Below, one piece after another: positions 1 through 64,000 of a stretch of 64,000 bases of DNA (positions within the stretch are counted from its first letter, which is position 1; every line of letters starts with the position of its first letter). The position numbers and the translations under genes were made by a program. The stretch lies in contig JAJPJX010000063.1 of assembly GCA_021324015.1 (NCBI GenBank), positions 1 to 64,000 on the forward strand, written 5' to 3'. The stretch comes from Solibacteraceae bacterium. GTDB lineage: Bacteria; Acidobacteriota; Terriglobia; Bryobacterales; Bryobacteraceae. The notes under the pieces are model-generated. The model had not been told where the DNA came from. It saw only the letters and a program-made list of their open reading frames with translations, and searched no databases.

Positions 1-2
1 CG

Positions 3-680
3 CGGCAGGTGACCGGCTTCGTTGGCGCCCAGAAGCAGATCCGGGGCTTCTGGCGCGCCTCGGGCGGCGCCTCCGTCCCGTATCTGAATGGATTAACGCC
101 GTTCGCACTGCTGGAACTCGCGGCCGCGTTCCCCGATTCCCCGCGCGCCGGGCGCTGGCGGGATGCGGTCCTCCGGCACCTGGATGAATGTGTCCTGCCG
201 ATGTGCACGCATTCGGTCTACCGCATCATGCCTTTCGGCCTGTATTTCGGCTCGCCCACACCCGAGTTGTACCGGCCCTTGGCCGGCGAGTTGACTTACC
301 GGTACTTCAAGCCGGCGGGAGACAGGCTCTGGGCTTCGGGAACTACTTCGAATCTGGAGGCATACGCGGTGTTTCTCGCGCGGGCGGGGAAGGTCTTCGG
401 CAACCGCGAGTACACGGATCTGGCTTATAGCCAGTTGGAATGGGTGATGGGCGCCAATCCCTTTGCCGCCTGCCTGATGACTGCCGAGGGTATGCGCAAC
501 CCGTACCCGCATTCCCGCTATGTGGGCCTGATACCCGGCGGGCTTCCGAACGGCATTGCGGGCGACCGGAGCGACGAGCCGGTATTAGACACGCAGTTGG
601 GATTCGACTGGAGAACCGTGGAATACTGTACTCCCCACAATGCCCACTACATCTGGGCCCTCTCGGAGTTGTGCGGCTGA
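3..680 (+). CDS. Glycoside hydrolase family 9-like (six-hairpin) enzyme, 3' end only
   Basis: The reading frame is open to the left edge, so this is the C-terminal part of a larger protein. The visible ~225 residues are rich in alpha helix. They end with a pattern typical of GH9-like six-hairpin glycosidases: a W-V-M-G-A-N-P-F segment (near residue 150), a PHSRY segment, a PGGLPNGIAGD loop, and a terminal EYCTPHNAHYIWAL stretch where the catalytic acid of this fold is expected. The likely role is polysaccharide or oligosaccharide hydrolysis, but the substrate cannot be inferred and the catalytic aspartates lie upstream of the window. The next gene starts 90 bases downstream on the same strand and is not obviously related. 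Assignment to GH9 rather than another six-hairpin family is moderately certain. Confidence 0.6.
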   Translation, partial: RQVTGFVGAQKQIRGFWRASGGASVPYLNGLTPFALLELAAAFPDSPRAGRWRDAVLRHLDECVLPMCTHSVYRIMPFGLYFGSPTPELYRPLAGELTYRYFKPAGDRLWASGTTSNLEAYAVFLARAGKVFGNREYTDLAYSQLEWVMGANPFAACLMTAEGMRNPYPHSRYVGLIPGGLPNGIAGDRSDEPVLDTQLGFDWRTVEYCTPHNAHYIWALSELCG

Positions 681-769
681 GGCAGTCGGCAGCCAGGCCT
701 GCTGGCCGCCTCCAGCGGTAATACGCCCGCCGTGCGCGCACGTGCATTTCCCTATACGATGGGTTAGCC

Positions 770-2086
770 GTGAAAGAAACAGTGGTGTGTGCCGATGCCG
801 GTCTGGTCAGGTCTTTCCGCCGGTGGGACTTGGTAGCGGTGACCGTGAACGCGGTGATAGGGGCGGGGATCTTCGGGCTGCCTTCCCGGGTGTACGGCCT
901 GGCCGGGGCATATAGCCTGCCGGCATTCCTGTTGTGCGGCGTCTTTACAGGGATGATCGTGCTCTGCTTTGCGGAAGTCGGCAGTCGCTTTCGCGAGACC
1001 GGCGGGCCGTATCTTTATGCCGGCGAAGCCTTCGGCCCGGCAGTCGGCTTCACGATCGGCTGGCTGACCTGGATCGCGCGGATCGCCGCCTTCGCCGCGA
1101 ACACGAGTATCCTCCTGGGCTACCTGGGGCTTTTCTGGCCGGAGATCGGTGGGCGGCCGCGTTTCGTTGTCATCTGCGGCGTGATCCTGGTGCTTGCCAC
1201 GATCAACCTGCTCGGTGTGCGCGATGTCGCCGTCGCCACGAACCTGTTCACCGTAGGTAAACTCGCGCCGCTGGTGCTTTTGATTGTGGCGGGCTTCTGG
1301 TACCTGAATCCGCGGAGTTTCGCCCTGGGAGCGGCGCCTTCCCCGCACGTCTTCTCCGAAGCGATGCTGCTCCTGGTGTACGCCTACACCGGGTTCGAAA
1401 TGGCTGCCATTCCCGCCGCGGAGATGCGTGATCCGCAGCGCGATCTACCGGTGGCGCTGCTCTTCGGTATTGGAGTCGTGGCGCTGTTCTATATCCTGAT
1501 CCAGGCGGTCTGTATCGGGGCGCTTCCCGGGCTTTCGGCGTCGGACCGGCCGCTGGCCGACGCGGCCGCCCGGTTTCTGGGAAGCGGCGGCGCCGCCATC
1601 ATCTCCGCGGGCGCTGTGATCTCGATTGCCGGTAATCTGAACGTCGTGGTGTTGTCGGCCTCCCGCCTGCCGTTCGCCATGGCGCGCCGGGGTGAGTTGC
1701 CCGCCTGGCTTGGCGCAATCCACGGCCGCTTTCACACACCGCACATGGCGATTTTCGTGACAACGGCGCTGATGGGAGCGCTCACCCTGTCCGGCACATT
1801 TCTCTACGCGGTAACCGTAAGCACGATCGCGCGGTTGGTCATCTATGGCACTACCTGTGCCGCGCTGCCCGTGCTGCGCAGACGCACGGGAGCCCCCTCG
1901 CCGCCTTTCCGCGTGACCGCCGGCGTGCCCATTTCGATGCTCACCCTGGCGCTGGCGAGCTGGCTCCTGTGGAATACCACGTGGCGCGAACTGCGGGATA
2001 CCGCGATCGCAGCCGCGGTCGGATGGGTACTTTATGGCCTCTCGAAGAAAAGGGCCGCTGAAGGTAGAATAGCGACACGCCCATGA
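770..2086 (+). CDS. APC-family amino-acid permease
   Basis: Inner-membrane amino-acid/polyamine transporter of the APC superfamily, 438 residues, the usual length for the family. About twelve hydrophobic segments run through the whole protein. The first carries the family signature VIGAGIFGLP (about residues 29-38), the unwound substrate-binding part of TM1, followed by a conserved E-x-GSRFRETGGPYLY motif near residue 70. The GTG start at 770 places a short polar N-terminus before TM1. The stop codon overlaps the ATG of the next gene (ATGA), so permease and aminotransferase are translationally coupled. That suggests uptake of an amino acid followed by its transamination. The exact substrate cannot be read from the sequence. 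Confidence 0.9.
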   Translation: MKETVVCADAGLVRSFRRWDLVAVTVNAVIGAGIFGLPSRVYGLAGAYSLPAFLLCGVFTGMIVLCFAEVGSRFRETGGPYLYAGEAFGPAVGFTIGWLTWIARIAAFAANTSILLGYLGLFWPEIGGRPRFVVICGVILVLATINLLGVRDVAVATNLFTVGKLAPLVLLIVAGFWYLNPRSFALGAAPSPHVFSEAMLLLVYAYTGFEMAAIPAAEMRDPQRDLPVALLFGIGVVALFYILIQAVCIGALPGLSASDRPLADAAARFLGSGGAAIISAGAVISIAGNLNVVVLSASRLPFAMARRGELPAWLGAIHGRFHTPHMAIFVTTALMGALTLSGTFLYAVTVSTIARLVIYGTTCAALPVLRRRTGAPSPPFRVTAGVPISMLTLALASWLLWNTTWRELRDTAIAAAVGWVLYGLSKKRAAEGRIATRP

Positions 2087-3009
2087 CGCAACCGCCCAAT
2101 TGCCGCATCGCCTGGTTCAACGGCGCCTTCATGCCCGAGAACCAGGTGCTGATCCCATTCCGCGACCGGAGCTGGAGGTATGGCGACGGCGTTTTCGACA
2201 TGACCCGCACCTTTAATGGCCGGGCCTTCCGGCTGAAGGAGCACATTGATCGCCTGTATCGCTCGCTGCGCTATCTGCGTCTGGATCCCGGCATGAGTCC
2301 GCAGCAGATGATCGAGGTGTCGGAGCAGATTGTGGCGCGCAACGAACATCTGCGGGGCGCGGCCGGCGATTGGTGGATCGGACAGCGTGTCAGCCGCGGC
2401 GTCGATCCTATCGGTGATGAACTGCCCGAGCATAGCGGTCCGAACATCGTGGTGGAATGCACGCCGTTGCCGCTCAAGGCGCGGGCGCGCCAGTTCCGCG
2501 ACGGTCTCGACGTGTGGACGCCGGCGCACCGCCGCGTCGCGCCGGACATGCTCAGCCCGCGGGCCAAGACCCACAACTACTTGAACATGATCGTCGCGGA
2601 GCAATCGGTAAAGGCGCACGATCCCGAGGGCTGGGCGGTGTTGCTCGACGTCAACGGAAATCTGGCCGAGGGGATGGGCAGCAACATCTTTGTGGTTCGC
2701 GCGGGCAAGCTCTATACCCCAAGCGAGCGTTACGTCCTGCCCGGCATCAGCCGTCAGATGACGCTGGATCTGGCGCGCCGGCTCGGCATCCCGGCCATTG
2801 AAGGCGACATCGATCTGTTCGACGCGGCGAACGCGGAAGAGATGTTCCTGACCTCCACAAGCCTCTGCATCGCCGGAGTGCGCAGTTTCAACGGCGCCAA
2901 GGTCGGCGATGGCCGCCCGCCCGGCCCCGTCACCAGGCGTCTGATCGATGCCTACATCGCCGAGGTGGACTGCGATTTCGTGAAGCAGTACCTCGACCGG
3001 CTAGGCTGA
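2083..3009 (+). CDS. Class IV PLP aminotransferase (branched-chain/D-amino acid type)
   Basis: Cytoplasmic fold-type IV PLP enzyme, 308 residues. The N-terminal half has the RSWRYGDGVFD motif (about residues 29-39). The PLP lysine is K162 in RAKTHNYLN, and the conserved glutamate sits in LAEGMGSNIFVV, followed by the phosphate-binding VLPGISR segment. This family covers branched-chain aminotransferases, D-amino acid transaminases and aminodeoxychorismate lyases. The coupling to an amino-acid permease (4-base overlap) favours an amino-acid transaminase, but these subfamilies cannot be separated by eye. A TAGAAT box 12 bases before the start could also give a separate, nearly leaderless transcript. 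Confidence 0.85.
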   Translation: MTQPPNCRIAWFNGAFMPENQVLIPFRDRSWRYGDGVFDMTRTFNGRAFRLKEHIDRLYRSLRYLRLDPGMSPQQMIEVSEQIVARNEHLRGAAGDWWIGQRVSRGVDPIGDELPEHSGPNIVVECTPLPLKARARQFRDGLDVWTPAHRRVAPDMLSPRAKTHNYLNMIVAEQSVKAHDPEGWAVLLDVNGNLAEGMGSNIFVVRAGKLYTPSERYVLPGISRQMTLDLARRLGIPAIEGDIDLFDAANAEEMFLTSTSLCIAGVRSFNGAKVGDGRPPGPVTRRLIDAYIAEVDCDFVKQYLDRLG

Positions 3010-3150
3010 CGCACGATCTGCGGCTGTGTCGCCGACGGCGGCTCAAGAGTTCCTAGAGCCGTCGGGTCATCCCCAGGAAAGTTGAATGAAGGGATGGAAA
3101 CCAACCCGGCCGTTCGGCGGCGAGCGAAAAAGAGCGCCCGGACAGACTTG

Positions 3151-3168
3151 GACAGGTGTATACTGACC
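3151..3168 (+). promoter_or_regulatory. Putative -10 region of the MNIO/RiPP operon
   Basis: TATACT at 3159-3164 is a good -10 match about 104 bases upstream of the peptide gene. No convincing -35 lies 16-18 bases upstream, so an activator or another sigma factor may be needed. The 18 bases here match 16 of 18 positions of the region around the -10 upstream of the gamma-glutamyltransferase gene at 45836-45853. Confidence 0.35.
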
Positions 3169-3267
3169 GGAACCTGGATTCCGAAAGGAGAACCGGGTTC
3201 AGCGCACCCTTGTCGAGCACCCTCGGGGGCTGGGAAAGGGAAGTTGCAGCAGATTTCAGGAGGGTTT

Positions 3268-3498
3268 ATGACAGCCGAAGTCCGCGTGTCCAAAAAAGGA
3301 CCTAGCGGTGGTCCGACCGCCGAAATCCTGGTAGATAGCAAGGTCAACGCCAGCCAGTTAGGCGCTCTTATCCAGAACGTCACCACCAACAAGGCAGTTC
3401 TCTCCGCCGCCGGCCTGAGAGCCTGCGGCGGATGCAAGTCCGGCCTCGACATCAACATTCGCGACCGCTTCCAGGAAGTCATTCAGGTGGAAGTGTAG
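3268..3498 (+). CDS. Small Cys-containing peptide, candidate RiPP precursor for an MNIO enzyme
   Basis: 76-residue protein. The ATG at 3268 is chosen because an AGGAGG ribosome-binding site lies at 3258-3263; an open frame runs further upstream but has no such site. The N-terminal ~50 residues look like a leader: polar, then a helix with SQLGALIQNV. The C-terminal part carries the only two cysteines, C53 and C56, in ACGGCKSGLD, followed by a hydrophilic tail ending in VIQVEV. The gene lies 5 bases before a DUF692 enzyme and is followed by a DUF692-partner-like protein. This is the classic arrangement of precursor, MNIO enzyme and partner (methanobactin, 3-thiaglutamate and related pathways). 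Being the precursor is inferred from context and the cysteine motif. No signal peptide is visible. Confidence 0.65.
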   Translation: MTAEVRVSKKGPSGGPTAEILVDSKVNASQLGALIQNVTTNKAVLSAAGLRACGGCKSGLDINIRDRFQEVIQVEV

Positions 3499-3503
3499 TT
3501 TGC

Positions 3504-4409
3504 ATGCTGGGCGAAGTGCATCGGCCTGGGGTTGGAGCTCTCTTCAACCCCAGCATGCATCGGTTTGTCGATCGCGCCCTCGATCATGTGGACTACCTGG
3601 CATTCATCCCGGATCGCGGCTGGATCGACCGTGGTCCGGGCTCGCCGCAGCGTTTTCAGATGCTCCCCCAGGCCGCTGCGCTGCTGGAGCAGGTGGCGCG
3701 TGTGCGCCCCGTCGTCTTGCATGCGATCGGCCTTTCCATTTGTAGCGCGGACCTCTTCGATCAGCCCTATGCCCTCAACCTGATGGATTGGGCCGAGCGC
3801 CTTAACTCTCCCTGGATCAGCGATCACCTGTCATTTACCCGCATTGGAACCGGACATGAGGTGAATGCAGCCGTTCCGCTGCCCGTGCCCTACGACCAGG
3901 AAGTCCTCGGCCTGCTGATCCCCCGCGTGCGCCTCTTTACCGAGAGCCGGCGCTTCCGTTTCCTCTTGGAGAATAACGTTTACTACTTCTCGTATCCGGG
4001 CCAGGAGTTCTCGGAAGAGGAGTTTCTGAACCAGCTCTGCCGCCAATCCGGCTGCGGCGTGCTGCTCGATCTGCATAACCTGTATACCAATGCCCTCAAC
4101 CACCGCTTCAGCGCCACCGACTACTTAAGCAAGCTGGATCTGGCCCAGGTCACGGAAATCCACATCGCGGGCGGCGTGCCGATGATGGGTTTTCACACCG
4201 ACTCTCACACCGGGCCCGTGCTCGAAGGAGTCTGGGAATTGCTGGAGCATACCGTGCCGCTCGCCAGAAACCTGCGTGGTGTGACGTTCGAGTTCCACGA
4301 ATCCTCCTTCGGAAAGCTGGGCGAAGCCGGTATCCTCGAGCAGATCGCACGCGCGCGGGCCGTGGTGCAAGCGTATGTCCCTCAGAGACTTTCAGCACGC
4401 TGTAGTTGA
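3504..4409 (+). CDS. DUF692/MNIO multinuclear iron oxidative enzyme (MbnB-like)
   Basis: 301-residue TIM-barrel protein of the DUF692 (multinuclear non-heme iron-dependent oxidative enzyme) family, which modifies cysteines or other residues of ribosomal peptides. The family metal ligands are all visible: H73 (LHAIGLS), D107-H108 (ISDHLSF), E156 (LLENN), D189 and N192 (LLDLHNLY), H220 (EIHIAGG), D233 and H235 (DSHTGP) and E263 (TFEFHE). The ATG at 3504 is chosen because upstream codons overlap the end of the peptide gene; the N-terminus GVGALFNPSM matches the usual family start. The gene follows the Cys-containing peptide by 5 bases and overlaps the next gene by 35 bases, so the three are one operon. 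Confidence 0.9.
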   Translation: MLGEVHRPGVGALFNPSMHRFVDRALDHVDYLAFIPDRGWIDRGPGSPQRFQMLPQAAALLEQVARVRPVVLHAIGLSICSADLFDQPYALNLMDWAERLNSPWISDHLSFTRIGTGHEVNAAVPLPVPYDQEVLGLLIPRVRLFTESRRFRFLLENNVYYFSYPGQEFSEEEFLNQLCRQSGCGVLLDLHNLYTNALNHRFSATDYLSKLDLAQVTEIHIAGGVPMMGFHTDSHTGPVLEGVWELLEHTVPLARNLRGVTFEFHESSFGKLGEAGILEQIARARAVVQAYVPQRLSARCS

Positions 4410-4983
4410 TCTGACGCTGGTGCCGCACAAGGCCCGGGCATTGCGCCAAGGCGATGCCAGCGTGCTGGCGAATTTCGACCTGACCGCGCGCGAACGCGAG
4501 CGATTGCTCGACATCGTGCACCAGCCGGGGATGCGGGTCAGTTGCAGCCTGTCCCGGGGCAACCGCCTCGAGGTGATCGCTGAAGCCTTTCCGATGACCT
4601 GCGTTTTGTTGGAACCCGTGCTGCGCCAACTGCTGGACGAACTCTGGACCGAACGGCGCCCGGCCAACTACCAACTCGCCGGGGAGGACACTGCGTTCGC
4701 CGAACTGCTGGCGCGAAAGCGCGCTGCTAACGAGATCTGCATCGAATATCTCGATGAGATTTTCGCCTACGAGTTGAAGTGCCGGGAGATGGCACATCGG
4801 ATGCGGACTGAGACCACGGAAGTTGCCATCCAGACGGTGATCGAGTTTCAGCATCCGCCCGACATGCTCCTGGTGCCCCTTAGCCAACTCGCCGCGCCGC
4901 CCGCCGGTCTCCCTAGCGGCTTCTATCGCGCCCGAATTCAACTTCAGCATGGCCGCTTCGAAGTAGCGGTGCTTCCAGACTGA
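4375..4983 (+). CDS. MNIO partner protein (MbnC/DUF2063-like)
   Basis: 202-residue, mostly helical soluble protein that starts inside the end of the MNIO gene. It begins with the LRDFQHAVVDL pattern seen at the N-terminus of DUF692-associated partner proteins. It continues with RVSCSLSRGNRLEVIAE and FPMTCVLLEPVLRQLLDELW (about residues 54-91). Such partners form a complex with the MNIO enzyme and deliver the precursor peptide. The C-terminal ~60 residues are beta-rich and less recognisable. Identification relies on position and the N-terminal pattern, so the family name is less certain than for the enzyme. The following gene starts 75 bases downstream with its own promoter-like box. Confidence 0.6.
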   Translation: MSLRDFQHAVVDLTLVPHKARALRQGDASVLANFDLTARERERLLDIVHQPGMRVSCSLSRGNRLEVIAEAFPMTCVLLEPVLRQLLDELWTERRPANYQLAGEDTAFAELLARKRAANEICIEYLDEIFAYELKCREMAHRMRTETTEVAIQTVIEFQHPPDMLLVPLSQLAAPPAGLPSGFYRARIQLQHGRFEVAVLPD

Positions 4984-5058
4984 CCAGACCCAGGCCAGGC
5001 TGAAGCAAGGGTCGAGGCGGCCTGGTTGCGCCTGCCTCCGGCGCGGTAAAATCGCGCC

Positions 5059-5784
5059 ATGAAACTCAGTGTTGGAATGCTCTCTCTGGGAGCGGCCGTG
5101 GGGATGCTGACGGGCGCCATGAGCGCCGCCGAGGAATTTCCCACCAAAGCGGGCGCCGTCAAAATCACCCCTATTCAGCACGCCAGCCTCATGATCGAGG
5201 CGGGCAGCCAGGTGATCTACATCGATCCGGCCCAGGGGAAGTACGACGGGCTACCGCCCGCGGACCTGATCCTCATCACCGATATCCATGGCGACCACAT
5301 GGCGCCAGCCGTGGTGCAGAAGCTCGCAAAGCCGGGCACGGTCATCCTGGCGCCGGAAGCGGTGGCCAAAACGGTGACGGGCGCCCGCATCATTCGCAAC
5401 GGCGAGACCCAGACCTTCGGCAAATGGCGGATCGAGGCCGTGCCCATGTACAACCTGACGCGCGGACCGCAACCGGGCAAGCTGTACCACGACAAGGGCC
5501 GCGGCAACGGGTACGTGCTTACCTACGGGGGCAAGCGATTCTACTTTTCCGGTGACACCGAAGGTATACCCGAGATGCGCGCGCTCAAGGGCATCGACGT
5601 AGCCTTCGTGTGCATGAACCTGCCGTATACCATGACCGCCGAGGAAGCCGCCGACGCCGTGCGCGCCTTCCACCCCAAGGTGGTGTATCCCTACCACTAC
5701 CGCGGCACCGACACACAGGCCTTCGCCAAGGCATTGGAAGGCTCGGGCATCGTGGTACGGCTACGGAACTGGTACCCGGGCTGA
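5059..5784 (+). CDS. Secreted MBL-fold metal-dependent hydrolase
   Basis: 241 residues with an N-terminal signal peptide (about residues 1-23, ending MSAAEE), so periplasmic. Metallo-beta-lactamase fold of the YtkL/UPF0173 type: HASLMIE near residue 41, the metal motif as TDIHGDH (D75, H77, D79, H80; the first usual histidine is aspartate), FSGDTEG near residue 170 supplying the bridging aspartate, and a C-terminal YPYHYRG histidine. Proteins of this kind hydrolyse esters, lactones or phosphodiesters, but the substrate is unknown. A TAAAAT box at 5047-5052 ends six bases before the ATG, which suggests a leaderless transcript. The gene reads toward the convergent DivIC/FtsB-like gene, with 18 bases between the stop codons. 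Confidence 0.85.
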   Translation: MKLSVGMLSLGAAVGMLTGAMSAAEEFPTKAGAVKITPIQHASLMIEAGSQVIYIDPAQGKYDGLPPADLILITDIHGDHMAPAVVQKLAKPGTVILAPEAVAKTVTGARIIRNGETQTFGKWRIEAVPMYNLTRGPQPGKLYHDKGRGNGYVLTYGGKRFYFSGDTEGIPEMRALKGIDVAFVCMNLPYTMTAEEAADAVRAFHPKVVYPYHYRGTDTQAFAKALEGSGIVVRLRNWYPG

Positions 5785-5802
5785 GCTGAGCGGGATGCCG
5801 CG

Positions 5803-6111
5803 CTACTGCCGCGGCTCGGCTGCGGGCCCTTTGGGGTCCTGGAGGATAAAGACCTTCTCGCCGGGGCGCACCAGTTTGAGGCGCTGGCGGACTTCCAGTT
5901 CCTGCTCGGCATCGCTCTCGCGCAGGCGCTGGATCCTCTCCCGCTTTTCGGACACCTGCCGGGCCAGGTCGGCATTGCGCTGTTCCAGATCCCGGATCTC
6001 ATGTTGCTTTTCCATGAGGGCGGGGATGCCGCCGCGCAACGAGAAAAATGCATAGCCGGCCACCAGCAGCGTGAGCAGAACGAAGAAGAACTTGGTGAGC
6101 GAGCCTCTCAT
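5803..6111 (-). CDS. Septum formation initiator (DivIC/FtsB-like) protein
   Basis: 102-residue single-pass membrane protein: a short cytoplasmic N-terminus, one membrane segment at residues 9-24, then a coiled coil from about residue 32 to 72 (heptad-like EKQHEIRDLEQRNADLARQV). It ends with the VRPGEKVFIL motif typical of bacterial DivIC/FtsB divisome proteins. Such proteins bridge FtsL and FtsQ at the septum. The ATG at 6111 puts the membrane segment at the expected position; the frame stays open upstream but would overlap cutA. It is divergent from cutA with 63 bases between start codons. Confidence 0.85.
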   Translation of the reverse strand: MRGSLTKFFFVLLTLLVAGYAFFSLRGGIPALMEKQHEIRDLEQRNADLARQVSEKRERIQRLRESDAEQELEVRQRLKLVRPGEKVFILQDPKGPAAEPRQ

Positions 6112-6174
6112 CGCAAAAGCGCCTGGAAGATAATAGTAGCATCGAAACTTCCGTCTACCCCAGTCTTTCTGAGT

Positions 6175-6495
6175 ATGACCGATAAAATTGTCGTGTTCAG
6201 CACGTGCAGCAGCAGCGAGGAAGCGGAGAAGATCGCCCGCCTGCTGGTGGAACAGCGGTTGGCGGCGTGTGTGAACGTGCTGCCGGGAATCCGCAGCATC
6301 TACCACTGGCAGGGAGCCGTCGAATCGGCCATCGAATGGCTGCTGGTGATCAAGTCGCGGCGCAGCCTGTTCGATCTGCTCCGCAACGCCCTGGAAAAGG
6401 CGCACTCCTACGAAGTGCCGGAAGTGCTGGCCCTTCCTGTGGTGGACGGCTCGCCGAACTATCTGAGCTGGCTGGAGGGCGAGTTGCATGCCTGA
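6175..6495 (+). CDS. cutA: Divalent-cation tolerance protein CutA
   Basis: 106-residue cytoplasmic protein of the CutA family, which forms trimers related in fold to PII. Family marks are the N-terminal VVFSTCSSSEEAEKIA, RLAACVNVLPGIRSIYHWQG, KSRRSLFDLL and the C-terminal YEVPEVLALPVVDGSPNYLSWL. The ATG at 6175 gives the usual length; open sequence upstream belongs to the intergenic region. The last eight bases overlap the start of the HAD phosphatase gene, so the two are probably coupled. CutA was named for copper tolerance, but its physiological role is not settled. Confidence 0.95.
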   Translation: MTDKIVVFSTCSSSEEAEKIARLLVEQRLAACVNVLPGIRSIYHWQGAVESAIEWLLVIKSRRSLFDLLRNALEKAHSYEVPEVLALPVVDGSPNYLSWLEGELHA

Positions 6496-7222
6496 GGAGC
6501 GGGCGCGGGAGCGCCGGGCTGCCGGCGGTTATGGTACGATACCACCCGCGGGGGACCCGTGGCTCCGCCCGGGCCTCGCCGTTGTGCTGGATATGGACGG
6601 TGTGATCGTCGATTCAAACCCCGTTCACCGCGAGGCCTGGAGGGTTTACAACCGGCGGTTTGGGATCGAGACCACGGAAGCCATGCAGCAGCGGATGTAC
6701 GGGAGGCGCAACGACGAAATCGTCCGCGATTTCTTCGGCCTGCGGCTGAGCGGGGATCAGGTAGCCGCACACGGCGCAGCCAAGGAGCGGCTGTACCGGG
6801 AACTGATGCGGGACGCGGTGGCGCGCTCGCTCGTACCCGGGGTGCGCGAGTTTCTGGAGCGGCATGCGGGTCTGCCGGCCGCCGTCGCGTCCAATGCGGA
6901 ACCGGCCAACGTGGAATTCGTGCTCGGACGGGCCGGGCTGCGGCCCTTTTTCCAGGCGGTGGTGGACGGCCACCAGGTGGAGCGCCCCAAGCCCGCCCCG
7001 GACATTTATCTGCGGGCTGCGCAGTTGCTGCGCATCGCCCCGGCGGATTGCATCGTTTTTGAGGATTCCTTCTCGGGGGTGGAGGCGGCGCGGGCGGCGG
7101 GCGCGCGCGTGGTGGGCATTCGCACCACGCATCACAACCTGCCCGGCGCGGAGCTTTGTGTCGACAACTTCCTGAGTCCGGAACTGGAGTCATGGCTACG
7201 CTGGCAAAAGCCGCAGGTGTAA
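6488..7222 (+). CDS. HAD-superfamily phosphatase/phosphomutase (beta-phosphoglucomutase-like)
   Basis: 244 residues; HAD fold with a helical cap. Motif I is LDMDGVIVDSN (about residues 34-44), motif II is in AAVASNAEPANVE, motif III is in ERPKPAPDIYL, and motif IV is FEDSFSGVEAARAAGA. The cap region with RMYGRRNDEIVRDFFG places it with beta-phosphoglucomutase-like sugar-phosphate enzymes, though a phosphatase is equally possible. The ATG at 6488 overlaps the cutA stop. The first ~28 residues are poorly conserved-looking, and a later start is possible because a TACGAT box lies at 6536-6541. The 3' end overlaps the start of the next gene by about 30 bases. Confidence 0.85.
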   Translation: MPEERARERRAAGGYGTIPPAGDPWLRPGLAVVLDMDGVIVDSNPVHREAWRVYNRRFGIETTEAMQQRMYGRRNDEIVRDFFGLRLSGDQVAAHGAAKERLYRELMRDAVARSLVPGVREFLERHAGLPAAVASNAEPANVEFVLGRAGLRPFFQAVVDGHQVERPKPAPDIYLRAAQLLRIAPADCIVFEDSFSGVEAARAAGARVVGIRTTHHNLPGAELCVDNFLSPELESWLRWQKPQV

Positions 7223-9579
7223 ACCGGCGCCACGTTCTGGCGGCGCTGGCGGGTCCGCTCCTGGCGGCGGCAATGGCGTGTGCCCAGACGCCCCTCACGC
7301 TGGAGCAGGCGGCCACCCGCCGGCTTCCGGACTACGCGCCGGCGCATCTGGACGAACTGGTGCAAGTGTACGGGCGAGTGGCCGCGCGTCCGGCCGACTT
7401 TCTGGAATATTCCCACGTGATCATCCAGGATGGCGAGCACGGCCTGACTCTGGAGATCGATCCCTCACAGTTTGCTCCGCTGGATCCGGGGACCGACGTG
7501 CGGGTGACGGGCCGCATCGGGACGCGCGCCGGGCTGCCGGTGCTGCGGCCGACCGAGGTGCGCGTGACCGGCCGCGGGCCGCTGCTGCCGCCGCCGGTAC
7601 TCCCGCCAGCGGCCCTGCAAGGAGACCGCTACCTGGGACGGCTGGTGGTTACTGAAGGCCGTGTCGTCGAGGTGGGGGAAGCCACCGCGGGCGCCTATCT
7701 GCTGATCGGCGATCCGAAGAAACTATATAAGATCTTCGTTCCCTTTTCCCCCGGGCACACGGCGTTCAGCCTGGGAGAGTTCTTGTCCGGAGACACGGTT
7801 CGCGCCACGGGCTTTAGCTCGCAATACTGTGCGGTGCCGCCTTATAACCGGTGGTACGAGATGGTAGTGGCGACGCCGGAGGACTTGGTGCGGGTCAGCC
7901 GCAGCCTGCCGGTTTCTCCGATCGGCGTGATCGCCGCCGGCGGGCTGCTCGTACTCATGGGCTTCATCTGGTGGACGCGGGAGCAACGGCTGCGCACACA
8001 GCGCGAGGTGTTGCGCCGGGCCTACCAGTTGGGGGAAGAGATCCTGGGTGCGGGTTCGGAGGCGGATATCCTGAAGCGTACTTCGGTGATGGTGCCCGAG
8101 ATCTTCGGCGTGAGCGGCTGCCGCCTGTATCTGCATAACCGTGCGAACAAGACCCTGGAGGTCGGAGACCCAGCGCGGGGCATGCAGCGTGTTTCGGTCC
8201 CGCTGGCTGCTCCGCCGAACGGGACCCAGGCCGGCGCAGTGGCGTGCTTCCACTACCGCACCCTGCTGTCCATTCCAGACGCGGCCCACAGCCCGTTCCC
8301 GCTGACCGCTAAGGACGGTACCCGGACCCCTAAGTCCTTGCTGTTCGTTCCTATGTTCGCGCAGGGAGACATCGTGGGGGTGCTGGAACTGGACCAGTGC
8401 GACCGGATGCGGGACTTCAGCCCGGATGAACGCGCCCTGGCCCAGCACCTGGGCAATCAGATCGGCGTCGCCATCCGGCTCTTGGAGCAGCGTTCGGTGC
8501 GCGAGCAGCTCTTTCGCACGGAGAAACTGGCGGCCGTCGGGCGCCTGCTCTCCGGGGTCGTGGAGGAACTGCAGGCGCCGCTGGCCTCGATTTCTCGGAT
8601 CTCTGAGTCCACCCTGGCGGACCGGGACCGCGGCGGCAACGGGCTAGTGCAACTGGCAACGGAAGCCCGCCGCGCGTCCGATATTGTCGCCCGGCTGGTC
8701 TCCTTCGCGGGTGCCGAACAGGCGCAGGCCAAGCCGGTGGAGATTAACCAGCTTCTCCGCAGCCTGGTCGAGTTCCGGGAGCGCGAGTGGAAGGCGCGCG
8801 GCATCCGCGTGCGGGATCTCACCACCCAGGAGCGCCTGCTGGTGCTGGGCTCGCAGGGGCAGCTCGAGCAGGTGTTTCTGAACCTGCTGGTCTACGCCGA
8901 GCAGGCTTTGGCGGACGCGCACGAGAAACTCATCGTGGTGCGCACCAGCCTGTTGGCCAAGCGGGTGCTGGTGGAAATCAGCTATAGCGGCCCGCCGGAG
9001 GTCCCTGATCCGTTCGCCGCTGGTTCGGACGAAGGCGCTCCGGGCTTGGGTGTCTGCTCCAGCATTGTGGCGGGGCATGGCGGGGAGGTACGCCTGGTGC
9101 AGGTGGCGGGCGGGGACCCGCGTTTTGAGATCGAGCTGCCCTGGACTCCGCGGGAGCGCCCGGAGGCAAAAGCGATTGGGGTGGGAGGCGCCCCGCGGCA
9201 ACAACTGGCCACGGTCCTGCTGATCGAACCCGATCCCGCCGCCGAACGCCAACTCTCCGGCCTGCTGGCGGCCCGGGGTTGCCGCGTGGTCCCGGTGCAG
9301 AACACCGATGCGGGGCTGGACCTGGCGCAGCGGCTGCGCTTCGACGTGGTGCTTTGCTCGGTGCATGCCCCGGGCCTGAACTGGGTGGAATTTTCCGAGC
9401 GCGTGCAGAGCCGGGTGGGAGCATTTGCGCTGCTGGCCGACGGCTTCGATGCCGAACTGGCCGAGGATTTCGAGGCGGAAAACCGCTTCGTGCTGGCCAA
9501 GCCGGTGGAGGACCGGCTGTTGGATCGGGTATTCCGCGTGCCGGAAGCCGCCCGGCCGCACGGCGTCGGCACGCGCTAG
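7192..9579 (+). CDS. Membrane hybrid sensor kinase-like protein lacking phosphotransfer residues
   Basis: 795 residues. The ATG at 7192 is chosen because it gives a twin-arginine-like signal (NRRHVLAALAGPLLAAAMA) and an upstream in-frame start only adds residues inside the HAD gene. The order is signal (1-31), OB-like periplasmic repeats (~50-235), a membrane segment (~244-260), a GAF-like domain (~280-430), dimerisation helices (~440-505), an ATPase-like domain (~515-650) and a receiver-like domain (~672-783). The phosphoacceptor histidine is E458 (GVVEELQAPL), the N-box Asn is Y568, the G1 Asp is Y598 (ISYSGPP), and the receiver phospho-Asp is S723 (DVVLCSVHAPG). The switch lysine K770 remains. 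It therefore looks like a degenerate scaffold or sensor, not an active kinase. Confidence 0.8.
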   Translation: MATLAKAAGVNRRHVLAALAGPLLAAAMACAQTPLTLEQAATRRLPDYAPAHLDELVQVYGRVAARPADFLEYSHVIIQDGEHGLTLEIDPSQFAPLDPGTDVRVTGRIGTRAGLPVLRPTEVRVTGRGPLLPPPVLPPAALQGDRYLGRLVVTEGRVVEVGEATAGAYLLIGDPKKLYKIFVPFSPGHTAFSLGEFLSGDTVRATGFSSQYCAVPPYNRWYEMVVATPEDLVRVSRSLPVSPIGVIAAGGLLVLMGFIWWTREQRLRTQREVLRRAYQLGEEILGAGSEADILKRTSVMVPEIFGVSGCRLYLHNRANKTLEVGDPARGMQRVSVPLAAPPNGTQAGAVACFHYRTLLSIPDAAHSPFPLTAKDGTRTPKSLLFVPMFAQGDIVGVLELDQCDRMRDFSPDERALAQHLGNQIGVAIRLLEQRSVREQLFRTEKLAAVGRLLSGVVEELQAPLASISRISESTLADRDRGGNGLVQLATEARRASDIVARLVSFAGAEQAQAKPVEINQLLRSLVEFREREWKARGIRVRDLTTQERLLVLGSQGQLEQVFLNLLVYAEQALADAHEKLIVVRTSLLAKRVLVEISYSGPPEVPDPFAAGSDEGAPGLGVCSSIVAGHGGEVRLVQVAGGDPRFEIELPWTPRERPEAKAIGVGGAPRQQLATVLLIEPDPAAERQLSGLLAARGCRVVPVQNTDAGLDLAQRLRFDVVLCSVHAPGLNWVEFSERVQSRVGAFALLADGFDAELAEDFEAENRFVLAKPVEDRLLDRVFRVPEAARPHGVGTR

Positions 9580-9646
9580 CGCTCCGGGGTTTTTCGGGGG
9601 CGCGGACGGCCCCTTCGAGGTTCGGTTTTGGCGGCATCGAAAGACC

Positions 9647-10126
9647 ATGCTACGGCGAACTTTTCTGAGCTTCTCCTGCCTGGCGCTGCCCGCGGCGGCG
9701 CAGAATTACTCCGGGCCCCGGCCTCCCAGAAAGGACATCCCCTATCTGGTGCACGCCGATAACCTGGTGCCGACCGAGGTGACGGAAGCCAAAGAGCAGA
9801 AGACCAAAGACGGCATCACGTACGTCATTGCCGGCGCAAACTCCACGGCGCGCACGCCCCTGGCTTCGCCGATTTTCCTGCTGCAGGGTGACAGGATCGA
9901 AGCCGAAAGATTACAGCTCTACAAACTGGAGAGCCGGGGAGAGCAGCGGGAAATCACCTTCTTCGAGAAAAAGAAGAAGAACAACCCGCGTCCGATCATC
10001 CTGGAGGTCAACCGGCTCACCTCAGACAACCTGTATCGCCTGGAGGTGGACGAAGGCCTGGAAAAAGGCGAATATTCGCTGACTCCCGAAGGCTCCAACC
10101 AGGTGTTCTGCTTCCAGGTTTACTAA
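9647..10126 (+). CDS. Secreted hypothetical protein
   Basis: 159 residues beginning with a signal peptide (MLRRTFLSFSCLALPAAAQ, cleavage after about residue 18). The mature part is a single beta-rich domain with an EAKEQKTKDG stretch, a highly basic EKKKKNNPRP segment near residue 108, and a C-terminal SLTPEGSNQVFCFQVY. I do not recognise the family. The ATG at 9647 is preferred because it begins the signal peptide. It lies 67 bases after the kinase-like gene on the same strand and converges with GDPD, with five bases between the stop codons. Confidence 0.65.
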   Translation: MLRRTFLSFSCLALPAAAQNYSGPRPPRKDIPYLVHADNLVPTEVTEAKEQKTKDGITYVIAGANSTARTPLASPIFLLQGDRIEAERLQLYKLESRGEQREITFFEKKKKNNPRPIILEVNRLTSDNLYRLEVDEGLEKGEYSLTPEGSNQVFCFQVY

Positions 10127-10131
10127 GCGGT

Positions 10132-10971
10132 CTATCTCAGGTTGCGCTCCCTCAGGTACGCGAGCAGGCCGGCGGGATCGTCCGTGATGATGCCGTCCAC
10201 GCCGGCGTTGATGAGGCAGTCCCAGGCGGGGGCCGCATTGGCTGTCCAGGGCACCACCTCTATGCCCGCCGCATGCGCGGCGCGCACTTTCTCCGGCGTC
10301 ACCAGCGCGAAGGCCGGAGCAACGATCTGCGCTTCCGCGGCCTCTCGCGCCAGGGAGACGAAATCGCACCGCCCACGCTCGTCCAGAGCCGCGCGGCGGA
10401 TTTCGGGCGCCAGGGCTCTCAGTGCCGCCAGTGTGCGGAAGTCGAAGGACTGCACCACCACGCGGGATTCCAACCGGCGCCGGCGGATGGCCGCCAGCAA
10501 CAGCGCGGCGAAGCGCTCGGGCGGCGGGGTGAGTTCGGGATGCTCGGGGAAACTCTTGGTCTCGATGTTAAAGCCGAATGCGCCGCTCCCCGCCAGGTCC
10601 AGCACTTCGTCCAGCGTGGGGATCCGGGCTCCGGGAACGGGTTGTTGCGAGGGGAAGCGCGGGTTGTGCAGCGAGCCGCAGTCCCACAGCCGGAGTTCGG
10701 CCAGGGTCAACTCGCGGATCACGCGGCTGCCGCCGGGCGCCCGGCAGATGTCCGGGTTGAACACAGGGTCGTGCGAGACAACCAGGACATCATCCCGCGT
10801 AACGGCCACGTCCAATTCCAAAAAGTCCGCCCCCGCGGCGATGGCGTACTCGAAGGCCGGCAGGGTGTTCTCGGGGCGCGCAGCGCGGGCTCCGCGGTGT
10901 CCGTGGACCAGGATGCGCGGGGCGGCCTTCAGCACTCCTCCCATCAGCACGAACCGCAGCGCTGATTTCAT
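10132..10971 (-). CDS. Glycerophosphodiester phosphodiesterase
   Basis: 279-residue TIM-barrel GDPD. It hydrolyses glycerophosphodiesters to glycerol-3-phosphate and an alcohol in phospholipid turnover. The family catalytic motifs are visible near the N-terminus: VHGHRGARAARPENT (general acid/base His plus metal Glu), FLELDVAVTRDD and VVSHDP, with FNIETKSFP further on and the C-terminal GVDGIITDDPAGL typical of the barrel end. The first ~17 residues are hydrophobic and could be a signal peptide or anchor (MKSALRFVLMGGVLKAAP), so a periplasmic location is possible. It is transcribed divergently from the TIM-barrel isomerase with 50 bases between. Confidence 0.92.
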   Translation of the reverse strand: MKSALRFVLMGGVLKAAPRILVHGHRGARAARPENTLPAFEYAIAAGADFLELDVAVTRDDVLVVSHDPVFNPDICRAPGGSRVIRELTLAELRLWDCGSLHNPRFPSQQPVPGARIPTLDEVLDLAGSGAFGFNIETKSFPEHPELTPPPERFAALLLAAIRRRRLESRVVVQSFDFRTLAALRALAPEIRRAALDERGRCDFVSLAREAAEAQIVAPAFALVTPEKVRAAHAAGIEVVPWTANAAPAWDCLINAGVDGIITDDPAGLLAYLRERNLR

Positions 10972-11021
10972 TCGTTTAGAATAGCAGTGGAATTATCCGG
11001 GACTGGGACACGGAGTCTTTT

Positions 11022-11942
11022 ATGAATCAAGTGACGCGTCGGGAGTTCGTAGCCGGACTGAGCGCCGCGGCGTTGCCGGCGGCGGCCCAGCGAAAAGAAG
11101 ACCCGCCCACCCCGGCCAAGCCCTCCCATCCGATGATTTGTCTGGCGTCGAAATTTCTCGCGAAGCTGAATTACATGGACCTGGGGCCGGTATTGAAGGA
11201 TCTGGGCTTCGATGGCTGCGACCTGGCGGTTGAGCCCGGCGGCCACGTACTGCCGCAGTACGCGCAGGTGGACCTGCTGCGCGCCATTGAAGCCATCCGC
11301 GGCGAGGGAGTAGACGTGCCCATGATCACGACCAGCCTGGTTTCGGCGATGGACTGGACGGCGCGTCCGGTGCTGGGAATCGCCGGCACCATGAAGGTGC
11401 AATACTATCAGCCCGGCTACTGGCAGTACGGGCCGACTGACAACCCCGAGGCGAGCATTGCGCAGGTGCGCCGCGATCTGGCTGGCCTGGTGGCGATCGG
11501 GCGCGCCTATGGGATGGTGGCGGGGTTCCACAACCATTCCGGCTCCTACGTGGGTGCCGCGACCTGGGACACGCGCGCCATCATCGGAGACATGGACCCG
11601 AACTGGGTGGGGTATTGTTTCGATCCGGGCCAGGCCACCGCGGAGGGCGGCGCCGGCGGGTGGAACGTGGCGATGCGCCTGGCCCTGCCGCGCCTGAAAA
11701 TGGCCGCGCTCGCAGACTTCTACTGGGCCAAGTCCGAAGGTAAGTGGAAAATGACCATGTGCCCGATGGGGCAAGGGATGGTGGATTGGCCAAGCGTCTT
11801 TTCCATCCTGGCCGCGGCACGCTTTACCGGCCCGCTGTCGCTGCGTATGGAGTATAATCCGCCCGATGAGCTGCACGCCATGGCGCGGGATCTCGAGTTT
11901 GTGAAGAAGCAGGTGGCGGCGGCCTACGGAAGCGCGACATGA
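11022..11942 (+). CDS. Tat-exported sugar phosphate isomerase/epimerase-like TIM barrel
   Basis: 306 residues. N-terminal twin-arginine signal (VTRREFVAGLSAAALPAAAQ) indicates export of a folded protein. The mature part is an AP-endonuclease-2-type TIM barrel: GFDGCDLAVEPGGHVLP, GMVAGFHNHSG, WVGYCFDPGQA, and a C-terminal TGPLSLRMEYNPPDE supplying metal ligands (His, Asp, Glu). Such proteins isomerise or epimerise sugars or inositol derivatives. The ATG sits about 40 bases after a TAGAAT box at 10977-10982. The stop overlaps the next ATG (ATGA), so it is coupled to the NHL propeller gene. Confidence 0.85.
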   Translation: MNQVTRREFVAGLSAAALPAAAQRKEDPPTPAKPSHPMICLASKFLAKLNYMDLGPVLKDLGFDGCDLAVEPGGHVLPQYAQVDLLRAIEAIRGEGVDVPMITTSLVSAMDWTARPVLGIAGTMKVQYYQPGYWQYGPTDNPEASIAQVRRDLAGLVAIGRAYGMVAGFHNHSGSYVGAATWDTRAIIGDMDPNWVGYCFDPGQATAEGGAGGWNVAMRLALPRLKMAALADFYWAKSEGKWKMTMCPMGQGMVDWPSVFSILAAARFTGPLSLRMEYNPPDELHAMARDLEFVKKQVAAAYGSAT

Positions 11943-12928
11943 AAAAATACGTTGTTTTTGTGGCGGTGGCGCTGGCGGCCGGGGCCGCCGAGCAGGGGTG
12001 GTATCCGCACGAGGGCGGGTTGATGAAATATCGCGTCAACATCCGCTTTGGCGAGGAGCCGGATACCATGCCCGACGGCTGGAAGTTCGGGCGGGTGTCC
12101 GCCGTGGCGACGGACTCCCACGGGCAGGTCTTTGTCTTTCAGCGTGGGAAGAAAGCCGACCCCATCGTCGTGTTCGACTCCAAGGGCAAGTATCTGCGCT
12201 CCTGGGGCCGGGGCATGTTCGGCAACCCGCACGGCCTGCGCGTGGACAAGCAGGACCACGTCTGGATTACCGATAACGGCGATCACCAGGTCATGGAGTT
12301 CACCAACGAAGGCAAGCTGCTGATGACCCTGGGGATCAAGGGCAAAGCCGGCACTGACGAGCACACATTCAATCGCCCAACGGACATTGCCTTCGCCGCC
12401 AACGGCGACTTTTATGTCTCCGATGGCTACGGCAACTCCCGCGTGGTCAAGTTCTCCCGAAGCGGGAAGTACCTGTTGGCCTGGGGCAAGCCGGGCAGCG
12501 GGCCCGGCGAATTCCACATTCCGCATTCGGTGGCGCTGGATTCCAGGGGTACGGTGTATGTCAGCGACCGCGAGAACAACCGGATCCAGATCTTTGACCC
12601 GAACGGTAAGTTCTTGAGGCAGTGGACACATCTGGGTGCGACACAAAACATCTTCATCACCCCGCAGGACGACATGTGGATCATCACCCACAGGAACAAC
12701 ATCGAAAACATCACTTACGACACGCTGGCCGGCCGCATCATGCACATCGACCTGAAGACCGGGAGGATCCTGGGCGCCATGGAAAGCCCGGGTCACTGGA
12801 TCAACGTCAGCCGGGCGGGAGAAATCTTCATCGGCAGCCTCACCGGAAACGTGTTCCGATGGTATCCGGGCTGGATGGCCGGAGCTGCGGGAAGCGAGGA
12901 GGGCCTCCGGCCGAACAACCAGAAGTGA
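11939..12928 (+). CDS. Secreted NHL-repeat beta-propeller (peptidyl-amidating-lyase-like)
   Basis: 329 residues with a signal peptide (about residues 1-20, KKYVVFVAVALAAGAAE). The mature protein is a six-bladed propeller of NHL repeats; clear copies are NPHGLRVDKQDHVWITDNGDH, RPTDIAFAANGDFYVSDGYG and IPHSVALDSRGTVYVSDREN. The blade order and the YVSD/WITD motifs resemble the lyase domain of peptidyl-alpha-hydroxyglycine amidating enzymes, but bacterial members often have unknown function. It is translationally coupled to the preceding exported isomerase, so the two probably act together outside the cytoplasm. Confidence 0.8.
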   Translation: MKKYVVFVAVALAAGAAEQGWYPHEGGLMKYRVNIRFGEEPDTMPDGWKFGRVSAVATDSHGQVFVFQRGKKADPIVVFDSKGKYLRSWGRGMFGNPHGLRVDKQDHVWITDNGDHQVMEFTNEGKLLMTLGIKGKAGTDEHTFNRPTDIAFAANGDFYVSDGYGNSRVVKFSRSGKYLLAWGKPGSGPGEFHIPHSVALDSRGTVYVSDRENNRIQIFDPNGKFLRQWTHLGATQNIFITPQDDMWIITHRNNIENITYDTLAGRIMHIDLKTGRILGAMESPGHWINVSRAGEIFIGSLTGNVFRWYPGWMAGAAGSEEGLRPNNQK

Positions 12929-12941
12929 GAAGGGGGCGCCG

Positions 12942-13226
12942 CTACGCCGGATCCGGTTTAGGCAGCTCGCCGGCCAGACCGGGCTCGGGCTCTTGGCCGG
13001 GCCCTGGATCGGGGTCCGGGGGCGGATGCGGAGGCTCGGGCGGTGGAGCGGGGCGGGGTATGGACGCTTCGGCGGCCGTGGTCTCTTCGAGCAGCGGCAC
13101 CTCGCACTCGCAGCAGTCACTGCACCGGCCACACTTCTCGCACAAGTGATTCTCGCAAGTATCCTTCGTGCAGCGCACGCAAATGCGGGTGGATTCCGTC
13201 TCGCAGATGCTGCAGGTGAACGGCAT
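12942..13226 (-). CDS. Small Cys-rich zinc-finger-like protein with Pro-rich tail
   Basis: 94 residues. The first ~42 contain a dense pattern of C-x2-C pairs (CSIC, CVRC, CEKC, CSDCCEC) with one histidine between (CENHLCEKC), as in a B-box-like or treble-clef zinc-binding module. The last ~45 residues are low-complexity, rich in proline, aspartate and glutamate. There is no signal peptide. It starts seven bases after the stop of the secreted protein upstream, so the two are co-transcribed. Function is unknown; it may be a protein-protein adaptor. It is convergent with the NHL gene, with 13 bases between. Confidence 0.6.
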   Translation of the reverse strand: MPFTCSICETESTRICVRCTKDTCENHLCEKCGRCSDCCECEVPLLEETTAAEASIPRPAPPPEPPHPPPDPDPGPGQEPEPGLAGELPKPDPA

Positions 13227-13233
13227 GCGGCGG

Positions 13234-13827
13234 CTACTTCCCTTCCTTCCGGCGTGGCTGGGGAGGTGGCGTCTGCTGCGCCAGGAATGCCCGGCAGCGC
13301 TGCGCCTCGCGATCCATCACCTGGAACTGCTGTTCCCGGTCCTCCACCAGGTCCACGATGTAGGTCTGCAAGCGCTCGCGATTCACGCCGTTCTCGCCCA
13401 CCAGGGCAGACAGCATATCGGCCAGGGCGGGATTTTGATATTTGCGCACGCCCTCCCCCAGAGAGCGCAACATGTATTCCAGGGCCTGCATGCGGAAATA
13501 GGTTTTCAGCGCAAAGGAAAGTTTTTCGGGATCCTTGCTCAGCGTCAGGGCGTCTTCAGAAAGCGCCCGGGCCTGTGCTCTGGCGGAATTCCACTGCGTC
13601 ACATAAGCATCGGGGGCGCCCTTGGCGGTCCAACTCTTGGGATCGATCTGATTCAGAGCGGCCAATAAACGGCCGCCATGATCGGAGAGTTCCTTCAGGA
13701 TGACCCGCACGTCCCACAGCGGCGCCCGGGCCTGCTCTTGAGCGCCCGCGGCGGCGGGCTGTTGGGCGCACACCGCGACGCCAAAGGCGGCCGCCAACAG
13801 AAGCGGCTTCCAGAGAGTGAGTTTCAT
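13234..13827 (-). CDS. Secreted helical hypothetical protein
   Basis: 197 residues from the ATG at 13827, which begins the signal peptide (KLTLWKPLLLAAAFGVAVCAQ); an in-frame ATG five codons earlier is less likely. The mature part is predominantly helical with many Gln, Arg and Glu residues and a C-terminal basic tail (PPPQPRRKEGK). No known domain is recognised. It forms a two-gene operon with the Cys-rich protein downstream and lies just after the FecR-domain gene on the same strand. Confidence 0.6.
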   Translation of the reverse strand: MKLTLWKPLLLAAAFGVAVCAQQPAAAGAQEQARAPLWDVRVILKELSDHGGRLLAALNQIDPKSWTAKGAPDAYVTQWNSARAQARALSEDALTLSKDPEKLSFALKTYFRMQALEYMLRSLGEGVRKYQNPALADMLSALVGENGVNRERLQTYIVDLVEDREQQFQVMDREAQRCRAFLAQQTPPPQPRRKEGK

Positions 13828-13871
13828 AGCACTATCTCTCAATCTAGCACTCCTGGCTGGGGGGGAACGGG

Positions 13872-14663
13872 CTAATGGGCCGGAGAGGCAGGCGGCGGGG
13901 GCGGCGGTGGAGGTGGAGGCGGCGGCGCACTGCCTTTGTCCTTGTCCGTGTTAGTGCCGCCCGGGACACCACCGCCCGGAACGGCGCCGCCGGCAGGCCG
14001 CGAGGTGCGATACAGGACTTCGTAGACCGCCTCGGCCGCGGCCCGCAAGGCCCCCTGCACCACGCGAGTCCGGTCCACGGACTTGGCGGTCAGAGGCTGA
14101 TTGCGGTAGACGCGGATCCATTCGCCGGGATTCAGAATCTGTTCTCCGCCAGGCTTCAAGAGGTGCCGGACGCCAACCTGGCCCTCTTCCACGCTTACCA
14201 GGGTGGTGTCGTCCTGGTCCTCCACCACCACATCGAAGATGGTGCCGCGGACGGAGATCACGGCGGTGTTGGTGCGAACCTTGTTGTAGTTGGGCTGCCC
14301 GCCGAATTTCTGGATGTGAACCTTCACGCGTCCGATGATCACGTCCAGCAGGTCTCTCCAATCGCCCGGATTATTCCGAAAAATGATACGGGAATTGGGG
14401 AAGACCTGGAAAGTGCTGCCGTCAGCCAGTTTGAGTTCCGCGGCGCCGTCAGGACCGGTGACGATGATCTGCTGGGGTTGCACGGCATCGCCGACGTTGA
14501 GCACCCAAGGAGCGTTGTCGCGCAGGACAGACACCTGCCCGGTGAGCGAGATCACTTTCGCGGCGCCGTTGTCGGAGGACCAAGCCGGAAGCAGGCACAC
14601 GTAGGCCGTGGCTGCCAGCAGCAGCCAGCGCGCCAACCGGACCGTCGAAGAACGCTGCGACAT
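13872..14663 (-). CDS. Secreted FecR-domain protein with poly-proline C-terminus
   Basis: 263 residues from the ATG at 14663, preferred because it starts the signal/anchor sequence (VRLARWLLLAATAYVCLLPAW). The FecR-like jelly-roll domain spans about residues 35-200. Its marks are KVISLTGQVSVLRDN, ADGSTFQVFPNSRI and TNTAVISVRGTIFDV, the conserved VRGT-type core. FecR domains usually sense or transmit signals at the membrane, but stand-alone copies are common in acidobacteria. The C-terminus is a Gly/Pro-rich linker ending in a run of twelve prolines, suggesting a flexible wall- or partner-binding tail. It is divergent from the BNR protein at 14844. Confidence 0.8.
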   Translation of the reverse strand: MSQRSSTVRLARWLLLAATAYVCLLPAWSSDNGAAKVISLTGQVSVLRDNAPWVLNVGDAVQPQQIIVTGPDGAAELKLADGSTFQVFPNSRIIFRNNPGDWRDLLDVIIGRVKVHIQKFGGQPNYNKVRTNTAVISVRGTIFDVVVEDQDDTTLVSVEEGQVGVRHLLKPGGEQILNPGEWIRVYRNQPLTAKSVDRTRVVQGALRAAAEAVYEVLYRTSRPAGGAVPGGGVPGGTNTDKDKGSAPPPPPPPPPPPPASPAH

Positions 14664-14843
14664 ACTAACCGCTCGGGACCTGCTCCCCCGGAGCCTCGTG
14701 CCGACCGAAGCACGACACATCAGTCTAGCACCAAACTTGCTCTGCAAATAGGGCACCGGATCGGGCAACACCCCGTAAATTCCTTTGATTCAATGGGTTC
14801 ATCCTTAAAGACGGTCTGCTGTGCGGTAGAATAGGTCTCAGTT

Positions 14844-16736
14844 GTGTGTCATAAAGTCACAACGCGCGCCGGGGTGGTAGGGATGGCGATTTTCTTACCC
14901 GCCTTGGCAACCTATGGCCAGACCACATTGCGGCCGGAATGGCGCAAGATCGGGAGCCCGTCGTACGAATGGATGCTGGCCTCACCGGCCACCGGGCGGG
15001 TGGATGCCGTGTGGTTCTCGGCGGACGGGGCGCGCCTTTTCGCCCGCGCGCACTCGGGCAAGGTGTTCGAGACGGCCGATTTCGAGACCTGGACGGCGGT
15101 GCCCGCCAGTGATCCTGCGCCGGCGCAGCCGTCGGTGGCGGTAAACCGGCTGCCGGAACCCGGCGCCCGGGTGGTGGTCCCGGCCAACGGCGATGGCCGC
15201 ATGTACGCCCTGGGCGCGCACCTGTACCGCTCGGAAGACGGCGGGCGCACCTGGCAAAACCTGACGGCCGCGGACCGGCGTTCGGTCATCGGGGAGGGCC
15301 AGCACAGCCTGGCGGTCTCGCCTACGAACCCGGAACAACTGGTGATAGGAAATGACTATGGGGTCTGGAAGTCCATGGATGGCGGCCTTTCCTGGGCCGG
15401 CCTGAACCAGTACCTGCCAAACCTACCGGCGCAGCGCATTCTGGCCGCCCCGAACGGAGCGCACGGGACGCGCATCGTTGTGGATGGGCTGGGGGCGCTG
15501 GAACTTCCGCCGGGGAGCAGCGCGGCCTGGCAGCCGGCGCGGGGCGGCGCGGGACTGGAGGCGGAAACGGCCGCGAAAAACGCTCTTTCGGCGCTGCTGG
15601 GGGTGCGGGTGACGGCGGTGGCATCCGCCGGCGACACGGTGTATGCCGGCACTGCGGAAGGCCAAGTCCGGGTATCGCTGGACGGCGGCAAGAGCTTTCA
15701 GCCCGCCGGCTCGCAGCCCGCCGCCAGCGGCGCGGTGGAGCGCGTCTGGGTGGATGGCGGGCAGCCCCGGGTGGCCCTGGCGGCGCTGGCCGGAACGGGG
15801 GCGCGCGTCTGGCGCACCACTAACGGCGGTATGTTTTGGGATGACCTGAGCGCGAATCTGCCTGAGGCCCCGGTGCACGCGGTGGTGGCGGACCGCACCT
15901 CGGGGGCGGTTTACGTGGCCACCGACAAGGGCGTATTCCTGGCGAGCGAGGATCTGGAGAACCCCGGGCCGGCGGCGCCGTGGGCGCCGGTGACCACGAA
16001 TTTGCCCGACGCGCCGGCCACGGATGTGCGCCTGGACCCCGCCGGGAACCAGCTCTACGTAGCGCTGGTGGGCTACGGGATCTACGCCGCGCCGGCGCCG
16101 CACCGGGCGCGTGTGCTGCATGTGGTCAATGCCGCGGACTTCAGCTCGCGCGCGGCGGCCCCAGGCTCGCTGCTGAGCGTGATCGGAGGCAAGGTGAGCG
16201 CGGCGCGCGCGGGCGGCCTGGCGTTTCCGGTGCTGGCTTCCTCGAACGCGCAATCCCAGGTGCAGGTGCCCTTTGAGGCGGCGGGGCCGAACGTCTCCCT
16301 GGCGCTGGATACGGCCTCCGGGCGATTCACCTTCCCGCTGCCGGTGCAGCCGGTGTCGCCGGCCATCTTCGTGAGTTCGGACGGCGCCCCCATGCTGCTG
16401 GACGCGGACAGCGGCCTGATGCTCGACGCGCATAACACGGCGCACTCCAACTCGCGCATTCAAGTGCTGGCCACCGGGCTGGGCCGGGTGCGGCCGGACT
16501 GGCCCAGCGGCGTAGCCGCGCCGCTCGAGAATCCGCCGGCCGTGACGGCCCAGGTGCGGGCGTTCGTGGACCGTCAATCGGTGCCCGTCACGCGCGCTAC
16601 CCTGGCGCCTGGCTACGTGGGTCTGTACCTGGTGGAATTGCAGTTGCCGGCTCTGGTGAACGCCGGTCCGGCGGAGCTCTACCTCACCGCGGACGGGCAG
16701 GAAAGCAACCGCGTGCAGATTTTCCTGGAGCCCTGA
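14844..16736 (+). CDS. Secreted BNR/Asp-box propeller with Solibacter C-terminal domain
   Basis: 630 residues. The GTG at 14844 gives a complete signal peptide (VVGMAIFLPALATYGQ within the first 26 residues); an ATG at 14883 would truncate it. The central part is a sialidase-like/photosystem-assembly-factor-like propeller with Asp-boxes SEDGGRTW, SMDGGLSW, SLDGGKSF and TTNGGMFW. From about residue 425 follows the module known as the Solibacter uncharacterised C-terminal domain: VVNAADFSSRAAAPGSLLSV, QVQVPFE, SPAIFV, VLATGLGRV and the final NRVQIFLEP. Such proteins are probably surface or periplasmic binders. A TAGAAT box at 14827-14832 lies just before the start. Confidence 0.85.
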   Translation: MCHKVTTRAGVVGMAIFLPALATYGQTTLRPEWRKIGSPSYEWMLASPATGRVDAVWFSADGARLFARAHSGKVFETADFETWTAVPASDPAPAQPSVAVNRLPEPGARVVVPANGDGRMYALGAHLYRSEDGGRTWQNLTAADRRSVIGEGQHSLAVSPTNPEQLVIGNDYGVWKSMDGGLSWAGLNQYLPNLPAQRILAAPNGAHGTRIVVDGLGALELPPGSSAAWQPARGGAGLEAETAAKNALSALLGVRVTAVASAGDTVYAGTAEGQVRVSLDGGKSFQPAGSQPAASGAVERVWVDGGQPRVALAALAGTGARVWRTTNGGMFWDDLSANLPEAPVHAVVADRTSGAVYVATDKGVFLASEDLENPGPAAPWAPVTTNLPDAPATDVRLDPAGNQLYVALVGYGIYAAPAPHRARVLHVVNAADFSSRAAAPGSLLSVIGGKVSAARAGGLAFPVLASSNAQSQVQVPFEAAGPNVSLALDTASGRFTFPLPVQPVSPAIFVSSDGAPMLLDADSGLMLDAHNTAHSNSRIQVLATGLGRVRPDWPSGVAAPLENPPAVTAQVRAFVDRQSVPVTRATLAPGYVGLYLVELQLPALVNAGPAELYLTADGQESNRVQIFLEP

Positions 16737-16741
16737 AACTC

Positions 16742-16767
16742 AAAAGGGCCTCGCGACCGCGAGGCCC
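16742..16767 (-). terminator. Rho-independent terminator of the cold-shock gene
   Basis: A perfect 9-bp stem (16746-16754 with 16759-16767) around a GACC loop is followed, on the minus strand, by TTTT. It lies 30 bases after the cold-shock gene stop. On the plus strand no T-run follows, so it is mainly a terminator for the minus strand. Confidence 0.8.
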
Positions 16768-16796
16768 TCGGCGGAATTTCGATTCCAAAGAACCGC

Positions 16797-17000
16797 TTAG
16801 ATGCGTATGACGTTCTCGGCCTGGAGACCCTTGGGGCCCTGCTTCACCTCGAATTCTACTTCCGCGCCCTCATCCAGCGTGCGATATCCGTTCGACTGGA
16901 TGGCCGAAAAGTGCACAAACACATCATCACCGCTGGGGCGCTGGATGAATCCGTAACCCTTGGCGGCATTAAACCACTTCACAACACCTTTTTCTTTCAC
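16797..17000 (-). CDS. Cold-shock protein (CspA family)
   Basis: 67 residues, the canonical length of a single cold-shock domain. RNP1 is KGYGFI and RNP2 is VFVHFSAI, and the protein begins [19 protein letters not shown] after the start. The GTG at 17000 is chosen because AGGAGA lies about eight bases upstream and the resulting protein matches family length exactly. These proteins bind single-stranded RNA and DNA and act as RNA chaperones. The gene stands alone with a strong promoter (17134-17162), a leader of about 125 bases that contains a terminator-like hairpin (17041-17081), and its own terminator downstream. Confidence 0.95.
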
Positions 17001-17040
17001 TACTTCTTCTCCTGAACGTAGGTCGCCTGGCCCCACAGTG

Positions 17041-17081
17041 CCCCAAAAAAGCAAAAAGCTACGAGGCCCTACCTCGTAGCT
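17041..17081 (-). promoter_or_regulatory. Terminator-like hairpin in the cold-shock leader (possible attenuator)
   Basis: A perfect 10-bp stem (17057-17066 with 17072-17081, five-base loop) is followed on the minus strand by TTTTTGCTTTTTT. It sits between the predicted promoter and the cold-shock start codon. Read in the direction of the gene it is a textbook intrinsic terminator, so transcription would have to read through it for expression. Confidence 0.7.
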
Positions 17082-17413
17082 GCTTCAGAACTCTCGGTGG
17101 CGCGACAAACAACCATTTCAAACTGCGCTTTGTATTGTCGCAGATGCGGGTATTGCGGTCAAGTGCCGTACGAATGCCTCTTCCAGCCGGCAGCCCGGCG
17201 CCAGCGCGGCCAATCTGCGCCGGAGCTTCTCCGCCGTCCGATCCCTTGCGGGATCAGGTCCTTTCGGGGCTCCCCGTCCCGGTCGATCGCACGGAGGTCT
17301 TTGTATAATGGCACGGTGATCGAAACGGCGCCGCCGGCCAAGGGTGGGCTCGAAGGCTCGCTTCACAAACTACTGAAACAACCTGTCCGTGAGGCGCAGC
17401 AGGAGGGAGTGCA
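17082..17413. other. Intergenic region with divergent promoters
   Basis: No convincing gene. It holds the minus-strand cold-shock promoter at 17134-17162 and, for the plus strand, a perfect TATAAT at 17304-17309 about 105 bases before the aminotransferase gene at 17414, without a clear -35. An AGGAGGG site precedes the ATG at 17414. A 106-codon plus-strand open frame here has no recognisable protein features. Confidence 0.6.
17134..17162 (-). promoter_or_regulatory. Cold-shock gene promoter
   Basis: Minus-strand TTGACC (17157-17162) and GACAAT (17134-17139) are separated by 17 bases. This gives a transcript start near 17127 and a leader of about 125 bases before the GTG at 17000. Confidence 0.6.
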
Positions 17414-18664
17414 ATGAACCGACGTGATTTTTTGGCCGGCGCCGGAGCGCTCGCGGCTGCCGGAGCCACCGACGCGCCGCTCGATTTTTCCGCAGTTCGC
17501 GAGAATTTCCCCCGCGCGGTAAAGGAGACTTACTTCAATGCCGCCGCCCAGCACCCTCTCGGGTTGCACGCCGTCCGCGGGATGCAGCGCTACATGGATT
17601 TCATGAGCCAGGGCTGGACCGGCGGGCTGCACGATTTCTGGGAGGAAGGCTTCCTCCAGGTGAAGTCGATGTTTGCCAAGCTCATCAACGCCAAGCCCAC
17701 GGAAATCGTGTTCACAGGAAGCACGACCATCGGCGAAAATACGCTGCTCAACGGAATGGATTTGCAGGGCGGCAACGTGGTCACCAACGATCTGCACTAT
17801 GGCGAGTCCATCTCCGGCTATCTGACGCGGCAAAAGTTGATGGGACTGGATGTCCGCATCGTCAAGCATCGGGACTGGGACATTGACCTGCGCGACGTGG
17901 AGCGAGTCGTGGACCGCAATACCAAACTGATTGCGGTCTCGCTGGTCTCATTCGTGAACGGCCATCTGGAGGACGTAAAGAAGTTGAGCGATCTCGCACA
18001 CGCTCATGGCGCCTGCCTATACACCGATATCATCCAGGGTTGCGGCGCGATTCCGATCGACGTGAAGGCGATGGGGATTGATATGGCGTCCTGCGCGATG
18101 TACAAGTGGCTCATGGGTGAGCACGGTTTCGGATTTCTGTACGCACGGGAAGCCCTGATCGGACCGGTGCTGCACGGAACACTACTCGAAGGGCATCCGG
18201 ATTACAATTACGCGCCCTGGGTGAAAGATCCGAAGCCCAGCGAGCCGGATTTTGTGAATCATCCCAGCCACGGCGTCGCATCGCTCGAATGCGGCACGCC
18301 TTCCGTGATCACGTACGCGGCGCAGTACGAGTCATTCCACTACATCGAGCGTCTGGGCATTCCGAACATCCGGAACCACGTGCGGCCACTGGTGAACCGG
18401 TTACGCAAGGAACTCCCGCCCCGGGGCTACACCTGCATTACGCCCCCCGGCACCGAGACGCCGATCATCACCTTCATTTCGCATAACATCGAAGCGACGA
18501 AAAACAAGATCCGGGAAGCAAACCGCACCGGGCGCGCCAAGATCTCCATAACCGGGCCGAATTCGGCCCTGACCGTGGGCCGTTTCGGGAATCACGTGCG
18601 CTTCTCGGTATCGGTCTACAACAACGATCACGACGTGGATAAGATTCTGGAGGTTCTCTCGTAG
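17414..18664 (+). CDS. Tat-exported class V PLP aminotransferase (cysteine-desulfurase-like), copy A
   Basis: 416 residues. It starts with a twin-arginine signal (NRRDFLAGAGALAAAGA). The mature part is a fold-type I, class V PLP enzyme: STTIGENTLL (about residues 103-112) for PLP phosphate binding, LYTDIIQGCGAIPID with the PLP-ring Asp at D205, and the Schiff-base lysine K231 in AMYKWLMGEHGFG. Relatives include cysteine desulfurases and isopenicillin-N epimerases. No loop cysteine typical of NifS/SufS is obvious, so an epimerase, lyase or transaminase role is more likely. It converges with a second exported paralog (copy B) with 37 bases between stops. RBS AGGAGGG precedes the ATG. Confidence 0.85.
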   Translation: MNRRDFLAGAGALAAAGATDAPLDFSAVRENFPRAVKETYFNAAAQHPLGLHAVRGMQRYMDFMSQGWTGGLHDFWEEGFLQVKSMFAKLINAKPTEIVFTGSTTIGENTLLNGMDLQGGNVVTNDLHYGESISGYLTRQKLMGLDVRIVKHRDWDIDLRDVERVVDRNTKLIAVSLVSFVNGHLEDVKKLSDLAHAHGACLYTDIIQGCGAIPIDVKAMGIDMASCAMYKWLMGEHGFGFLYAREALIGPVLHGTLLEGHPDYNYAPWVKDPKPSEPDFVNHPSHGVASLECGTPSVITYAAQYESFHYIERLGIPNIRNHVRPLVNRLRKELPPRGYTCITPPGTETPIITFISHNIEATKNKIREANRTGRAKISITGPNSALTVGRFGNHVRFSVSVYNNDHDVDKILEVLS

Positions 18665-18701
18665 CGCTGTTTCTCGGTCCCCGCGTTGCTTCGCAGGGCT
18701 T

Positions 18702-19958
18702 CTAGGCAAGAGCATTCAGGAGGCGGTCGATGTCCTCCTGGGTGTTATACACAGAAGGAGACACCCGCAACTGGTGCCAAGGTTTGGCCTCCCCTTCGCC
18801 GACCTTGGCGGTGACGTTGGCCTTTCTGAGCTTGGCGCGCGTGCCAACGGGATCTTTGACCACGAACCCCAGGATAGGGGATTCATTATTTTCAGGGGTA
18901 ATGCAGGGATAACCCAGACGAGGGATCTCCCGCCGTAAGCGGTCGGTCAGCGGTCTGGCGTGAGCTCGAATGTTGTCCACTCCCAGCCGCAGAATGTAAG
19001 CCAGAGACTCCACTTGCCCAGCACCCGCCACGTTCGAGATATTGCCGACCTCGTAAAAGCTTCCGGCCCCACTCGCCTGTTCCCATGTCGCCGGCTCAGG
19101 GCCCGGCGAGCCGTACGGGAAGATGTGATAATCGAAGTTACGGAACTGCCGGTCCCCATACTGGGTTCGGTGCAAGACCTTGTCCTGCAGCTCATTCCGA
19201 ACATAAAGATACCCGAATCCCCGGGCGCCCATTAGCCACTTGTAGCTACTGCATGCGGCAAAATCGATATTCATGGCACGCACATCGATCGGAACGGCGC
19301 CCGCCGCCTGCACGATATCGGTATAGAGGTAGCCGCCATGCGTATGTACGAGCGCCGCCAGGTCGCGGACATTAGTATGTAAGTAGCCGTTGATGTAGGA
19401 AACCAGGGAAGTCGCCACCAGCCTGGTCTTTTTATCCACCACGCGTTCGTAATCGCGAACGTCCAGCATCCAGTCTCGCGGCTTCACGATCCTCACATCC
19501 AGCCCGTGACGTTTGAGGGAACCGTATAAGTACAGAGAAGCTTCGTAATGCAATTCGTCGGTAACTACGTTCCAACCGGACCCAGGGATTCCGAGTCCGG
19601 CCACAACAAGGTTTTCCCCCACGGTGGTGCTCTGCACAAATGAAATCTCGGAGGGGGTCGCGTTGATCAACCGGGCAAAGAGGCTTTTGACGGCGTGCTG
19701 CGCCCGGCCATCGAAATCCTGCCGTCCGGCGCCCGGACCGTTAAGCTGAAAGTCCAGGTATTTCTGCATGGCCCGATATGTGTGAACACCCATGGGGTGC
19801 CAACCGGCGTTGTTCAAAAATGTCGTGTTCCGGCCCCAGGGAAAGTCGTCGCGGAGAGATCCAAAATCAGGCGCCTGATGCGGCGAGTTTTGAGCGGCAG
19901 CGGGAAGCGCAGCGGCAAACCCTCCGCCGGCAAGTAACTCGCGTCTACTGATGTTCAT
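18702..19958 (-). CDS. Tat-exported class V PLP aminotransferase, copy B
   Basis: 418 residues. Twin-arginine signal ISRRELLAGGGFAAALPAAAQ, then a class V aminotransferase domain paralogous to copy A. Shared marks include STTVGENLVVAG, the DELHYEASLYLY segment, LYTDIVQAAGAVPID with the PLP-ring Asp (D213), and SYKWLMGARGFGYLY with the Schiff-base lysine K240. The two copies share the same overall plan but differ clearly in sequence, so this is an old duplication in convergent orientation, not a recent one. Export of a folded cofactor enzyme fits the Tat route. Substrate unknown. Upstream lies the accessory island. Confidence 0.85.
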   Translation of the reverse strand: MNISRRELLAGGGFAAALPAAAQNSPHQAPDFGSLRDDFPWGRNTTFLNNAGWHPMGVHTYRAMQKYLDFQLNGPGAGRQDFDGRAQHAVKSLFARLINATPSEISFVQSTTVGENLVVAGLGIPGSGWNVVTDELHYEASLYLYGSLKRHGLDVRIVKPRDWMLDVRDYERVVDKKTRLVATSLVSYINGYLHTNVRDLAALVHTHGGYLYTDIVQAAGAVPIDVRAMNIDFAACSSYKWLMGARGFGYLYVRNELQDKVLHRTQYGDRQFRNFDYHIFPYGSPGPEPATWEQASGAGSFYEVGNISNVAGAGQVESLAYILRLGVDNIRAHARPLTDRLRREIPRLGYPCITPENNESPILGFVVKDPVGTRAKLRKANVTAKVGEGEAKPWHQLRVSPSVYNTQEDIDRLLNALA

Positions 19959-20285
19959 GGCCTTCGATCTCCTTCGCTGGTTTGCCGAAAGTCTACTGCC
20001 GATAGAACTTTGCTGTCAAGCGAAGGCGGCTGGATGTCAAGGCATGGCCCAACACCGTTCCGCGAGGGACGTACTTCTGAACCTCATGCGGCACTCATGC
20101 CTTTGGAGACAGCCCGTCCCGCGCGCTCAGAGACGCTAGGGCAGCACCGCCGCCGTCCGGCAGAGGATTTGGTTCCTGTGGCGGCCGTGGCGCGACAGGA
20201 AGGGTGCGCCGGGGTCCCGCTACGACGCTCGCATTATCAGCGGTTGTACGGGGTTCAGCACCTCAAGGTTCGGCTTGTGTTTGCC
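19959..20285. other. Intergenic region at the left border of the accessory island
   Basis: No gene can be supported. Open frames on both strands show no recognisable protein pattern. This stretch probably contains the left junction between the chromosomal aminotransferase region and the remnant mobile element. Confidence 0.4.
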
Positions 20286-20621
20286 TTAGAGAAAAGTCAC
20301 TTTCCAGCGCGGACTAGCGGCTTGTCGTGTCTGGGGCCGGGCCCTTCGAGTTTCGGCGATGGACAGGCCGCTGGCCAGTTCTCCCTTCCACTGGTCCTTG
20401 AACATCCCCAACTCCTTGCCGATCGATTCCAGCACGCGATTTGCGACAGCGCCTTCGTAGCGGTATTCCCCGGTCGATGTGCCCTCCTGGTCCAGCACGG
20501 GAACGGCCTGCATCGAGCGCTCGACGTTCTCTCGAAGCTGCACGAGCACCCAGGCCCGATCCAGCGCCGCCTTCTCTACCGCCCGCTCCGCCACGGCGTC
20601 TTGGAGTTCCTTTACGCGTGC
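20286..20621 (-). pseudogene. Phage terminase small-subunit remnant
   Basis: A minus-strand frame reads VKELQDAVAERAVEKAALDR, followed by AWVLVQLRENVERSMQA, VPVLDQEGTSTGEYRYEGAV and ANRVLESIGKELGMF. This pattern (helical stretch, GEYRYEGAVANR, KELGMF) is typical of the C-terminal region of phage terminase small subunits, which recognise phage DNA for packaging. The N-terminal DNA-binding part is missing: the frame is closed by TGA at 20622-20624, and an ATG in another frame immediately upstream (STRK...) suggests a frameshift. After KELGMF the sequence becomes unrelated (ending WKVTFL). No large subunit or capsid genes follow, so this is a decayed prophage fragment. Confidence 0.6.
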
Positions 20622-20625
20622 TCAT

Positions 20626-21017
20626 GCTGCGGGTGTTTCAGTGCTGGCACATGTCCCCCTTTCCGGGGCGCCGCGGGTCTCAGACTCGGGATGGCGCCGC
20701 CCGCTCCAGTGCCCTCCGCGTCCTGCGCGCCGCGCTGCGGGTTTCCGGCAGGAACGATTCGGCGCGCTCCGCCTTGTAGAGTGCTGCGGCCAGCATTCGC
20801 ACGCGATACCGCACCGCCGGCCCACTGGTTGCCCAGCCCGATGATTCGACAGGCGTCGGACAGCAGCGCGGCTACGTCCTGCTCGGTGTATGCCCTCTCG
20901 GAGCCGGTATGCCCGAAAGTATGCCCAAACTGAGGTGACTCGGGGTGACTCGGGGTAACTGTGTTTTTGTAGATTCAACAACTTGCGATGTGCCGTGACC
21001 CGGTGAGGTGCCCTTTA
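20626..21017. other. Remnant mobile-element DNA, no intact gene
   Basis: Minus-strand pieces look formerly coding: TEQDVAALLSDACRIIGLGN (about 20893 down to 20815), then in another frame RMLAAALYKAERAESFLPET (ending at a stop at 20680-20682). They may be one frameshifted gene of unknown family. A 10-bp tandem repeat lies at 20934-20960. The segment ends at the tRNA fragment. Confidence 0.35.
20934..20960 (+). repeat. Short tandem repeat (10-bp unit, 2.7 copies)
   Basis: Two identical copies of GGTGACTCGG (20934-20943, 20944-20953) are followed by a partial third copy (GGTAACT). They lie about 60 bases left of the tRNA-Leu fragment, inside the presumed element end. Confidence 0.7.
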
Positions 21018-21079
21018 AGGGACTCAAAATCCCGCGCCCTTCACTGGGCATGAGGGTTCGACCCCCTCCTCCTGCACCA
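21018..21079 (+). tRNA. tRNA-Leu(CAA), 3' fragment only (probable integration site)
   Basis: The 3' part of a leucine tRNA is present. It has an anticodon stem GGGA/TCCC around CTCAAAA (anticodon CAA), a long variable arm with a GCCC/GGGC stem, a perfect T-arm (GAGGG, TTCGACC loop, CCCTC), the acceptor strand CTCCTGC and an encoded ACCA end. The matching 5' half (GCAGGAG acceptor strand, D-arm) is absent from the preceding 60 bases. A 3' half-tRNA of this kind is the usual footprint of tyrosine-recombinase integration; the element would lie to the left, where the terminase remnant is. Confidence 0.8.
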
Positions 21080-21334
21080 TCATTGCAAGAGACTTCCTAC
21101 TGCAATTCCGGGGTGTAAACGCGCGCGAAGGGCACGGCGGCCCGGAAACACTGCAGCACGTGGCATTCTGGCGTCCGCCGCTAATATCCGCGCAGCATCG
21201 CTCTTCCGCGAAGGGTGGGCTGCAAGGCTGCAAGGGTGCTGCGGGAGTTTTCAAGCCCGTTCGGTGGGTGTGCAGTCATTCGGCTTCGCGCGGGAGCAAA
21301 CCCGACTCATTTGACGCCTGGAATCCCCAGTACC
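21080..21334. other. Intergenic region right of the tRNA fragment
   Basis: No gene or strong signal is supported. Short open frames across it show no protein features. Confidence 0.4.
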
Positions 21335-21835
21335 TTACAGATGCTCCCGACCGCCGTGCAACGCACAACGGTCACCAAACGCGCTCAATTCGTCTTCTGA
21401 AAGAGCGGAGCCGCAAATCACGCAGTTTAATGGGGCTGGCCATTCAGATGCCTTCCGCGATTCGGTTATACAGATGAGCTCCCTCAGCCAACGCTTGAGG
21501 TCCGCCGGCGGAGGTTGATTCGGATATTCTGCATGCGTGTAAATACAGAATGGATAAAGTGTATTGTGTTGCTCATCCCAGTACGCAATTATTCGGAAGC
21601 CACCAGACTGTCCACGGCTCTGGTCAGAACTTGGGCATCGATACTTCCAAACAGATCCTCCGAAACCGGGTATCGCAGTCGCATGATGCGCCACTTTTCG
21701 CCTCTCGGCGATAGAGGCATATGCGTCAGCCAGGTCCGATTCAGCGTGACGATACTTCGCCGCTAGCCGCTTTAGTTGTCGCTTGAAGGCCGGCGATTGA
21801 TCCGGATCGATCAGGCATAGCCGCTCGGCATCCAA
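21335..21835 (-). CDS. RelE/HigB-like toxin domain protein with C-terminal zinc-ribbon-like tail
   Basis: Up to 166 residues. The central part VWKYRCPSSDQSRGQSGGFR, followed by IIAYWD and then PFCIYTHAEYPNQ, follows the RelE/YafQ-type toxin pattern (KxRxxSSD...GKSGGxRxIY...). Such toxins are mRNA interferases. The C-terminal ~35 residues add CVICGSALSEDELS...CALHGG, resembling a zinc-binding knuckle not usual in this family. The only upstream in-frame start is a TTG at 21835, two codons after the stop of the preceding gene in the same frame, so the true start is uncertain. It pairs with the upstream gene as a possible toxin-antitoxin operon. Confidence 0.6.
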   Translation of the reverse strand: MDAERLCLIDPDQSPAFKRQLKRLAAKYRHAESDLADAYASIAERRKVAHHATAIPGFGGSVWKYRCPSSDQSRGQSGGFRIIAYWDEQHNTLYPFCIYTHAEYPNQPPPADLKRWLRELICITESRKASEWPAPLNCVICGSALSEDELSAFGDRCALHGGREHL

Positions 21836-21841
21836 GGCCGG

Positions 21842-22267
21842 CTACCTGCAGGGCGTCTCGACGTCCGCAATCGAGTCACGAATAAAGTTTCGCAACTCCG
21901 GATCGCATCCCCAGGCTAATGCTTCCAGAATATCCCCAAGATCTTCGCACTCGTGCTCGACACGCCTGACCCAGCTAGCCGCGAGTTTCCGAACGACCCA
22001 GGGCCACTTTGATGCATTTTCCAAGACCGTATTCACTTCCGCATGGAACTGCAGGAGAGGCTTGTAAAGGCCCTCCGCTTCATCTGCGGTCAGGTGCGCC
22101 AATTTCTCCCCGGAAAGTGAAGCGTTGATGGTCTTCAAAACCTGAGGAAAGAGCCATGCCGTCAATACCTTACGGACCGGTGAAGGTAATGCAGAGGATC
22201 GATGCAGAGTCGTTCCCAGAGTGCTATCCAGCCGGATTTTCCGGATTGGGGCTGCCGCTGTGGCCAT
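21842..22267 (-). CDS. Hypothetical helical protein, possible antitoxin partner
   Basis: 141 residues, largely helical, with no recognised domain. The C-terminal half is acidic (VEHECEDLGDILEALAWG). It lies immediately upstream of the RelE-like gene, in the same frame, separated only by a TAG stop and two codons. Upstream are an AAAGG ribosome-binding site, a minus-strand TTGACA at 22309-22314 and a 5-bp inverted repeat at 22287-22302, an arrangement typical of self-regulated toxin-antitoxin operons. An antitoxin role is inferred from position only. Base composition here is visibly less GC-rich than in the flanking genes. Confidence 0.5.
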   Translation of the reverse strand: MATAAAPIRKIRLDSTLGTTLHRSSALPSPVRKVLTAWLFPQVLKTINASLSGEKLAHLTADEAEGLYKPLLQFHAEVNTVLENASKWPWVVRKLAASWVRRVEHECEDLGDILEALAWGCDPELRNFIRDSIADVETPCR

Positions 22268-22286
22268 TTGCCTTTCTTACCCCCTT

Positions 22287-22302
22287 ACGCAACGAAGTGC
22301 GT
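22287..22302 (-). promoter_or_regulatory. Inverted repeat at the toxin-antitoxin promoter
   Basis: ACGCA-N6-TGCGT lies where the -10 would fall, 17 bases downstream of a perfect minus-strand TTGACA (22309-22314). It could be an operator for autoregulation of the 22267 to 21335 pair. Confidence 0.4.
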
Positions 22303-22509
22303 TTTCGTTGTCAAAGGTCTCGTCGGCCATTCGGAATCAGCGTTTTCAGCAACTCTTGCCGTTCTCGCCGAGGGTACTACTCTTGGCTCTCGGTGCACAT
22401 TTATTGTGCATCGAGAACTATCCAGAAATCAAGCCACTCGCGGCTGGCGAAGGCGGCTGGATTGTCGATACGGTGCCAAATGGTCCGCTGCAATAAGCAC
22501 GGGGGATGG

Positions 22510-22534
22510 CCGGTCCCTCACGGCCGCAGCTCGG
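22510..22534 (+). repeat. Dispersed intergenic repeat, copy 1
   Basis: A 25-base element matching 21 of 25 positions of the copy at 48029-48053. It lies just after the end of the aminotransferase gene at 22539. Confidence 0.55.
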
Positions 22535-22538
22535 GAGC

Positions 22539-23660
22539 TCAGCGTTGCCGGAGCGCTGACGCCAGGCGGTCCAGGTCGGTCTCGTCGTTGTAGAAGTGGG
22601 GGGAGACGCGCAGGTTGCCGTGGCGGGCGGCCACCAGGACCTGGCGGGTTTTGAGGTGGCGGGCCAGGGCGGAGGCGTCGCGGTCCGGGAAGCGCGCGGC
22701 CACGATGGGGGAGTCGTAGTATGGCGAGCGGTCCGCGGGCAGTTCGGCGCCCGCCGCCCGCAGCACGGCGCGGGTCTTTCCGGCGAGTTCCATCACGCGG
22801 GTTTCGATCACCTCCGGGCCCATCTCCAGCAGCATCTCGATCACCGCGCCCATGGCGTAAAGCACGGCGAAGGGCAGCATGCCTCCTTCGTACTTTTCGG
22901 CTTCGGTTTTGAACTCGGGCGCGCCGTGGTGCAGGTGGTCGTGGTTGCGCCAGTCGCGGTGGCTGCGCCACCCGATGACGCTGGGGGCGAGGCGCGCGCG
23001 CAGTTCCGGGTGCACGCACATGAAGCCGGCGCCATTGGGAGAGAGCAGCCACTTATAGGCGTCCACGGCGAACAGATCCACGTGCACACGGGCAAGATCG
23101 ATGCGCAGCGCGCCGACGCTCTGGGTGCCGTCCACGTAAAACAGGATGCCGCGCGGGCGCAGGAACGCGGAGATTTCTTGGAGCGGCGGGCGCAGGCCGG
23201 TGGAATAGTTCACGGTGCTGAGGGCCACCACGCGGGTGCGCGGCGTGAGGGCGTCGTAGAAGCGCTCGAAGGGCGTCTCGACGAACTCGACGCCCGCGCG
23301 GCGGAGATCGGCGGCGTAGTAGTAGTGATTGGGGAACTCGTCCTGGAGGGTGACGATCTGGTCGCCAGGCTTCCAGTCGAGCGAGCCCAGCAGCAGCGAG
23401 AGCGCGGTGGAGGCATTGACGATGAAGGCCACGTCGGAAGGCCGGCAACCGACCAGGCGGGCGGCCAGGACGCGGATGCGGTCCATATCGTCGAACCACT
23501 CGATGAAGTCGCCGCAGGCGAGCCGGTCGCGGCGGGCGAAGTGATCCTGAACGGACTGGACGGCGCGGCGCGGGACCTGGCCGAAGGTGGCGGTGTTCAG
23601 GTAAGTCCACGCGGCGAGGGAGGGGAACTCGGAGCGCAACCGGCGCCAGTCCACGGGCAT
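22539..23660 (-). CDS. Cytoplasmic class V PLP aminotransferase, third paralog
   Basis: 373 residues from the ATG at 23660; upstream codons lie inside proS. Class V aminotransferase without a signal peptide. NASTALSLLLGS binds PLP phosphate, LFYVDGTQSVGALRID carries the PLP-ring Asp (D177), and AVDAYKWLLSPNGAGF carries the Schiff-base lysine (K203). It resembles the isopenicillin-N epimerase/selenocysteine-lyase branch and is more distant from the two exported copies at 17.4-20 kb. It starts one base after the proS stop (TGA-C-ATG), so it is co-transcribed with prolyl-tRNA synthetase. The functional link is unclear. Confidence 0.85.
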   Translation of the reverse strand: MPVDWRRLRSEFPSLAAWTYLNTATFGQVPRRAVQSVQDHFARRDRLACGDFIEWFDDMDRIRVLAARLVGCRPSDVAFIVNASTALSLLLGSLDWKPGDQIVTLQDEFPNHYYYAADLRRAGVEFVETPFERFYDALTPRTRVVALSTVNYSTGLRPPLQEISAFLRPRGILFYVDGTQSVGALRIDLARVHVDLFAVDAYKWLLSPNGAGFMCVHPELRARLAPSVIGWRSHRDWRNHDHLHHGAPEFKTEAEKYEGGMLPFAVLYAMGAVIEMLLEMGPEVIETRVMELAGKTRAVLRAAGAELPADRSPYYDSPIVAARFPDRDASALARHLKTRQVLVAARHGNLRVSPHFYNDETDLDRLASALRQR

Positions 23661-23661
23661 G

Positions 23662-25368
23662 TCAAGCCTCCGCCAGGCGCGCGGCGACGGCGCGCGCGGC
23701 TTCTCCGACGGGCACGTCGGCGGCCTGCCGGCTCTGGCGCACGACCAACTCCACGAACCCACCGGCGAGCTTCTTGCCCACGGTGACGCGGAAGGGGATG
23801 CCGATCAGGTCGGCGTCTTTGAACTTCACGCCGGGACGCTCGTCGCGGTCGTCGAGCAGGGCGTCCAGGCCGGCGTCCAGGCAGTCGCGGTAGATTCGTT
23901 CGGCGGCTTCGCGCTGCGCGGCATCGGCGAAGTTGACCGGCGTGATCACTACGTTGAATGGCGCGATGGCGGGAGGCAGGACCATGCCGTCCCTGTCGTG
24001 ATACAGCTCAATGGCCGCGCTGAGGATACGCTCGATGCCGATGCCGTAGGAGCCCATGATGGGGGTGACTTCCTCGCCTTCGGCGTTGAGCACGCGCAAT
24101 CCCATAGACTCGGAATAACGGTAGCCCAGCTTGAAGATGTGGCCCACCTCGACGGTCTTGACGATGCGCAGAGCCGCGCCGCAGTTGACGCACAGGTCGC
24201 CGGGGGCGGCCTGGCGCAGGTCGTGGAACTCGGCTGCAAAATCTTCGCCGGGGGTGACGTGGCGCAAGTGGTAGTCGTCGCGGTTGGCGCCGGCGATCAT
24301 GTTGCGGCGGCCCTGGAGGGCGGCGTCGGCCAGGATGGGCATGTTGGCGACCCCCACGGGTCCGAGCGAGCCGGCGTCGGCGCCGAACCACTCGCGGATC
24401 TCTTCGGGGTGGGCGGGCCGGAATTCCGGGTCACCGGAAACGGAGCCGAACTTGGTTTCGCTCAACTGGTGGTCGCCGCGGACCAGCACCAGGACGGGCT
24501 TGCCGTCGGCGACCAGCACCAGGCTCTTCATTTGCGAGCTTTCGGGCAGCACGGTGAACTCGGCCACCTGGGCGATGGTTTTGCGGCCGGGGGTGTGGAA
24601 GGGCTCGGGGCTGAAATCTCCCTCGGGGTCGGGCGCTTGCGGCGGCGCGGGCCGGGAAGCAGCCTTTTCCAGGTTGGCGGAGTAGCCACATTGCGCGCAC
24701 ACCACAATGAAATCCTCGCCGGCTTCGGAAGCCACCATGAACTCGTGGGACTGACTGCCGCCCATGGCGCCGGAGTGGGCCTCCACGGCGGCGTATTCGA
24801 GGCCGCAGCGGTCGAAGATGCGGCAGTAGGCGCGGTAGTGCTTTTCGTAGGCGGTATCCAGCCCGGCCTGGTCCATGTCGAAGGAGTAGGAATCCTTCAT
24901 CAGGAACTGCCGCACGCGCAGGAGCCCGGACTTGGGGCGCGCCTCATCGCGGAACTTGGTTTGGATCTGATACCAGATCTGGGGGAGTTGCTTGTAGCTG
25001 CGGAGCTCGCCGCGGGCGATAGCGGTCATGACCTCTTCGTGGGTCATGCCCAGGCAAAGGTCGCGCTGGAAGCGGTCCTTCAGGCGGAACATGTTGTCAC
25101 CCATGACGTCCCAGCGGCCGGACTCCTGCCAAAGCTCGGCGGGATTGAGGGCCGGCAGCAACATTTCCTGGGCGCCGATGGCGTCCATCTCTTCGCGCAC
25201 GATGCGGGTGATTTTGAGCAGAGAACGCTGCGCCAGGAAGAGATAGCTGTAGACTCCGGCGGCCAACTGGCGGACGTAGCCGGCGCGCAGCAGGAGCTGA
25301 TGGCTGGGGACTTCGGCCTCGGCCGGGACCTCGCGCAGGGTGGGGATGAACAACTTGCTCCAGTACAT
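23662..25368 (-). CDS. proS: Prolyl-tRNA synthetase
   Basis: 568 residues, the normal length of bacterial-type class IIa ProRS with an editing (INS) domain. The ATG at 25368 gives the canonical start ([19 protein letters not shown]). Motif 1 lies in [20 protein letters not shown], motif 2 in [18 protein letters not shown], the INS domain at about residues 220-400, motif 3 in [17 protein letters not shown], and the C-terminal anticodon-binding domain from about residue 465. It charges tRNA-Pro and is essential. A 417-base gap separates it from glyA; the downstream aminotransferase is coupled. Confidence 0.97.
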
Positions 25369-25785
25369 TGAGTTAAGGGGGAACAGGTCAATTGTAGCAG
25401 GCGGGCACACGTGGGCGGTGGGAGCCGCGGGAAAAGGGGAGGTCCGAAGGCCGCCGCGGGAAGCCGGGCGGGCAAACTCGCCTGCCCTGACCTTCCCTGC
25501 CGGCTGACTTCCGTTTGTTTTCCTGCTTTGCGGGATCGATCCCTGCCCTCCGCCGCAGGGACGGAGAGCGCAGTTGCGCCTGTGACGTTGAAACTCGGGT
25601 GGGCCCACCAACTACTGCGTTTATCGCGGGTGCTTCGGCGACGAGCACCTCTTTCCATCTCCAGCTAAGCACGGCTACTCTTCGCAAACCGCCGAGATGG
25701 CCCGCAAGTAATTGAAAAAAAGCAGGAAATTTATTTGTTTCGGGCGTGATAGACTGGAGTTTACTCCCCCCGGAACGGAAAAACC
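25369..25785. other. Divergent intergenic region between proS and glyA
   Basis: No gene is supported; open frames of up to ~100 codons here lack protein features. An AT-rich stretch at about 25700-25745 upstream of glyA is the likely promoter region for glyA, but no clean -35/-10 pair is seen. Confidence 0.5.
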
Positions 25786-27066
25786 ATGACCGAATCGGAA
25801 CGCATGTCGCGGCCGCTGGCCCAAGTGGACCCGGAAGTCTACCAGGCGGTTCAGCACGAGGTGGAACGCCAGGGCGCGCAACTGGAATTAATCGCGAGCG
25901 AGAACTTCACCTCGGAAGCGGTGCTGGAAGCGACGGGCAGCGTGTTCACGAACAAGTACGCGGAAGGCTACCCGGGGAAGCGCTACTACGGCGGCTGCGA
26001 GTTCACCGACATCGTGGAGAACCTGGCGCGGGAACGCGCCAAGAAGCTGTTTCGCGCCGAGTACGTGAACGTGCAGCCGCACTCGGGGTCGCAGGCCAAC
26101 CAGTCGGCGTACGCCAGCGTGCTGCAACCCGGGGACACCATCCTGGGGCTGAACCTGGCGCACGGCGGGCACCTGACGCACGGGCACAAGCTCAACTTCT
26201 CCGGCAAAACGTACCACGTGGTTCCTTACGGGGTGCGCCAGGACGACGAGCGGATCGATTACGACGCGCTCGCGCGCCTGGCGGAAGAGCACAAGCCGAA
26301 GATGATCGTGGCGGGGGCGAGCGCGTACTCCCGCATCCTGGACTTTGCGCGGTTCCGGGAGGTGGCGGATTCGGTGGGGGCGGTGTTCCTGGTGGACATG
26401 GCGCACATTTCCGGGCTGGTGGCCGCGGGGGTGCATCCGAACCCCTGCGACTGGGCGGACATCGTCACCTCCACCACGCACAAGACGCTGCGCGGGCCGC
26501 GGGCGGGGCTGATCCTGGCGAAGGAGAAATTCGGGCCGGCGATCGATAAGACGGTGTTCCCCGGCATGCAGGGCGGGCCTTTGGTGCACGTGCTGGCGGC
26601 CAAGGCGGTGTGCTTCCTGGAGGCCATGCAGCCGGAGTTCGTGACCTACCAGAAGCAGGTGGTGGCCAACGCGCAGGCCATGGCGCAGGGATTGATGGAC
26701 GCGGGATTCCGGGTGGTTTCGGGCGGCACCGACACACACCTGTTCCTGTTGGATGTGTTTTCCAAGGGGCTGCGCGGCAAGGAAGCCGAAGAGGCGTTGG
26801 ACCGGGCGCGCATCACGGTGAACAAGAACGCCATTCCTTTCGACGCGAATCCGCCGCTGAACCCCAGCGGCATCCGGCTGGGCAGCCCGGCGGTGACCAC
26901 GCGCGGCTTCCGGGAAGCGGAGATGCGCGAGGTGGCGGCGCTGATCGCCGATGTGCTGCACAATATCCATTCCGAGGAGACCGTCGCCGCCGTGCGCCGG
27001 CGGGTGGCGGCGCTGACCGAACGGTTTCCGCTGTACCAGTGGAAGCTGGACGCCGTCAAGGCCTGA
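25786..27066 (+). CDS. glyA: Serine hydroxymethyltransferase
   Basis: 426-residue PLP enzyme converting serine and tetrahydrofolate to glycine and methylene-tetrahydrofolate; cytoplasmic. Signature stretches are [64 protein letters not shown] and the PLP lysine segment [14 protein letters not shown]. The ATG at 25786 gives the usual N-terminus; an ATG six codons later is also possible. The glycosyltransferase gene follows after 24 bases on the same strand. Confidence 0.97.
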
Positions 27067-27090
27067 CGCGGGCGGCCGGCGGGCGCGAAT

Positions 27091-28278
27091 ATGCGCATCG
27101 TCATCGACGTGCGCCGCCTCCGGGACTTCGGGATCGGCACGTATATCCGAAGCCTGATCCAGGCGCTGGCGGCGGCGGACCACGAAAACGACTACGTGCT
27201 GGCCGCGCTCGCGGAAGACAGCCGCATGCTGGCGGAGCTGCCGAACAACTTTGCGACGGCGGTCTATCGGGGGACCGATCGCGAGTGGCTGGACCACCTC
27301 GCCTTTCCGCTGTTGGTACGCCGCTTTGCACCCGACCTGGTGCACATTCCGCTGAACCGGGTGCCGATGGGCATGACGGCGCCGTACGTGGTGACCGTTC
27401 ACGACGTGGGCAGTTTGCTGTTCGACGAGCGGGGCAGTGTGCGGGCGAACCTGCGGAGGTACCGCCTGCGGCGGGGATTGCGGCGCGCGAAAGTGGTGAT
27501 CGCGGTATCGGAAGCCACGCGGCGGGACGTGGAGCGCTTGCTGGGCATCGGGCCGGAACACGTGCGCGTGGTCTATAACGCGCCCAGCCCGGAGTTTTTC
27601 ACGCACAACTACAAGGAACAGCGGGAGAGCGAAGAGCCGGAGCGCCGGCGCATCCTGGAGCGCTATCAAATCGATTATCCCTTCCTGCTCTACGCGGGTA
27701 ACATCCGCCCGCAAAAGAACATTCCCCGGCTGGTGGAAGCCTTCGCGGTGGTGCGCGCCAACCTGGCGGGGCACCCGGTATATCACGATCTGCGGCTGAT
27801 CATCATCGGCGACGAGATTTCGCGATTTCCTTCGGTGCGGCGGGCGGTGATCCAGAGCCGCGTGGAGCAGGCGGTGCGGTTTCTGGGCTTCGTGCCGCAG
27901 GAGACCCTGCGGTGCTTTTACCAGACGGCCGCGGCGTTCGTGTTCCCCTCGCTATACGAGGGTTTCGGGCTGCCGCCGCTGGAGGCCATGGCGTGCGGCA
28001 CCCCGGTGGTCACCTCCAATGTCAGCTCGCTGCCGGAGGTGGTGAACGATGCCGCCATGCTGGTGAACCCGGAAAACGTGTTCGACATCGCGCGGGGGGT
28101 GCGGGAGGTTCTGCTGGACGAGGAACGGCGCGGGGAACTGATCCACAAAGGCCGCCAGCAGGCGGCGCGCTACAGTTGGGAGCGTACGGCGAAAGAAGTG
28201 CTGGAGATCTACAAGGAGGTCGCGGAGGGGCGTGGAAAACGGCACGAAGCAAAGCAAAAGGCGCGGGATGGGGTATAG
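27091..28278 (+). CDS. GT4-type glycosyltransferase
   Basis: 395 residues, two Rossmann-like domains (GT-B fold). The N-terminal domain begins [20 protein letters not shown] and includes [10 protein letters not shown]. The C-terminal domain starts with [20 protein letters not shown] and carries the nucleotide-sugar motif [20 protein letters not shown], followed by [12 protein letters not shown], typical of retaining GT4 enzymes. It probably adds a sugar to a lipid or glycan at the cytoplasmic face. Downstream overlap with the M20 hydrolase gene suggests co-transcription without clear functional linkage. Confidence 0.9.
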
Positions 28279-29884
28279 GAGCCTGCTGCGGCAGGCAGCG
28301 CTGGCGCTGGCGGCGGGAGCCGCGCTGGCCGCGGCGCAGGTTCCGGCGCTCGAAGACCTGAAGCGCGAGGCCGCGGAGAAGGTGGACGGCCGGCGGGTGT
28401 TCACGCAGCAGATGGTGGACTCCATCTTCAGTTTCGCGGAACTGGGCTTTCAGGAATTCGACACCGCGGGGTATGTGACGGGTATCCTGGAGCGGGAAGG
28501 CTTCAAGGTAACGCGCGGCGTGGCAGGCATACCCACGGCGTTCGTGGCCGCCTGGGGATCGGGCAAGCCCGTGATCGGGTTCATGGCGGATATCGACGGG
28601 CTGCCGCAGACCTCCCAGAAGCCGGGCGTGGCGTATCACGATCCGCTGATTCCGGGCGGGCCGGGGCACGGCGAGGGGCACAACGCGGGGCAGGCGGTGA
28701 ACGTGACGGCGGCCATCATCGTCAAGAACCTGATGCAGAAGTACGGGATCCCGGGCACCATCCGGGTGTACCCGGGGATCGCGGAGGAACTGCTGGCCAG
28801 CCGCACCTACATGGTGAACGCGCACCTGTTCGACGACCTGGATGTGATGCTGAGCACGCACATCGGGTCGGATTTTTCCACCAACTACGGGCCAAGCGGA
28901 TCGGGGCTGGTCTCGACCCAATACAGCTTTCACGGGCAGAGCGCCCACGCGGCGGGTTCTCCGTGGCTGGGGCGCAGCGCGCTGGATGCCGTCGAGCTGA
29001 TGGACGTGGCGTGGAATTTCCGGCGGGAGCACCTGCGGCCGGAGCAGCGCTCGCACTACGTGATCGTGAACGGCGGGGACCAGCCCAACGTCGTTCCGCC
29101 GGAGGCCGCGGTGTGGTACTTCTTCCGCGAGTGGGACTACGAGCGCATCCGGGACCTGCACGCGCTGGGCACCAAGATCGCGGGCGCGGCGGCGGAGATG
29201 ACGGACACAAGCATGACGGAGCGGGTGCTGGCGGCCACCTGGCCGGGACACTTCAACAAGCCGGTGGCGGAGGCCCTCTACACCAACATCCAGCGGGTGG
29301 GCATGCCGCAGTGGTCGGAGGCGGACCAGGCGTTGGCACGCGCGGCGCAGAAGGAAATGAAGGCCAAGGTGGAGGGACTGCGGACCAAGGTCACGGAGCT
29401 GAAGTCGCCGGAGAACAATATCGGGGCTGGGTCGGACGACATCGCCGAGGTTTCCTGGAATCTGCCGACGGTGGTGCTGCGTTACCCGGGGAACATCCCG
29501 AACATGATCGGGCATCACTGGTCGAGCGGGATCGCGATGGCTACGCCTATCGCGCACAAGGGCGCCACGGCGGGGGCCAAGGCGCAAGCCCTGACGGCGC
29601 TGGACCTGCTGCGGAAACCGGAGTTGCTGGCGGCGGCCAGGCAGTATTTCGCCGAGCAGACCCGGGAGACCAAGTGGGTCTCGCTGATTCCGCCGGGAAC
29701 CAAGCCGCCGATCGAGCTGAATGCCGACAAAATGGAGAAATTCCGGCCGGAATTGAAGAAATTGCGGTACGATCCAGCGCGGTATGGGACGTATCTGGAG
29801 CAGTTGGGGATCAGGTATCCGACGGTGAGGAGTGAGGAGTCAGGAGAAAGCAAACAGGAGACAGGAGACAGAAGTAAGAAGTAA
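28268..29884 (+). CDS. Secreted M20-family amidohydrolase (AbgB-like)
   Basis: 538 residues from the ATG at 28268, which begins a signal peptide (SLLRQAALALAAGAALAAAQ); another ATG at 28232 only adds a polar extension inside the previous gene. M20 peptidase fold: the metal-binding FMADIDGLPQ and GHGEGHNAGQAVN segments, LSTHIGSDFSTNYG, a lid domain with QSAHAAGSPWLGRSALDA, and GIAEELLASR. It resembles aminobenzoyl-glutamate hydrolase B-type amidases. The extreme C-terminus (RSEESGESKQETGDRSKK) is encoded by a purine-rich, near-repetitive DNA stretch and is probably not part of the fold. Confidence 0.85.
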   Translation: MGYRSLLRQAALALAAGAALAAAQVPALEDLKREAAEKVDGRRVFTQQMVDSIFSFAELGFQEFDTAGYVTGILEREGFKVTRGVAGIPTAFVAAWGSGKPVIGFMADIDGLPQTSQKPGVAYHDPLIPGGPGHGEGHNAGQAVNVTAAIIVKNLMQKYGIPGTIRVYPGIAEELLASRTYMVNAHLFDDLDVMLSTHIGSDFSTNYGPSGSGLVSTQYSFHGQSAHAAGSPWLGRSALDAVELMDVAWNFRREHLRPEQRSHYVIVNGGDQPNVVPPEAAVWYFFREWDYERIRDLHALGTKIAGAAAEMTDTSMTERVLAATWPGHFNKPVAEALYTNIQRVGMPQWSEADQALARAAQKEMKAKVEGLRTKVTELKSPENNIGAGSDDIAEVSWNLPTVVLRYPGNIPNMIGHHWSSGIAMATPIAHKGATAGAKAQALTALDLLRKPELLAAARQYFAEQTRETKWVSLIPPGTKPPIELNADKMEKFRPELKKLRYDPARYGTYLEQLGIRYPTVRSEESGESKQETGDRSKK

Positions 29885-29895
29885 GAATAATTTGG
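29835..29895 (+). repeat. Purine-rich degenerate repeat
   Basis: Almost pure A/G sequence built of GGAGACA-like and GAAGTAA-like units, covering the last codons of the M20 gene and its stop. Sequences of this kind usually arise by slippage and extend coding frames artificially. Confidence 0.55.
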
Positions 29896-29925
29896 CGGCG
29901 GGGCCACTAGTTTACTGCAATTTCA

Positions 29926-30708
29926 GTGGTACGAGTCTGGTTTTGGGGAGCGATCCTGGCCGGGGGGTTGTGCGCCCAGAGTAAGGCTCCATTTTACTCC
30001 GTCGACAGCACGGTGAACGCGGTCACGAACACGGGATACCTGGCTCCGAACGTGATCGCCACGGTGTATGGCACAGACCTGGCGTGGTCCACGCAGGGTC
30101 TCAGCCAGCAGAAAGACTACCTGCCGCTCCAGATCGACGGGGTGGCGGTGCAGATCGCCGGCAGCCCGGTGGGGCTGTACTACGTTTCCCCCAAGCAGAT
30201 CAATTTTCTGATTCCGGCCTCCCTGCGGGCGGGCACGGTGGAGATGCGCGTCGTGCGGCAGGGGGTGGCCGGCCCGGCGGTGAAGATCGGGCTGCGGGAG
30301 GCGGCGCCGAGCCTGTTTCCCGTCTCGCAGCACGCCGATGGGACGCTGGTGACCCCGGAAAGCCCGGCCACCGCGAATGAGTGGATCGTGTTGTACGCTT
30401 TGGGGCTGGGGCGCACGGTGGGACGGGTGGACGACGCACAAATCCCGCTGCTCTCGGGATTTCCGCTGGCCAGCCTGACGATCCAACGCCTCAGCGAACT
30501 GCGGGTGCTGCTGAACGGGACGGCGGTGGAGTCGGCACGCATCGGATATGCGGGGCTTTCGCCGGGCTTCGCCGGCCTCTACCAGATCAACGTGCAGTTG
30601 CCGGAGGATTTGGAAACAGATCCGGAGATCCGCATCGCGCTGGGAGAGGAGATGAGCCAGGAAGGGGTGAAACTGCCGGCGCAACCTACGGGAGCGGGAG
30701 CGCGTTAA
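29926..30708 (+). CDS. Secreted protein consisting of the Solibacter C-terminal domain
   Basis: 260 residues from the GTG at 29926, which begins a signal peptide (VRVWFWGAILAGGLCAQ). Nearly the whole mature protein is the domain that elsewhere occupies the C-terminus of large acidobacterial surface proteins. Its marks are VNAVTNTGYLAPNVIATVYG, PLQIDGVAVQI, YYVSPKQINFLIP, PSLFPVSQ, ALGLGRTVG and YQINVQLPEDL. Here it stands alone, unlike the fusion to a BNR propeller at 14844. Function is unknown; the fold suggests two immunoglobulin-like halves. It follows the M20 gene by 41 bases on the same strand. Confidence 0.75.
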   Translation: MVRVWFWGAILAGGLCAQSKAPFYSVDSTVNAVTNTGYLAPNVIATVYGTDLAWSTQGLSQQKDYLPLQIDGVAVQIAGSPVGLYYVSPKQINFLIPASLRAGTVEMRVVRQGVAGPAVKIGLREAAPSLFPVSQHADGTLVTPESPATANEWIVLYALGLGRTVGRVDDAQIPLLSGFPLASLTIQRLSELRVLLNGTAVESARIGYAGLSPGFAGLYQINVQLPEDLETDPEIRIALGEEMSQEGVKLPAQPTGAGAR

Positions 30709-30741
30709 TAGCTATAGAATGGGTTAGGGAGCCCGGTAGCT

Positions 30742-31545
30742 ATGTTTGTACGCATCTCAGTGGCGGCCATTTTGATCGCTGGCGGCCTGGCGGCGGAAGA
30801 GCCGGCGCCCCAGCAGAAGCCGGGGAACTGGCGGCAGGCGCCGCAGGCCAAGCCCGGCGACTTCGTGATCGATCCGGGCACCAAGATCCCGCTGAGCCTG
30901 ATCAATAGCGTAAGCACCAAGCAATCCGCCGAAGGCGACCGGGTGTACCTGGAGACGGTATTTCCGATCCTGTCGCACGGAAGGATTGTGATTCCGCCGG
31001 GGAGTTACGTGGCGGGGACGGTGACGCACGTGAAGCGGCCAGGCCGGGTGAAAGGGCGGGGCGAATTGTTCCTGCGGTTCGATTCGCTGACGCTGCCCAA
31101 CGGCGTGACGCGGGACTTCCGGGCGCGCGTCGGAGGGATCGACGGGCGGGGCAGCGAGGAATTGGACCGCAACGAGGGTGCGATCCGGAGCGAAGGCAAC
31201 AAGAGCGGGGACGCCGCAGCCATCGGCGAGGCCACCGCGGCGGGCGCCTCGGTAGGCGTGATTGCGGGCGGCGCGGCGGGGCGCTACGGCATGGGCGCGG
31301 GCATCGGCGCGGCGGCGGGCGCCACAGCGGGCCTGATGGGCGTTTTGCTGAGCCGCGGACCGGACGCCATCCTGGCCAAGGGCAGCACCATCGAGATGGT
31401 GCTGGACCGTCCCCTGCACTTCCAGGAGAGCGAACTCAATTTCGGCAATACGCAGCCGGTGAATTTCGCCGACGGGCCGGGTCCCAATCCCAGCGAAAAG
31501 AACCGCCGGGGCGTGCCGCTGCCGGGCCGGCCGTTCCCGTACTGA
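30742..31545 (+). CDS. Secreted glycine-zipper protein, VirB10/TrbI-like core
   Basis: 267 residues with a signal peptide (ISVAAILIAGGLAAEE). A beta-rich region follows: DPGTKIPLSLINSVST, LSHGRIVIPPGSYVAGTVTH and FLRFDSLTLPNGVTRDFRAR. It resembles the C-terminal domain of TrbI/VirB10 proteins. Next comes a long Gly/Ala-rich zipper (about residues 152-205) with small-residue spacing suited to membrane insertion, then an acidic-to-proline-rich tail (PLPGRPFPY). No other type IV secretion genes are nearby, so a secretion role is unlikely; acidobacteria carry many such stand-alone proteins. A TAGAAT box lies 21 bases before the ATG. Confidence 0.55.
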   Translation: MFVRISVAAILIAGGLAAEEPAPQQKPGNWRQAPQAKPGDFVIDPGTKIPLSLINSVSTKQSAEGDRVYLETVFPILSHGRIVIPPGSYVAGTVTHVKRPGRVKGRGELFLRFDSLTLPNGVTRDFRARVGGIDGRGSEELDRNEGAIRSEGNKSGDAAAIGEATAAGASVGVIAGGAAGRYGMGAGIGAAAGATAGLMGVLLSRGPDAILAKGSTIEMVLDRPLHFQESELNFGNTQPVNFADGPGPNPSEKNRRGVPLPGRPFPY

Positions 31546-31678
31546 GCCGGATCTACCCGGCTTCCAGGAAAATTCCAAAGACACCGCAAGCCAGGCTTAT
31601 GCCGGCTCTGGCGGCGTTGCGAGGGCCTTCCGGCGGCGAGATCCGCGAGCCGGGCTGGGTTGCCGGTATTCTAAAGAC

Positions 31679-34357
31679 ATGCCGCGGACTGCCGCGCTGG
31701 TGTGGGTTTTTCTGGCTGGGGGCGCGGTGTGCGCGCAGAAGGCGGAACTGTGGCCGGGCGCGGTGTACGACCCGCGCATTCCCACGTTCCGCCAGGTGTT
31801 GGGCTACGATGCCGGGGAACGCATCACGCCGCACGCGGGCATCCTGCGCTATCTCGAAGCGCTGGCGGCAGCCTCGCCGCGCATCCGGGTCTTTGAGTAC
31901 GGGGAAAGCTGGGAAGGGCGGAAGCTGGTGTATGCGGCGATCGGCTCGGAGTCCAACCTGCGGCGGTTGGAGGAGATCCGCGCGGGGATGGAGCGCCTGG
32001 CCGATCCGCGCAAGACTCCCGAAGCGGAGGCGCGCCGGCTGATGGCCACCCTGCCGGTGGTGGTGTGGCTGGCCTATGGCGTACACGGCAACGAGATTTC
32101 GTCTCCGGACGCCGCGCTGGCGACCGCCTATCACCTGCTGGCGGCGAAGAACGACGCGCTGGCGGAGCGCATTCTGACGCACACCCTGGTGCTCCTCGAT
32201 CCGGTGCAGAACCCGGACGGACGCGACCGCTTCATCCGCAACTTCGAGGAGGCGCTGGGGCTGGCGCCGGACGCCAGCCGCCTGGCCGCGGAACACAACG
32301 AACCGTGGCCCGGGGGCCGCACCAATCACTACCTGTTCGATCTCAACCGGGACTGGATCACGCTCACGCAGCCGGAAACGCGCGGGATCGTGAAAGCCCT
32401 GCTGGCGTGGTATCCGCTGGTCTTCACGGACCTGCACGAAATGGGCATGGACTCGACCTACTACTTCACGCCGGAGGCGGATCCGTACAATCCGCACCTG
32501 ACGGCGGACCAGCGGGGGAGCCTGCAACTGTTCGGGCGCAACGATGCGAAATGGTTCGACCATTTCGGTTTCGATTACTTCACGCGGGAAATCTACGACG
32601 CGTTTTATCCGGGTTACGGCGCCAGTTGGCCGGCCTTTTACGGGGCGGTGGCCATGACCTACGAGCAGGCCTCGACGCGGGGGCTGGTGGTGCGGCGCAA
32701 CGATGAGACGGTGCTGCGCTTTCGAGACACGGTGCGGCGGCACCTGGTGGCCTCACTGGCGACGGCGGAGACGGCGGCGGCGAACCGCGAGAAGCTGCTG
32801 GCGGACTTTTATCGCTACCGGTCCACGGCGATCGCGGAGGGCGGCCGGGAAGCGGTGCGCACTTACATTCTGCCGCGGGGCCGGGACGCCGCCGCCACGG
32901 ACAAGCTGGCGGGCATCCTCATGGAGCAGGGCGTGGAGGTGCGGCGGGCCACCGCGGCGTTCCGCGCGGGAGACCGGGAATATCCGGCGGGCACCTACGT
33001 GGTGCCGCTGGCGCAGCCGGCCAAGCGCCTGATCCGCACGCTGCTGGACCCGGTGACGCCCATGGACGAGGCCTTCGTGCTCCAGGAGGAGGCGCGCCGG
33101 CGGCGCAAGCTGCGCAGCGAGATCTACGACGTGACGGCCTGGTCGCTGCCGCTGGTCTTCAACGTGGAGGCGGTGGCGCGCCCGGAGGCCGCGGCGGGGA
33201 GCTTCGAGGCGGCACGGCCCGGGCGGGTGGTTCCCGGGGAAGTCCGCGGGGGCAAGGCGGCGGTGGCCTACCTGGCGCCCTGGGGCTCCGCCGCAGGCGG
33301 GCGCCTGCTGGCCGCCGCTCTGCGGCAGGATCTACGACTTTCTTCGAGCGACAAGCCGTTCACCCTCAACGGCGTCAAATATCCTGCGGGGACTTTGATC
33401 TTCAAGGTGGCCGAGAATCCGCCGGACCTGGGCGAACGGCTGGCGCGGTTGGCGGCGGCGACCGGGGCGGAGATCCACGCCGCCAACAGCAGTTGGGTGG
33501 AGGAGGGCGTCAATTTCGGCAGCCGCTACGTGGTGCACGTGCGCAAACCGGTGGTGGCCATGGCCTGGGACCAGCCGGTTTCGGCCAATTCGGCGGGCTG
33601 GGCGCGCTTCGTGCTGGAACGGCAGTACGGCTACCCGGTGACGGTGGTGCGCACCGCGCAACTGGCCGGCGCGGACCTGAGCCGGCTTCACGTGCTGCTG
33701 TTGCCGGCCGCGGAGAACTACCAGCAGGCGCTGGGCTCGGAAGGAATCGACCGGCTGAAGGACTGGGTGGATGCCGGCGGCACGCTGATCGCGCTGGCTC
33801 CCGAGGCGGTGGAATTTCTGGCCGACCGCAAGGTGGGGCTGCTGGACGTGGCGCCGGAGAACGCCGTTCACAGGGACGCGGAGGCGGCCAAACCCGACAA
33901 GGATGATAACCATGTCCCCGGCCGCCTGCTGGCCACCCGCGAGGACTACGAGCGCGCGGTGCAGGCCGAGCGGGAAGCGCCCGACCGCGTGCCCGGCGTG
34001 CTGGTGCGGGCGCGGGTGAATGCGGACCATTGGATCACCGACGGCGCGGCCGAAACCGTGGTGGCCATGGTGCAGGGCCGCGCCATTTTCACCCCCATCA
34101 AGCGGGACAAGGGCGTGAACGCGGCTATCTTCGAGGCGCCGGACAAACTGCTGGCCAGCGGCTACCTGTGGGAGGAAAGCCGCAGGCAGTTGGCGTATAA
34201 GCCGCTGCTGCTCGTGGAGCCGAGCGGGCGGGGCATGGTCATCGGATTCACCGCCGACCCGAACTACCGGGGCAGCCTGGACGGCATGAATCTGCTGTTC
34301 CTGAACGCCGTCTTCCGCGGCCCAGCGCACGCGCGGCCCATGGGCTCGGAAGAGTAG
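31679..34357 (+). CDS. Secreted M14-family zinc carboxypeptidase
   Basis: 892 residues with a signal peptide (RTAALVWVFLAGGAVCAQ). The peptidase domain (about residues 45-400) shows the zinc motif in AYGVHGNEISSPDA, the substrate-binding NPDGRDRF, LNRDWITLTQPET, and the third zinc ligand in FTDLHEMGMDS. The rest, about 490 residues, is beta-rich, without a recognised domain, and includes a type-1-glutamine-amidotransferase-like stretch (LLPAAENYQQALGSEGIDRL, DWVDAGGTLIAL). It likely trims peptides in the periplasm. A TATTCT box at 31667-31672 ends six bases before the ATG, suggesting a leaderless transcript. Confidence 0.88.
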   Translation: MPRTAALVWVFLAGGAVCAQKAELWPGAVYDPRIPTFRQVLGYDAGERITPHAGILRYLEALAAASPRIRVFEYGESWEGRKLVYAAIGSESNLRRLEEIRAGMERLADPRKTPEAEARRLMATLPVVVWLAYGVHGNEISSPDAALATAYHLLAAKNDALAERILTHTLVLLDPVQNPDGRDRFIRNFEEALGLAPDASRLAAEHNEPWPGGRTNHYLFDLNRDWITLTQPETRGIVKALLAWYPLVFTDLHEMGMDSTYYFTPEADPYNPHLTADQRGSLQLFGRNDAKWFDHFGFDYFTREIYDAFYPGYGASWPAFYGAVAMTYEQASTRGLVVRRNDETVLRFRDTVRRHLVASLATAETAAANREKLLADFYRYRSTAIAEGGREAVRTYILPRGRDAAATDKLAGILMEQGVEVRRATAAFRAGDREYPAGTYVVPLAQPAKRLIRTLLDPVTPMDEAFVLQEEARRRRKLRSEIYDVTAWSLPLVFNVEAVARPEAAAGSFEAARPGRVVPGEVRGGKAAVAYLAPWGSAAGGRLLAAALRQDLRLSSSDKPFTLNGVKYPAGTLIFKVAENPPDLGERLARLAAATGAEIHAANSSWVEEGVNFGSRYVVHVRKPVVAMAWDQPVSANSAGWARFVLERQYGYPVTVVRTAQLAGADLSRLHVLLLPAAENYQQALGSEGIDRLKDWVDAGGTLIALAPEAVEFLADRKVGLLDVAPENAVHRDAEAAKPDKDDNHVPGRLLATREDYERAVQAEREAPDRVPGVLVRARVNADHWITDGAAETVVAMVQGRAIFTPIKRDKGVNAAIFEAPDKLLASGYLWEESRRQLAYKPLLLVEPSGRGMVIGFTADPNYRGSLDGMNLLFLNAVFRGPAHARPMGSEE

Positions 34358-34389
34358 GGCGAAGGTGCGAGGGGCGCGGAAGGGGAGGG

Positions 34390-35166
34390 CTACAGATGGA
34401 CGCCGGCGAACTCGCTGAGCGCGTTGCGGTAGCCGTTCACCAGGAAGCCGTGATCTCCGCCGCAGGTGATGAAGCGGCCTCCGCGGTCGAGGACGGCCTG
34501 GGCGGCCTCGGGCGTTCCGGTGGGCATGCCCCACCACTTGCCATGTTTGGCGCAGGCGGCGGCCACGCGGTCAATGGCGTCCTGCACCAATTTGTGGCCG
34601 GTCTGCATGGGCACGCCGTAGCTGATGGTGAGGTCGCCAGGGCCCACGAACAGGAGGTCCACGCCGGGGACGGCAGCGATCTCGTCCACGCAATCGACCG
34701 CCTCGCGGTCTTCGATCTGGAGCACCAGGAAGGTCTGCTCGTTGCCGTGGCGCAGGTGTTCCAGGGGGTCGGCCAGCATGTAATCCGCGTCGGCTCCGGC
34801 GCCGTCGAAGCCGCGCCGGCCGAGCGGGGGGAAGCGGCACCACTCGACCCACTGGCGGGCCTCCGCGGCGCTGCGGCAGTGCGGCACCATGACCCCGTTG
34901 GCGCCGAATTCCAGCACGCGCATGGGCGCCGAATAGCCGGTCTTGAGAATCCGCACCATGAGGTCGATGCCGGTGGCCCGGCAGGCCAGGGAGATGGGAT
35001 CCACGATGCCGTATCCGAAGGGACGGTGCTCCATGTCGAGCCAGATGACGTCGAAGCCCAGGCGGCCGATCAGTTCGGCGAGCCACGGATCGGTAAGGCG
35101 GCTCATGCTGACGCAGCGGACGAAATCCCCCGCCCGCAGTTTCTCGAGTACTTTGCTATTGACCAT
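34390..35166 (-). CDS. HpcH/HpaI-family aldolase
   Basis: 258-residue TIM barrel of the HpcH/HpaI (citrate-lyase beta-like) family, which performs pyruvate-dependent aldol cleavage or condensation with a divalent metal. Visible motifs: VIWLDMEHRPFGYG, LMVRILKTGYSA, FGANGVMVPHCRSA, LQIEDREAVD and LLFVGPGDLTISYG, covering the Arg, Glu and Asp ligands. The family acts on 2-keto-3-deoxy sugar acids and related compounds; the exact substrate is not evident. It is convergent with the M14 peptidase gene (32-base gap). An ATG at 35166 is supported by a normal N-terminus. Confidence 0.85.
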   Translation of the reverse strand: MVNSKVLEKLRAGDFVRCVSMSRLTDPWLAELIGRLGFDVIWLDMEHRPFGYGIVDPISLACRATGIDLMVRILKTGYSAPMRVLEFGANGVMVPHCRSAAEARQWVEWCRFPPLGRRGFDGAGADADYMLADPLEHLRHGNEQTFLVLQIEDREAVDCVDEIAAVPGVDLLFVGPGDLTISYGVPMQTGHKLVQDAIDRVAAACAKHGKWWGMPTGTPEAAQAVLDRGGRFITCGGDHGFLVNGYRNALSEFAGVHL

Positions 35167-35243
35167 GATGAGATTTGCTTTCTATTGAGGGGCTGACAGC
35201 CAACGTATCGAAAACCCACCGGACGCCGCAACCAGCGGGCCGG

Positions 35244-37853
35244 TCACTCCAGGCGCACGCGCACGCGGCGCTGGGCCGGCCAGGCCGCCCTTCCGGCGTG
35301 GAAGCGCGCACGGTATTGCCACCAGCGGCGCCGGTCCGGCGACCCGGCCTGGCGCCAGGGCGCGCCCGCCAGCCCGCCGCGCGTATCCGCGCCGCGCACC
35401 TCGAAGGAGAGGCTGGAATCGAAGGGGGCGGCGCCTTCCCAGGTCAGTTCCGCGGCGCGAACGGGCGCGCCGGCATCGTAGGGCGCCGAGGTGTAGATCT
35501 CTTCGAGAGCGCGGGTGTACAGATTGCCCATGTCGACGCCCGTCATCATGTGCGGCCCCACGGTGGGTAAGGAGGTGGTGCGGCGCTGGTCGAAGGCGCC
35601 CGCGTGGTTCCAGAAGATCAGCGAGCGGGTGTGATGATCGCCGTTCTGCACGTGGTTGGAGACCGCCAGGTCCACCCATCCGTCGCCGTTCAGGTCCGCC
35701 GCCACCACGCCCGCCGCCGATTCGTTGTGCAGCGCCTGGCGGTGCGCCGGAGTGTAATCGGCCCCGGCGTTGCCCCAGTAGAGCCAGGAATCCAGGCTGC
35801 GCGTAAATTCGCTCTGGTAGCTGGAGAGGAAAATATCCAGAAAGCCGTCGCGGTTGAAGTCCGCCACCACGGCGTGATGCGTGCCCAGGGAAGGCAGTTC
35901 CGAGCGCCGCATGGGACTGTAGCCCTGGGGGCCGCCCCAGAGGATCTGGCTGTTGATTCCCCGGAAGAACCAGCGCTCCTGATCCATCAGGTTGCAGAGG
36001 ATGATGTCGAGCCAGCCATCGTGATTCAAGTCCGCCACCTGCTCGCTGACCAGGCCGACGCTTTCGATCATGGTGCGGCGCGCGGGGTCGTAGCCGGAGG
36101 CCGCGCCCCAGTAGATGACCAGGCCATCGCGGAGGGAGGGCACCAGCAGATCCAGGAAGCCGTCCTTGTTCAAGTCGGCGATGGCCGGGAAGCGCGGTTC
36201 GCGGACGGGCAGGTTCTGTTCGCGGTGAAAGCCTTGCGGGCCGCCGAACAGGATTTGGGCGGTGTTGTCCTCCATGTTCGAAAACAGGAGGTCCAGGTAG
36301 CCGTCGCGGTCCAGGTCGGCGATCGCGCAGCCGATGGCGCCGCGGGTGGGCACCTCGCTGCGCCGGGCCACCGCCAGGCCTTCCGCGGCGCCCCAGTAGA
36401 TGTACGAGCCTGCCGTGCCGCCCAAGTCTCCTTCGTGCGAGCCTACCAGGAGCACGTCGGTATAGCCGTCGTCGTTCAGGTCGGCGATGCAGGATTCGTA
36501 GCCGCCGATGGTGGGCAGGCGCTGCACACGTTCGGTCGAGTAATCTCCCTGCGGGCCGCCGAAATACACGTAGGTGTCGATGTCGCCGATGGGCCGGCCG
36601 CTCACGCTATTGGCGAAAAAGACGCTGCCGGAGGCCGCCGCGGCGCCCTCTGCTCCGTGCGTGGGGAGGCCCGTGCGGCGGGCGGGACTCAGGCCGTCCG
36701 GCGCGCCCCAGTAGACGTAAGAATCCACGTCGAAGGAGCGGTCGGAGCGCGAGTTGGCGAAGACCAGGTCGGCGAACCCGTCGCCGTCCACGTCGCCGAT
36801 GGCGGCGTCCACGGCGCCCAGTGTGGGCAGGTCCAGGTCGGCGGCGGGGTCGAAGAGCGTGTCGCTCCCGTGCCGGCCCCAATAGACACGCGAGGAGGTC
36901 TCCCAACGGCGGTCCAGCACGGCGCGGGTGACCACCAGGTCCGGGGCGCCGTCGTGGTTGAGATCTCCGGCGGCCAGGCGGCCGGCGCCGGCGAAGGGCA
37001 GGTTCTGCTCGGCTTCGAAGGCGCGGCCGCGCACCCGGAAGAGCGTTACGCCCTGGGCGGTGGCCAGGGCCAGGCGGCCGCCGATAGTTGCGGCGCCCAC
37101 AGCACCTTCCACGGGCAGCGGGGAGGCGGCGCTCAACTCGCCGTCCCAGTACACCTTGCCGTCGCGCCCGGCGGCGGTCACCACCAGGTCCGCGCGGCCA
37201 TCGGCATCCAGGTCCGCGGCCAGGCATCCGTTGGCGTGAGGCGTTTCCCAGCCAGTGCGCGCGCGGTAGAAATAGCCGTTCTCCCGGCCCCAGTAGACGT
37301 AGGAGGTGTGGGCGCCGTAATTGCCGCCGGCAATGAAGATCAGATCCGGCCGGCCGTCGCCATTCAGGTCCGCCACGCAGGCATCCTGCACGTAGGGCGT
37401 GGAAAGCTCGCTATGATAGCGCTCCGTCCAACCCTGCGGAGTGCCCCAGTAGATCCAGGAGTTCATCACCCGCGTAGAGTTATCGAAGCCACGGGCGATG
37501 ATCAGTTCCGGGCGCCCGTCGCCGTTGAGGTCGGCCACGCGGACGCGCACGGCTCCCGCGCCGGGATAGGCGGTCTGCCGCGCCTGGCGTGCGGCGAATT
37601 GGTACTGATAGGAGGGCGGCGTATAGGCCAGGTCGTGGGTGTTGTTGAAGATGAGGTCGTAGTAGCCGTCGTTGTTCACGTCGAAGCGGTGCACGGTCTG
37701 GACGACGCCGTTGCGGGACACATACAGGTTGGCACCGCCGGCATCGAACTGGCCCTCGCGGAAGGCTTCGAAGCCGGCGGTCTCCCAGACGCGGGCGCCG
37801 TTCTGGGCGGCCAGCAACCCGGCGCCGGCAAGCAACCAAAAAAAGCGTGACAT
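35244..37853 (-). CDS. Giant secreted VCBS/FG-GAP repeat propeller, copy 1
   Basis: 869 residues from the ATG at 37853 (a TTG three codons upstream is possible). Signal peptide SRFFWLLAGAGLLAAQ. The rest is a long series of repeats of the form D-L-N-x-D-G-x-x-D-L-x-x, then about 30 residues ending YxYWG, as in VCBS/FG-GAP integrin-like propellers; examples are DLNGDGRPDLIFIAGG, DVDGDGFADLVFAN and DLNKDGFLDLLVPS. These Asp loops bind calcium. A beta-rich C-terminal segment (about residues 770-869) follows. It sits 19 bases downstream of the Oar-like receptor gene, so it is co-transcribed with it. A paralog faces the receptor on the other side. Confidence 0.88.
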   Translation of the reverse strand: MSRFFWLLAGAGLLAAQNGARVWETAGFEAFREGQFDAGGANLYVSRNGVVQTVHRFDVNNDGYYDLIFNNTHDLAYTPPSYQYQFAARQARQTAYPGAGAVRVRVADLNGDGRPELIIARGFDNSTRVMNSWIYWGTPQGWTERYHSELSTPYVQDACVADLNGDGRPDLIFIAGGNYGAHTSYVYWGRENGYFYRARTGWETPHANGCLAADLDADGRADLVVTAAGRDGKVYWDGELSAASPLPVEGAVGAATIGGRLALATAQGVTLFRVRGRAFEAEQNLPFAGAGRLAAGDLNHDGAPDLVVTRAVLDRRWETSSRVYWGRHGSDTLFDPAADLDLPTLGAVDAAIGDVDGDGFADLVFANSRSDRSFDVDSYVYWGAPDGLSPARRTGLPTHGAEGAAAASGSVFFANSVSGRPIGDIDTYVYFGGPQGDYSTERVQRLPTIGGYESCIADLNDDGYTDVLLVGSHEGDLGGTAGSYIYWGAAEGLAVARRSEVPTRGAIGCAIADLDRDGYLDLLFSNMEDNTAQILFGGPQGFHREQNLPVREPRFPAIADLNKDGFLDLLVPSLRDGLVIYWGAASGYDPARRTMIESVGLVSEQVADLNHDGWLDIILCNLMDQERWFFRGINSQILWGGPQGYSPMRRSELPSLGTHHAVVADFNRDGFLDIFLSSYQSEFTRSLDSWLYWGNAGADYTPAHRQALHNESAAGVVAADLNGDGWVDLAVSNHVQNGDHHTRSLIFWNHAGAFDQRRTTSLPTVGPHMMTGVDMGNLYTRALEEIYTSAPYDAGAPVRAAELTWEGAAPFDSSLSFEVRGADTRGGLAGAPWRQAGSPDRRRWWQYRARFHAGRAAWPAQRRVRVRLE

Positions 37854-37871
37854 GACGCTCAAGCCGGCGGC

Positions 37872-40800
37872 TCAGAACGAGGCGCGCAGCGCAAACTGGA
37901 TCTGCCGCGCCGCGCCCGCGCTCAGGATGCGCCCGACAGTGGGGCTGGTCAGGATGTTGGTGGGGAAACCCAGCGGCGGCGTGTTCCACAGGTTGAAGAA
38001 CTCCGACCGGAACTGGAGCGACGAAGTCTCGCCGAGGCGGAAGGTCTTCATCAGCGCGAAGTCAAAGTTCACCAGGCCCGGACCGCTGAGAATGTTCCGC
38101 CCCGCGTTGCCGAAGCACACCAGCGGATTTTGCAGCGTGTTATAGACCGCCTGGTTGCGGCAGTCCGGCGCCAGCGTGAAGGCCGCCGGATTGAACCACT
38201 GGTTGGCGGTCTGCTGGGCCGGAATGCGGCTCACGCCCAACACCGAGTCGGGATGGATCAGCGAGGCCACGCCGGAGTTGGCGGTATCCACACCGGTGTA
38301 GAGGGTCATGGGCAGGCCGGTGGAGGCGGTGACGATGGAGTTGGCCTGCCAGTCGCCCACCAGCAGGGCCAGAGGGCCCCCCTGGCTGAGATATTTCTTC
38401 CCGCGGCCGAAGGGCAAATCGTAGACGAAGCTGTTCACCAGGCGGTGATCCTGGTCGAAAGCGGAGCGGCCGCGGTTCTGCCCGTCCAGGTTCCAGTTGT
38501 CGATCTCCTGGGTGTTGCCCACGGCGCCGCCGCGGATCTCCTGCCCGGTGTCGATGGAGCGGCTATAGGTGTAGGCCGTGACCATGGTCAGGCCGTGGAA
38601 ATCGCGCATCTCGGACTTGAGTTGAAGCGAGTTGTAGTAACTGTTGACGCGCGGCATGGCCATCTGGAAGATGGCCGTGAAATCCGGATTAAAAGGCCGC
38701 CGGGGATTCAGCGGGCCGGGCCCGGGATAGGGAATGTTGGCGATACCGGAGAAGGAGAGGTGCCGCCCGGTAGAGCCTACGTAGGAGCCGGTGACGGCCC
38801 AGTTGGAGGCGATCTCGTGCTGGAGGCTGAAGTTCCACTGCTGCACGTAGGCGGTGGGAAAACTGATCTGGCCGTTTTGGGCCTGTCCTTCGGCGAAGTA
38901 GCTGGAGCTGACGGTGACGCCCGGCGGGCGCAGGTCGCGCAGGGTGAGCGTGGGGAAGATGGAGTCCGGCATGTCGATGATCAGGCGCGTCTGGAAGGGC
39001 GGGTTGCGCACCAGGTCCACGGTGGTGTTACCGATCTGAGAATCGTAGAAGATGCCGTACGCCGCGCGCACCACCGTGCCCTTCGGCAGGCGGTAGGCCA
39101 GGCCTACGCGCGGCGCCCAGTTGTTGTAGTTGGTATTCACCACCCCACGGGGCACCTGGCCGTAGCCCGGCACGTTGACGTTGGCCTGCACGGGAACGGG
39201 TTTGGCCGGACCGTTCAGAGCGGGCACATACACGCTGCCGAAGCGGTCGTACTTTTCCACCCATGGCGGAATGAAATCCCAGCGCAGGCCCAGCGTCAGG
39301 GTGAGGTTACGCGTGGCCCTCCAGGTGTCCTCGAACCACGGTCCCAGATTGGTGCGCCGCAGGTAGACCTGGCCGGAGCCGTCGGTCACCTGGTTATTGT
39401 GGGAGTAGCCCAGCAGGAAATCCGCGAACTCGCTGCCGCGGCTGATGCCGTTGGGGTTGGTCACGTCCGCGGTGAGAGGCGTGGCGCGATAGGTGTAGGA
39501 AGGCAGGATGTAGTTCAGCGTGGCATTGTTCAACTGGAAGCGCGTGATTTGCATGCCCATCCGCAGGGAGTGTTCCCCCTTGGTGATGGAGAGGCTCTCC
39601 TGGATCTGGTAGGCGTTGTCGCGTGTCACGGTGGGCACACCGAAGTTGGCCCCGCCGAAAGTGGAGATGCCGTCCGCCGCGAAGGCGACGTTGGGCACTT
39701 CCCAGGCCGAGGGCGGCAGGCCCTGCTGGCCCTGGATGCCCAGTTGCTCGGGAATGTTCTGGGTGAAGGCGTTCTTGTTCACGATGTTCAGGCGCAGGCG
39801 GGTGAAGCCCAGGCGGAAGTCGTTGGCGATGGCGGGGCTGAAGAAGTGGGTGTCGCCCAGGGTGACGATCTGCGGCGACGGCTCCCGGCGCAGGCCCTGC
39901 GAGGAAAGCCCGCCGGGCACGAAGATGGACTCGTCGGACTTCGAATAGCGCCCGAAGATCTGGTCCTTGGTGCTCAGGCTGTAATCCACGCGGACGCCGA
40001 ACTGATCATTGGACTCGATCTGGGAGGCGTTGTTCAGGAACGTGCCCACGCCCAGCGGGAGGGCCGCCAGGTTGGGCAGGTCCACGTACTTCAGAATCCC
40101 CTGCGCGATAGGATCCAGGCGCCCGGTGGGGATGATGTTGCCGGGGAACGGATCGCGCAGGTACTGCGGGTTGGTGGGGGAGGCGGGCAGCGCGGAATTG
40201 AAGGCCGGATTGGCCCGCGTGCTGAGCGGGTCGAAGATGGGGGTGAGCTGGCCGGCGGCGGTGAGGCGGCCGGAAAAATCGCCCTGGCGCAGCGCCGCGC
40301 TGGGGACCACGGCCGTGGCGGTCTGGGCCTTCACCTGGCGGAAGCCTTCATAGCTGCCGAAGAAGAACAGCTTGTCTTTCTTCACGGGGCCGCCCAGCGT
40401 ACCGCCGAACTGGTTCTGCCGGAAGGGAGGGATCTTGGCCGGCGCGGGACGATCGAAGAGGTTTTTGGCGTCCAGCGAGGAGTTGCGCAGAAATTCGTAG
40501 GCGCTGCCGTGATACCGGTTGGTGCCCGAGCGGGTGACCAGGTTGATCTGCGCGCCGGCCTGCTGCCCGAATTCCGGCGAGTAGCTGTTGGTCTGCACCT
40601 TGAACTCGAGAATGCTGTCGATGTTCGGGCTGATGACGAAGGTGTTGAAATTGGGGTCGGTGTTCAGGGTGCCGTCGATCAGGAACAGGTTGGAGCCCTC
40701 CCGGTTGCCGTTGACGTTCAGGGCCGAGGGCAGGGTGCCGCGCTCGGTGGACTGGCGGCCTCCGGGCGGCGACTGGGTGGCGCCCGGCACCAGCAAAGCC

Positions 40801-41258
40801 AGTTGCAGGAACTGTCGGCCGTTGAGGGGCAACTGTTGCACCTGCTTGAACTCGATCACGCTGCCCACGCTGCTTTCGGTGGTTTGCAGCAGGGGCGCGG
40901 ACGCCTGCACGGCCACTTCCTGTACGACGTCGCCTACTTCCAGGCTGGCGTCCAGTTCGGCGGACTGGTTGACCTGGATCACCACGCCCTGAAATACCTG
41001 CTTTTTGAAGCCCGGGTGCTCGATGGTGACGTCGTAGGTGGCAGGCGTCAGGAATTCGACCTCGTAGCCGCCGCGGACGTTGCTGACCGCCTCGCGGGTA
41101 GCCCCGGTATCGCGGTTGCGCACGGTGACGCGGGCCCCTTCGATGGAGGCGCCGGAGGCATCCGTGATGGCGCCTGACAGCGTCCCGGTGATCTTCTGCG
41201 CGGCCAGCGGAGCTGCCAGGAGCAGACATCCGGCCCAGAGTAGCCATCGGTTCTTCAC
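37872..41258 (-). CDS. Oar-like TonB-dependent outer-membrane receptor, copy 1
   Basis: 1128 residues starting at GTG 41258. Signal peptide (LLWAGCLLLAAPLAAQ), then a carboxypeptidase-regulatory-like domain (GTLSGAITDASGASIEGARV, GGYEVEFLTPATYDVTIEHP; about residues 25-105), a plug-like domain (about 115-260; SAPLLQTTESSVGSVIEFKQ, VNGNREGSNLFLIDGT) and an outer-membrane beta-barrel ending in the C-terminal aromatic-type strand RQIQFALRASF. Such receptors import large oligomers or act with surface glycans and proteins. The promoter at 41306-41334 is a good consensus with a TGTCGACA palindrome just downstream. It is co-transcribed with VCBS copy 1 and divergent from VCBS copy 2. Confidence 0.92.
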   Translation of the reverse strand: MKNRWLLWAGCLLLAAPLAAQKITGTLSGAITDASGASIEGARVTVRNRDTGATREAVSNVRGGYEVEFLTPATYDVTIEHPGFKKQVFQGVVIQVNQSAELDASLEVGDVVQEVAVQASAPLLQTTESSVGSVIEFKQVQQLPLNGRQFLQLALLVPGATQSPPGGRQSTERGTLPSALNVNGNREGSNLFLIDGTLNTDPNFNTFVISPNIDSILEFKVQTNSYSPEFGQQAGAQINLVTRSGTNRYHGSAYEFLRNSSLDAKNLFDRPAPAKIPPFRQNQFGGTLGGPVKKDKLFFFGSYEGFRQVKAQTATAVVPSAALRQGDFSGRLTAAGQLTPIFDPLSTRANPAFNSALPASPTNPQYLRDPFPGNIIPTGRLDPIAQGILKYVDLPNLAALPLGVGTFLNNASQIESNDQFGVRVDYSLSTKDQIFGRYSKSDESIFVPGGLSSQGLRREPSPQIVTLGDTHFFSPAIANDFRLGFTRLRLNIVNKNAFTQNIPEQLGIQGQQGLPPSAWEVPNVAFAADGISTFGGANFGVPTVTRDNAYQIQESLSITKGEHSLRMGMQITRFQLNNATLNYILPSYTYRATPLTADVTNPNGISRGSEFADFLLGYSHNNQVTDGSGQVYLRRTNLGPWFEDTWRATRNLTLTLGLRWDFIPPWVEKYDRFGSVYVPALNGPAKPVPVQANVNVPGYGQVPRGVVNTNYNNWAPRVGLAYRLPKGTVVRAAYGIFYDSQIGNTTVDLVRNPPFQTRLIIDMPDSIFPTLTLRDLRPPGVTVSSSYFAEGQAQNGQISFPTAYVQQWNFSLQHEIASNWAVTGSYVGSTGRHLSFSGIANIPYPGPGPLNPRRPFNPDFTAIFQMAMPRVNSYYNSLQLKSEMRDFHGLTMVTAYTYSRSIDTGQEIRGGAVGNTQEIDNWNLDGQNRGRSAFDQDHRLVNSFVYDLPFGRGKKYLSQGGPLALLVGDWQANSIVTASTGLPMTLYTGVDTANSGVASLIHPDSVLGVSRIPAQQTANQWFNPAAFTLAPDCRNQAVYNTLQNPLVCFGNAGRNILSGPGLVNFDFALMKTFRLGETSSLQFRSEFFNLWNTPPLGFPTNILTSPTVGRILSAGAARQIQFALRASF

Positions 41259-41283
41259 GAAGATTTCCCCCTGTTTAGCAGAT

Positions 41284-41291
41284 TGTCGACA
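41284..41291. promoter_or_regulatory. TGTCGACA palindrome in the receptor promoter
   Basis: Perfect 8-bp palindrome about 14 bases past the minus-strand -10 box of the receptor gene, so inside the early transcribed region. The same palindrome lies in the gamma-glutamyltransferase promoter at 45832-45839. It is a possible operator for a local regulator such as the GntR protein. Confidence 0.4.
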
Positions 41292-41305
41292 GTTGGTATT
41301 GGAAG

Positions 41306-41334
41306 ATTATTGCCTTGCGGCGCAGCTTTGTCAA
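41306..41334 (-). promoter_or_regulatory. Promoter of the Oar-like receptor operon
   Basis: Minus-strand TTGACA (41329-41334) and AATAAT (41306-41311) with exactly 17 bases between. This is the best sigma-70-type promoter in the window. Confidence 0.75.
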
Positions 41335-41400
41335 TCCGCTGCTCAAGGAATTGGACCGCGGCCGCCCGGCGCCGGGGATTGGAGTACGCTGGCTTTTGTC

Positions 41401-44262
41401 ATGCTGCGACATCGGGGATATGGGGAAGCTCTGGCAGGCGCGGCCGCCTGCCTGCTGGCCGCACAGGGAGTACTGGCGCAGGAGGTGATCCGGCAGTCCG
41501 GATTCAGGGATTTCGCGCGGGGGACGCCCGGAAATTCGGGGGCCAACCTGTACGTCTCGCGCGCCGGCCGCGTGGAGGTTATCAACACCTGGGACCTCAA
41601 CCAGGATGGCTATGTGGACCTGCTGCTGAGCAACGACCACAACGTGATGGAGACGGTGGACGCGCTGATCTACTGGGGGTCTTCGCAGGGCTACCGCTCG
41701 CTGGTACCCGAATTATGGCCGGAGCGCCCCCTGGCGCAGGTTGTCTTCGGCCTGATGGACCACCCCGCCGGGGTCACGCGCCTGCCTAGTTTCGGGGGCG
41801 GCCGGTCGGTCATCGCGGACCTTAACCGCGACGGCTACCCGGACATCGTCTTCTGCAACTACATTCACAACTACCCGGGTATCCGCACGGCGTACATCTA
41901 CTGGGGAGGCCCGCGGGGTTTCCAGCGCGAACGGCGCACGGAGCTGCCTACCAACTGGGCCTCCGGCGTGGCCGCCGCGGATTTGAACGGCGACGGCTAC
42001 CCGGAGCTGGTGTTCGCCAACCAGGGGGTAGAGCCAGGGCTGGAGAACATCTCGCCGGAGACGCCGCTCGACGCCTACATCTACTGGGGCAGCGCCACCG
42101 GATTCGACGTCAAGCGGCGTACCTCGCTCGCGGCGCAGGGTGCGAGCGACGTGGCCATTGCGGACGTGAACCACGACGGCTTCCCCGACCTGGCCTTTAC
42201 CGGCAGCCGTCCGGGGGCCGAGGGCGTGCGGATCTTCTGGGGCAGCCGCGCGGGCTACTCCAACCAGCACTTCCAGGCGGCGCCGCTGCCGCAGCCCACC
42301 AGCATCCGGGCGGCCGACCTGGACGGCGACGGTTTCGCCGACCTGATCGTGACCACGGCCGGGGCGCGCCAGACCATCGCGCTCGAAAGCAGCGCCACGG
42401 ACGGGCACGGCGGCGAGGTCTACCTGCTGATGGGCGGCGCCTCGGGAGTGGATCTCCGCCGCAGGCAGGCGCTCCCGGCGCGCGGGGGCCGCGACTCCGC
42501 CGCCGCGGACTTCAACCACGATGGTTTCCCGGACGTGGCCGTGGCCAACTCCGCGGGCGCCTCCTACGTCTACTGGGGATCGAAGGCGGGCTTCAGCCCA
42601 GCCCGCCGCACCGAGTTGCCCACCTTAAGCGCCAACGGGGTTTGCGCCGCAGACCTGAACGGGGACGGCTTCCCGGACCTGGTGTTCGCGAATTCGAACG
42701 ACGGCCAATCCTACGACGTGCCCTCCTACATCTACTGGGGCAGCGGCACGGGCTTTGCGCCCTACCTGCGCGCAAGCCTGCAAAGCTTCGGCGCCGCCAG
42801 CGTGAACGCCGCCGACCTGGACGGCGATGGCCGCCCCGAAATCCTGCTGGTGAACCAGTACAGCGGCAGCGCGGACAGCCGCATCAACAGCCGCATTTTC
42901 TGGGGCAACCCGCACCACTACTACTCAAGCGCCTCCATGACCACAATTCCGGGCCACGGCACCTACGACACCACCGTGGCCGACCTCAACGACGATGGCT
43001 TTCCGGACGTCGTGCTGTCCAACTCCTACGCCGACGGCGCGTACGTCTATTGGGGCGGCAAGGAGGGCTTTTCCACGCGGCGCCGCGCCACGCTCACCGC
43101 GGCCGGCGGCGCCTTCGGGTCGAGCGCCGCGGACCTGAACCGGGACGGCTACCTGGACCTGGTCTTCACCCGCCGGGAGGGCGGCAAGTTCGTGGGCACG
43201 GTGCTCTGGGGGTCGGCCGAAGGCTATTCCGCCGCCCGCAAAACCGATCTGCCGCTGAAGGGCAAGCGCTCGCTTTCGAACGCGATCGCGGACCTCAACC
43301 GCGACGGATATCTGGACCTAATTTTTCCCGACGAATATTTCGGGAACCTGCACATTTTCTGGGGCGGGCCGGACGGCTATTCGGAGGCGCGGAGCTGGTC
43401 GAAATTCGTTTCCGCCGGGAGCCTGGAACTGGCGGACCTGAACGGCGACGGCTACCTGGATTTCGTCATTGCCGGGGGCTTCGACCCGCAGACCAAGTCC
43501 CGCAACACGAAGACACGCATCTTCTGGGGCACGCCCGAGGGCACGCCTTCCGCGGCGGGAACCGTGGAGCTGGAAGCCTACCAGTCGCTGGAGTGCGCGA
43601 TTGCGGATCTGGACCGGGACGGCAATCTCGACCTGGTGCTGAGCAACTACATGTCCGACAGCACGCGCTCTCTGCCGGTGTTTATTTATTGGGGGAGCAA
43701 GGGCGGGCGGTACAGCAACGCACGCCGCACGGACCTGCCGGCGGAATCCTCGGCCGGCATCCAGACCGTGGACCTGAATCGCGACGGCTATCCGGAGATC
43801 ATCGTGCACAACCACTTGAGAGACGGGAACCACGCCATCGCAAGCTATATCTACTGGAACGGCCCGCGGGGCTTCGACAAGACGCGGCGCACGGAGATCC
43901 CCAGCTTCGGCCCGCATTTTTCGCAGATGACCGATCCGGGCAACCTCTACACGCGCAAGCTGGAAGAAGAATACGTTTCGGCTGCGCTGGCCATTCCGGC
44001 TGGGAAGGGGGCGGCGGTGCTGCGCTGGAAAGCGGCGGAGCCGCACGGAGCGCGCCTCGCGTTTCAGGTGCGCGCGGCGGGCACGCGCGAAGGGCTGCGA
44101 GCCGCGGCGTGGGAAGGCCCCTCCGGCCCCGGCACGGCCTACGAGGCGAGCGGCGCCGCTCTGCGCGGGTTCTCCGGCTGGCTGCAATACCGGGCCATTT
44201 TCCGCTCTCCGGATGGCGGGGTGTGGCCGGCGCTCACCGAAGTGGAAGTGGGGCTGCGGTGA
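41401..44262 (+). CDS. Giant secreted VCBS/FG-GAP repeat propeller, copy 2
   Basis: 953 residues from the ATG at 41401; a further upstream frame has no signal peptide. Signal peptide within the first 27 residues (GAAACLLAAQGVLAQ). It has the same architecture as copy 1: DLNQDGYVDLLLSNDH, DLNGDGYPELVFAN, DVNHDGFPDLAFTG and DLNDDGFPDVVLSN, each followed by YIYWG or similar, and a beta-rich C-terminal domain with the DPGNLYTRKLEEEYVSAAL motif also seen in copy 1 (GNLYTRALEEIY). The two are clear paralogs on either side of the receptor. Calcium-binding surface or matrix protein is the likely role. Confidence 0.88.
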   Translation: MLRHRGYGEALAGAAACLLAAQGVLAQEVIRQSGFRDFARGTPGNSGANLYVSRAGRVEVINTWDLNQDGYVDLLLSNDHNVMETVDALIYWGSSQGYRSLVPELWPERPLAQVVFGLMDHPAGVTRLPSFGGGRSVIADLNRDGYPDIVFCNYIHNYPGIRTAYIYWGGPRGFQRERRTELPTNWASGVAAADLNGDGYPELVFANQGVEPGLENISPETPLDAYIYWGSATGFDVKRRTSLAAQGASDVAIADVNHDGFPDLAFTGSRPGAEGVRIFWGSRAGYSNQHFQAAPLPQPTSIRAADLDGDGFADLIVTTAGARQTIALESSATDGHGGEVYLLMGGASGVDLRRRQALPARGGRDSAAADFNHDGFPDVAVANSAGASYVYWGSKAGFSPARRTELPTLSANGVCAADLNGDGFPDLVFANSNDGQSYDVPSYIYWGSGTGFAPYLRASLQSFGAASVNAADLDGDGRPEILLVNQYSGSADSRINSRIFWGNPHHYYSSASMTTIPGHGTYDTTVADLNDDGFPDVVLSNSYADGAYVYWGGKEGFSTRRRATLTAAGGAFGSSAADLNRDGYLDLVFTRREGGKFVGTVLWGSAEGYSAARKTDLPLKGKRSLSNAIADLNRDGYLDLIFPDEYFGNLHIFWGGPDGYSEARSWSKFVSAGSLELADLNGDGYLDFVIAGGFDPQTKSRNTKTRIFWGTPEGTPSAAGTVELEAYQSLECAIADLDRDGNLDLVLSNYMSDSTRSLPVFIYWGSKGGRYSNARRTDLPAESSAGIQTVDLNRDGYPEIIVHNHLRDGNHAIASYIYWNGPRGFDKTRRTEIPSFGPHFSQMTDPGNLYTRKLEEEYVSAALAIPAGKGAAVLRWKAAEPHGARLAFQVRAAGTREGLRAAAWEGPSGPGTAYEASGAALRGFSGWLQYRAIFRSPDGGVWPALTEVEVGLR

Positions 44263-44272
44263 GGGCGGGCGT

Positions 44273-45766
44273 TCAGGCGGCCCCGGGCTCTCCGTAGCCC
44301 ACCACCAGGCCGCGCACGCGCTGCTCGGCGGGGGGCGCCTGGAGCAGGCTGGCGCCGAAGCCGGCCAGGAGGGTCACGGCCACGCCCACGGGGCCGAACA
44401 GGAAAAAGCTCCAGTCCGTGGCGGCGGAAACGATAGCCACCGCGATGCCGCCGGCCAGCGCCCCGGCCAGCACCCCGTTGGCGGTGGCGCGGCGCGTCAG
44501 GGAGGCCAGCAGGAAGATTCCCAGCATGGGGCCGGTGATCACGCTGCTCACCTTGTTGTAGGCCAGGGCCAGTTCGCCCAGCCGATCGGCGTAGAGCGCC
44601 AGGCAGGTGACCACGGCGCCCCAGGCCAGCGTGCCCAGGCGGCCCACCCAGCCGTAGTGCGTGGCCTCCCGGCCGGGCCGGTAGAGGCGCTGGTAAAAGT
44701 CGATGGTGGTGGCCGTGGTGAGCGAGTTGATGCCAGCCGACATCACCGCCATGGAGGCCGAGAACAGCGAGGCGATTACCAGCCCGGACAGGCCCGCGGG
44801 CAGCTCGCGCATGGCGAAGAAGGGCACGATGTCGTCGGAGAAGGGCACGCCCGCCAGGCGCGCCGGGTGGAAATGATAGAAGGCGAACAGCGCCGTGCCC
44901 ACCAGCGACAGCACCACCGAGAGCGGCACCACGATGACGGCCTGCACCAGGATCGACTGGCGGCAGTCCCGGCTGGACTTGGTGGTAAACAACCGCTGGA
45001 GCACGGCCTGGTCGGTGGTGAGCGGCCCCAGGGCCAGCACCAGTCCGCCGATCACGCAGGCCCACAGCGAGGTGAGCTGCGAGGGATCGAGCGAGAGGTT
45101 CAGGTGATGCAGCTTGCCCGCGGCAGCGGCCGCCCGCCAGGCGGCCGGCAGGCCTCCGGGAACGCTCGCCAGCGCCGCCACCAGGATCACCACGATGCCC
45201 ACGGAGACCGCGGTGAACTGGAGCACGTCGGTCCAGATGACCGCCTTCACGCCGCCCAGCGTGGTGTACAGCGTGGTGAAGCCACCCATGAGAAAGATGC
45301 ACTGCCAGCCGGGCAGGCCGGTGATCAGGTGGATCACCAGCGCGGGCGCGTAAATCACCACGGCCACGTGCATACCGCGCAGGATTTGAAACAGCAGGCT
45401 GGTAAAGAGGCGCACCTTGAGATCGAAGCGGCGCTCCAGGTACTCGTAGGCGGTATAAAGCGGCAGGCGCGAATAGAAGGGCACAAACACCAGAATGGCG
45501 ATGGGCGCGGCCAGCGGATAGCCGACCGAGGTCCACACCAGCTCCAGGTTGTGGCGGAAGGCCCACGCGGGCGAGCCCATCACCGTGATGGCGCTGAGAT
45601 CCGCGGCGATGATCGAGATGCCCACCGGCAGCCAGGACATGGCCCGACCGCCGAGAAAATACTCCCGCGCCGTGCTCTTGCGGCGGTAGAAGGAGCTGCC
45701 GATGGCCGCGATGGCAAACAGGTAGGCGGTGATGACGAAGTAATCCAGGGGAGCGAGGCTCTTCAC
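44273..45766 (-). CDS. Sodium:solute symporter (SSS family)
   Basis: 497 residues from GTG 45766, the usual length; the frame stays open upstream across the promoter region but begins KSLAPLDYFVITAYLFAIAA only from this codon. About thirteen hydrophobic segments; marks include KSTAREYFLGGRAMSWLPVG, TLGGVKAVIWTDVLQF and SASMAVMSAGINSLTTATTI (the sodium-site helix), typical of SSS carriers for sugars, amino acids or acids. It is divergent from gamma-glutamyltransferase; its start region shares the TGTCGACA palindrome with that promoter. It converges with VCBS copy 2. Confidence 0.92.
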   Translation of the reverse strand: MKSLAPLDYFVITAYLFAIAAIGSSFYRRKSTAREYFLGGRAMSWLPVGISIIAADLSAITVMGSPAWAFRHNLELVWTSVGYPLAAPIAILVFVPFYSRLPLYTAYEYLERRFDLKVRLFTSLLFQILRGMHVAVVIYAPALVIHLITGLPGWQCIFLMGGFTTLYTTLGGVKAVIWTDVLQFTAVSVGIVVILVAALASVPGGLPAAWRAAAAAGKLHHLNLSLDPSQLTSLWACVIGGLVLALGPLTTDQAVLQRLFTTKSSRDCRQSILVQAVIVVPLSVVLSLVGTALFAFYHFHPARLAGVPFSDDIVPFFAMRELPAGLSGLVIASLFSASMAVMSAGINSLTTATTIDFYQRLYRPGREATHYGWVGRLGTLAWGAVVTCLALYADRLGELALAYNKVSSVITGPMLGIFLLASLTRRATANGVLAGALAGGIAVAIVSAATDWSFFLFGPVGVAVTLLAGFGASLLQAPPAEQRVRGLVVGYGEPGAA

Positions 45767-45821
45767 GCGGCGCGCCTCGCGGCAGAGAACGGCGGCTGTT
45801 TGTCGAACACCGTGGGCTATC

Positions 45822-45849
45822 TTAACAACACTGTCGACAGATGTATACT
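45822..45849 (+). promoter_or_regulatory. Promoter of the gamma-glutamyltransferase gene
   Basis: TTAACA (45822-45827) and TATACT (45844-45849) with 16 bases between. The spacer contains the perfect 10-bp palindrome CTGTCGACAG (45831-45840), placed where a repressor would block polymerase. The -10 ends 11 bases before the ATG at 45861, so the leader is very short, or the true start is later (45888). Confidence 0.6.
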
Positions 45850-45860
45850 GAGCATCCAGG

Positions 45861-47549
45861 ATGCGCGCGGCGCGAAGCGGCGGGCGGATGGCGGCGGGTC
45901 TGATACTCTGGACCGCGATGACGCCATACCTGGTCTGGGGCGCGCAGCCTCTGCGCACGAAGCACGCCATGGTGGTCAGCGGAGAGGCGCACGCCACGGA
46001 AACCGGCCTGGCGGTGCTCGAAAGCGGCGGTAACGCCGTGGATGCCGCCGTAGCCATGGCCTTCACACTGGGGGTGACGCACTCGGCCATGTGCGGGCTG
46101 GGCGGCGGCGGGTACGTGCTGCTGCGCGCCGCGGATGGCCAGGCGGCCTTCTTCGACTTCCGCGAGCAGGCGCCCGGCAAGGCGTCGCGGGAGATGTTTC
46201 TGGACGCGCAGGGGCATCTTTCACCCGACAGCCTGACGGGCTGGCGCGCGGCCGCGGTGCCGGGGTACGTCAAGGGCCTGGAGGCGGTGCATCGGGCCTA
46301 TGGCACGCGTCCCTGGAAGGATCTGCTGGCGCCCGCCATCCGCCTGGCGGTGGAGGGCCATGCGATCGGCTACCAGCGTGCCGAGACAATGCGCCACTCC
46401 GGCAGCCTGCCGAAGGACCCGGAGTCGCGGCGCATCTTCTTGAACCAGGGGCGGTATTTTTCGCTGGGAGACCGGCTGGTGCAGCCGGAACTGGCGCGCA
46501 CGCTGGAGCGCATCGCCGCGGGCGGCTCTCGTGAGTTCTACGAGGGCGAGACGGCCGGGCGCCTGGCCGCGGAGATGGCGGTCCACGGGGGCCTCATCAC
46601 CCGGGAGGACCTGGCGGCCTACACTGTCGCCCGGGAAGCGCCCCTGACCGGCGCCTACCGCGGCTACCGGATCCTCACAGCCGCGGGCACCAGCGCGGGC
46701 GGCGTGGGACTGCTGCAAATGCTGGGCGTGCTGGAAGGCACGGGCTTCGAACAATACGGCGCCGGTTCGGCCGCGGCGCTGCACTACCTGGCCGAAGCCA
46801 TGCGGCGCTACTTCGCCGACCGCAGCGACTACGTGGGCGATCCGGCCTTCTTCCCGATTCCGTATGACAAGCTGCTCGACCCGCGCCACATCGCGGCGCT
46901 GCGCGCCTCCATCGACCCACAACACGCCACGCCCAGCCAGCGCATTCATCCCGGCGCGGCGGCCAGCCGCGAAGGCGCGGACACTACGCATTTCGGCGTG
47001 GTGGATGCCGCGGGGAACGCCGTGGCCGTGACCGTCACGCTCAACAGCGCTTACGGCAGCGGGGTGACCGTGCCCGGCCTGGGCTTCCTGCTGAACAACA
47101 ACATGGACAACTTCGCCGCCAATCCCGGCAAGACCAATCAGTACGGCCTGGTGCAGGGTGAAGCCAACGCCATCCAACCGCGAAAACGGCCGGTTTCCTC
47201 GATGACGCCGACCATCGTGCTGCGCGGCGGCAAGCTGTTCCTGGTCGCCGGCACGCCGGGCGGGCCTACGATTCTGAACTCCGTGCTGCAAGCTGTCGTG
47301 AACGTGATCGACTTCCATATGAACGCCCAGGACGCTGTCAGCGCGCCGCGCATCCATCACCAGTGGCAACCGGACAAGCTGTTCGTCGAGCCGGGCTTCT
47401 CCCCGGACACCATCGCTCTGCTCAAGGCCCGCGGCCACGACGTGGAACTGCGCGGCTCCAACAATGACATGAACATGATCCTGCTGGACGGGTCCTATTT
47501 CCAGGGCGCTGTGGACCCGAGGCGGGAAGGAAAGGCCGCCGGATACTGA
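45861..47549 (+). CDS. ggt: Gamma-glutamyltransferase (periplasmic Ntn hydrolase)
   Basis: 562 residues with an N-terminal export signal (AAGLILWTAMTPYLVWGAQ; an ATG at 45888 is an alternative start). Ntn-hydrolase precursor. The large-subunit part has AMVVSGEAHATETGLAVLES and the oxyanion/substrate region MCGLGGGGYVLL. Self-cleavage should occur before T375 in ADTTHFGVVDAAGNAV, giving the small subunit with KRPVSSMTPTIV and GTPGGPTI. It transfers or hydrolyses gamma-glutamyl groups of peptides such as glutathione. It is followed after one base by DUF3830 and is divergent from the SSS symporter. Confidence 0.92.
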   Translation: MRAARSGGRMAAGLILWTAMTPYLVWGAQPLRTKHAMVVSGEAHATETGLAVLESGGNAVDAAVAMAFTLGVTHSAMCGLGGGGYVLLRAADGQAAFFDFREQAPGKASREMFLDAQGHLSPDSLTGWRAAAVPGYVKGLEAVHRAYGTRPWKDLLAPAIRLAVEGHAIGYQRAETMRHSGSLPKDPESRRIFLNQGRYFSLGDRLVQPELARTLERIAAGGSREFYEGETAGRLAAEMAVHGGLITREDLAAYTVAREAPLTGAYRGYRILTAAGTSAGGVGLLQMLGVLEGTGFEQYGAGSAAALHYLAEAMRRYFADRSDYVGDPAFFPIPYDKLLDPRHIAALRASIDPQHATPSQRIHPGAAASREGADTTHFGVVDAAGNAVAVTVTLNSAYGSGVTVPGLGFLLNNNMDNFAANPGKTNQYGLVQGEANAIQPRKRPVSSMTPTIVLRGGKLFLVAGTPGGPTILNSVLQAVVNVIDFHMNAQDAVSAPRIHHQWQPDKLFVEPGFSPDTIALLKARGHDVELRGSNNDMNMILLDGSYFQGAVDPRREGKAAGY

Positions 47550-47550
47550 C

Positions 47551-48021
47551 ATGCCAGACACCAAACGCCGCATCAAGCTATCGTTTCCCACGACGGGCGA
47601 ATTCGTGGTCGCGGATCTGCTGGACGAAGACGCACCCGCCGTCTGCGACCTGGTCTGGCAGTTCCTGCCGGTAGAGCATCCGGCCATCCACGGCATGTAC
47701 TCGGGCGCGGAGGTTTTCGTGCTGCTGGACCAGGCCGTGCCGCCGGCGGCCGAAAACCTGGTCCAAATCCCGCTGCCGGGCGAGCTGTTCTACTACTACG
47801 AGGAGGGCCGCGGCGCGGCGGGGTCGCGCGGGCCGTTCAGCGAAATCTGCTTTGTGTACGGCCGCGGCGTGGTGCTGCGGGGCCACGAGGGCATCGCCGT
47901 GCAGGCGAGCCTGTTCGCGCGCGTGCCCGGCGACTGGAAGCACGATTGGACGGCCTTCGCAGAGGCCTGCCGGCGCTGCCGCTGGGAAGGCCCGCGGCCA
48001 CTGCGCATCGAACGGGCGTGA
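47551..48021 (+). CDS. DUF3830-family protein
   Basis: 156 residues, cyclophilin-like fold of the DUF3830 family: FLPVEHPAIHGMYSGAEVFV, ENLVQIPLPGELFYYYEEG, CFVYGRGVVLRGHEG and an ASLFARV segment. Function is not established; members often sit next to transporters and amidohydrolases for amino-acid-like or ureide compounds, which fits the neighbourhood here. It begins one base after the ggt stop and ends before a GC-rich inverted repeat that separates it from the convergent GntR gene. Confidence 0.75.
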   Translation: MPDTKRRIKLSFPTTGEFVVADLLDEDAPAVCDLVWQFLPVEHPAIHGMYSGAEVFVLLDQAVPPAAENLVQIPLPGELFYYYEEGRGAAGSRGPFSEICFVYGRGVVLRGHEGIAVQASLFARVPGDWKHDWTAFAEACRRCRWEGPRPLRIERA

Positions 48022-48028
48022 AGATAGA

Positions 48029-48053
48029 CCGCTCCCTGACGGTCGCGGCTCGG
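48029..48053 (+). repeat. Dispersed intergenic repeat, copy 2
   Basis: A 25-base element, 21 of 25 identical to the copy at 22510-22534. In one frame it encodes the peptide RPLPDGRGS, a translation I recall from spurious acidobacterial annotations. Its last part forms one arm of the inverted repeat at 48042-48097. Confidence 0.6.
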
Positions 48054-48097
48054 TAAAGCCAAGTGCTCGGGTTCGCAGGGTGTTGCCGAGCCGCGGC
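48042..48097. terminator. Inverted repeat between convergent genes
   Basis: Twelve-base arms 48042-48053 and 48086-48097 are complementary at 11 of 12 positions, with a 32-base loop, ending exactly at the GntR stop codon. No T-run follows, so it may terminate both convergent transcripts weakly or be the two halves of an inverted dispersed repeat. Confidence 0.45.
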
Positions 48098-48817
48098 TTA
48101 TTTCCGGCTGGCGTCGGCCATGAAGGCTTCCAGATTTTCGCGGGTGGCTTTGCGGGCCAGGCGCGGATCGCGGGAGCGGATAGCCTTGAGGATGCGTTCG
48201 TGCATCTGGATGCCGTGTGTCCGCACTTCGGCTTTTTGATGCATGTGCGTCCAACTGCTCTTGAACGACCCCGAGAGGGCGGACATCAGGATGACAAACA
48301 GGGCATTCTTGGTGCACTTGGCCAGGAACAGATGAAACTGGAAGTCCAGGTCGTTGTAGCGGTGCATCTGTTCCTCGGTCCAATCCACCGCCTTTTTGTG
48401 CAGGCGCTGCATCGACTGGTTGAGGCGATCCAGGTGAGCGATATCCTCGTCTGTGGCGCGCTCGGCGGCCAGGCCGGCAATCTCGACTTCCAGCAGTTTG
48501 CGGACCTCGAACAGGCTGGCGGCGCCGTTGGACTCCTCCTGCGCGACGAAGAGGTCGAACAGGTCGGCGAGGGGCTCGGTCATGTTCGGCCAGACATAAG
48601 TCCCCTTGCCGCGGGCCTCCTTCAGCACGCCGCGCGCGAGGAGCACTTTGAGGGCCTCGCGCAGGATGGGCCGGCTCACGCCGAACTCGGCGCATAACTC
48701 CCGTTCAGGCGGCAGGTGGAAACCCGTTTTCCACTTACCGGAGAGAATCAGTTCCTGAATCCGCCGGGCGACCAGTTCGTGCAGTTTGGGTGGTCTCTTG
48801 ATGGGGGTCCCTGTCAT
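48098..48817 (-). CDS. FadR-type GntR transcriptional regulator
   Basis: 239 residues from the ATG at 48817 (a GTG at 48826 is equally possible). N-terminal winged helix-turn-helix (about residues 12-75: VARRIQELILSGKWKTGFHL, CAEFGVSRPILREALKVL, RGKGTYV). C-terminal all-helical FCD ligand domain (about 95-235) with FEVRKLLEVEIAGLAAERA and histidine-containing helices (HLFLAKCTKN, HERILKAIRSRD). FadR-type regulators bind small acids and control nearby transport and catabolic genes. It lies inside the 44-61 kb locus; candidate operators are TGTCGACA (41284, 45832) and GGTCTTACC (53030). Confidence 0.9.
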   Translation of the reverse strand: MTGTPIKRPPKLHELVARRIQELILSGKWKTGFHLPPERELCAEFGVSRPILREALKVLLARGVLKEARGKGTYVWPNMTEPLADLFDLFVAQEESNGAASLFEVRKLLEVEIAGLAAERATDEDIAHLDRLNQSMQRLHKKAVDWTEEQMHRYNDLDFQFHLFLAKCTKNALFVILMSALSGSFKSSWTHMHQKAEVRTHGIQMHERILKAIRSRDPRLARKATRENLEAFMADASRK

Positions 48818-48897
48818 GCCTGTCACAGAGGATGGGCGCCGGGGAGCGCCATCCGCCTCCGATTATAGCCGTTTGTTACTTCCGTCCCGCGGCCGCA

Positions 48898-49689
48898 CTA
48901 ACGCACGGTCTTAGCGAACTTCGCGGAATCGCCGTTGGCGCGCGCCAGTTCCTGTTCCCGGCCCGCTTCCTGGATGCGGCCGGCCTTTCGCAACAGGCGG
49001 CTCAGGCGGTAATGCGCGGCCGGCTCGCCCGGCTTGAGGGCGGCGGCTTTGCGGAACTGGGCGATGGCGTCCGTGTCGCGTCCGAGCGAGGCGTAAGCCT
49101 TTCCCAACTCGCAGAGCGCGTCGTATTGCGCCGGATCGAGGCGCAGGGATTCCTCCAGGTAAGCCACGGCCCGTGCCGTGTGCTCCTGCCGCAGGGCAAT
49201 ATCGGCCAGGTAGAAGGTAGTGCGCGGGAAGGCAGGGTTGATGCGCTGCTCGGCGAGGAACTCCTGGCCGGCCCGGTCTAGCTCTCCCCGGCGCCAGCAG
49301 ATCATGCCCAGCGCGAAATGCACCTCCGGGAGGCCGGGATCCTGGGCGGCCGCCTTCCGGAACTCCTGCTCCGCTTCGCTGTCGCGGTACTCCGCGTCCA
49401 GGGCTTCGCCCAGAAGCTTGTGGGCGTAGGCGGAATCGGGGGCCTGCCAGAGAAGCCTCCGGGCGGCCTCGGCGGCGCAGGGTTTGTCGCCCGCAAGGCG
49501 GCAACTGCGCACCAGGTAATAGAGCGCTCCGGGGGAGTCAGGCTCGCGGTCCAGGACGCCGCGCAGCAGTTGGATGGCCTGGCCGGGCCGGCCGGCGCGC
49601 AGTAGCGCGGAGACCTGCGCTTCCAGCCCCGAGGAGGCGGCTGCGCAGGCCAGGGCCGGCAGACACAGGAGTGCCAGGAGGCGCCGCAT
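48898..49689 (-). CDS. Secreted TPR-repeat protein, downstream of receptor 2
   Basis: 263 residues from the ATG at 49689, chosen for the AGGAGG ribosome-binding site just upstream. Signal peptide RRLLALLCLPALACAAAS. The remainder is a run of about six tetratricopeptide repeats (for example AEQEFRKAAAQDPGLPEVHF, AVAYLEESLRLDPAQYDALC, AIAQFRKAAALKPGEPAAHY). It begins 11 bases after the receptor stop, so receptor 2 and this TPR protein form one operon. TPR proteins next to Oar-like receptors may assemble periplasmic complexes. Another TPR gene is divergent from the receptor. Confidence 0.8.
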   Translation of the reverse strand: MRRLLALLCLPALACAAASSGLEAQVSALLRAGRPGQAIQLLRGVLDREPDSPGALYYLVRSCRLAGDKPCAAEAARRLLWQAPDSAYAHKLLGEALDAEYRDSEAEQEFRKAAAQDPGLPEVHFALGMICWRRGELDRAGQEFLAEQRINPAFPRTTFYLADIALRQEHTARAVAYLEESLRLDPAQYDALCELGKAYASLGRDTDAIAQFRKAAALKPGEPAAHYRLSRLLRKAGRIQEAGREQELARANGDSAKFAKTVR

Positions 49690-49699
49690 CGCAGCCTCC

Positions 49700-52600
49700 T
49701 CAGAACCACACACGGAAGCCGAACTCCATGATGCGCGGGTCCAGGGCCGAAACCACCTGTCCGAAGTTGCCCGCGCCCAGCGACGTGGAAACCCCGAGGA
49801 AATTGGTGTGGTTCAGGACGTTGAAGAATCCGGCGCGGAATTCGGTGTTCAGCTTTTCGTTCCACATGGAGGTGCGCTTGGTCAGCGAGAAGTCCCAATC
49901 GACGAGTCCGGGCCCGCGAATGCTGCGCACGCCGGCGTTGCCGTAGAAGCCCGGTTTGGGAGCCGCGAAGGCGGCGGGGTCGAACCAGAGCTGCGGTGTG
50001 TGGGTATTGCCGCCGAACAAGGGCTGGCCGGTGGCGTCCGGGCGGGTCGCCAGGCCGCGGTCCGACGTGGCCAGGCCCGGGGTGAGCGGCAGGCCGCTGT
50101 TGAACAGCATAAGGCCTGAAAGTCCCCAGCCGCCCAGCACCTTTCCCGGCACCGTGTGCTGCCCGCGGAAGAAGGGCAGGTCGTACACGTATCCGATGTT
50201 CAGCATGTGGGTGCGGTCGTAGGCGAACGGGCCGTATTCGGCCTTCAGGTTGTAGAGGTTTTGCGGCGCGCCGCCCATGTCGTTGGCTTGCCCCAGGGAC
50301 CGGCCGTAGGTGTAGGCCACCTGGAAGGAGAGGTTTTGCGAATAGCGGCGCACCAGGCTCACCTGGAGGGAATTGTAGTTGCTGAACCCGTCGGTATAGC
50401 GGCCGGAGATGCCCGCGTAGCCGAGGTAGGGCCGCAGGGCGTTCACCGAGATGCTGTTGGCGTTCAGGCGCGGGTCGAAATCGTAGCCGCCGCCGGGAAT
50501 CACCTGGTTGATGTCGTGCGTCCAGGGCAGGCGCGAGACGCGGTTGCCGGCGTAGAGCGCGCGCAGCACCAGGTTGGAGTTAAGCTGCTGCTCGATGCCG
50601 GCGCTGAAACTCTGCACCCGCGTGGGCACGGAGTCATAGGGCGTGATGGAGAGCGCCGCCGGGCGCAGCGGGTTGGCGCTGCCGCTGGAAGGATCGACCA
50701 GGGAGGTGTTGAACAGATCGGCCCGCTGAACAAACGGGGGATTGGCGAGATGTCCGAAAATCTGGTCCTCCGTGCGGTAGTAGCTGATGCCGTAGCCGCC
50801 GCGGACCGCGGTTTTGCCGGTGCCAAAAACGTCCCAGGCCACGCCCACCCGGGGCTGCCAGAGCTTTTCATCCAGCCGGGAAAAGCCCTCGGTGATGCCC
50901 AGCTCGCGCTCGCCGGCGTAGACCAGGCCGTTGAGCGGGTCGTACTTCGAGGTGGGATTCAGGATACCGGCGGCGGTGATCTGGGGAGCCTTGGCGGGAT
51001 CGAAAAAGCGCGGGTCAAAACCCGTCACCGGCTGCTGGAGACGCCAGGGCGGCTGGTAGGAATAGCGCAGGCCGAGGTTCAGAGTGAGGCGGCGGGAGAC
51101 CTTCCAGTCGTCCTGGAAGTAGGGCTCCACCTGGGGATAGCGCAACTGCCCGCGGCGCATCTTGGAGTCCTGGATGTAGAACTGCGACTGGCCGAGCAGG
51201 AAGTCCGCGATGGGATTGTTGGTGTAGCTTCCGGTGAAGGTGTAGCCGCCCTGAATGGTGGCGAAGGTGTTCTGGCTGGCGGCTACCAGGTTGTAGAACA
51301 GGCCCATGGTCAGGGTGTGGCGGCCGATGGTTTTGCTGAAATCGTCAGTGAAGGTGTAAGCCAGGTTGGGCGCGTCGCGCAGGGTGATGGCCGAGCTGAC
51401 GCCGATGAAGCTCCAGCCGCCGGAAAAGGTCAGGTCGGGGACGTAGTTCACGGTATTCGCGCCGGGGAAGAAATCCCGGATGCTCATGTCCGGCGAGCGC
51501 AGAAACGCGCCCGTGGGCAGACCTTCCACCTGCGTCTGGCTGTAGGAGAACCCGAACGTGTTCACCGCGCTCGGCGATATCACGTTGGTCAACTGGATGT
51601 AGGCGTTTTTGCCGAACGTGTCCAATTCGTCGCCGATGGTGCGGAAGGGCGTACCGCCGAACTGGTTGGCGGGCCGGGTGTTGTAAACGTCCTCCTGGAT
51701 GTAGCGCAACATCACGCGGAACTTGTCGGAGAAATTGTGGTCCAGGCGGACGACTTCCTGTTGCTGCCGGGTCTTGTCGGGCGAGTCGTTCAGGTAGTTG
51801 AGAAAACCTCCTCCGGCTCGGTTGGGTTGGGGCAGCAACTGGCCCATGAGCTTGACGGCGTTAGGCTCGAAGCGGCTGGCGGGAATCTGGTTGTTTGGAA
51901 AGAACGTGTTGCTCAGCGGGTCGAGGATGTTTTTGCCGGTGCGCGCCGCCTCGGCCTGGAAGTCTCCGCCGCGCATGGCGGGGGTGGGCGTGGCGCCCAG
52001 CAGGGTGAGGCCGCGCCGCACGATCCGCCAGTTCTGGCCGAAGAAGAAGAAGGTCTTGTCGCGGTTGCGGTTCAGCTTGCCGGGAATGAACACGGGCCCA
52101 CCGATCTCATAGCCGAAGATGTTCTGCTTGAGGGGGCTCACGGAGGGAGAGAAGAAGTTGCGGGCGTCGAACGCGTCGTTGCGCACGTACTCCTGGGCCT
52201 GGCCGTGGAAAGAAGACTGGCCGGACTTGGTTTCCACCAGCACCTGGGCGCCGCCCGCGTACCCGTAGCGGGCCGAGTAATTGTTGGTCATGATGCGCAC
52301 TTCGCTAAGGGTGTCCATTTCGGGGTTCACCGGCCCGGCGCACTCGCAGCCTGTGTTCATGTTGAAGGAGCCGTCCACCATGTTGACGTTCTTATTGGTG
52401 CCCAGGCCGTTGGAGGAGATCACGAAGCCATTGTTCAGGCCCAGGCCGCTGAGCTCCTTGCCGGCGCTGGTATTGTTCATACCGGGAACGAGCACCATCA
52501 TGGACTGGAAGTTGCGCCCGTTGACCTCGATGCGCTCCAGTTGGGAGGTCTCGATGGTGCCGCTGACGTCGCCGGTGGCGGTATTGACCTGGGCGCCGGC

Positions 52601-52975
52601 GGCCACCACATCCACGGACTGCTCGACGGCGCCGATCTCGAGAGTGAGGTTGTGGTTGATGCGCGCGCCCGGATCCAGCTTCAGCCCCGAGACGGTGAGG
52701 GTCTTGAAACCGGATTGCGAAGCCTTGAGGTTGTAGGTGCCGGCTGGCAGGCTGGCGGCCTCATAGACGCCGTCGGTGTTGGTGACCAGCGTGGCAGAGC
52801 GCCCGGTCTCGCGGTTGGTGACCACCACCTGGGCCTGCGGGATGACGCTGCCGCTGGGATCGGTGACGACGCCGGTGATGCTGCCGGTGGAAGTCTGGCT
52901 GAGCCCGACGGCAGCGGCGCAGGCGGCGCCCAGCACACAGGCGCGCCACCACGCACAGAAAGATCCTGTACGCAT
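49700..52975 (-). CDS. Oar-like TonB-dependent outer-membrane receptor, copy 2
   Basis: 1091 residues with signal peptide (VLGAACAAAVGLSQT region). It has a carboxypeptidase-regulatory-like domain (TGSITGVVTDPSGSVIPQAQ, VYEAASLPAGTYNLKASQSG), a plug with NGRNFQSMMVLVPGMNNTSA and SEVRIMTNNYSARYGYAGGA, then a large barrel ending in a terminal strand FGFRVWF. The architecture matches copy 1 at 37.9-41.3 kb, but the sequences are diverged. RBS AGGAGG precedes the start at 52975. The divergent promoter region has overlapping -35 boxes and an inverted repeat (53023-53037). Confidence 0.92.
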   Translation of the reverse strand: MRTGSFCAWWRACVLGAACAAAVGLSQTSTGSITGVVTDPSGSVIPQAQVVVTNRETGRSATLVTNTDGVYEAASLPAGTYNLKASQSGFKTLTVSGLKLDPGARINHNLTLEIGAVEQSVDVVAAGAQVNTATGDVSGTIETSQLERIEVNGRNFQSMMVLVPGMNNTSAGKELSGLGLNNGFVISSNGLGTNKNVNMVDGSFNMNTGCECAGPVNPEMDTLSEVRIMTNNYSARYGYAGGAQVLVETKSGQSSFHGQAQEYVRNDAFDARNFFSPSVSPLKQNIFGYEIGGPVFIPGKLNRNRDKTFFFFGQNWRIVRRGLTLLGATPTPAMRGGDFQAEAARTGKNILDPLSNTFFPNNQIPASRFEPNAVKLMGQLLPQPNRAGGGFLNYLNDSPDKTRQQQEVVRLDHNFSDKFRVMLRYIQEDVYNTRPANQFGGTPFRTIGDELDTFGKNAYIQLTNVISPSAVNTFGFSYSQTQVEGLPTGAFLRSPDMSIRDFFPGANTVNYVPDLTFSGGWSFIGVSSAITLRDAPNLAYTFTDDFSKTIGRHTLTMGLFYNLVAASQNTFATIQGGYTFTGSYTNNPIADFLLGQSQFYIQDSKMRRGQLRYPQVEPYFQDDWKVSRRLTLNLGLRYSYQPPWRLQQPVTGFDPRFFDPAKAPQITAAGILNPTSKYDPLNGLVYAGERELGITEGFSRLDEKLWQPRVGVAWDVFGTGKTAVRGGYGISYYRTEDQIFGHLANPPFVQRADLFNTSLVDPSSGSANPLRPAALSITPYDSVPTRVQSFSAGIEQQLNSNLVLRALYAGNRVSRLPWTHDINQVIPGGGYDFDPRLNANSISVNALRPYLGYAGISGRYTDGFSNYNSLQVSLVRRYSQNLSFQVAYTYGRSLGQANDMGGAPQNLYNLKAEYGPFAYDRTHMLNIGYVYDLPFFRGQHTVPGKVLGGWGLSGLMLFNSGLPLTPGLATSDRGLATRPDATGQPLFGGNTHTPQLWFDPAAFAAPKPGFYGNAGVRSIRGPGLVDWDFSLTKRTSMWNEKLNTEFRAGFFNVLNHTNFLGVSTSLGAGNFGQVVSALDPRIMEFGFRVWF

Positions 52976-53022
52976 GGGTGAAGTTCCTCCTCTGGCGCGC
53001 TTCCCCTCCGGAAGCGCGATTT

Positions 53023-53066
53023 GTAAGCTGGTCTTACCTCATAACATAAAAAATCTTGACCGTCAA
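53023..53066. promoter_or_regulatory. Divergent receptor/TPR promoter region with inverted repeats
   Basis: TTGACCGTCAA (53056-53066) contains back-to-back -35 boxes, one for each strand. For the minus strand, TTGACG is followed after 17 bases by TATGAG. Next to it, GTAAG-N5-CTTAC (53023-53037) overlaps GGTCTTACC, which matches the GGTNNNACC core of FadR/PdhR-type GntR operators. Confidence 0.45.
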
Positions 53067-53100
53067 TAAAAAAATCGGTAAGGTAGATGAGGTCGCCCGC

Positions 53101-54120
53101 ATGTTGCCCGACTCGATCCGCCGCCTGTGCCTCGCCCTGCTGCTGTGTGCGGCGGCGGGCGCGGCGGCGCAGGCGGGCGCGGAGGCGGCGCGCCGGGGAG
53201 ATCTGGACCGCACCGCGGAACAGTTGCGCGCGCGCCTCCGCCGCGAGCCTGGCTCGCCCGAGGCCAACCTGGCGCTGGCGGCCGTGTATCTGAAAATGGG
53301 CCGGGCCAGCCTGGCGCTCGAACCGGCGCGGCGCGCCCTGGCCGCCGCGCCGGACAACTTTCTGGCCCGCCTGACGCTGGCCGACGCGCTGCTCGAGTCG
53401 CGCCACGGGGCCGAGGCGCAGGCGCAGTTTGCGGAGCTGGCCCGCAGCCAACCGGACCGCCCGGAGGTGTGGTTCGGCCTGGCGCGCGCCAGCCTGCGGC
53501 GCGCCAAGGAGGCTCCGGAACGGGCGGAGGCCGGCCGCCAGACGGCCCAGACCGCGCTCGAACGGCTGCTGGAGTGCCCGGCCCCGCCGGCCCTCCGGCT
53601 GCAGCTCGCCGCCGACGTGCTCTCCGATGCCGGGCAGTATCCCAAGGCGGCGGAACTGCTGGAGCAGGCCGCCGCGCTCGAACCGGCGAACGGCGCGGTG
53701 TGGCTGGCGTTGGGAAAGGCGCGCTGGCACAACGTGGAGTTCGAACGCGCCCAGAGCGCCCTGGAGAAGGCGCTCCAGCTCCAGGCCGGGGATGCGGAAG
53801 CGTGCTTCCTGTTGGGCGACCTCTACGCCCGTAAGGACCGGCCGCGCGAGGCGCTGCCGCTGCTCGAACGTTCCCTGGCGCTGGATCCGGGGGCGGAGGC
53901 GGCGCACGCCACGCTGGCCAAAGTCTACGGCCAGCTCGGCCAGCCCGGGCGGCAGATTGCGCAGCTTGAAAGCATCGCGCCGGCGCGGCGCACGGCCGCG
54001 GTATGGTATCAGCTATATCGCGCCTGCCAGCGCGCCGGCCGGGCGGCGGACGCGCAACAGGCGCTGGCGCAGTACAAACAGAAGCAGAAAGGAAACGACA
54101 CGCATGCGGATGAGCCGTAA
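53101..54120 (+). CDS. Secreted TPR-repeat protein, divergent from receptor 2
   Basis: 339 residues from the ATG at 53101, which begins a signal peptide (IRRLCLALLLCAAAGAAAQAG). The rest is about eight tetratricopeptide repeats (ALEPARRALAAAPDNFLARL, AAELLEQAAALEPANGAVWL, AQSALEKALQLQAGDAEACF, ALPLLERSLALDPGAEAAHA). The C-terminus is charged (QYKQKQKGNDTHADEP). The next gene starts within its last 17 bases. It and the TPR protein at 48898 flank receptor 2, suggesting a shared periplasmic complex. Confidence 0.8.
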   Translation: MLPDSIRRLCLALLLCAAAGAAAQAGAEAARRGDLDRTAEQLRARLRREPGSPEANLALAAVYLKMGRASLALEPARRALAAAPDNFLARLTLADALLESRHGAEAQAQFAELARSQPDRPEVWFGLARASLRRAKEAPERAEAGRQTAQTALERLLECPAPPALRLQLAADVLSDAGQYPKAAELLEQAAALEPANGAVWLALGKARWHNVEFERAQSALEKALQLQAGDAEACFLLGDLYARKDRPREALPLLERSLALDPGAEAAHATLAKVYGQLGQPGRQIAQLESIAPARRTAAVWYQLYRACQRAGRAADAQQALAQYKQKQKGNDTHADEP

Positions 54121-55018
54121 CGGAGGAGGGTTGACCAGGCGCGACCTGTTCGTCGCGGGGGCGCTGGCGGGCGCGGGGGGAATGGCCGCGCCGGGGGCTG
54201 CGGCGGCGGTGCGGCCTGCGGCCAACTTGCGGGACCGCTTCTGGCTGTGGGGTCATGCGGCCGGCAGCCACAACGGAGAGTACGGCCTGCCGGCCGATTC
54301 ACGCATCACGCCGGTCGAGGCGGCCTACTACATGTCCATCCCCAACATCATCCTGGTGCGTTACAAGGGCAAGCCGGAGCCGCCCTTCGATCAGTACGCG
54401 CTGCCGTTCGCTTCGCTGCGGGAGGTGGTCTGGTCCGTGGTGGGCGCCGGCGGAGCCACGGAAACCGCCGAGCGGGAGATGGTGCTGCGCATGGCTGAGC
54501 AGAAGCCCAATTTCACCGGCGTGGACATGGACGATTTCTTCCGGGACAAAAGCAAAGACGGCCGGATCGCCGCCCTGACGGTGGCCGATCTGGAGCAATT
54601 GCAGAAGCGTCTCAAGGGCGGCCGCAAGAAGCTCGATCTGTGGGTGACGCTCTACACCCATCAGCTCGACGATCCCATTCAGGAGCATCTCAAGTACTGT
54701 GACGTGGTCACGCTGTGGACCTGGAAAGCCGCGGACCTGGCGCAGTTGGAGGCCAACTTCGAGAAGGCCGTGAAACTCACTCCCAACTCCCGCAAGGTGC
54801 TGGGCTGCTATATGTGGGATTACGGCACGCATCAGCCGATCCCCGTGGCGGCCATGGAGCAGCAGTGCGAACAGGGCCTGAAGTGGCTGGAGGCGGGCCG
54901 CATCGACGGCATGATCTTCCTGGCGAGCTGCATCTGCGACCTGGGCCTGGAGGCCGTAGAATGGAGCCGCCGCTGGATTCGCAAAACCGGCGGGAGGAAA
55001 CTCGGAAAGCAGTCTTGA
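54104..55018 (+). CDS. Tat-exported protein of unknown function
   Basis: 304 residues from the ATG at 54104 (AAAGGAAA lies upstream). Twin-arginine signal (TRRDLFVAGALAGAGGMAAP). The mature part looks like an alpha/beta barrel, with GVDMDDFFRDKSKDGR, KLDLWVTLYTHQLDD, CDVVTLWTWKAADL and VLGCYMWDYGTHQPIP, aromatic and acidic patterns seen in glycosidase-like barrels. I do not recognise a named family. It overlaps the TPR gene and precedes the MBL-fold gene by 36 bases on the same strand, so it belongs to the catabolic operon. Confidence 0.6.
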   Translation: MRMSRNGGGLTRRDLFVAGALAGAGGMAAPGAAAAVRPAANLRDRFWLWGHAAGSHNGEYGLPADSRITPVEAAYYMSIPNIILVRYKGKPEPPFDQYALPFASLREVVWSVVGAGGATETAEREMVLRMAEQKPNFTGVDMDDFFRDKSKDGRIAALTVADLEQLQKRLKGGRKKLDLWVTLYTHQLDDPIQEHLKYCDVVTLWTWKAADLAQLEANFEKAVKLTPNSRKVLGCYMWDYGTHQPIPVAAMEQQCEQGLKWLEAGRIDGMIFLASCICDLGLEAVEWSRRWIRKTGGRKLGKQS

Positions 55019-55054
55019 TCGGCGGCTGCCGGCGGAGGAGGGAGAGCGGAAGGG

Positions 55055-55834
55055 ATGGCTGTGTATCGAGTGCGCGCGTTCCAGGTGGCCGAACTGCCGG
55101 TGCCCGGCTGGGAGTGTTTCTTCGGGCGAAACGACACCGCGTTCCACACCCTGGCGTTCCACGTGTGGGTCATCGAGGGCAACGGCCGGACCATCGTCGT
55201 GGACGCCGGTCCGCCGCCGGACGAGGCGGATTTCGAATACCTGGTGAAGGCCTGCCAGAGCATCGATCCGCGTTCCACCATGCGGCGTCTCGCGCCGCTG
55301 GACGCGGTGTTCGCGCAGGCCGGGGTCCGCGCGGAATCCATCGACGCGCTGCTTCTCACGCAGACGATCACCTATCACACAGGGGGCCTGGTGGCGGAAC
55401 TCTTTCCGCGTGCCCGGGTGTACCTGGCCAGGGCCGGGATGCTGGAATTCCTGCTGGATAACCCGGGGCATCCGCCGCGCGAAGCGTATTTCACGGAAGA
55501 AACCTGGCGTTACCTGCGGAGGCTGGCGGTCGAAGACCGGCTGGTGCTGGCTGGCGGGCCGGCGGAAGTCGCGGAGGGAGTCTGGTTCGAGACCACCGGC
55601 GGGCACCATCCGGGCTCGGCGGCGGTGAAGGTTGCGACCGCGGCCGGAAGGCTGGGCATACTGGAGACGGCGTTTCTGCGGGAGAACGTGGAACAGGAAC
55701 TTCCCATCGGGGTGGCGGAGGATGCGGCCCTGTGCCGCCAGGTGATCCGGCGCTACCGGCGGGAGTGCGACCTGGTGCTGGCCTGTCACGACCCCACCAT
55801 CCGGGAGCGCTTCGCGGGAGGAGTGGTGGCATGA
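55055..55834 (+). CDS. MBL-fold protein with degenerate metal site
   Basis: 259 residues of the lactonase-like metallo-beta-lactamase type (TIVVDAGPPPDEADF near residue 47, TGGHHPGS near 181, ACHDP near 243). The diagnostic HxHxDH motif is replaced by Q103-T-I105-T-Y107-H108 (LLLTQTITYHTGG), and the bridging Asp site reads ILETAF. Only H108, H184 and H245 of the usual ligands remain. Either it uses a single metal or it is a non-catalytic homologue. It lies between the Tat-exported protein and the oxidoreductase; its stop overlaps the oxidoreductase ATG. Confidence 0.75.
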   Translation: MAVYRVRAFQVAELPVPGWECFFGRNDTAFHTLAFHVWVIEGNGRTIVVDAGPPPDEADFEYLVKACQSIDPRSTMRRLAPLDAVFAQAGVRAESIDALLLTQTITYHTGGLVAELFPRARVYLARAGMLEFLLDNPGHPPREAYFTEETWRYLRRLAVEDRLVLAGGPAEVAEGVWFETTGGHHPGSAAVKVATAAGRLGILETAFLRENVEQELPIGVAEDAALCRQVIRRYRRECDLVLACHDPTIRERFAGGVVA

Positions 55835-56856
55835 AGCATCGCATCGGGATCATTGGCTGCGGGTGGGTGGCGCCGTTTCACGTGAACGCGCTCGCCAACC
55901 TGCGCGGGCGCGTGGAAGTAACCTGGGTGGCCGACCCGGCGGCGGAGCGGACGGAGACCGTGGCCCGGCAGATCGCGCAGGAGGGGCTGGGAGACCCGCG
56001 GCGGCTAAGGGACTACCGGGAAGGCCTGGGGGAGGCGGCCAGCGTGTTCATCCTGCTGCCGCATCATCTGCACCACCGCGCGACCCTCGAAGCTCTGGCC
56101 GCGGGCTGCCACGTGCTGCTGGAAAAGCCGCTGGCCGTCTCGCTGGCGGAGGCCGACGAGATGATCCGCGCCGCGGAGAGCGCCGGGCGGCTGCTGATGG
56201 TCGCCTACCCGCACCGCTACCGGACCACCACCAGGGCCTTCAAGCAATACGTCGAATCCGGCGCATACGGCCGGCTGATTCTGCTGGACGCCATGATGGA
56301 CGAGAATCTGCGCGGCTACGCCGACCTGGGGTGGATCCGGGAGAAGCGCACGCTGGGCGGCGGCGTGTTTTTCTCGGCCTCGCCGCACATGCTGGACGTG
56401 ATGTTCTGGATCGGCGGCGAGGTGGCCACCCTCTCGATGGTGGGCAACCACGGGGGAGTGCCCATGGAGGGCGAGACCACGGCGGTCTCCATTATGAAGT
56501 TCCGCAGCGGCGCCATCGGCACAACGCGGCACACCTGGGTGTCTCCCGCCCCGCAGGTCTGGTACACCATGCGGGCGGTGTGCGAGAACGGCATCCTCAC
56601 GCTGACCGCGAATCCCGAAGGCGATTTGGTAAAGGAGGGGCACCTCTGCCGGTGGCGCTCCGTGATTCGCGCGACGCCTCCGGACCGGGTGCTGCTCGAA
56701 AGCGGCGAAGGCCTGGACTTCACCGGCGAAATCACGCACTTTTTCGACTGCCTGGAGACGGGCCAGCCCTGCCAGACGGACGCGCGGTCCGCGCGGAAGC
56801 TCATGGAGCTGGTGTTTCAGGCCTACGACAAGGCGGAGCGGGAGGGCGGAAATTGA
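55831..56856 (+). CDS. Gfo/Idh/MocA-family NAD(P)-dependent oxidoreductase
   Basis: 341 residues from the ATG at 55831, which overlaps the preceding stop (ATGA). The N-terminal Rossmann domain starts KHRIGIIGCGWVAPFHVNAL; the GHVLLEKPLAV-type signature reads CHVLLEKPLAVSLAEADEMI, carrying the catalytic-region lysine. The C-terminal domain includes LGGGVFFSASPHMLDVMFWI, with the histidine often used in catalysis. These enzymes oxidise sugars, inositols or related hydroxy compounds. It is coupled to the amidohydrolase gene downstream. Confidence 0.9.
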   Translation: MKHRIGIIGCGWVAPFHVNALANLRGRVEVTWVADPAAERTETVARQIAQEGLGDPRRLRDYREGLGEAASVFILLPHHLHHRATLEALAAGCHVLLEKPLAVSLAEADEMIRAAESAGRLLMVAYPHRYRTTTRAFKQYVESGAYGRLILLDAMMDENLRGYADLGWIREKRTLGGGVFFSASPHMLDVMFWIGGEVATLSMVGNHGGVPMEGETTAVSIMKFRSGAIGTTRHTWVSPAPQVWYTMRAVCENGILTLTANPEGDLVKEGHLCRWRSVIRATPPDRVLLESGEGLDFTGEITHFFDCLETGQPCQTDARSARKLMELVFQAYDKAEREGGN

Positions 56857-58055
56857 GCGCCGCCGTGCTGCTGCGGGGCGGGCGCGTGATCGATCCCTCG
56901 CAGGGCATCGACCGCGTGATGGACGTGGCTGTGCGCGGCGGCAGGATCGCGGCGCTGGGAGAGCACCTGGCGGCGGAACCCGGCGCGGAGGTGTGGGACC
57001 TGGCGGGGAAATATGTGTGCCCCGGCCTGATCGACCTGCACGGGCATTGGTACGAAGGCAGCGCCTTCGGCATCGATCCGCTCCTGTGCCTGAATCACGG
57101 CGTGACCACGGCGGTGGACGCGGGCACCGCGGGGTTCGTCAATTTCGCGGAGTTCCGGCGGAGCCGCATCGAGACCTCTCCGGTGCGGGTGCTCGCCTTT
57201 GTCAACATCGCCGCGCTGGGCATTCCTTCGAACCTGACGGGCGAGCTGGAGGACCTGCGGCACGCCAGGCCGGCGGAGACGGCGGCGGTGATCCAGGCGA
57301 ATTTGGACGTGGTCCTGGGGGTGAAGGTGCGGCAAGGGACCATGGTGGCGGGCCACGGGCGGGAGGTCATGCAGAGGACGCTGGCGGCCGCGCGGGAATG
57401 CCGGGTGCCGGTGATGGTGCACATCAGCCGGGGCGCGGAAACGACCCACATCCTGCGCCAACTGCGTCCCGGCGACATCGTGACGCACTGCTATCAGGGA
57501 CGCGGCGATGGCTTGCTCGAAGGCGGCGCCTTGCTGCCCGAGGCGCTGGCGGCGCGCCACGAGGGTGTGCTGTTCGACGTAGGGCACGGCTGCGGGAGTT
57601 TCCGCTGGGAGACGGCCCGCAAGGCCTTCGAACATTTCTTTCTTCCGGACACCATTAGCACGGACCTGCACCGCTACTCGGTGGAGCGCTGGGCCATCGA
57701 CCTGCCCACCACCATGACCAAGTTCCTGCACCTCGGCATGCCGCTCTCCGACGTGATCCGGAAAACCACCCTGGAGCCGGCCAGGGCCATGCGGCGGGAT
57801 CACGGGCTGGGCACCCTGCGGCCCGGCGCGCCCGCGGATGTGTGCGTCTTTGACCTGGAAGAGGGCGAGTTTCCGCTGGAAGACACGCACATGAAGACCG
57901 AGACGGCGCGGCGCCGCATCCGGCCGTTCCGCGTGCTGCGGGCCGGCGAGGTCATCCGCCCGGGCAGCCTCTCCGCGCCACTGCGTCCGCTCAATGGGGC
58001 GGATCGTGAGGTGCTGGAGTTTGTGGAGCGGAGCGCCAAGGAGGCGGATGGATAA
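56853..58055 (+). CDS. Amidohydrolase (dihydroorotase/deacetylase-like)
   Basis: 400 residues. The TTG at 56853 overlaps the previous stop (TTGA) and has a GGGAGGG site upstream; a GTG at 56865 is the alternative. Amidohydrolase TIM barrel with composite side domain. Metal ligands are visible: HxH in CPGLIDLHGHWYEGS, a probable carboxylated lysine in VVLGVKVRQG, His in VPVMVHISRGAE and VTHCYQGRGDG, and the Asp in TISTDLHRYSVE. Relatives deacylate N-acyl amino acids or hydrolyse cyclic amides. Its stop overlaps the transporter start (ATGGATAA). Confidence 0.88.
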   Translation: MSAAVLLRGGRVIDPSQGIDRVMDVAVRGGRIAALGEHLAAEPGAEVWDLAGKYVCPGLIDLHGHWYEGSAFGIDPLLCLNHGVTTAVDAGTAGFVNFAEFRRSRIETSPVRVLAFVNIAALGIPSNLTGELEDLRHARPAETAAVIQANLDVVLGVKVRQGTMVAGHGREVMQRTLAAARECRVPVMVHISRGAETTHILRQLRPGDIVTHCYQGRGDGLLEGGALLPEALAARHEGVLFDVGHGCGSFRWETARKAFEHFFLPDTISTDLHRYSVERWAIDLPTTMTKFLHLGMPLSDVIRKTTLEPARAMRRDHGLGTLRPGAPADVCVFDLEEGEFPLEDTHMKTETARRRIRPFRVLRAGEVIRPGSLSAPLRPLNGADREVLEFVERSAKEADG

Positions 58056-59064
58056 CCTGGGCCTGGGGATTGCGCTGGTCGCGCTGAGCGGCGTGCTGAA
58101 CGGCTCCTTCACCTACCCCATGAAGCTGGTCCGGAAGTGGCGCTGGGAGAATATCTGGCTCTTGTTCGCCTTTCTGGGGCTTCTGCTTCTGCCGGTGGCC
58201 GTGGCTTTGGCGGTGGTGCCCGACCTGGCCGGGGTTTACCGTTCCGCGCCGGCGGGCGCAGTGCGCGCGGCGCTGGGGCTGGGGCTGGCATGGGGCACAG
58301 GCTCGCTGCTGTTCGGGCTGGCGATTCCGGCGCTGGGGATGTCATTGGGGTATGCCATCGTGATGGGGGCCACGGCGGTGTTCGGCACGCTGGTGCCGGC
58401 GGTGGCTCTGGAACCCGGCATCCTGGCGACGCGGCGGGGCCTGGAACTGGTTGCCAGCCTGGCCCTGATTACCACGGGGCTGGTGCTGTGCGCCATTGCC
58501 GGGAAGCAGAGGGAGCGGCAGGGCGAGACGAGCTACCAGACGCTCACCCAGACGGCCTTCGGCCGGGGGCTGGCCATCGCGCTGCTGAGCGGCGTGTTTT
58601 CGGCCTGCTTCAACATCGGCTTCGCGCTCACGGCCGGAATCGCGGCGGCGGCGCGGCGCATGGGGGCCTCCGAAGCCAACTCCACCTTCGCCATCTGGTG
58701 CCTGATCATGCCGGCGGGTTTCGTGCCCACCCTGGCGTATTGCGCGCACCTGCTGCGCCGGAACCGCTCGTTCGGGCTGTTTCGCGCCGGCGGCCGGAAC
58801 TGGACGTATGCCCTGCTGATGGGGGGCATGTGGATGCTCAGCGTGGGGCTCTACGGCGCGGGAGCGAACCGCATCGGGAACGGCGGGGCGGCCATCGGCT
58901 GGCCCATCCTCATGTCGGTGACGGTGATCGCCTCCACGGCCCTGGGGTTCGCGTCCGGCGAGTGGCGCGGGGTTCGCGGCGGAACGCGCCGCTATCTCTC
59001 GGCGGGGCTGGCGGCGCTGGTGGGAGCGGTGTGCCTGGCCAGCTCGGCGGGCCTGGGGAACTGA
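58048..59064 (+). CDS. RhaT-type (L-rhamnose/H+ symporter family) membrane transporter
   Basis: 338 residues from the ATG at 58048, the usual RhaT length, with ten predicted membrane helices. Family marks: LVALSGVLNGSFTYPMKLVR, WENIWLLFAFLGLLLLPVAV, GLAWGTGSLLFGLAIPALG, LLSGVFSACFNIGFALTAG and a final GLAALVGAVCLASSAG. Known members import rhamnose with protons, but here the neighbours (amidohydrolase, D-threonine-aldolase-like enzyme) suggest a different small organic substrate. It overlaps the preceding gene by eight bases. Confidence 0.88.
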   Translation: MDNLGLGIALVALSGVLNGSFTYPMKLVRKWRWENIWLLFAFLGLLLLPVAVALAVVPDLAGVYRSAPAGAVRAALGLGLAWGTGSLLFGLAIPALGMSLGYAIVMGATAVFGTLVPAVALEPGILATRRGLELVASLALITTGLVLCAIAGKQRERQGETSYQTLTQTAFGRGLAIALLSGVFSACFNIGFALTAGIAAAARRMGASEANSTFAIWCLIMPAGFVPTLAYCAHLLRRNRSFGLFRAGGRNWTYALLMGGMWMLSVGLYGAGANRIGNGGAAIGWPILMSVTVIASTALGFASGEWRGVRGGTRRYLSAGLAALVGAVCLASSAGLGN

Positions 59065-59082
59065 GGGACGCTAAACAATTTC

Positions 59083-60168
59083 ATGCACATATCGGACCTG
59101 GATACGCCCGCTCTGCTGATCGATGTGGAAATCATGGAGCGCAACCTGCAGCGCGCGGCCGAGTACGCCCGGGCGCACGGCCTGCGCCTGCGTCCGCACA
59201 CTAAGACGCACAAGATTCCCGCGCTGGGCCGGAGGCAACTCGATCTGGGGGCGGTGGGCCTGACCGTGGCCAAAGTGGGCGAGGCGGAGGTCATGCTGCG
59301 CAGCGAGCCGCCGGATCTGCTGCTGGCCTATCCCCTGTTTGGGCGGCAAAAGCTTGCGCGGCTGATGCAGGTGGCGCGGCGGACGCGCGTGACGGTTTCG
59401 CTCGATGACCCCACTGCCGCCGCGGAACTCGCGGCGGCGGCGCGGCAGGCGGCCGTCGAGGTGGGCGTTCTGGCGGAGATGGATGTGGGGATGGGCAGAG
59501 TTGGCGTGGATCCCGGCTCGGAGGTGGTGGAACTGGCCAGGCGCGTGGCCGGCCTGCCGTTTCTGCGGTTTGAAGGAGTCGCTTTTTTCCCCGGGCACAT
59601 CAACCCCAGCCTGGAGGACGGGCAGATCGAGCGGCTGGCGGAGACGGTGGGCCAAGTGGTCCAAAGCGTGCGTGCCGCGGGGCTGGAGGTGCGCATCGTG
59701 AGCGGGGGCTCCACGCCGCTTCTGTACCACTCGCACAGGATCCGCGGCATGAACGAGATCCGCCCCGGCACCTACATCTTCAACGACCGGAATACGGCGC
59801 TGTGGGGCGGATGCGCGCTGGCGGATTGCGCCGCCACCATCCTGACCACGGTGGTTTCCACCGCCCGGCCGGGGCAGGTGGTGATCGACGCCGGCTCGAA
59901 GACTCTTTCCTCGGATCTGGCGGTCAATGGCGCGGAGGGCTACGGGCAGGTGGTGGAAGCGCCGGCCGCGGTGGTGCGCCGGCTGAACGAGGAACACGGA
60001 TACGTGGACATACGCGAAGTCAGCGGAACCTGGAAAATCGGCGACCGACTGCATATCATTCCCAACCATGTCTGCGTGACGGTCAACCTCCAGGAGAGTG
60101 TGTACGGCATCCGCGGCGAGACGGTCGAGCAGGTGTGGGAAGTGGAGGCGCGCGGCAAGGTCCGGTGA
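59083..60168 (+). CDS. D-threonine aldolase-like PLP enzyme (DSD1/alanine-racemase fold)
   Basis: 361 residues; PLP barrel (alanine racemase N-terminal type) plus C-terminal beta domain. The PLP lysine lies in LRLRPHTKTHKIPALGRRQL. The C-terminal metal site of D-threonine aldolases and D-serine dehydratases appears as IIPNHVCVTVNLQ (His and Cys ligands). FNDRNTALWGGCALADCAAT and the IVSGGSTPLLYHSHRIRG segment are also typical. It would cleave or dehydrate a D-beta-hydroxy amino acid. It begins 18 bases after the transporter and shares its transcript. Confidence 0.9.
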   Translation: MHISDLDTPALLIDVEIMERNLQRAAEYARAHGLRLRPHTKTHKIPALGRRQLDLGAVGLTVAKVGEAEVMLRSEPPDLLLAYPLFGRQKLARLMQVARRTRVTVSLDDPTAAAELAAAARQAAVEVGVLAEMDVGMGRVGVDPGSEVVELARRVAGLPFLRFEGVAFFPGHINPSLEDGQIERLAETVGQVVQSVRAAGLEVRIVSGGSTPLLYHSHRIRGMNEIRPGTYIFNDRNTALWGGCALADCAATILTTVVSTARPGQVVIDAGSKTLSSDLAVNGAEGYGQVVEAPAAVVRRLNEEHGYVDIREVSGTWKIGDRLHIIPNHVCVTVNLQESVYGIRGETVEQVWEVEARGKVR

Positions 60169-60235
60169 CCGGCGCGGGCAGCGCGGCGGGTGTTATGCTG
60201 GCGGAGGATTCTTTCTTCTCCGGCAGCGAACTCAA

Positions 60236-60895
60236 ATGGCAGATGAAACCATCGGACTGGTGGTTTATGCGGACCCCGGCCTCGGCGTGCTCCACCAGCT
60301 CACGGGCGTGATTGCCCGCCACCAGGGGGATATCACTTCGGTGGAGATTCTCGAACACCGTCCCGCGGAGGCGCGCATTTATTTCGAAATCGCCCTGCCC
60401 TCCGAGGCCGGGGCGTTAGCCGGGGATCTGCGGAAACTGGCCGTCGTGCGGCGGGTGGACGTGGTGAAGACGCTCGAAAAGATTTACGGGAAGCGCATCA
60501 TCATCATGGGCGGCGGGGCGCAGGTGGGCCAGGTGGCCATTGGAGCGGTCTCCGAAGCGGACCGCCACAACATCCGGGGCGAGCACATCTCGGTGGATAC
60601 CATTCCGCTGGTGGGCGAACAAAAGCTGGCCGACGCCGTGCGGGCGGTGGCGCGCCTGCCGCGGGCCCGCGCGCTGGTGCTGGCCGGCTCCCTGATGGGC
60701 GGAGAGATCGAACAGGCGGTGCGCGAGGTACGCCAGGCGGGGCTGCTGGTGGTCAGTCTGAACATGGCGGGCAGCGTGCCGGAGGCGGCCGATTTGGTGG
60801 TGAGCGATCCCGTGCAGGCGGGCGTCATGGCGGTGATGGCGGTGGCGGACACCGCCAAGTTCAATGTCGAAAGGCTCAAACGGCGAGTCTTTTGA
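60236..60895 (+). CDS. ACT-domain protein with DUF5612-like C-terminal domain
   Basis: 219 residues from the ATG at 60236. The N-terminal ACT domain (about residues 3-80) begins DETIGLVVYADPGLGVLHQL. It is followed by a nucleotide/ligand-binding-like domain with IIIMGGGAQVGQVAIGAVSE, GEHISVDTIPLVGEQKLADA and VVSLNMAGSVPEAADLVVSD. This two-domain architecture resembles ACT-DUF5612 proteins better known from archaea. A regulatory role in amino-acid metabolism is inferred from the ACT domain. It follows the PLP enzyme by 67 bases and converges with the anti-sigma gene, six bases apart. Confidence 0.7.
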   Translation: MADETIGLVVYADPGLGVLHQLTGVIARHQGDITSVEILEHRPAEARIYFEIALPSEAGALAGDLRKLAVVRRVDVVKTLEKIYGKRIIIMGGGAQVGQVAIGAVSEADRHNIRGEHISVDTIPLVGEQKLADAVRAVARLPRARALVLAGSLMGGEIEQAVREVRQAGLLVVSLNMAGSVPEAADLVVSDPVQAGVMAVMAVADTAKFNVERLKRRVF

Positions 60896-60901
60896 CGGCG
60901 G

Positions 60902-61504
60902 TCAGGAGAGGCGCAGCGCGTATTCCCGCAGGAGTTCCTGGCGGGGGGAATACAGCCGGACGAAATAGGCGCCTTCGCCCAGGCGCAGGGCCACCGGCAC
61001 GTGCAGGTGCGCGCCGCGGGGTTCCACGCGGAACTCGGCCAGGCGGCTTCCGGCGGCGTCCACGATTTCCAGGCGGTAGGCCGGGCACACCGGCAATTCG
61101 ATGAGATCCAGGTGCAGCACCAGCGGACGCCCGGCGGGCGCCTGCGTCACCTCGGGGCCGCGGGCGGCCTCCAGGGACACGGAGAGGGGCGGCGGCACAT
61201 ACCGCGTGGCGTGCCACTGGATGCCCGCCGTGAAGGCCAGAAGTACAGTGGCAACGCCCGCCGCCCAGAGCGGGCTTGGCGTCAGGATGGGGATGCGCCG
61301 CAGCCAGCCGCGGGGCGGCTTCTCCAAGCGGCGCAGCGCGCCGGCGGCGCTGCGCATGGCCTCCAGATAGGCTTCTGTCTCCTCGAGCGCGCCTACGCAA
61401 CTTCCGCAGACGAGTAGATGTTCTTCGACCGCAGCCTGCTGGCCCTCCGGCAGATGCCGCGTGGCGTACTGCTCCAGCATTTCTTCGCTAGCGTGGCCCT
61501 TCAC
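60902..61504 (-). CDS. Membrane anti-sigma factor with ZAS-type zinc motif
   Basis: 200 residues from GTG 61504, chosen because AGAGG lies about nine bases upstream; a GTG at 61522 is an alternative. The N-terminal anti-sigma domain (about residues 1-45) carries the H-x3-C-x2-C motif in EEHLLVCGSC. One membrane helix at about 79-97 (LWAAGVATVLLAFTAGIQW) is followed by a ~100-residue periplasmic beta-rich domain of unknown function. Such proteins hold an ECF sigma factor inactive until proteolysis or a signal releases it. It lies last in the CHAT/sigma/anti-sigma operon, downstream of its likely partner. Confidence 0.82.
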   Translation of the reverse strand: MKGHASEEMLEQYATRHLPEGQQAAVEEHLLVCGSCVGALEETEAYLEAMRSAAGALRRLEKPPRGWLRRIPILTPSPLWAAGVATVLLAFTAGIQWHATRYVPPPLSVSLEAARGPEVTQAPAGRPLVLHLDLIELPVCPAYRLEIVDAAGSRLAEFRVEPRGAHLHVPVALRLGEGAYFVRLYSPRQELLREYALRLS

Positions 61505-61549
61505 GGCTATGTACCTCTGCACCCTAGTGCTTGTCGCGGCGGTTTGCTC

Positions 61550-62215
61550 TCACCACACCACGATACGGCGATGCCGGCTGAGCCGCTTTTTGCCGAGTTC
61601 GCCGAATCGTGCCTTCGCCCGCGATTTGAGCAGGCGAAACTGGGTCTCCGTCAATCCCATTTCCCGGCAGATCTGTTCCTGGGTCTGCTCGCCCAGATAG
61701 AAGCGCGTCAGGATCTCGCGGTCGCGGCGCGAGATGCTCTGGAGCACCTCCAGGGCGATGCGATGGTGCTGCTGGCGGATGGCGGACTGCTCCGGGTTCG
61801 ACCCGCCATCCCGAACCGCCAGTCCCGTATCCAGATCGGTCTGGTGCTTACGGTTCTTGATGTTTTCCTCGATCTGGGCGGCCACCTGGCGGCGCACCAC
61901 CGTGCGCACGTAACCCATCAGCCGCTCCGGTTCGCGTAGGTCCCCGCGCCGGATGGCCTGGGCGACGATCAGAAAGGTGTCGTGCACCTTATCGTCCAGA
62001 TCCTGCGGCCCGAGCTGCCGGCACAGGAAGAACCGCACACCCCGGGAAAAGACGCGATAGAGTTCCTCCATGCCGGCGGACTCGTCGTTCCGGACCTTCT
62101 CGACGAGCTCGATCCACAGCCCCTCCGGCCCGCCGTCGGGCGCGGCCTCGCGGGGGGGGCTGCCCGCGGGCTCGGGGGGAGAAACGCTGCGAGTGGGCTT
62201 AGCTTGCACAAGCAT
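61550..62215 (-). CDS. ECF-type sigma-70 factor
   Basis: 221 residues from ATG 62215, with GAGGAA eight bases upstream. After a low-complexity N-terminus (~45 residues) come region 2 (GMEELYRVFSRGVRFFLCRQ, LDDKVHDTFLIVAQAIRRGD) and region 4 (LQSISRRDREILTRFYLGEQ, QICREMGLTETQFRLLKSRA, a helix-turn-helix). These bind core polymerase and the -35 element. Its stop lies about 45 bases before the anti-sigma start and its start 11 bases after the CHAT stop, all on the minus strand, so the three genes form an operon. Confidence 0.9.
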   Translation of the reverse strand: MLVQAKPTRSVSPPEPAGSPPREAAPDGGPEGLWIELVEKVRNDESAGMEELYRVFSRGVRFFLCRQLGPQDLDDKVHDTFLIVAQAIRRGDLREPERLMGYVRTVVRRQVAAQIEENIKNRKHQTDLDTGLAVRDGGSNPEQSAIRQQHHRIALEVLQSISRRDREILTRFYLGEQTQEQICREMGLTETQFRLLKSRAKARFGELGKKRLSRHRRIVVW

Positions 62216-62226
62216 TATAAACTTCC

Positions 62227-64000
62227 TCACTGGTTTGCCATTAAGAAGTAACTGCCCCAGTAACGTGGCTGGGAGCGCCACGAATGCGACTGGATCATTT
62301 CCGCGCGGGCTTTCTGGAGGGCCGCGGCAGGACCCTCGGCGGGGGCTTCCCGCAGGTGCCGATAGACGGCTACGAAAAACTGGCCGGAATCGTCGGGGGT
62401 GGGCCAGGCGCTGGCGATGACGGCGCCGGCGCCGGCCGCCAGCCAGGCCCGGGTCAATCCCAGTAACCCCGTGCCGGGCAGGGATTCCGCCACCCCGGAA
62501 CTGCATCCGCTCAACACAACGAGGTCCGCCTGGCCATGCAGGGCACTGATATCGGCGGGGCGGAGCAGGTCGAGATGCCCGGAAGGGGTCAGCCCCAGGA
62601 CGATCGAGCCATCCTGTCCCGGGCCGGGAGAGCTCACCACGTGGGTGGCGAAATGCACCACGGCCGGGTGGCGGGCGAAGGCTGCGGCCAGGCTCTCGCG
62701 GGACACCGCTCCGGTAAGCAACACGGCGGCTTGCGGCGCGGCGCTCCAGGCGCGCGCGCAGGACTCAATTTCGCGGGCGCTGCCGGGCAGACGCGCCAAA
62801 GGAGCACCGTTGACGGGGGAGACGCGGCGCGGCCCTGACCAGCGCGGGTCCGCCTGGTTATAAATCCCGTCGCCGACTCCCAGGAACACGCCCTGACAGC
62901 AGGACCGGGCGCCGGCCGCCAGCAGGCCCGCGCCCGCGGCGATCTGCACGGCCTGGCGCTCTCCCAGGTACAGAGGGGCTCCGCCCGGCCTCCCGGTCAC
63001 CAGGGCGGCGAACGGCAGTTGGAACAGGCTTTCGTCGAGAGCCAGCAGCCAGCGCCGCTTGTGCCGGATGCGGGGCTCCAGCGCGCCGAACAAAGCCTGG
63101 AAAAGCGCTTCGCCCTGGGCTACGGCGGAGGGATCGCCGTCTTCCACAGCCTGGCGGAAGCGCCCTACGCGGTCAGCCAGGCTGGCCCGCGGCGGAAGAC
63201 GGCGCAACAGAATTTCCTCCCGGCTGACGGCCCAGGCGTAGGACTGCGTTTCGCCCAGGTAAAAGCCCACGTACACCTCGTCCGGGGCGAGGGTGTGGCG
63301 AGTGTGCGCCAACAGATCCGACACGTCCGGGGAGCCACCGTGCGACTCGGCCAGCAGCGCGCGCAGGCTGGCGGCCCGGTTTTCTTCCGCGGCCTCGAAG
63401 GTCTCCCGGGCCAGCGCCGCATCGCCGGTAGCGAAATAGCGCTGGGCGCCGGCCTCGACCAGGGCGGCGTATACCTGTTGCAGCCAGCTTTCGATGCGGA
63501 TGCGCGTGCGGTCCCCGGGCGGAGCGGCGCGCCGCCAGGAACGCAGCAGGCGCAGGGCCGTGCGCAGATCCGGCAGGGCCTCCCGGGCATGGCCCAAGGC
63601 TAGCAGGGCCCGCCCGCGCGCCTGGTAGAGGTCCCAGGAAGGCAGCGGGCTGCCGGGCCGCGCGGAGCGTTCGATAGCGGCGTCCAGCAGGGAGAAGGCC
63701 GAGCGGTAGTCTCCCTGTGCCAGCCGCAACTGTCCCAGGTCCCGGTAGGAGGATTCCAGCGCTGGCAGACGGTCCAGTTTGCGAATGCGGAAGGCTTCCA
63801 GCAGCGGCGGTTCGGCGCGCGCCAGATCCCCCCGCTGGAGGTAGGCTTCGCCCAGGCGGCTGCAGCCCGTGGTGTAGGCCTCCAGATCGGCGGCGGCATC
63901 CGCGCCCTGGATGCCTTGCCGGAACAGCTCCAGGGCTTCGGCCATGCGGCCCTGCTGAGCGCGCAGAGTGCCGAGGTGGATCAACAGCTTGGGGAGGTGC
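62227..64000 (-). CDS. TPR-CHAT caspase-like protease, 5' end missing
   Basis: The frame is open to the right edge, so the N-terminus lies outside the window; about 590 residues are visible. The first ~200 residues are TPR-like helical repeats (AEALELFRQGIQGADAAADL, AYLQRGDLARAEPPLLEAFR). The CHAT domain covers roughly the last 300 residues. Its caspase-type dyad is visible: the catalytic His in AVVHFATHVV and the catalytic Cys in LVVLSGCSSGVAESLPGTG. A conserved GAVIASAWPTPDDSGQFFVA block follows. CHAT proteases cleave specific partner proteins. It heads the operon with the sigma and anti-sigma genes, 11 bases before the sigma start. Confidence 0.88.
   Translation of the reverse strand, partial: HLPKLLIHLGTLRAQQGRMAEALELFRQGIQGADAAADLEAYTTGCSRLGEAYLQRGDLARAEPPLLEAFRIRKLDRLPALESSYRDLGQLRLAQGDYRSAFSLLDAAIERSARPGSPLPSWDLYQARGRALLALGHAREALPDLRTALRLLRSWRRAAPPGDRTRIRIESWLQQVYAALVEAGAQRYFATGDAALARETFEAAEENRAASLRALLAESHGGSPDVSDLLAHTRHTLAPDEVYVGFYLGETQSYAWAVSREEILLRRLPPRASLADRVGRFRQAVEDGDPSAVAQGEALFQALFGALEPRIRHKRRWLLALDESLFQLPFAALVTGRPGGAPLYLGERQAVQIAAGAGLLAAGARSCCQGVFLGVGDGIYNQADPRWSGPRRVSPVNGAPLARLPGSAREIESCARAWSAAPQAAVLLTGAVSRESLAAAFARHPAVVHFATHVVSSPGPGQDGSIVLGLTPSGHLDLLRPADISALHGQADLVVLSGCSSGVAESLPGTGLLGLTRAWLAAGAGAVIASAWPTPDDSGQFFVAVYRHLREAPAEGPAAALQKARAEMIQSHSWRSQPRYWGSYFLMANQ

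Follow-up and report, generated by a model that had tools for sequence, protein, structure and literature searches.

A compact operon of three genes, coding for a small peptide with a CxxCxSG motif, an MNIO and an MNIO partner protein, is found on the forward strand of contig JAJPJX010000063.1 of a Solibacteraceae bacterium, of which the whole stretch of 64,000 nucleotides that was analysed is referred to as the window. It is fairly probable that the peptide is an MNIO-modified, signal-less substrate of the kind associated with PME-type 2 partners, that the second of its cysteines is oxidised, and that it persists as an uncleaved cytosolic mini-protein, perhaps with a metal site. Comparison with relatives shows that the genes for peptide, enzyme and partner stay together and that conservation of the peptide centres on the CxxCxSG loop; on these sequence grounds, the system looks real and little studied. 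The 76-residue peptide, the putative MNIO substrate, is encoded at 3268..3498 (+), and a 5-base gap separates its stop codon from the ATG of the 301-residue MNIO (3504..4409, +), which overlaps by 35 bases the gene of the 202-residue partner (4375..4983, +). An earlier note on this DNA had given the coordinates and frames, the ribosome-binding site, the positions of the cysteines and the spacings, all of which direct reading confirmed.

The peptide gene is preceded by a Shine-Dalgarno sequence, AGGAGGG (3258..3264, +), the last base of which lies 3 bases before the ATG at 3268, and purine-rich stretches also precede the peptide genes of relatives in an upstream alignment. The same 160-base upstream alignment reveals a possible -10-like element, TGTATACTG (3157..3165, +), with TGTATnCTG present in six of eight loci (the window and L039-L043; absent from L044 and L045), which is graded as weak because a consensus scan found no sigma-70 site. 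C53 and C56 are the sole cysteines of the peptide, within ACGGCKSGLD, with 52 residues preceding C53 and 20 following the cysteine pair. The CGGCKSG motif (C53, C56, S58 and G59; residues 53-59, encoded at 3424..3444, +) is, from the sequence and the alignments, the presumed modification site in the cysteine-bearing region GLRACGGCKSGLD. No signal peptide was recognised by eye, the N-terminus (MTAEVRVSKKGPSGG) being without a hydrophobic segment, and the genome of the window holds one copy of the peptide.

Despite two occurrences of C..C.SG among the 127,996 six-frame residues of the window (the peptide and one 60-codon minus-strand frame), a chance origin of the CxxCxSG peptide is ruled out because of its conservation and of codon-level constraint among close relatives. 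dN/dS is 0.09-0.27 in the six listed pairs of at least 64% identity, indicating clear purifying selection on the coding sequence among the closer pairs. For the two named relatives that are most remote it amounts to 0.41 and 0.56, at a dS near 1.1 where the estimate is poor. The most conserved stretch is that of residues 49-68, with a mean identity of 0.84 versus 0.53-0.80 elsewhere in eight sequences.

The predicted model of the peptide, of middling quality (pLDDT 70, pTM 0.55, with residues 69-76 under 50), consists of strands 3-8 and 17-22, helices 28-40 and 42-47, the CxxC loop and a strand at 61-66. The C-terminal tail of about 17 residues, previously described as hydrophilic, would therefore not simply be so, since the model turns part of these 15-17 residues into the last strand. 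Structure searches with the model returned no convincing known fold (best Z 4.1): 4-OT tautomerase, the MamM/MamB cation-exporter domain and Ohr all scored Z 4.1 or lower and no relation is claimed, nor did peptide or partner match any PHROG family. The residues after the SG resemble the F[N/D]LD box of TglA (PMC9016710, in part), yet they lie only four residues from C56, and the idea was dropped because this distance is too short for the 50-55 A quoted there.

The enzyme is certainly, by its sequence, a member of the MNIO family (DUF692, PF05114; MbnB/TglH/ChrH), with a Pfam E value of 3e-51 and 174.6 bits against a cut-off of 25, and it is the only match to PF05114 in the 8.2 Mb genome (98.8% complete). 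Its expected metal ligands, already recognised in the earlier note, are borne out: H91, E135, D165, N168, H194 and D209 align directly to H108, E156, D189, N192, H220 and D233, that is to six of the eight iron ligands of VcMbnB (PMC8888699, in part), and H73 and E263 match a His and a Glu of TglH and are taken by position as the remaining two. The score stays below every NCBIfam equivalog cut-off, the best match being BufB (157 bits versus 310), followed by HvfB (117.5/360), ApyH (102/400), ChrH (46/600) and MbnB (17.5/325 bits).

The third protein, described beforehand as partner-like, contains no Pfam or NCBIfam domain, and its predicted fold is that of TglI. Its AlphaFold2 model (pLDDT 82) matches TglI with Z 12.1 over 139 residues, MbnC coming second with Z 4.6 and all others at 4.0 or below; Foldseek gives a probability of 1.00 and an E value of 0.012 for the same pair. 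The match spans partner residues 59-202 and TglI residues 62-218. In TglI the RRE extends from residue 171 to 269 and is built of three strands and three helices (PMC9016710, in part), and that of the partner looks cut short because the match stops at TglI 218; judging from the model, the partner probably retains helical domain and strands but lacks the last RRE helices. By its predicted fold, it is a partner of the PME-type 2 kind of PMC12452194 (in part), with a DUF2063-like fold but no DUF2063 signature, and, as a control, the partner of L019 does match DUF2063.

Conservation of the peptide next to homologous DUF692 genes, a check named beforehand, was found throughout the nearest type. Among 257 genomes of the order, the seven strongest other MNIOs (E 4e-63 or better) are those of L006-L010, at 65-80% identity, L011 (49%) and L012 (42%); the MNIO of L047, found in two pieces (44% and 36%), is next by profile score and third-best outside the profile's own rows, and L046 is a fragment of 52% identity at a contig end, without upstream DNA. 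A CxxCxSG peptide lies directly upstream of the MNIO in all eight loci with readable upstream DNA (L006-L012 and L047). Profile A2 gave five matches over 396 genomes of the phylum, namely the operons of the window, L035 and L036, and also L037 and L038, which are chance matches whose same-strand open reading frames show no MNIO; with these removed, the operon is rare (3/396 genomes, the window's own included). A weak peptide match in L004 was likewise set aside as chance. A pattern scan of named genomes returned 90 matching stretches, of which seven were confirmed, from Bryobacteraceae, Bryobacterales, Candidatus Solibacter, Terriglobia and three Acidobacteria MAGs, and their translations equal others already in the set, so that the nearest type comprises 11 distinct loci in total. 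In every one of the 11 the peptide directly precedes the MNIO and C53, C56, S58 and G59 are kept. The suggested invariance of C53, C56 and the SGLD tail thus holds for both cysteines and the SG, and L60/D61 vary a little (F in L043 and L045, N in L045). Coverage beyond the phylum was thin, consisting of one narrow pattern over named genomes, plasmids and viral contigs; plasmids gave no peptide match, none of the 59 and 55 pattern-matching stretches in viral contigs was confirmed and, in the absence also of a PHROG match for peptide or partner, a phage or plasmid origin was rejected.

Only peptide, MNIO and partner recur in the flanks examined, which cover 13 loci (two genomes entered twice) and extend from about 1.5 kb to at least 5 kb. 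No exporter, protease or tailoring enzyme recurs in these flanks, in agreement with the absence of an adjacent exporter first remarked in the window, and no metal-related gene recurs beside the operon there. A long open reading frame common to L039 and L042, TonB-dependent-receptor-like by eye, occupies unequal positions and was taken as coincidence. In the window itself, a metallo-beta-lactamase-fold protein (Lactamase_B_3, 5059-5784), with a signal sequence by eye, is encoded on the same strand 75 bases past the operon and does not recur beside relatives; a CutA1 divalent-ion tolerance gene (6175-6495), about 1.2 kb downstream, is probably also a coincidence.

A maximum-likelihood tree built with care from 51 MNIOs places the 20 enzymes whose small peptides carry CxxC and, by eye, no signal apart from 31 others (support 100/99.9), which are of the oxazolin-like, TIGR04222-like, bufferin and other types, and the nearest type forms a group of its own (97/92). 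This tree leaves aside the long branches L013, L057, L059, L062 and L067 and includes L058 as a partial row; in a quick tree of all 56 rows, with the five long branches, support for the CxxC branch is 75 and L013 falls inside the nearest type. A mechanical scan found a CxxC open reading frame within 450 bases upstream in 20/20 rows of the CxxC set and in 6/31 of the others (L018, L020, L025, L030, L048 and one of L066), none of the latter being similar by eye. Tree split and upstream scan agree, so that precursor type follows enzyme lineage. As to the labels, 'oxazolin-like' covers 13 rows, with a CKG-repeat precursor read for eight and the rest named after the MNIO, 'TIGR04222-like' was assigned from Ser/Gly/Cys-rich tails rather than by a family search, with L048 a doubtful case, and several of the 31 rows have no recognised precursor. 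Within this taxonomic order, CKG-repeat-rich oxazolin-like precursors stand before the MNIO genes in L018, L019, L021-L024, L028 and L029. Plasmid MNIOs amount to 351 records, and of three regions read two are bufferin-type by annotation and one is from Burkholderia stagnalis; on this last plasmid, an alanine-rich precursor with many CAA (alanine-cysteine) repeats (L067:3713-3946) accompanies the MNIO, its neighbours being genes for two methyltransferases and a radical SAM protein.

The wider CxxC group presents several variations on this arrangement. In L050 (1220-3257) and L051, MNIO and partner are fused into a single protein of about 500 residues, which is preceded by a protein containing two CxxCxSG repeats, 191 residues long in L050 and 152 in L051; the loci of L051 and L058 lie on reverse strands. 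L058 resembles them, with two CxxCxSG repeats and a split MNIO frame, and in L057 (841-2564) a peptide with HxxCxSG lies beside a 494-residue fusion. The partner profile matches behind the MNIO domain in L050 (E 1.6e-3), L051 (1.2e-2) and L058 (2.3e-3) and gives no match to the second half of the L057 fusion (E 0.65). That relatives encode both as fusions suggests, at the level of sequence, that enzyme and partner act together. Other peptides carry GCxxCGR (L014-L016 and L092), GCxxCGL (L017 and L027) or CNCMSG (L013); the GCxxCGR and GCxxCGL types precede MNIOs of the same tree branch, and the SG after the second cysteine is lost in relatives of types B and C. Wider relatives within the order keep the same outline of strand, helix, cysteine loop and strand. 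Similarity between types by hhalign is modest (probability 84, 36 and 68%; p 7.5e-6, 3.8e-4 and 5e-5 as single comparisons) and comes mostly through the cysteine motif. In profile A9, made from the whole set, the second cysteine is present in 14/14 rows and the first in 13/14 (His in L057), four rows being repeats of two proteins. A9 finds 18/257 genomes of the order (21 places) and 4/396 of the phylum, all matches lying beside an MNIO and most being training rows or their close kin, with G335, G480 and G456 outside the profile; it missed the GCxxCGL peptide of L027. In L059, a 66-residue peptide (reverse strand, 1498-1698) with a single cysteine and no CxxC precedes a divergent MNIO.

In the mechanism that we favour, the partner, with its helical domain, three strands and apparently cut-short RRE, would grip the peptide, holding it by its sheet, and would feed the CxxCxSG loop into the iron barrel of the MNIO, where molecular oxygen and the multi-iron centre would oxidise C56 and possibly C53 too. 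C56 is the likeliest target because the second cysteine is invariant in all 14 rows of the wider profile and the first is His in one. With neither leader cleavage nor export, the whole 76-residue mini-protein would be the product and might stay in the cytosol, a weaker step because it is deduced from what is missing. Together with the neighbouring cysteine (a His in one relative), the altered one may then form a metal site, for which copper is the likeliest guess by analogy with other MNIO products; a metal ligand at position 53 is proposed because the Cys-to-His swap in L057 fits one. A bolder version, which we put forward tentatively and regard as somewhat doubtful, is that MNIOs of a distinct Acidobacteriota clade act on a folded cytosolic mini-protein that is never cleaved, introducing a new modification into its CxxCxSG loop to create a genetically encoded metal or redox site, and that the same module also occurs as tandem-repeat substrates with a fused enzyme.

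Of the other explanations, the one that survives best is that the peptide belongs, as an ordinary representative from a different phylum, to the adjamnio-7 (or adjamnio-1/-2) precursor family and shares its chemistry, a serious possibility that falls short of an even chance. The named adjamnio examples are from Massilia, Hahella and Novilysobacter, which are Pseudomonadota, whereas the seven named relatives found here, in a thin search outside the phylum, are all Acidobacteria. The term 'Acidobacteri' is absent from the main text of PMC12452194; nevertheless, the adjamnio-7 precursors described there are signal-less with CxxC, and those of adjamnio-1 and -2 lack a signal too and have PME-type 2 partners, like the peptide of the window (PMC12452194, in part). 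The general kind is, indeed, already known, since a publication of 2025 (PMC12452194, in part) describes both precursors that lack a signal and have PME-type 2 partners and the CxxC group adjamnio-7; the probable novelty once suggested for the pathway is thus only partly supported, and its belonging to an already named family, as compared by description, is conceivable on balance rather than expected. The literature searched contains no description of CxxCxSG precursors from Acidobacteriota and none for DUF692 with Solibacter, and PMC12452194 is the only source found there in which MNIO, CxxC and RiPP come together.

That the peptide is a cytosolic copper buffer like captophorins or bufferins, its cysteines being converted into copper-binding 5-thiooxazoles, is unlikely. 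5-Thiooxazole is the product of the bufferin/oxazolin branch and unites the largest MNIO groups (PMC13097082, in part), bufferins absorb near 305 nm (PMC12452194, in part), the His replacing the first cysteine in L057 suits a ligand role, and BufB is the best NCBIfam match of the enzyme. However, this match is far from the BufB cut-off, the MNIO lies outside the bufferin/oxazolin branch, neither a signal peptide (by eye) nor a DUF2063 partner is present, and the PME-type 2 systems TglH, ApyH and PbsC carry out other chemistry (PMC12452194, in part). Conversion of the CxxC mini-protein into a redox or catalytic cofactor-bearing subunit of another enzyme, rather than into a metal buffer, is an equally unlikely outcome: the small folded domain predicted by the model, the lack of a recurring protease or exporter, the single copy in the genome and the presence of just two cysteines, unlike in Cys-rich buffer peptides, would suit it, but no gene for a partner enzyme recurs beside the operon in the flanks. 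It is improbable that the peptide is a small Cys-bearing accessory and the MNIO acts on something else, as might be argued from the literature examined, which shows no modification for this clade, since the gene order is that of known MNIO precursors (PMC12452194, in part), precursor type tracks the MNIO tree, and the two repeats of L050, L051 and L058 have CxxCxSG in common but differ elsewhere.

The reactions of MNIOs are diverse and can hardly be foreseen from sequence, and few substrates could be simpler for reading a new one than this peptide, with both cysteines in a single loop and an operon of three genes free of tailoring enzymes. If the product is truly the whole folded domain, MNIO chemistry would extend from peptides to encoded cofactors in proteins, and the tandem-repeat, fused and Cys-to-His forms would be natural variants bearing on which cysteine is used and on how the partner presents the loop.

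Among known systems, methanobactin (MbnA-MbnB-MbnC) differs in that the MbnB family model scores only 17.5 against 325 bits here and no further gene recurs in the operon, although the iron ligands are common to both enzymes and MbnC is the second match of the partner. Bufferins and oxazolins (captophorins) show the same order of precursor, MNIO and partner, cysteine motifs and PF05114, but they have Sec signals, more cysteines and DUF2063 (PME-type 1) partners, and the MNIO described here belongs to another branch. Adjamnio-7, -1 and -2, compared by description, are signal-less likewise, with CxxC in adjamnio-7 and PME-type 2 partners in adjamnio-1 and -2 (PMC12452194, in part). The earlier note had seen in the locus the minimal gene set of MNIO-modified peptides such as 3-thiaglutamate; peptide, MNIO and partner are indeed there, and the likeness to 3-thiaglutamate is loose, given that TglB adds a Cys at the scaffold C-terminus in the pearlin pathway, whereas C53 and C56 are genetically encoded within the peptide and the flanks contain no recurring TglB-like gene. 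Even so, the TglA-TglH-TglI system offers close parallels: the partner shares its fold with TglI, albeit with 202 residues and aligned to TglI 62-218 only, the MNIO aligns with TglH along residues 9-263, and the TglA scaffold is signal-less and places 50 residues before its target Cys (PMC9016710, in part), compared with 52 here.
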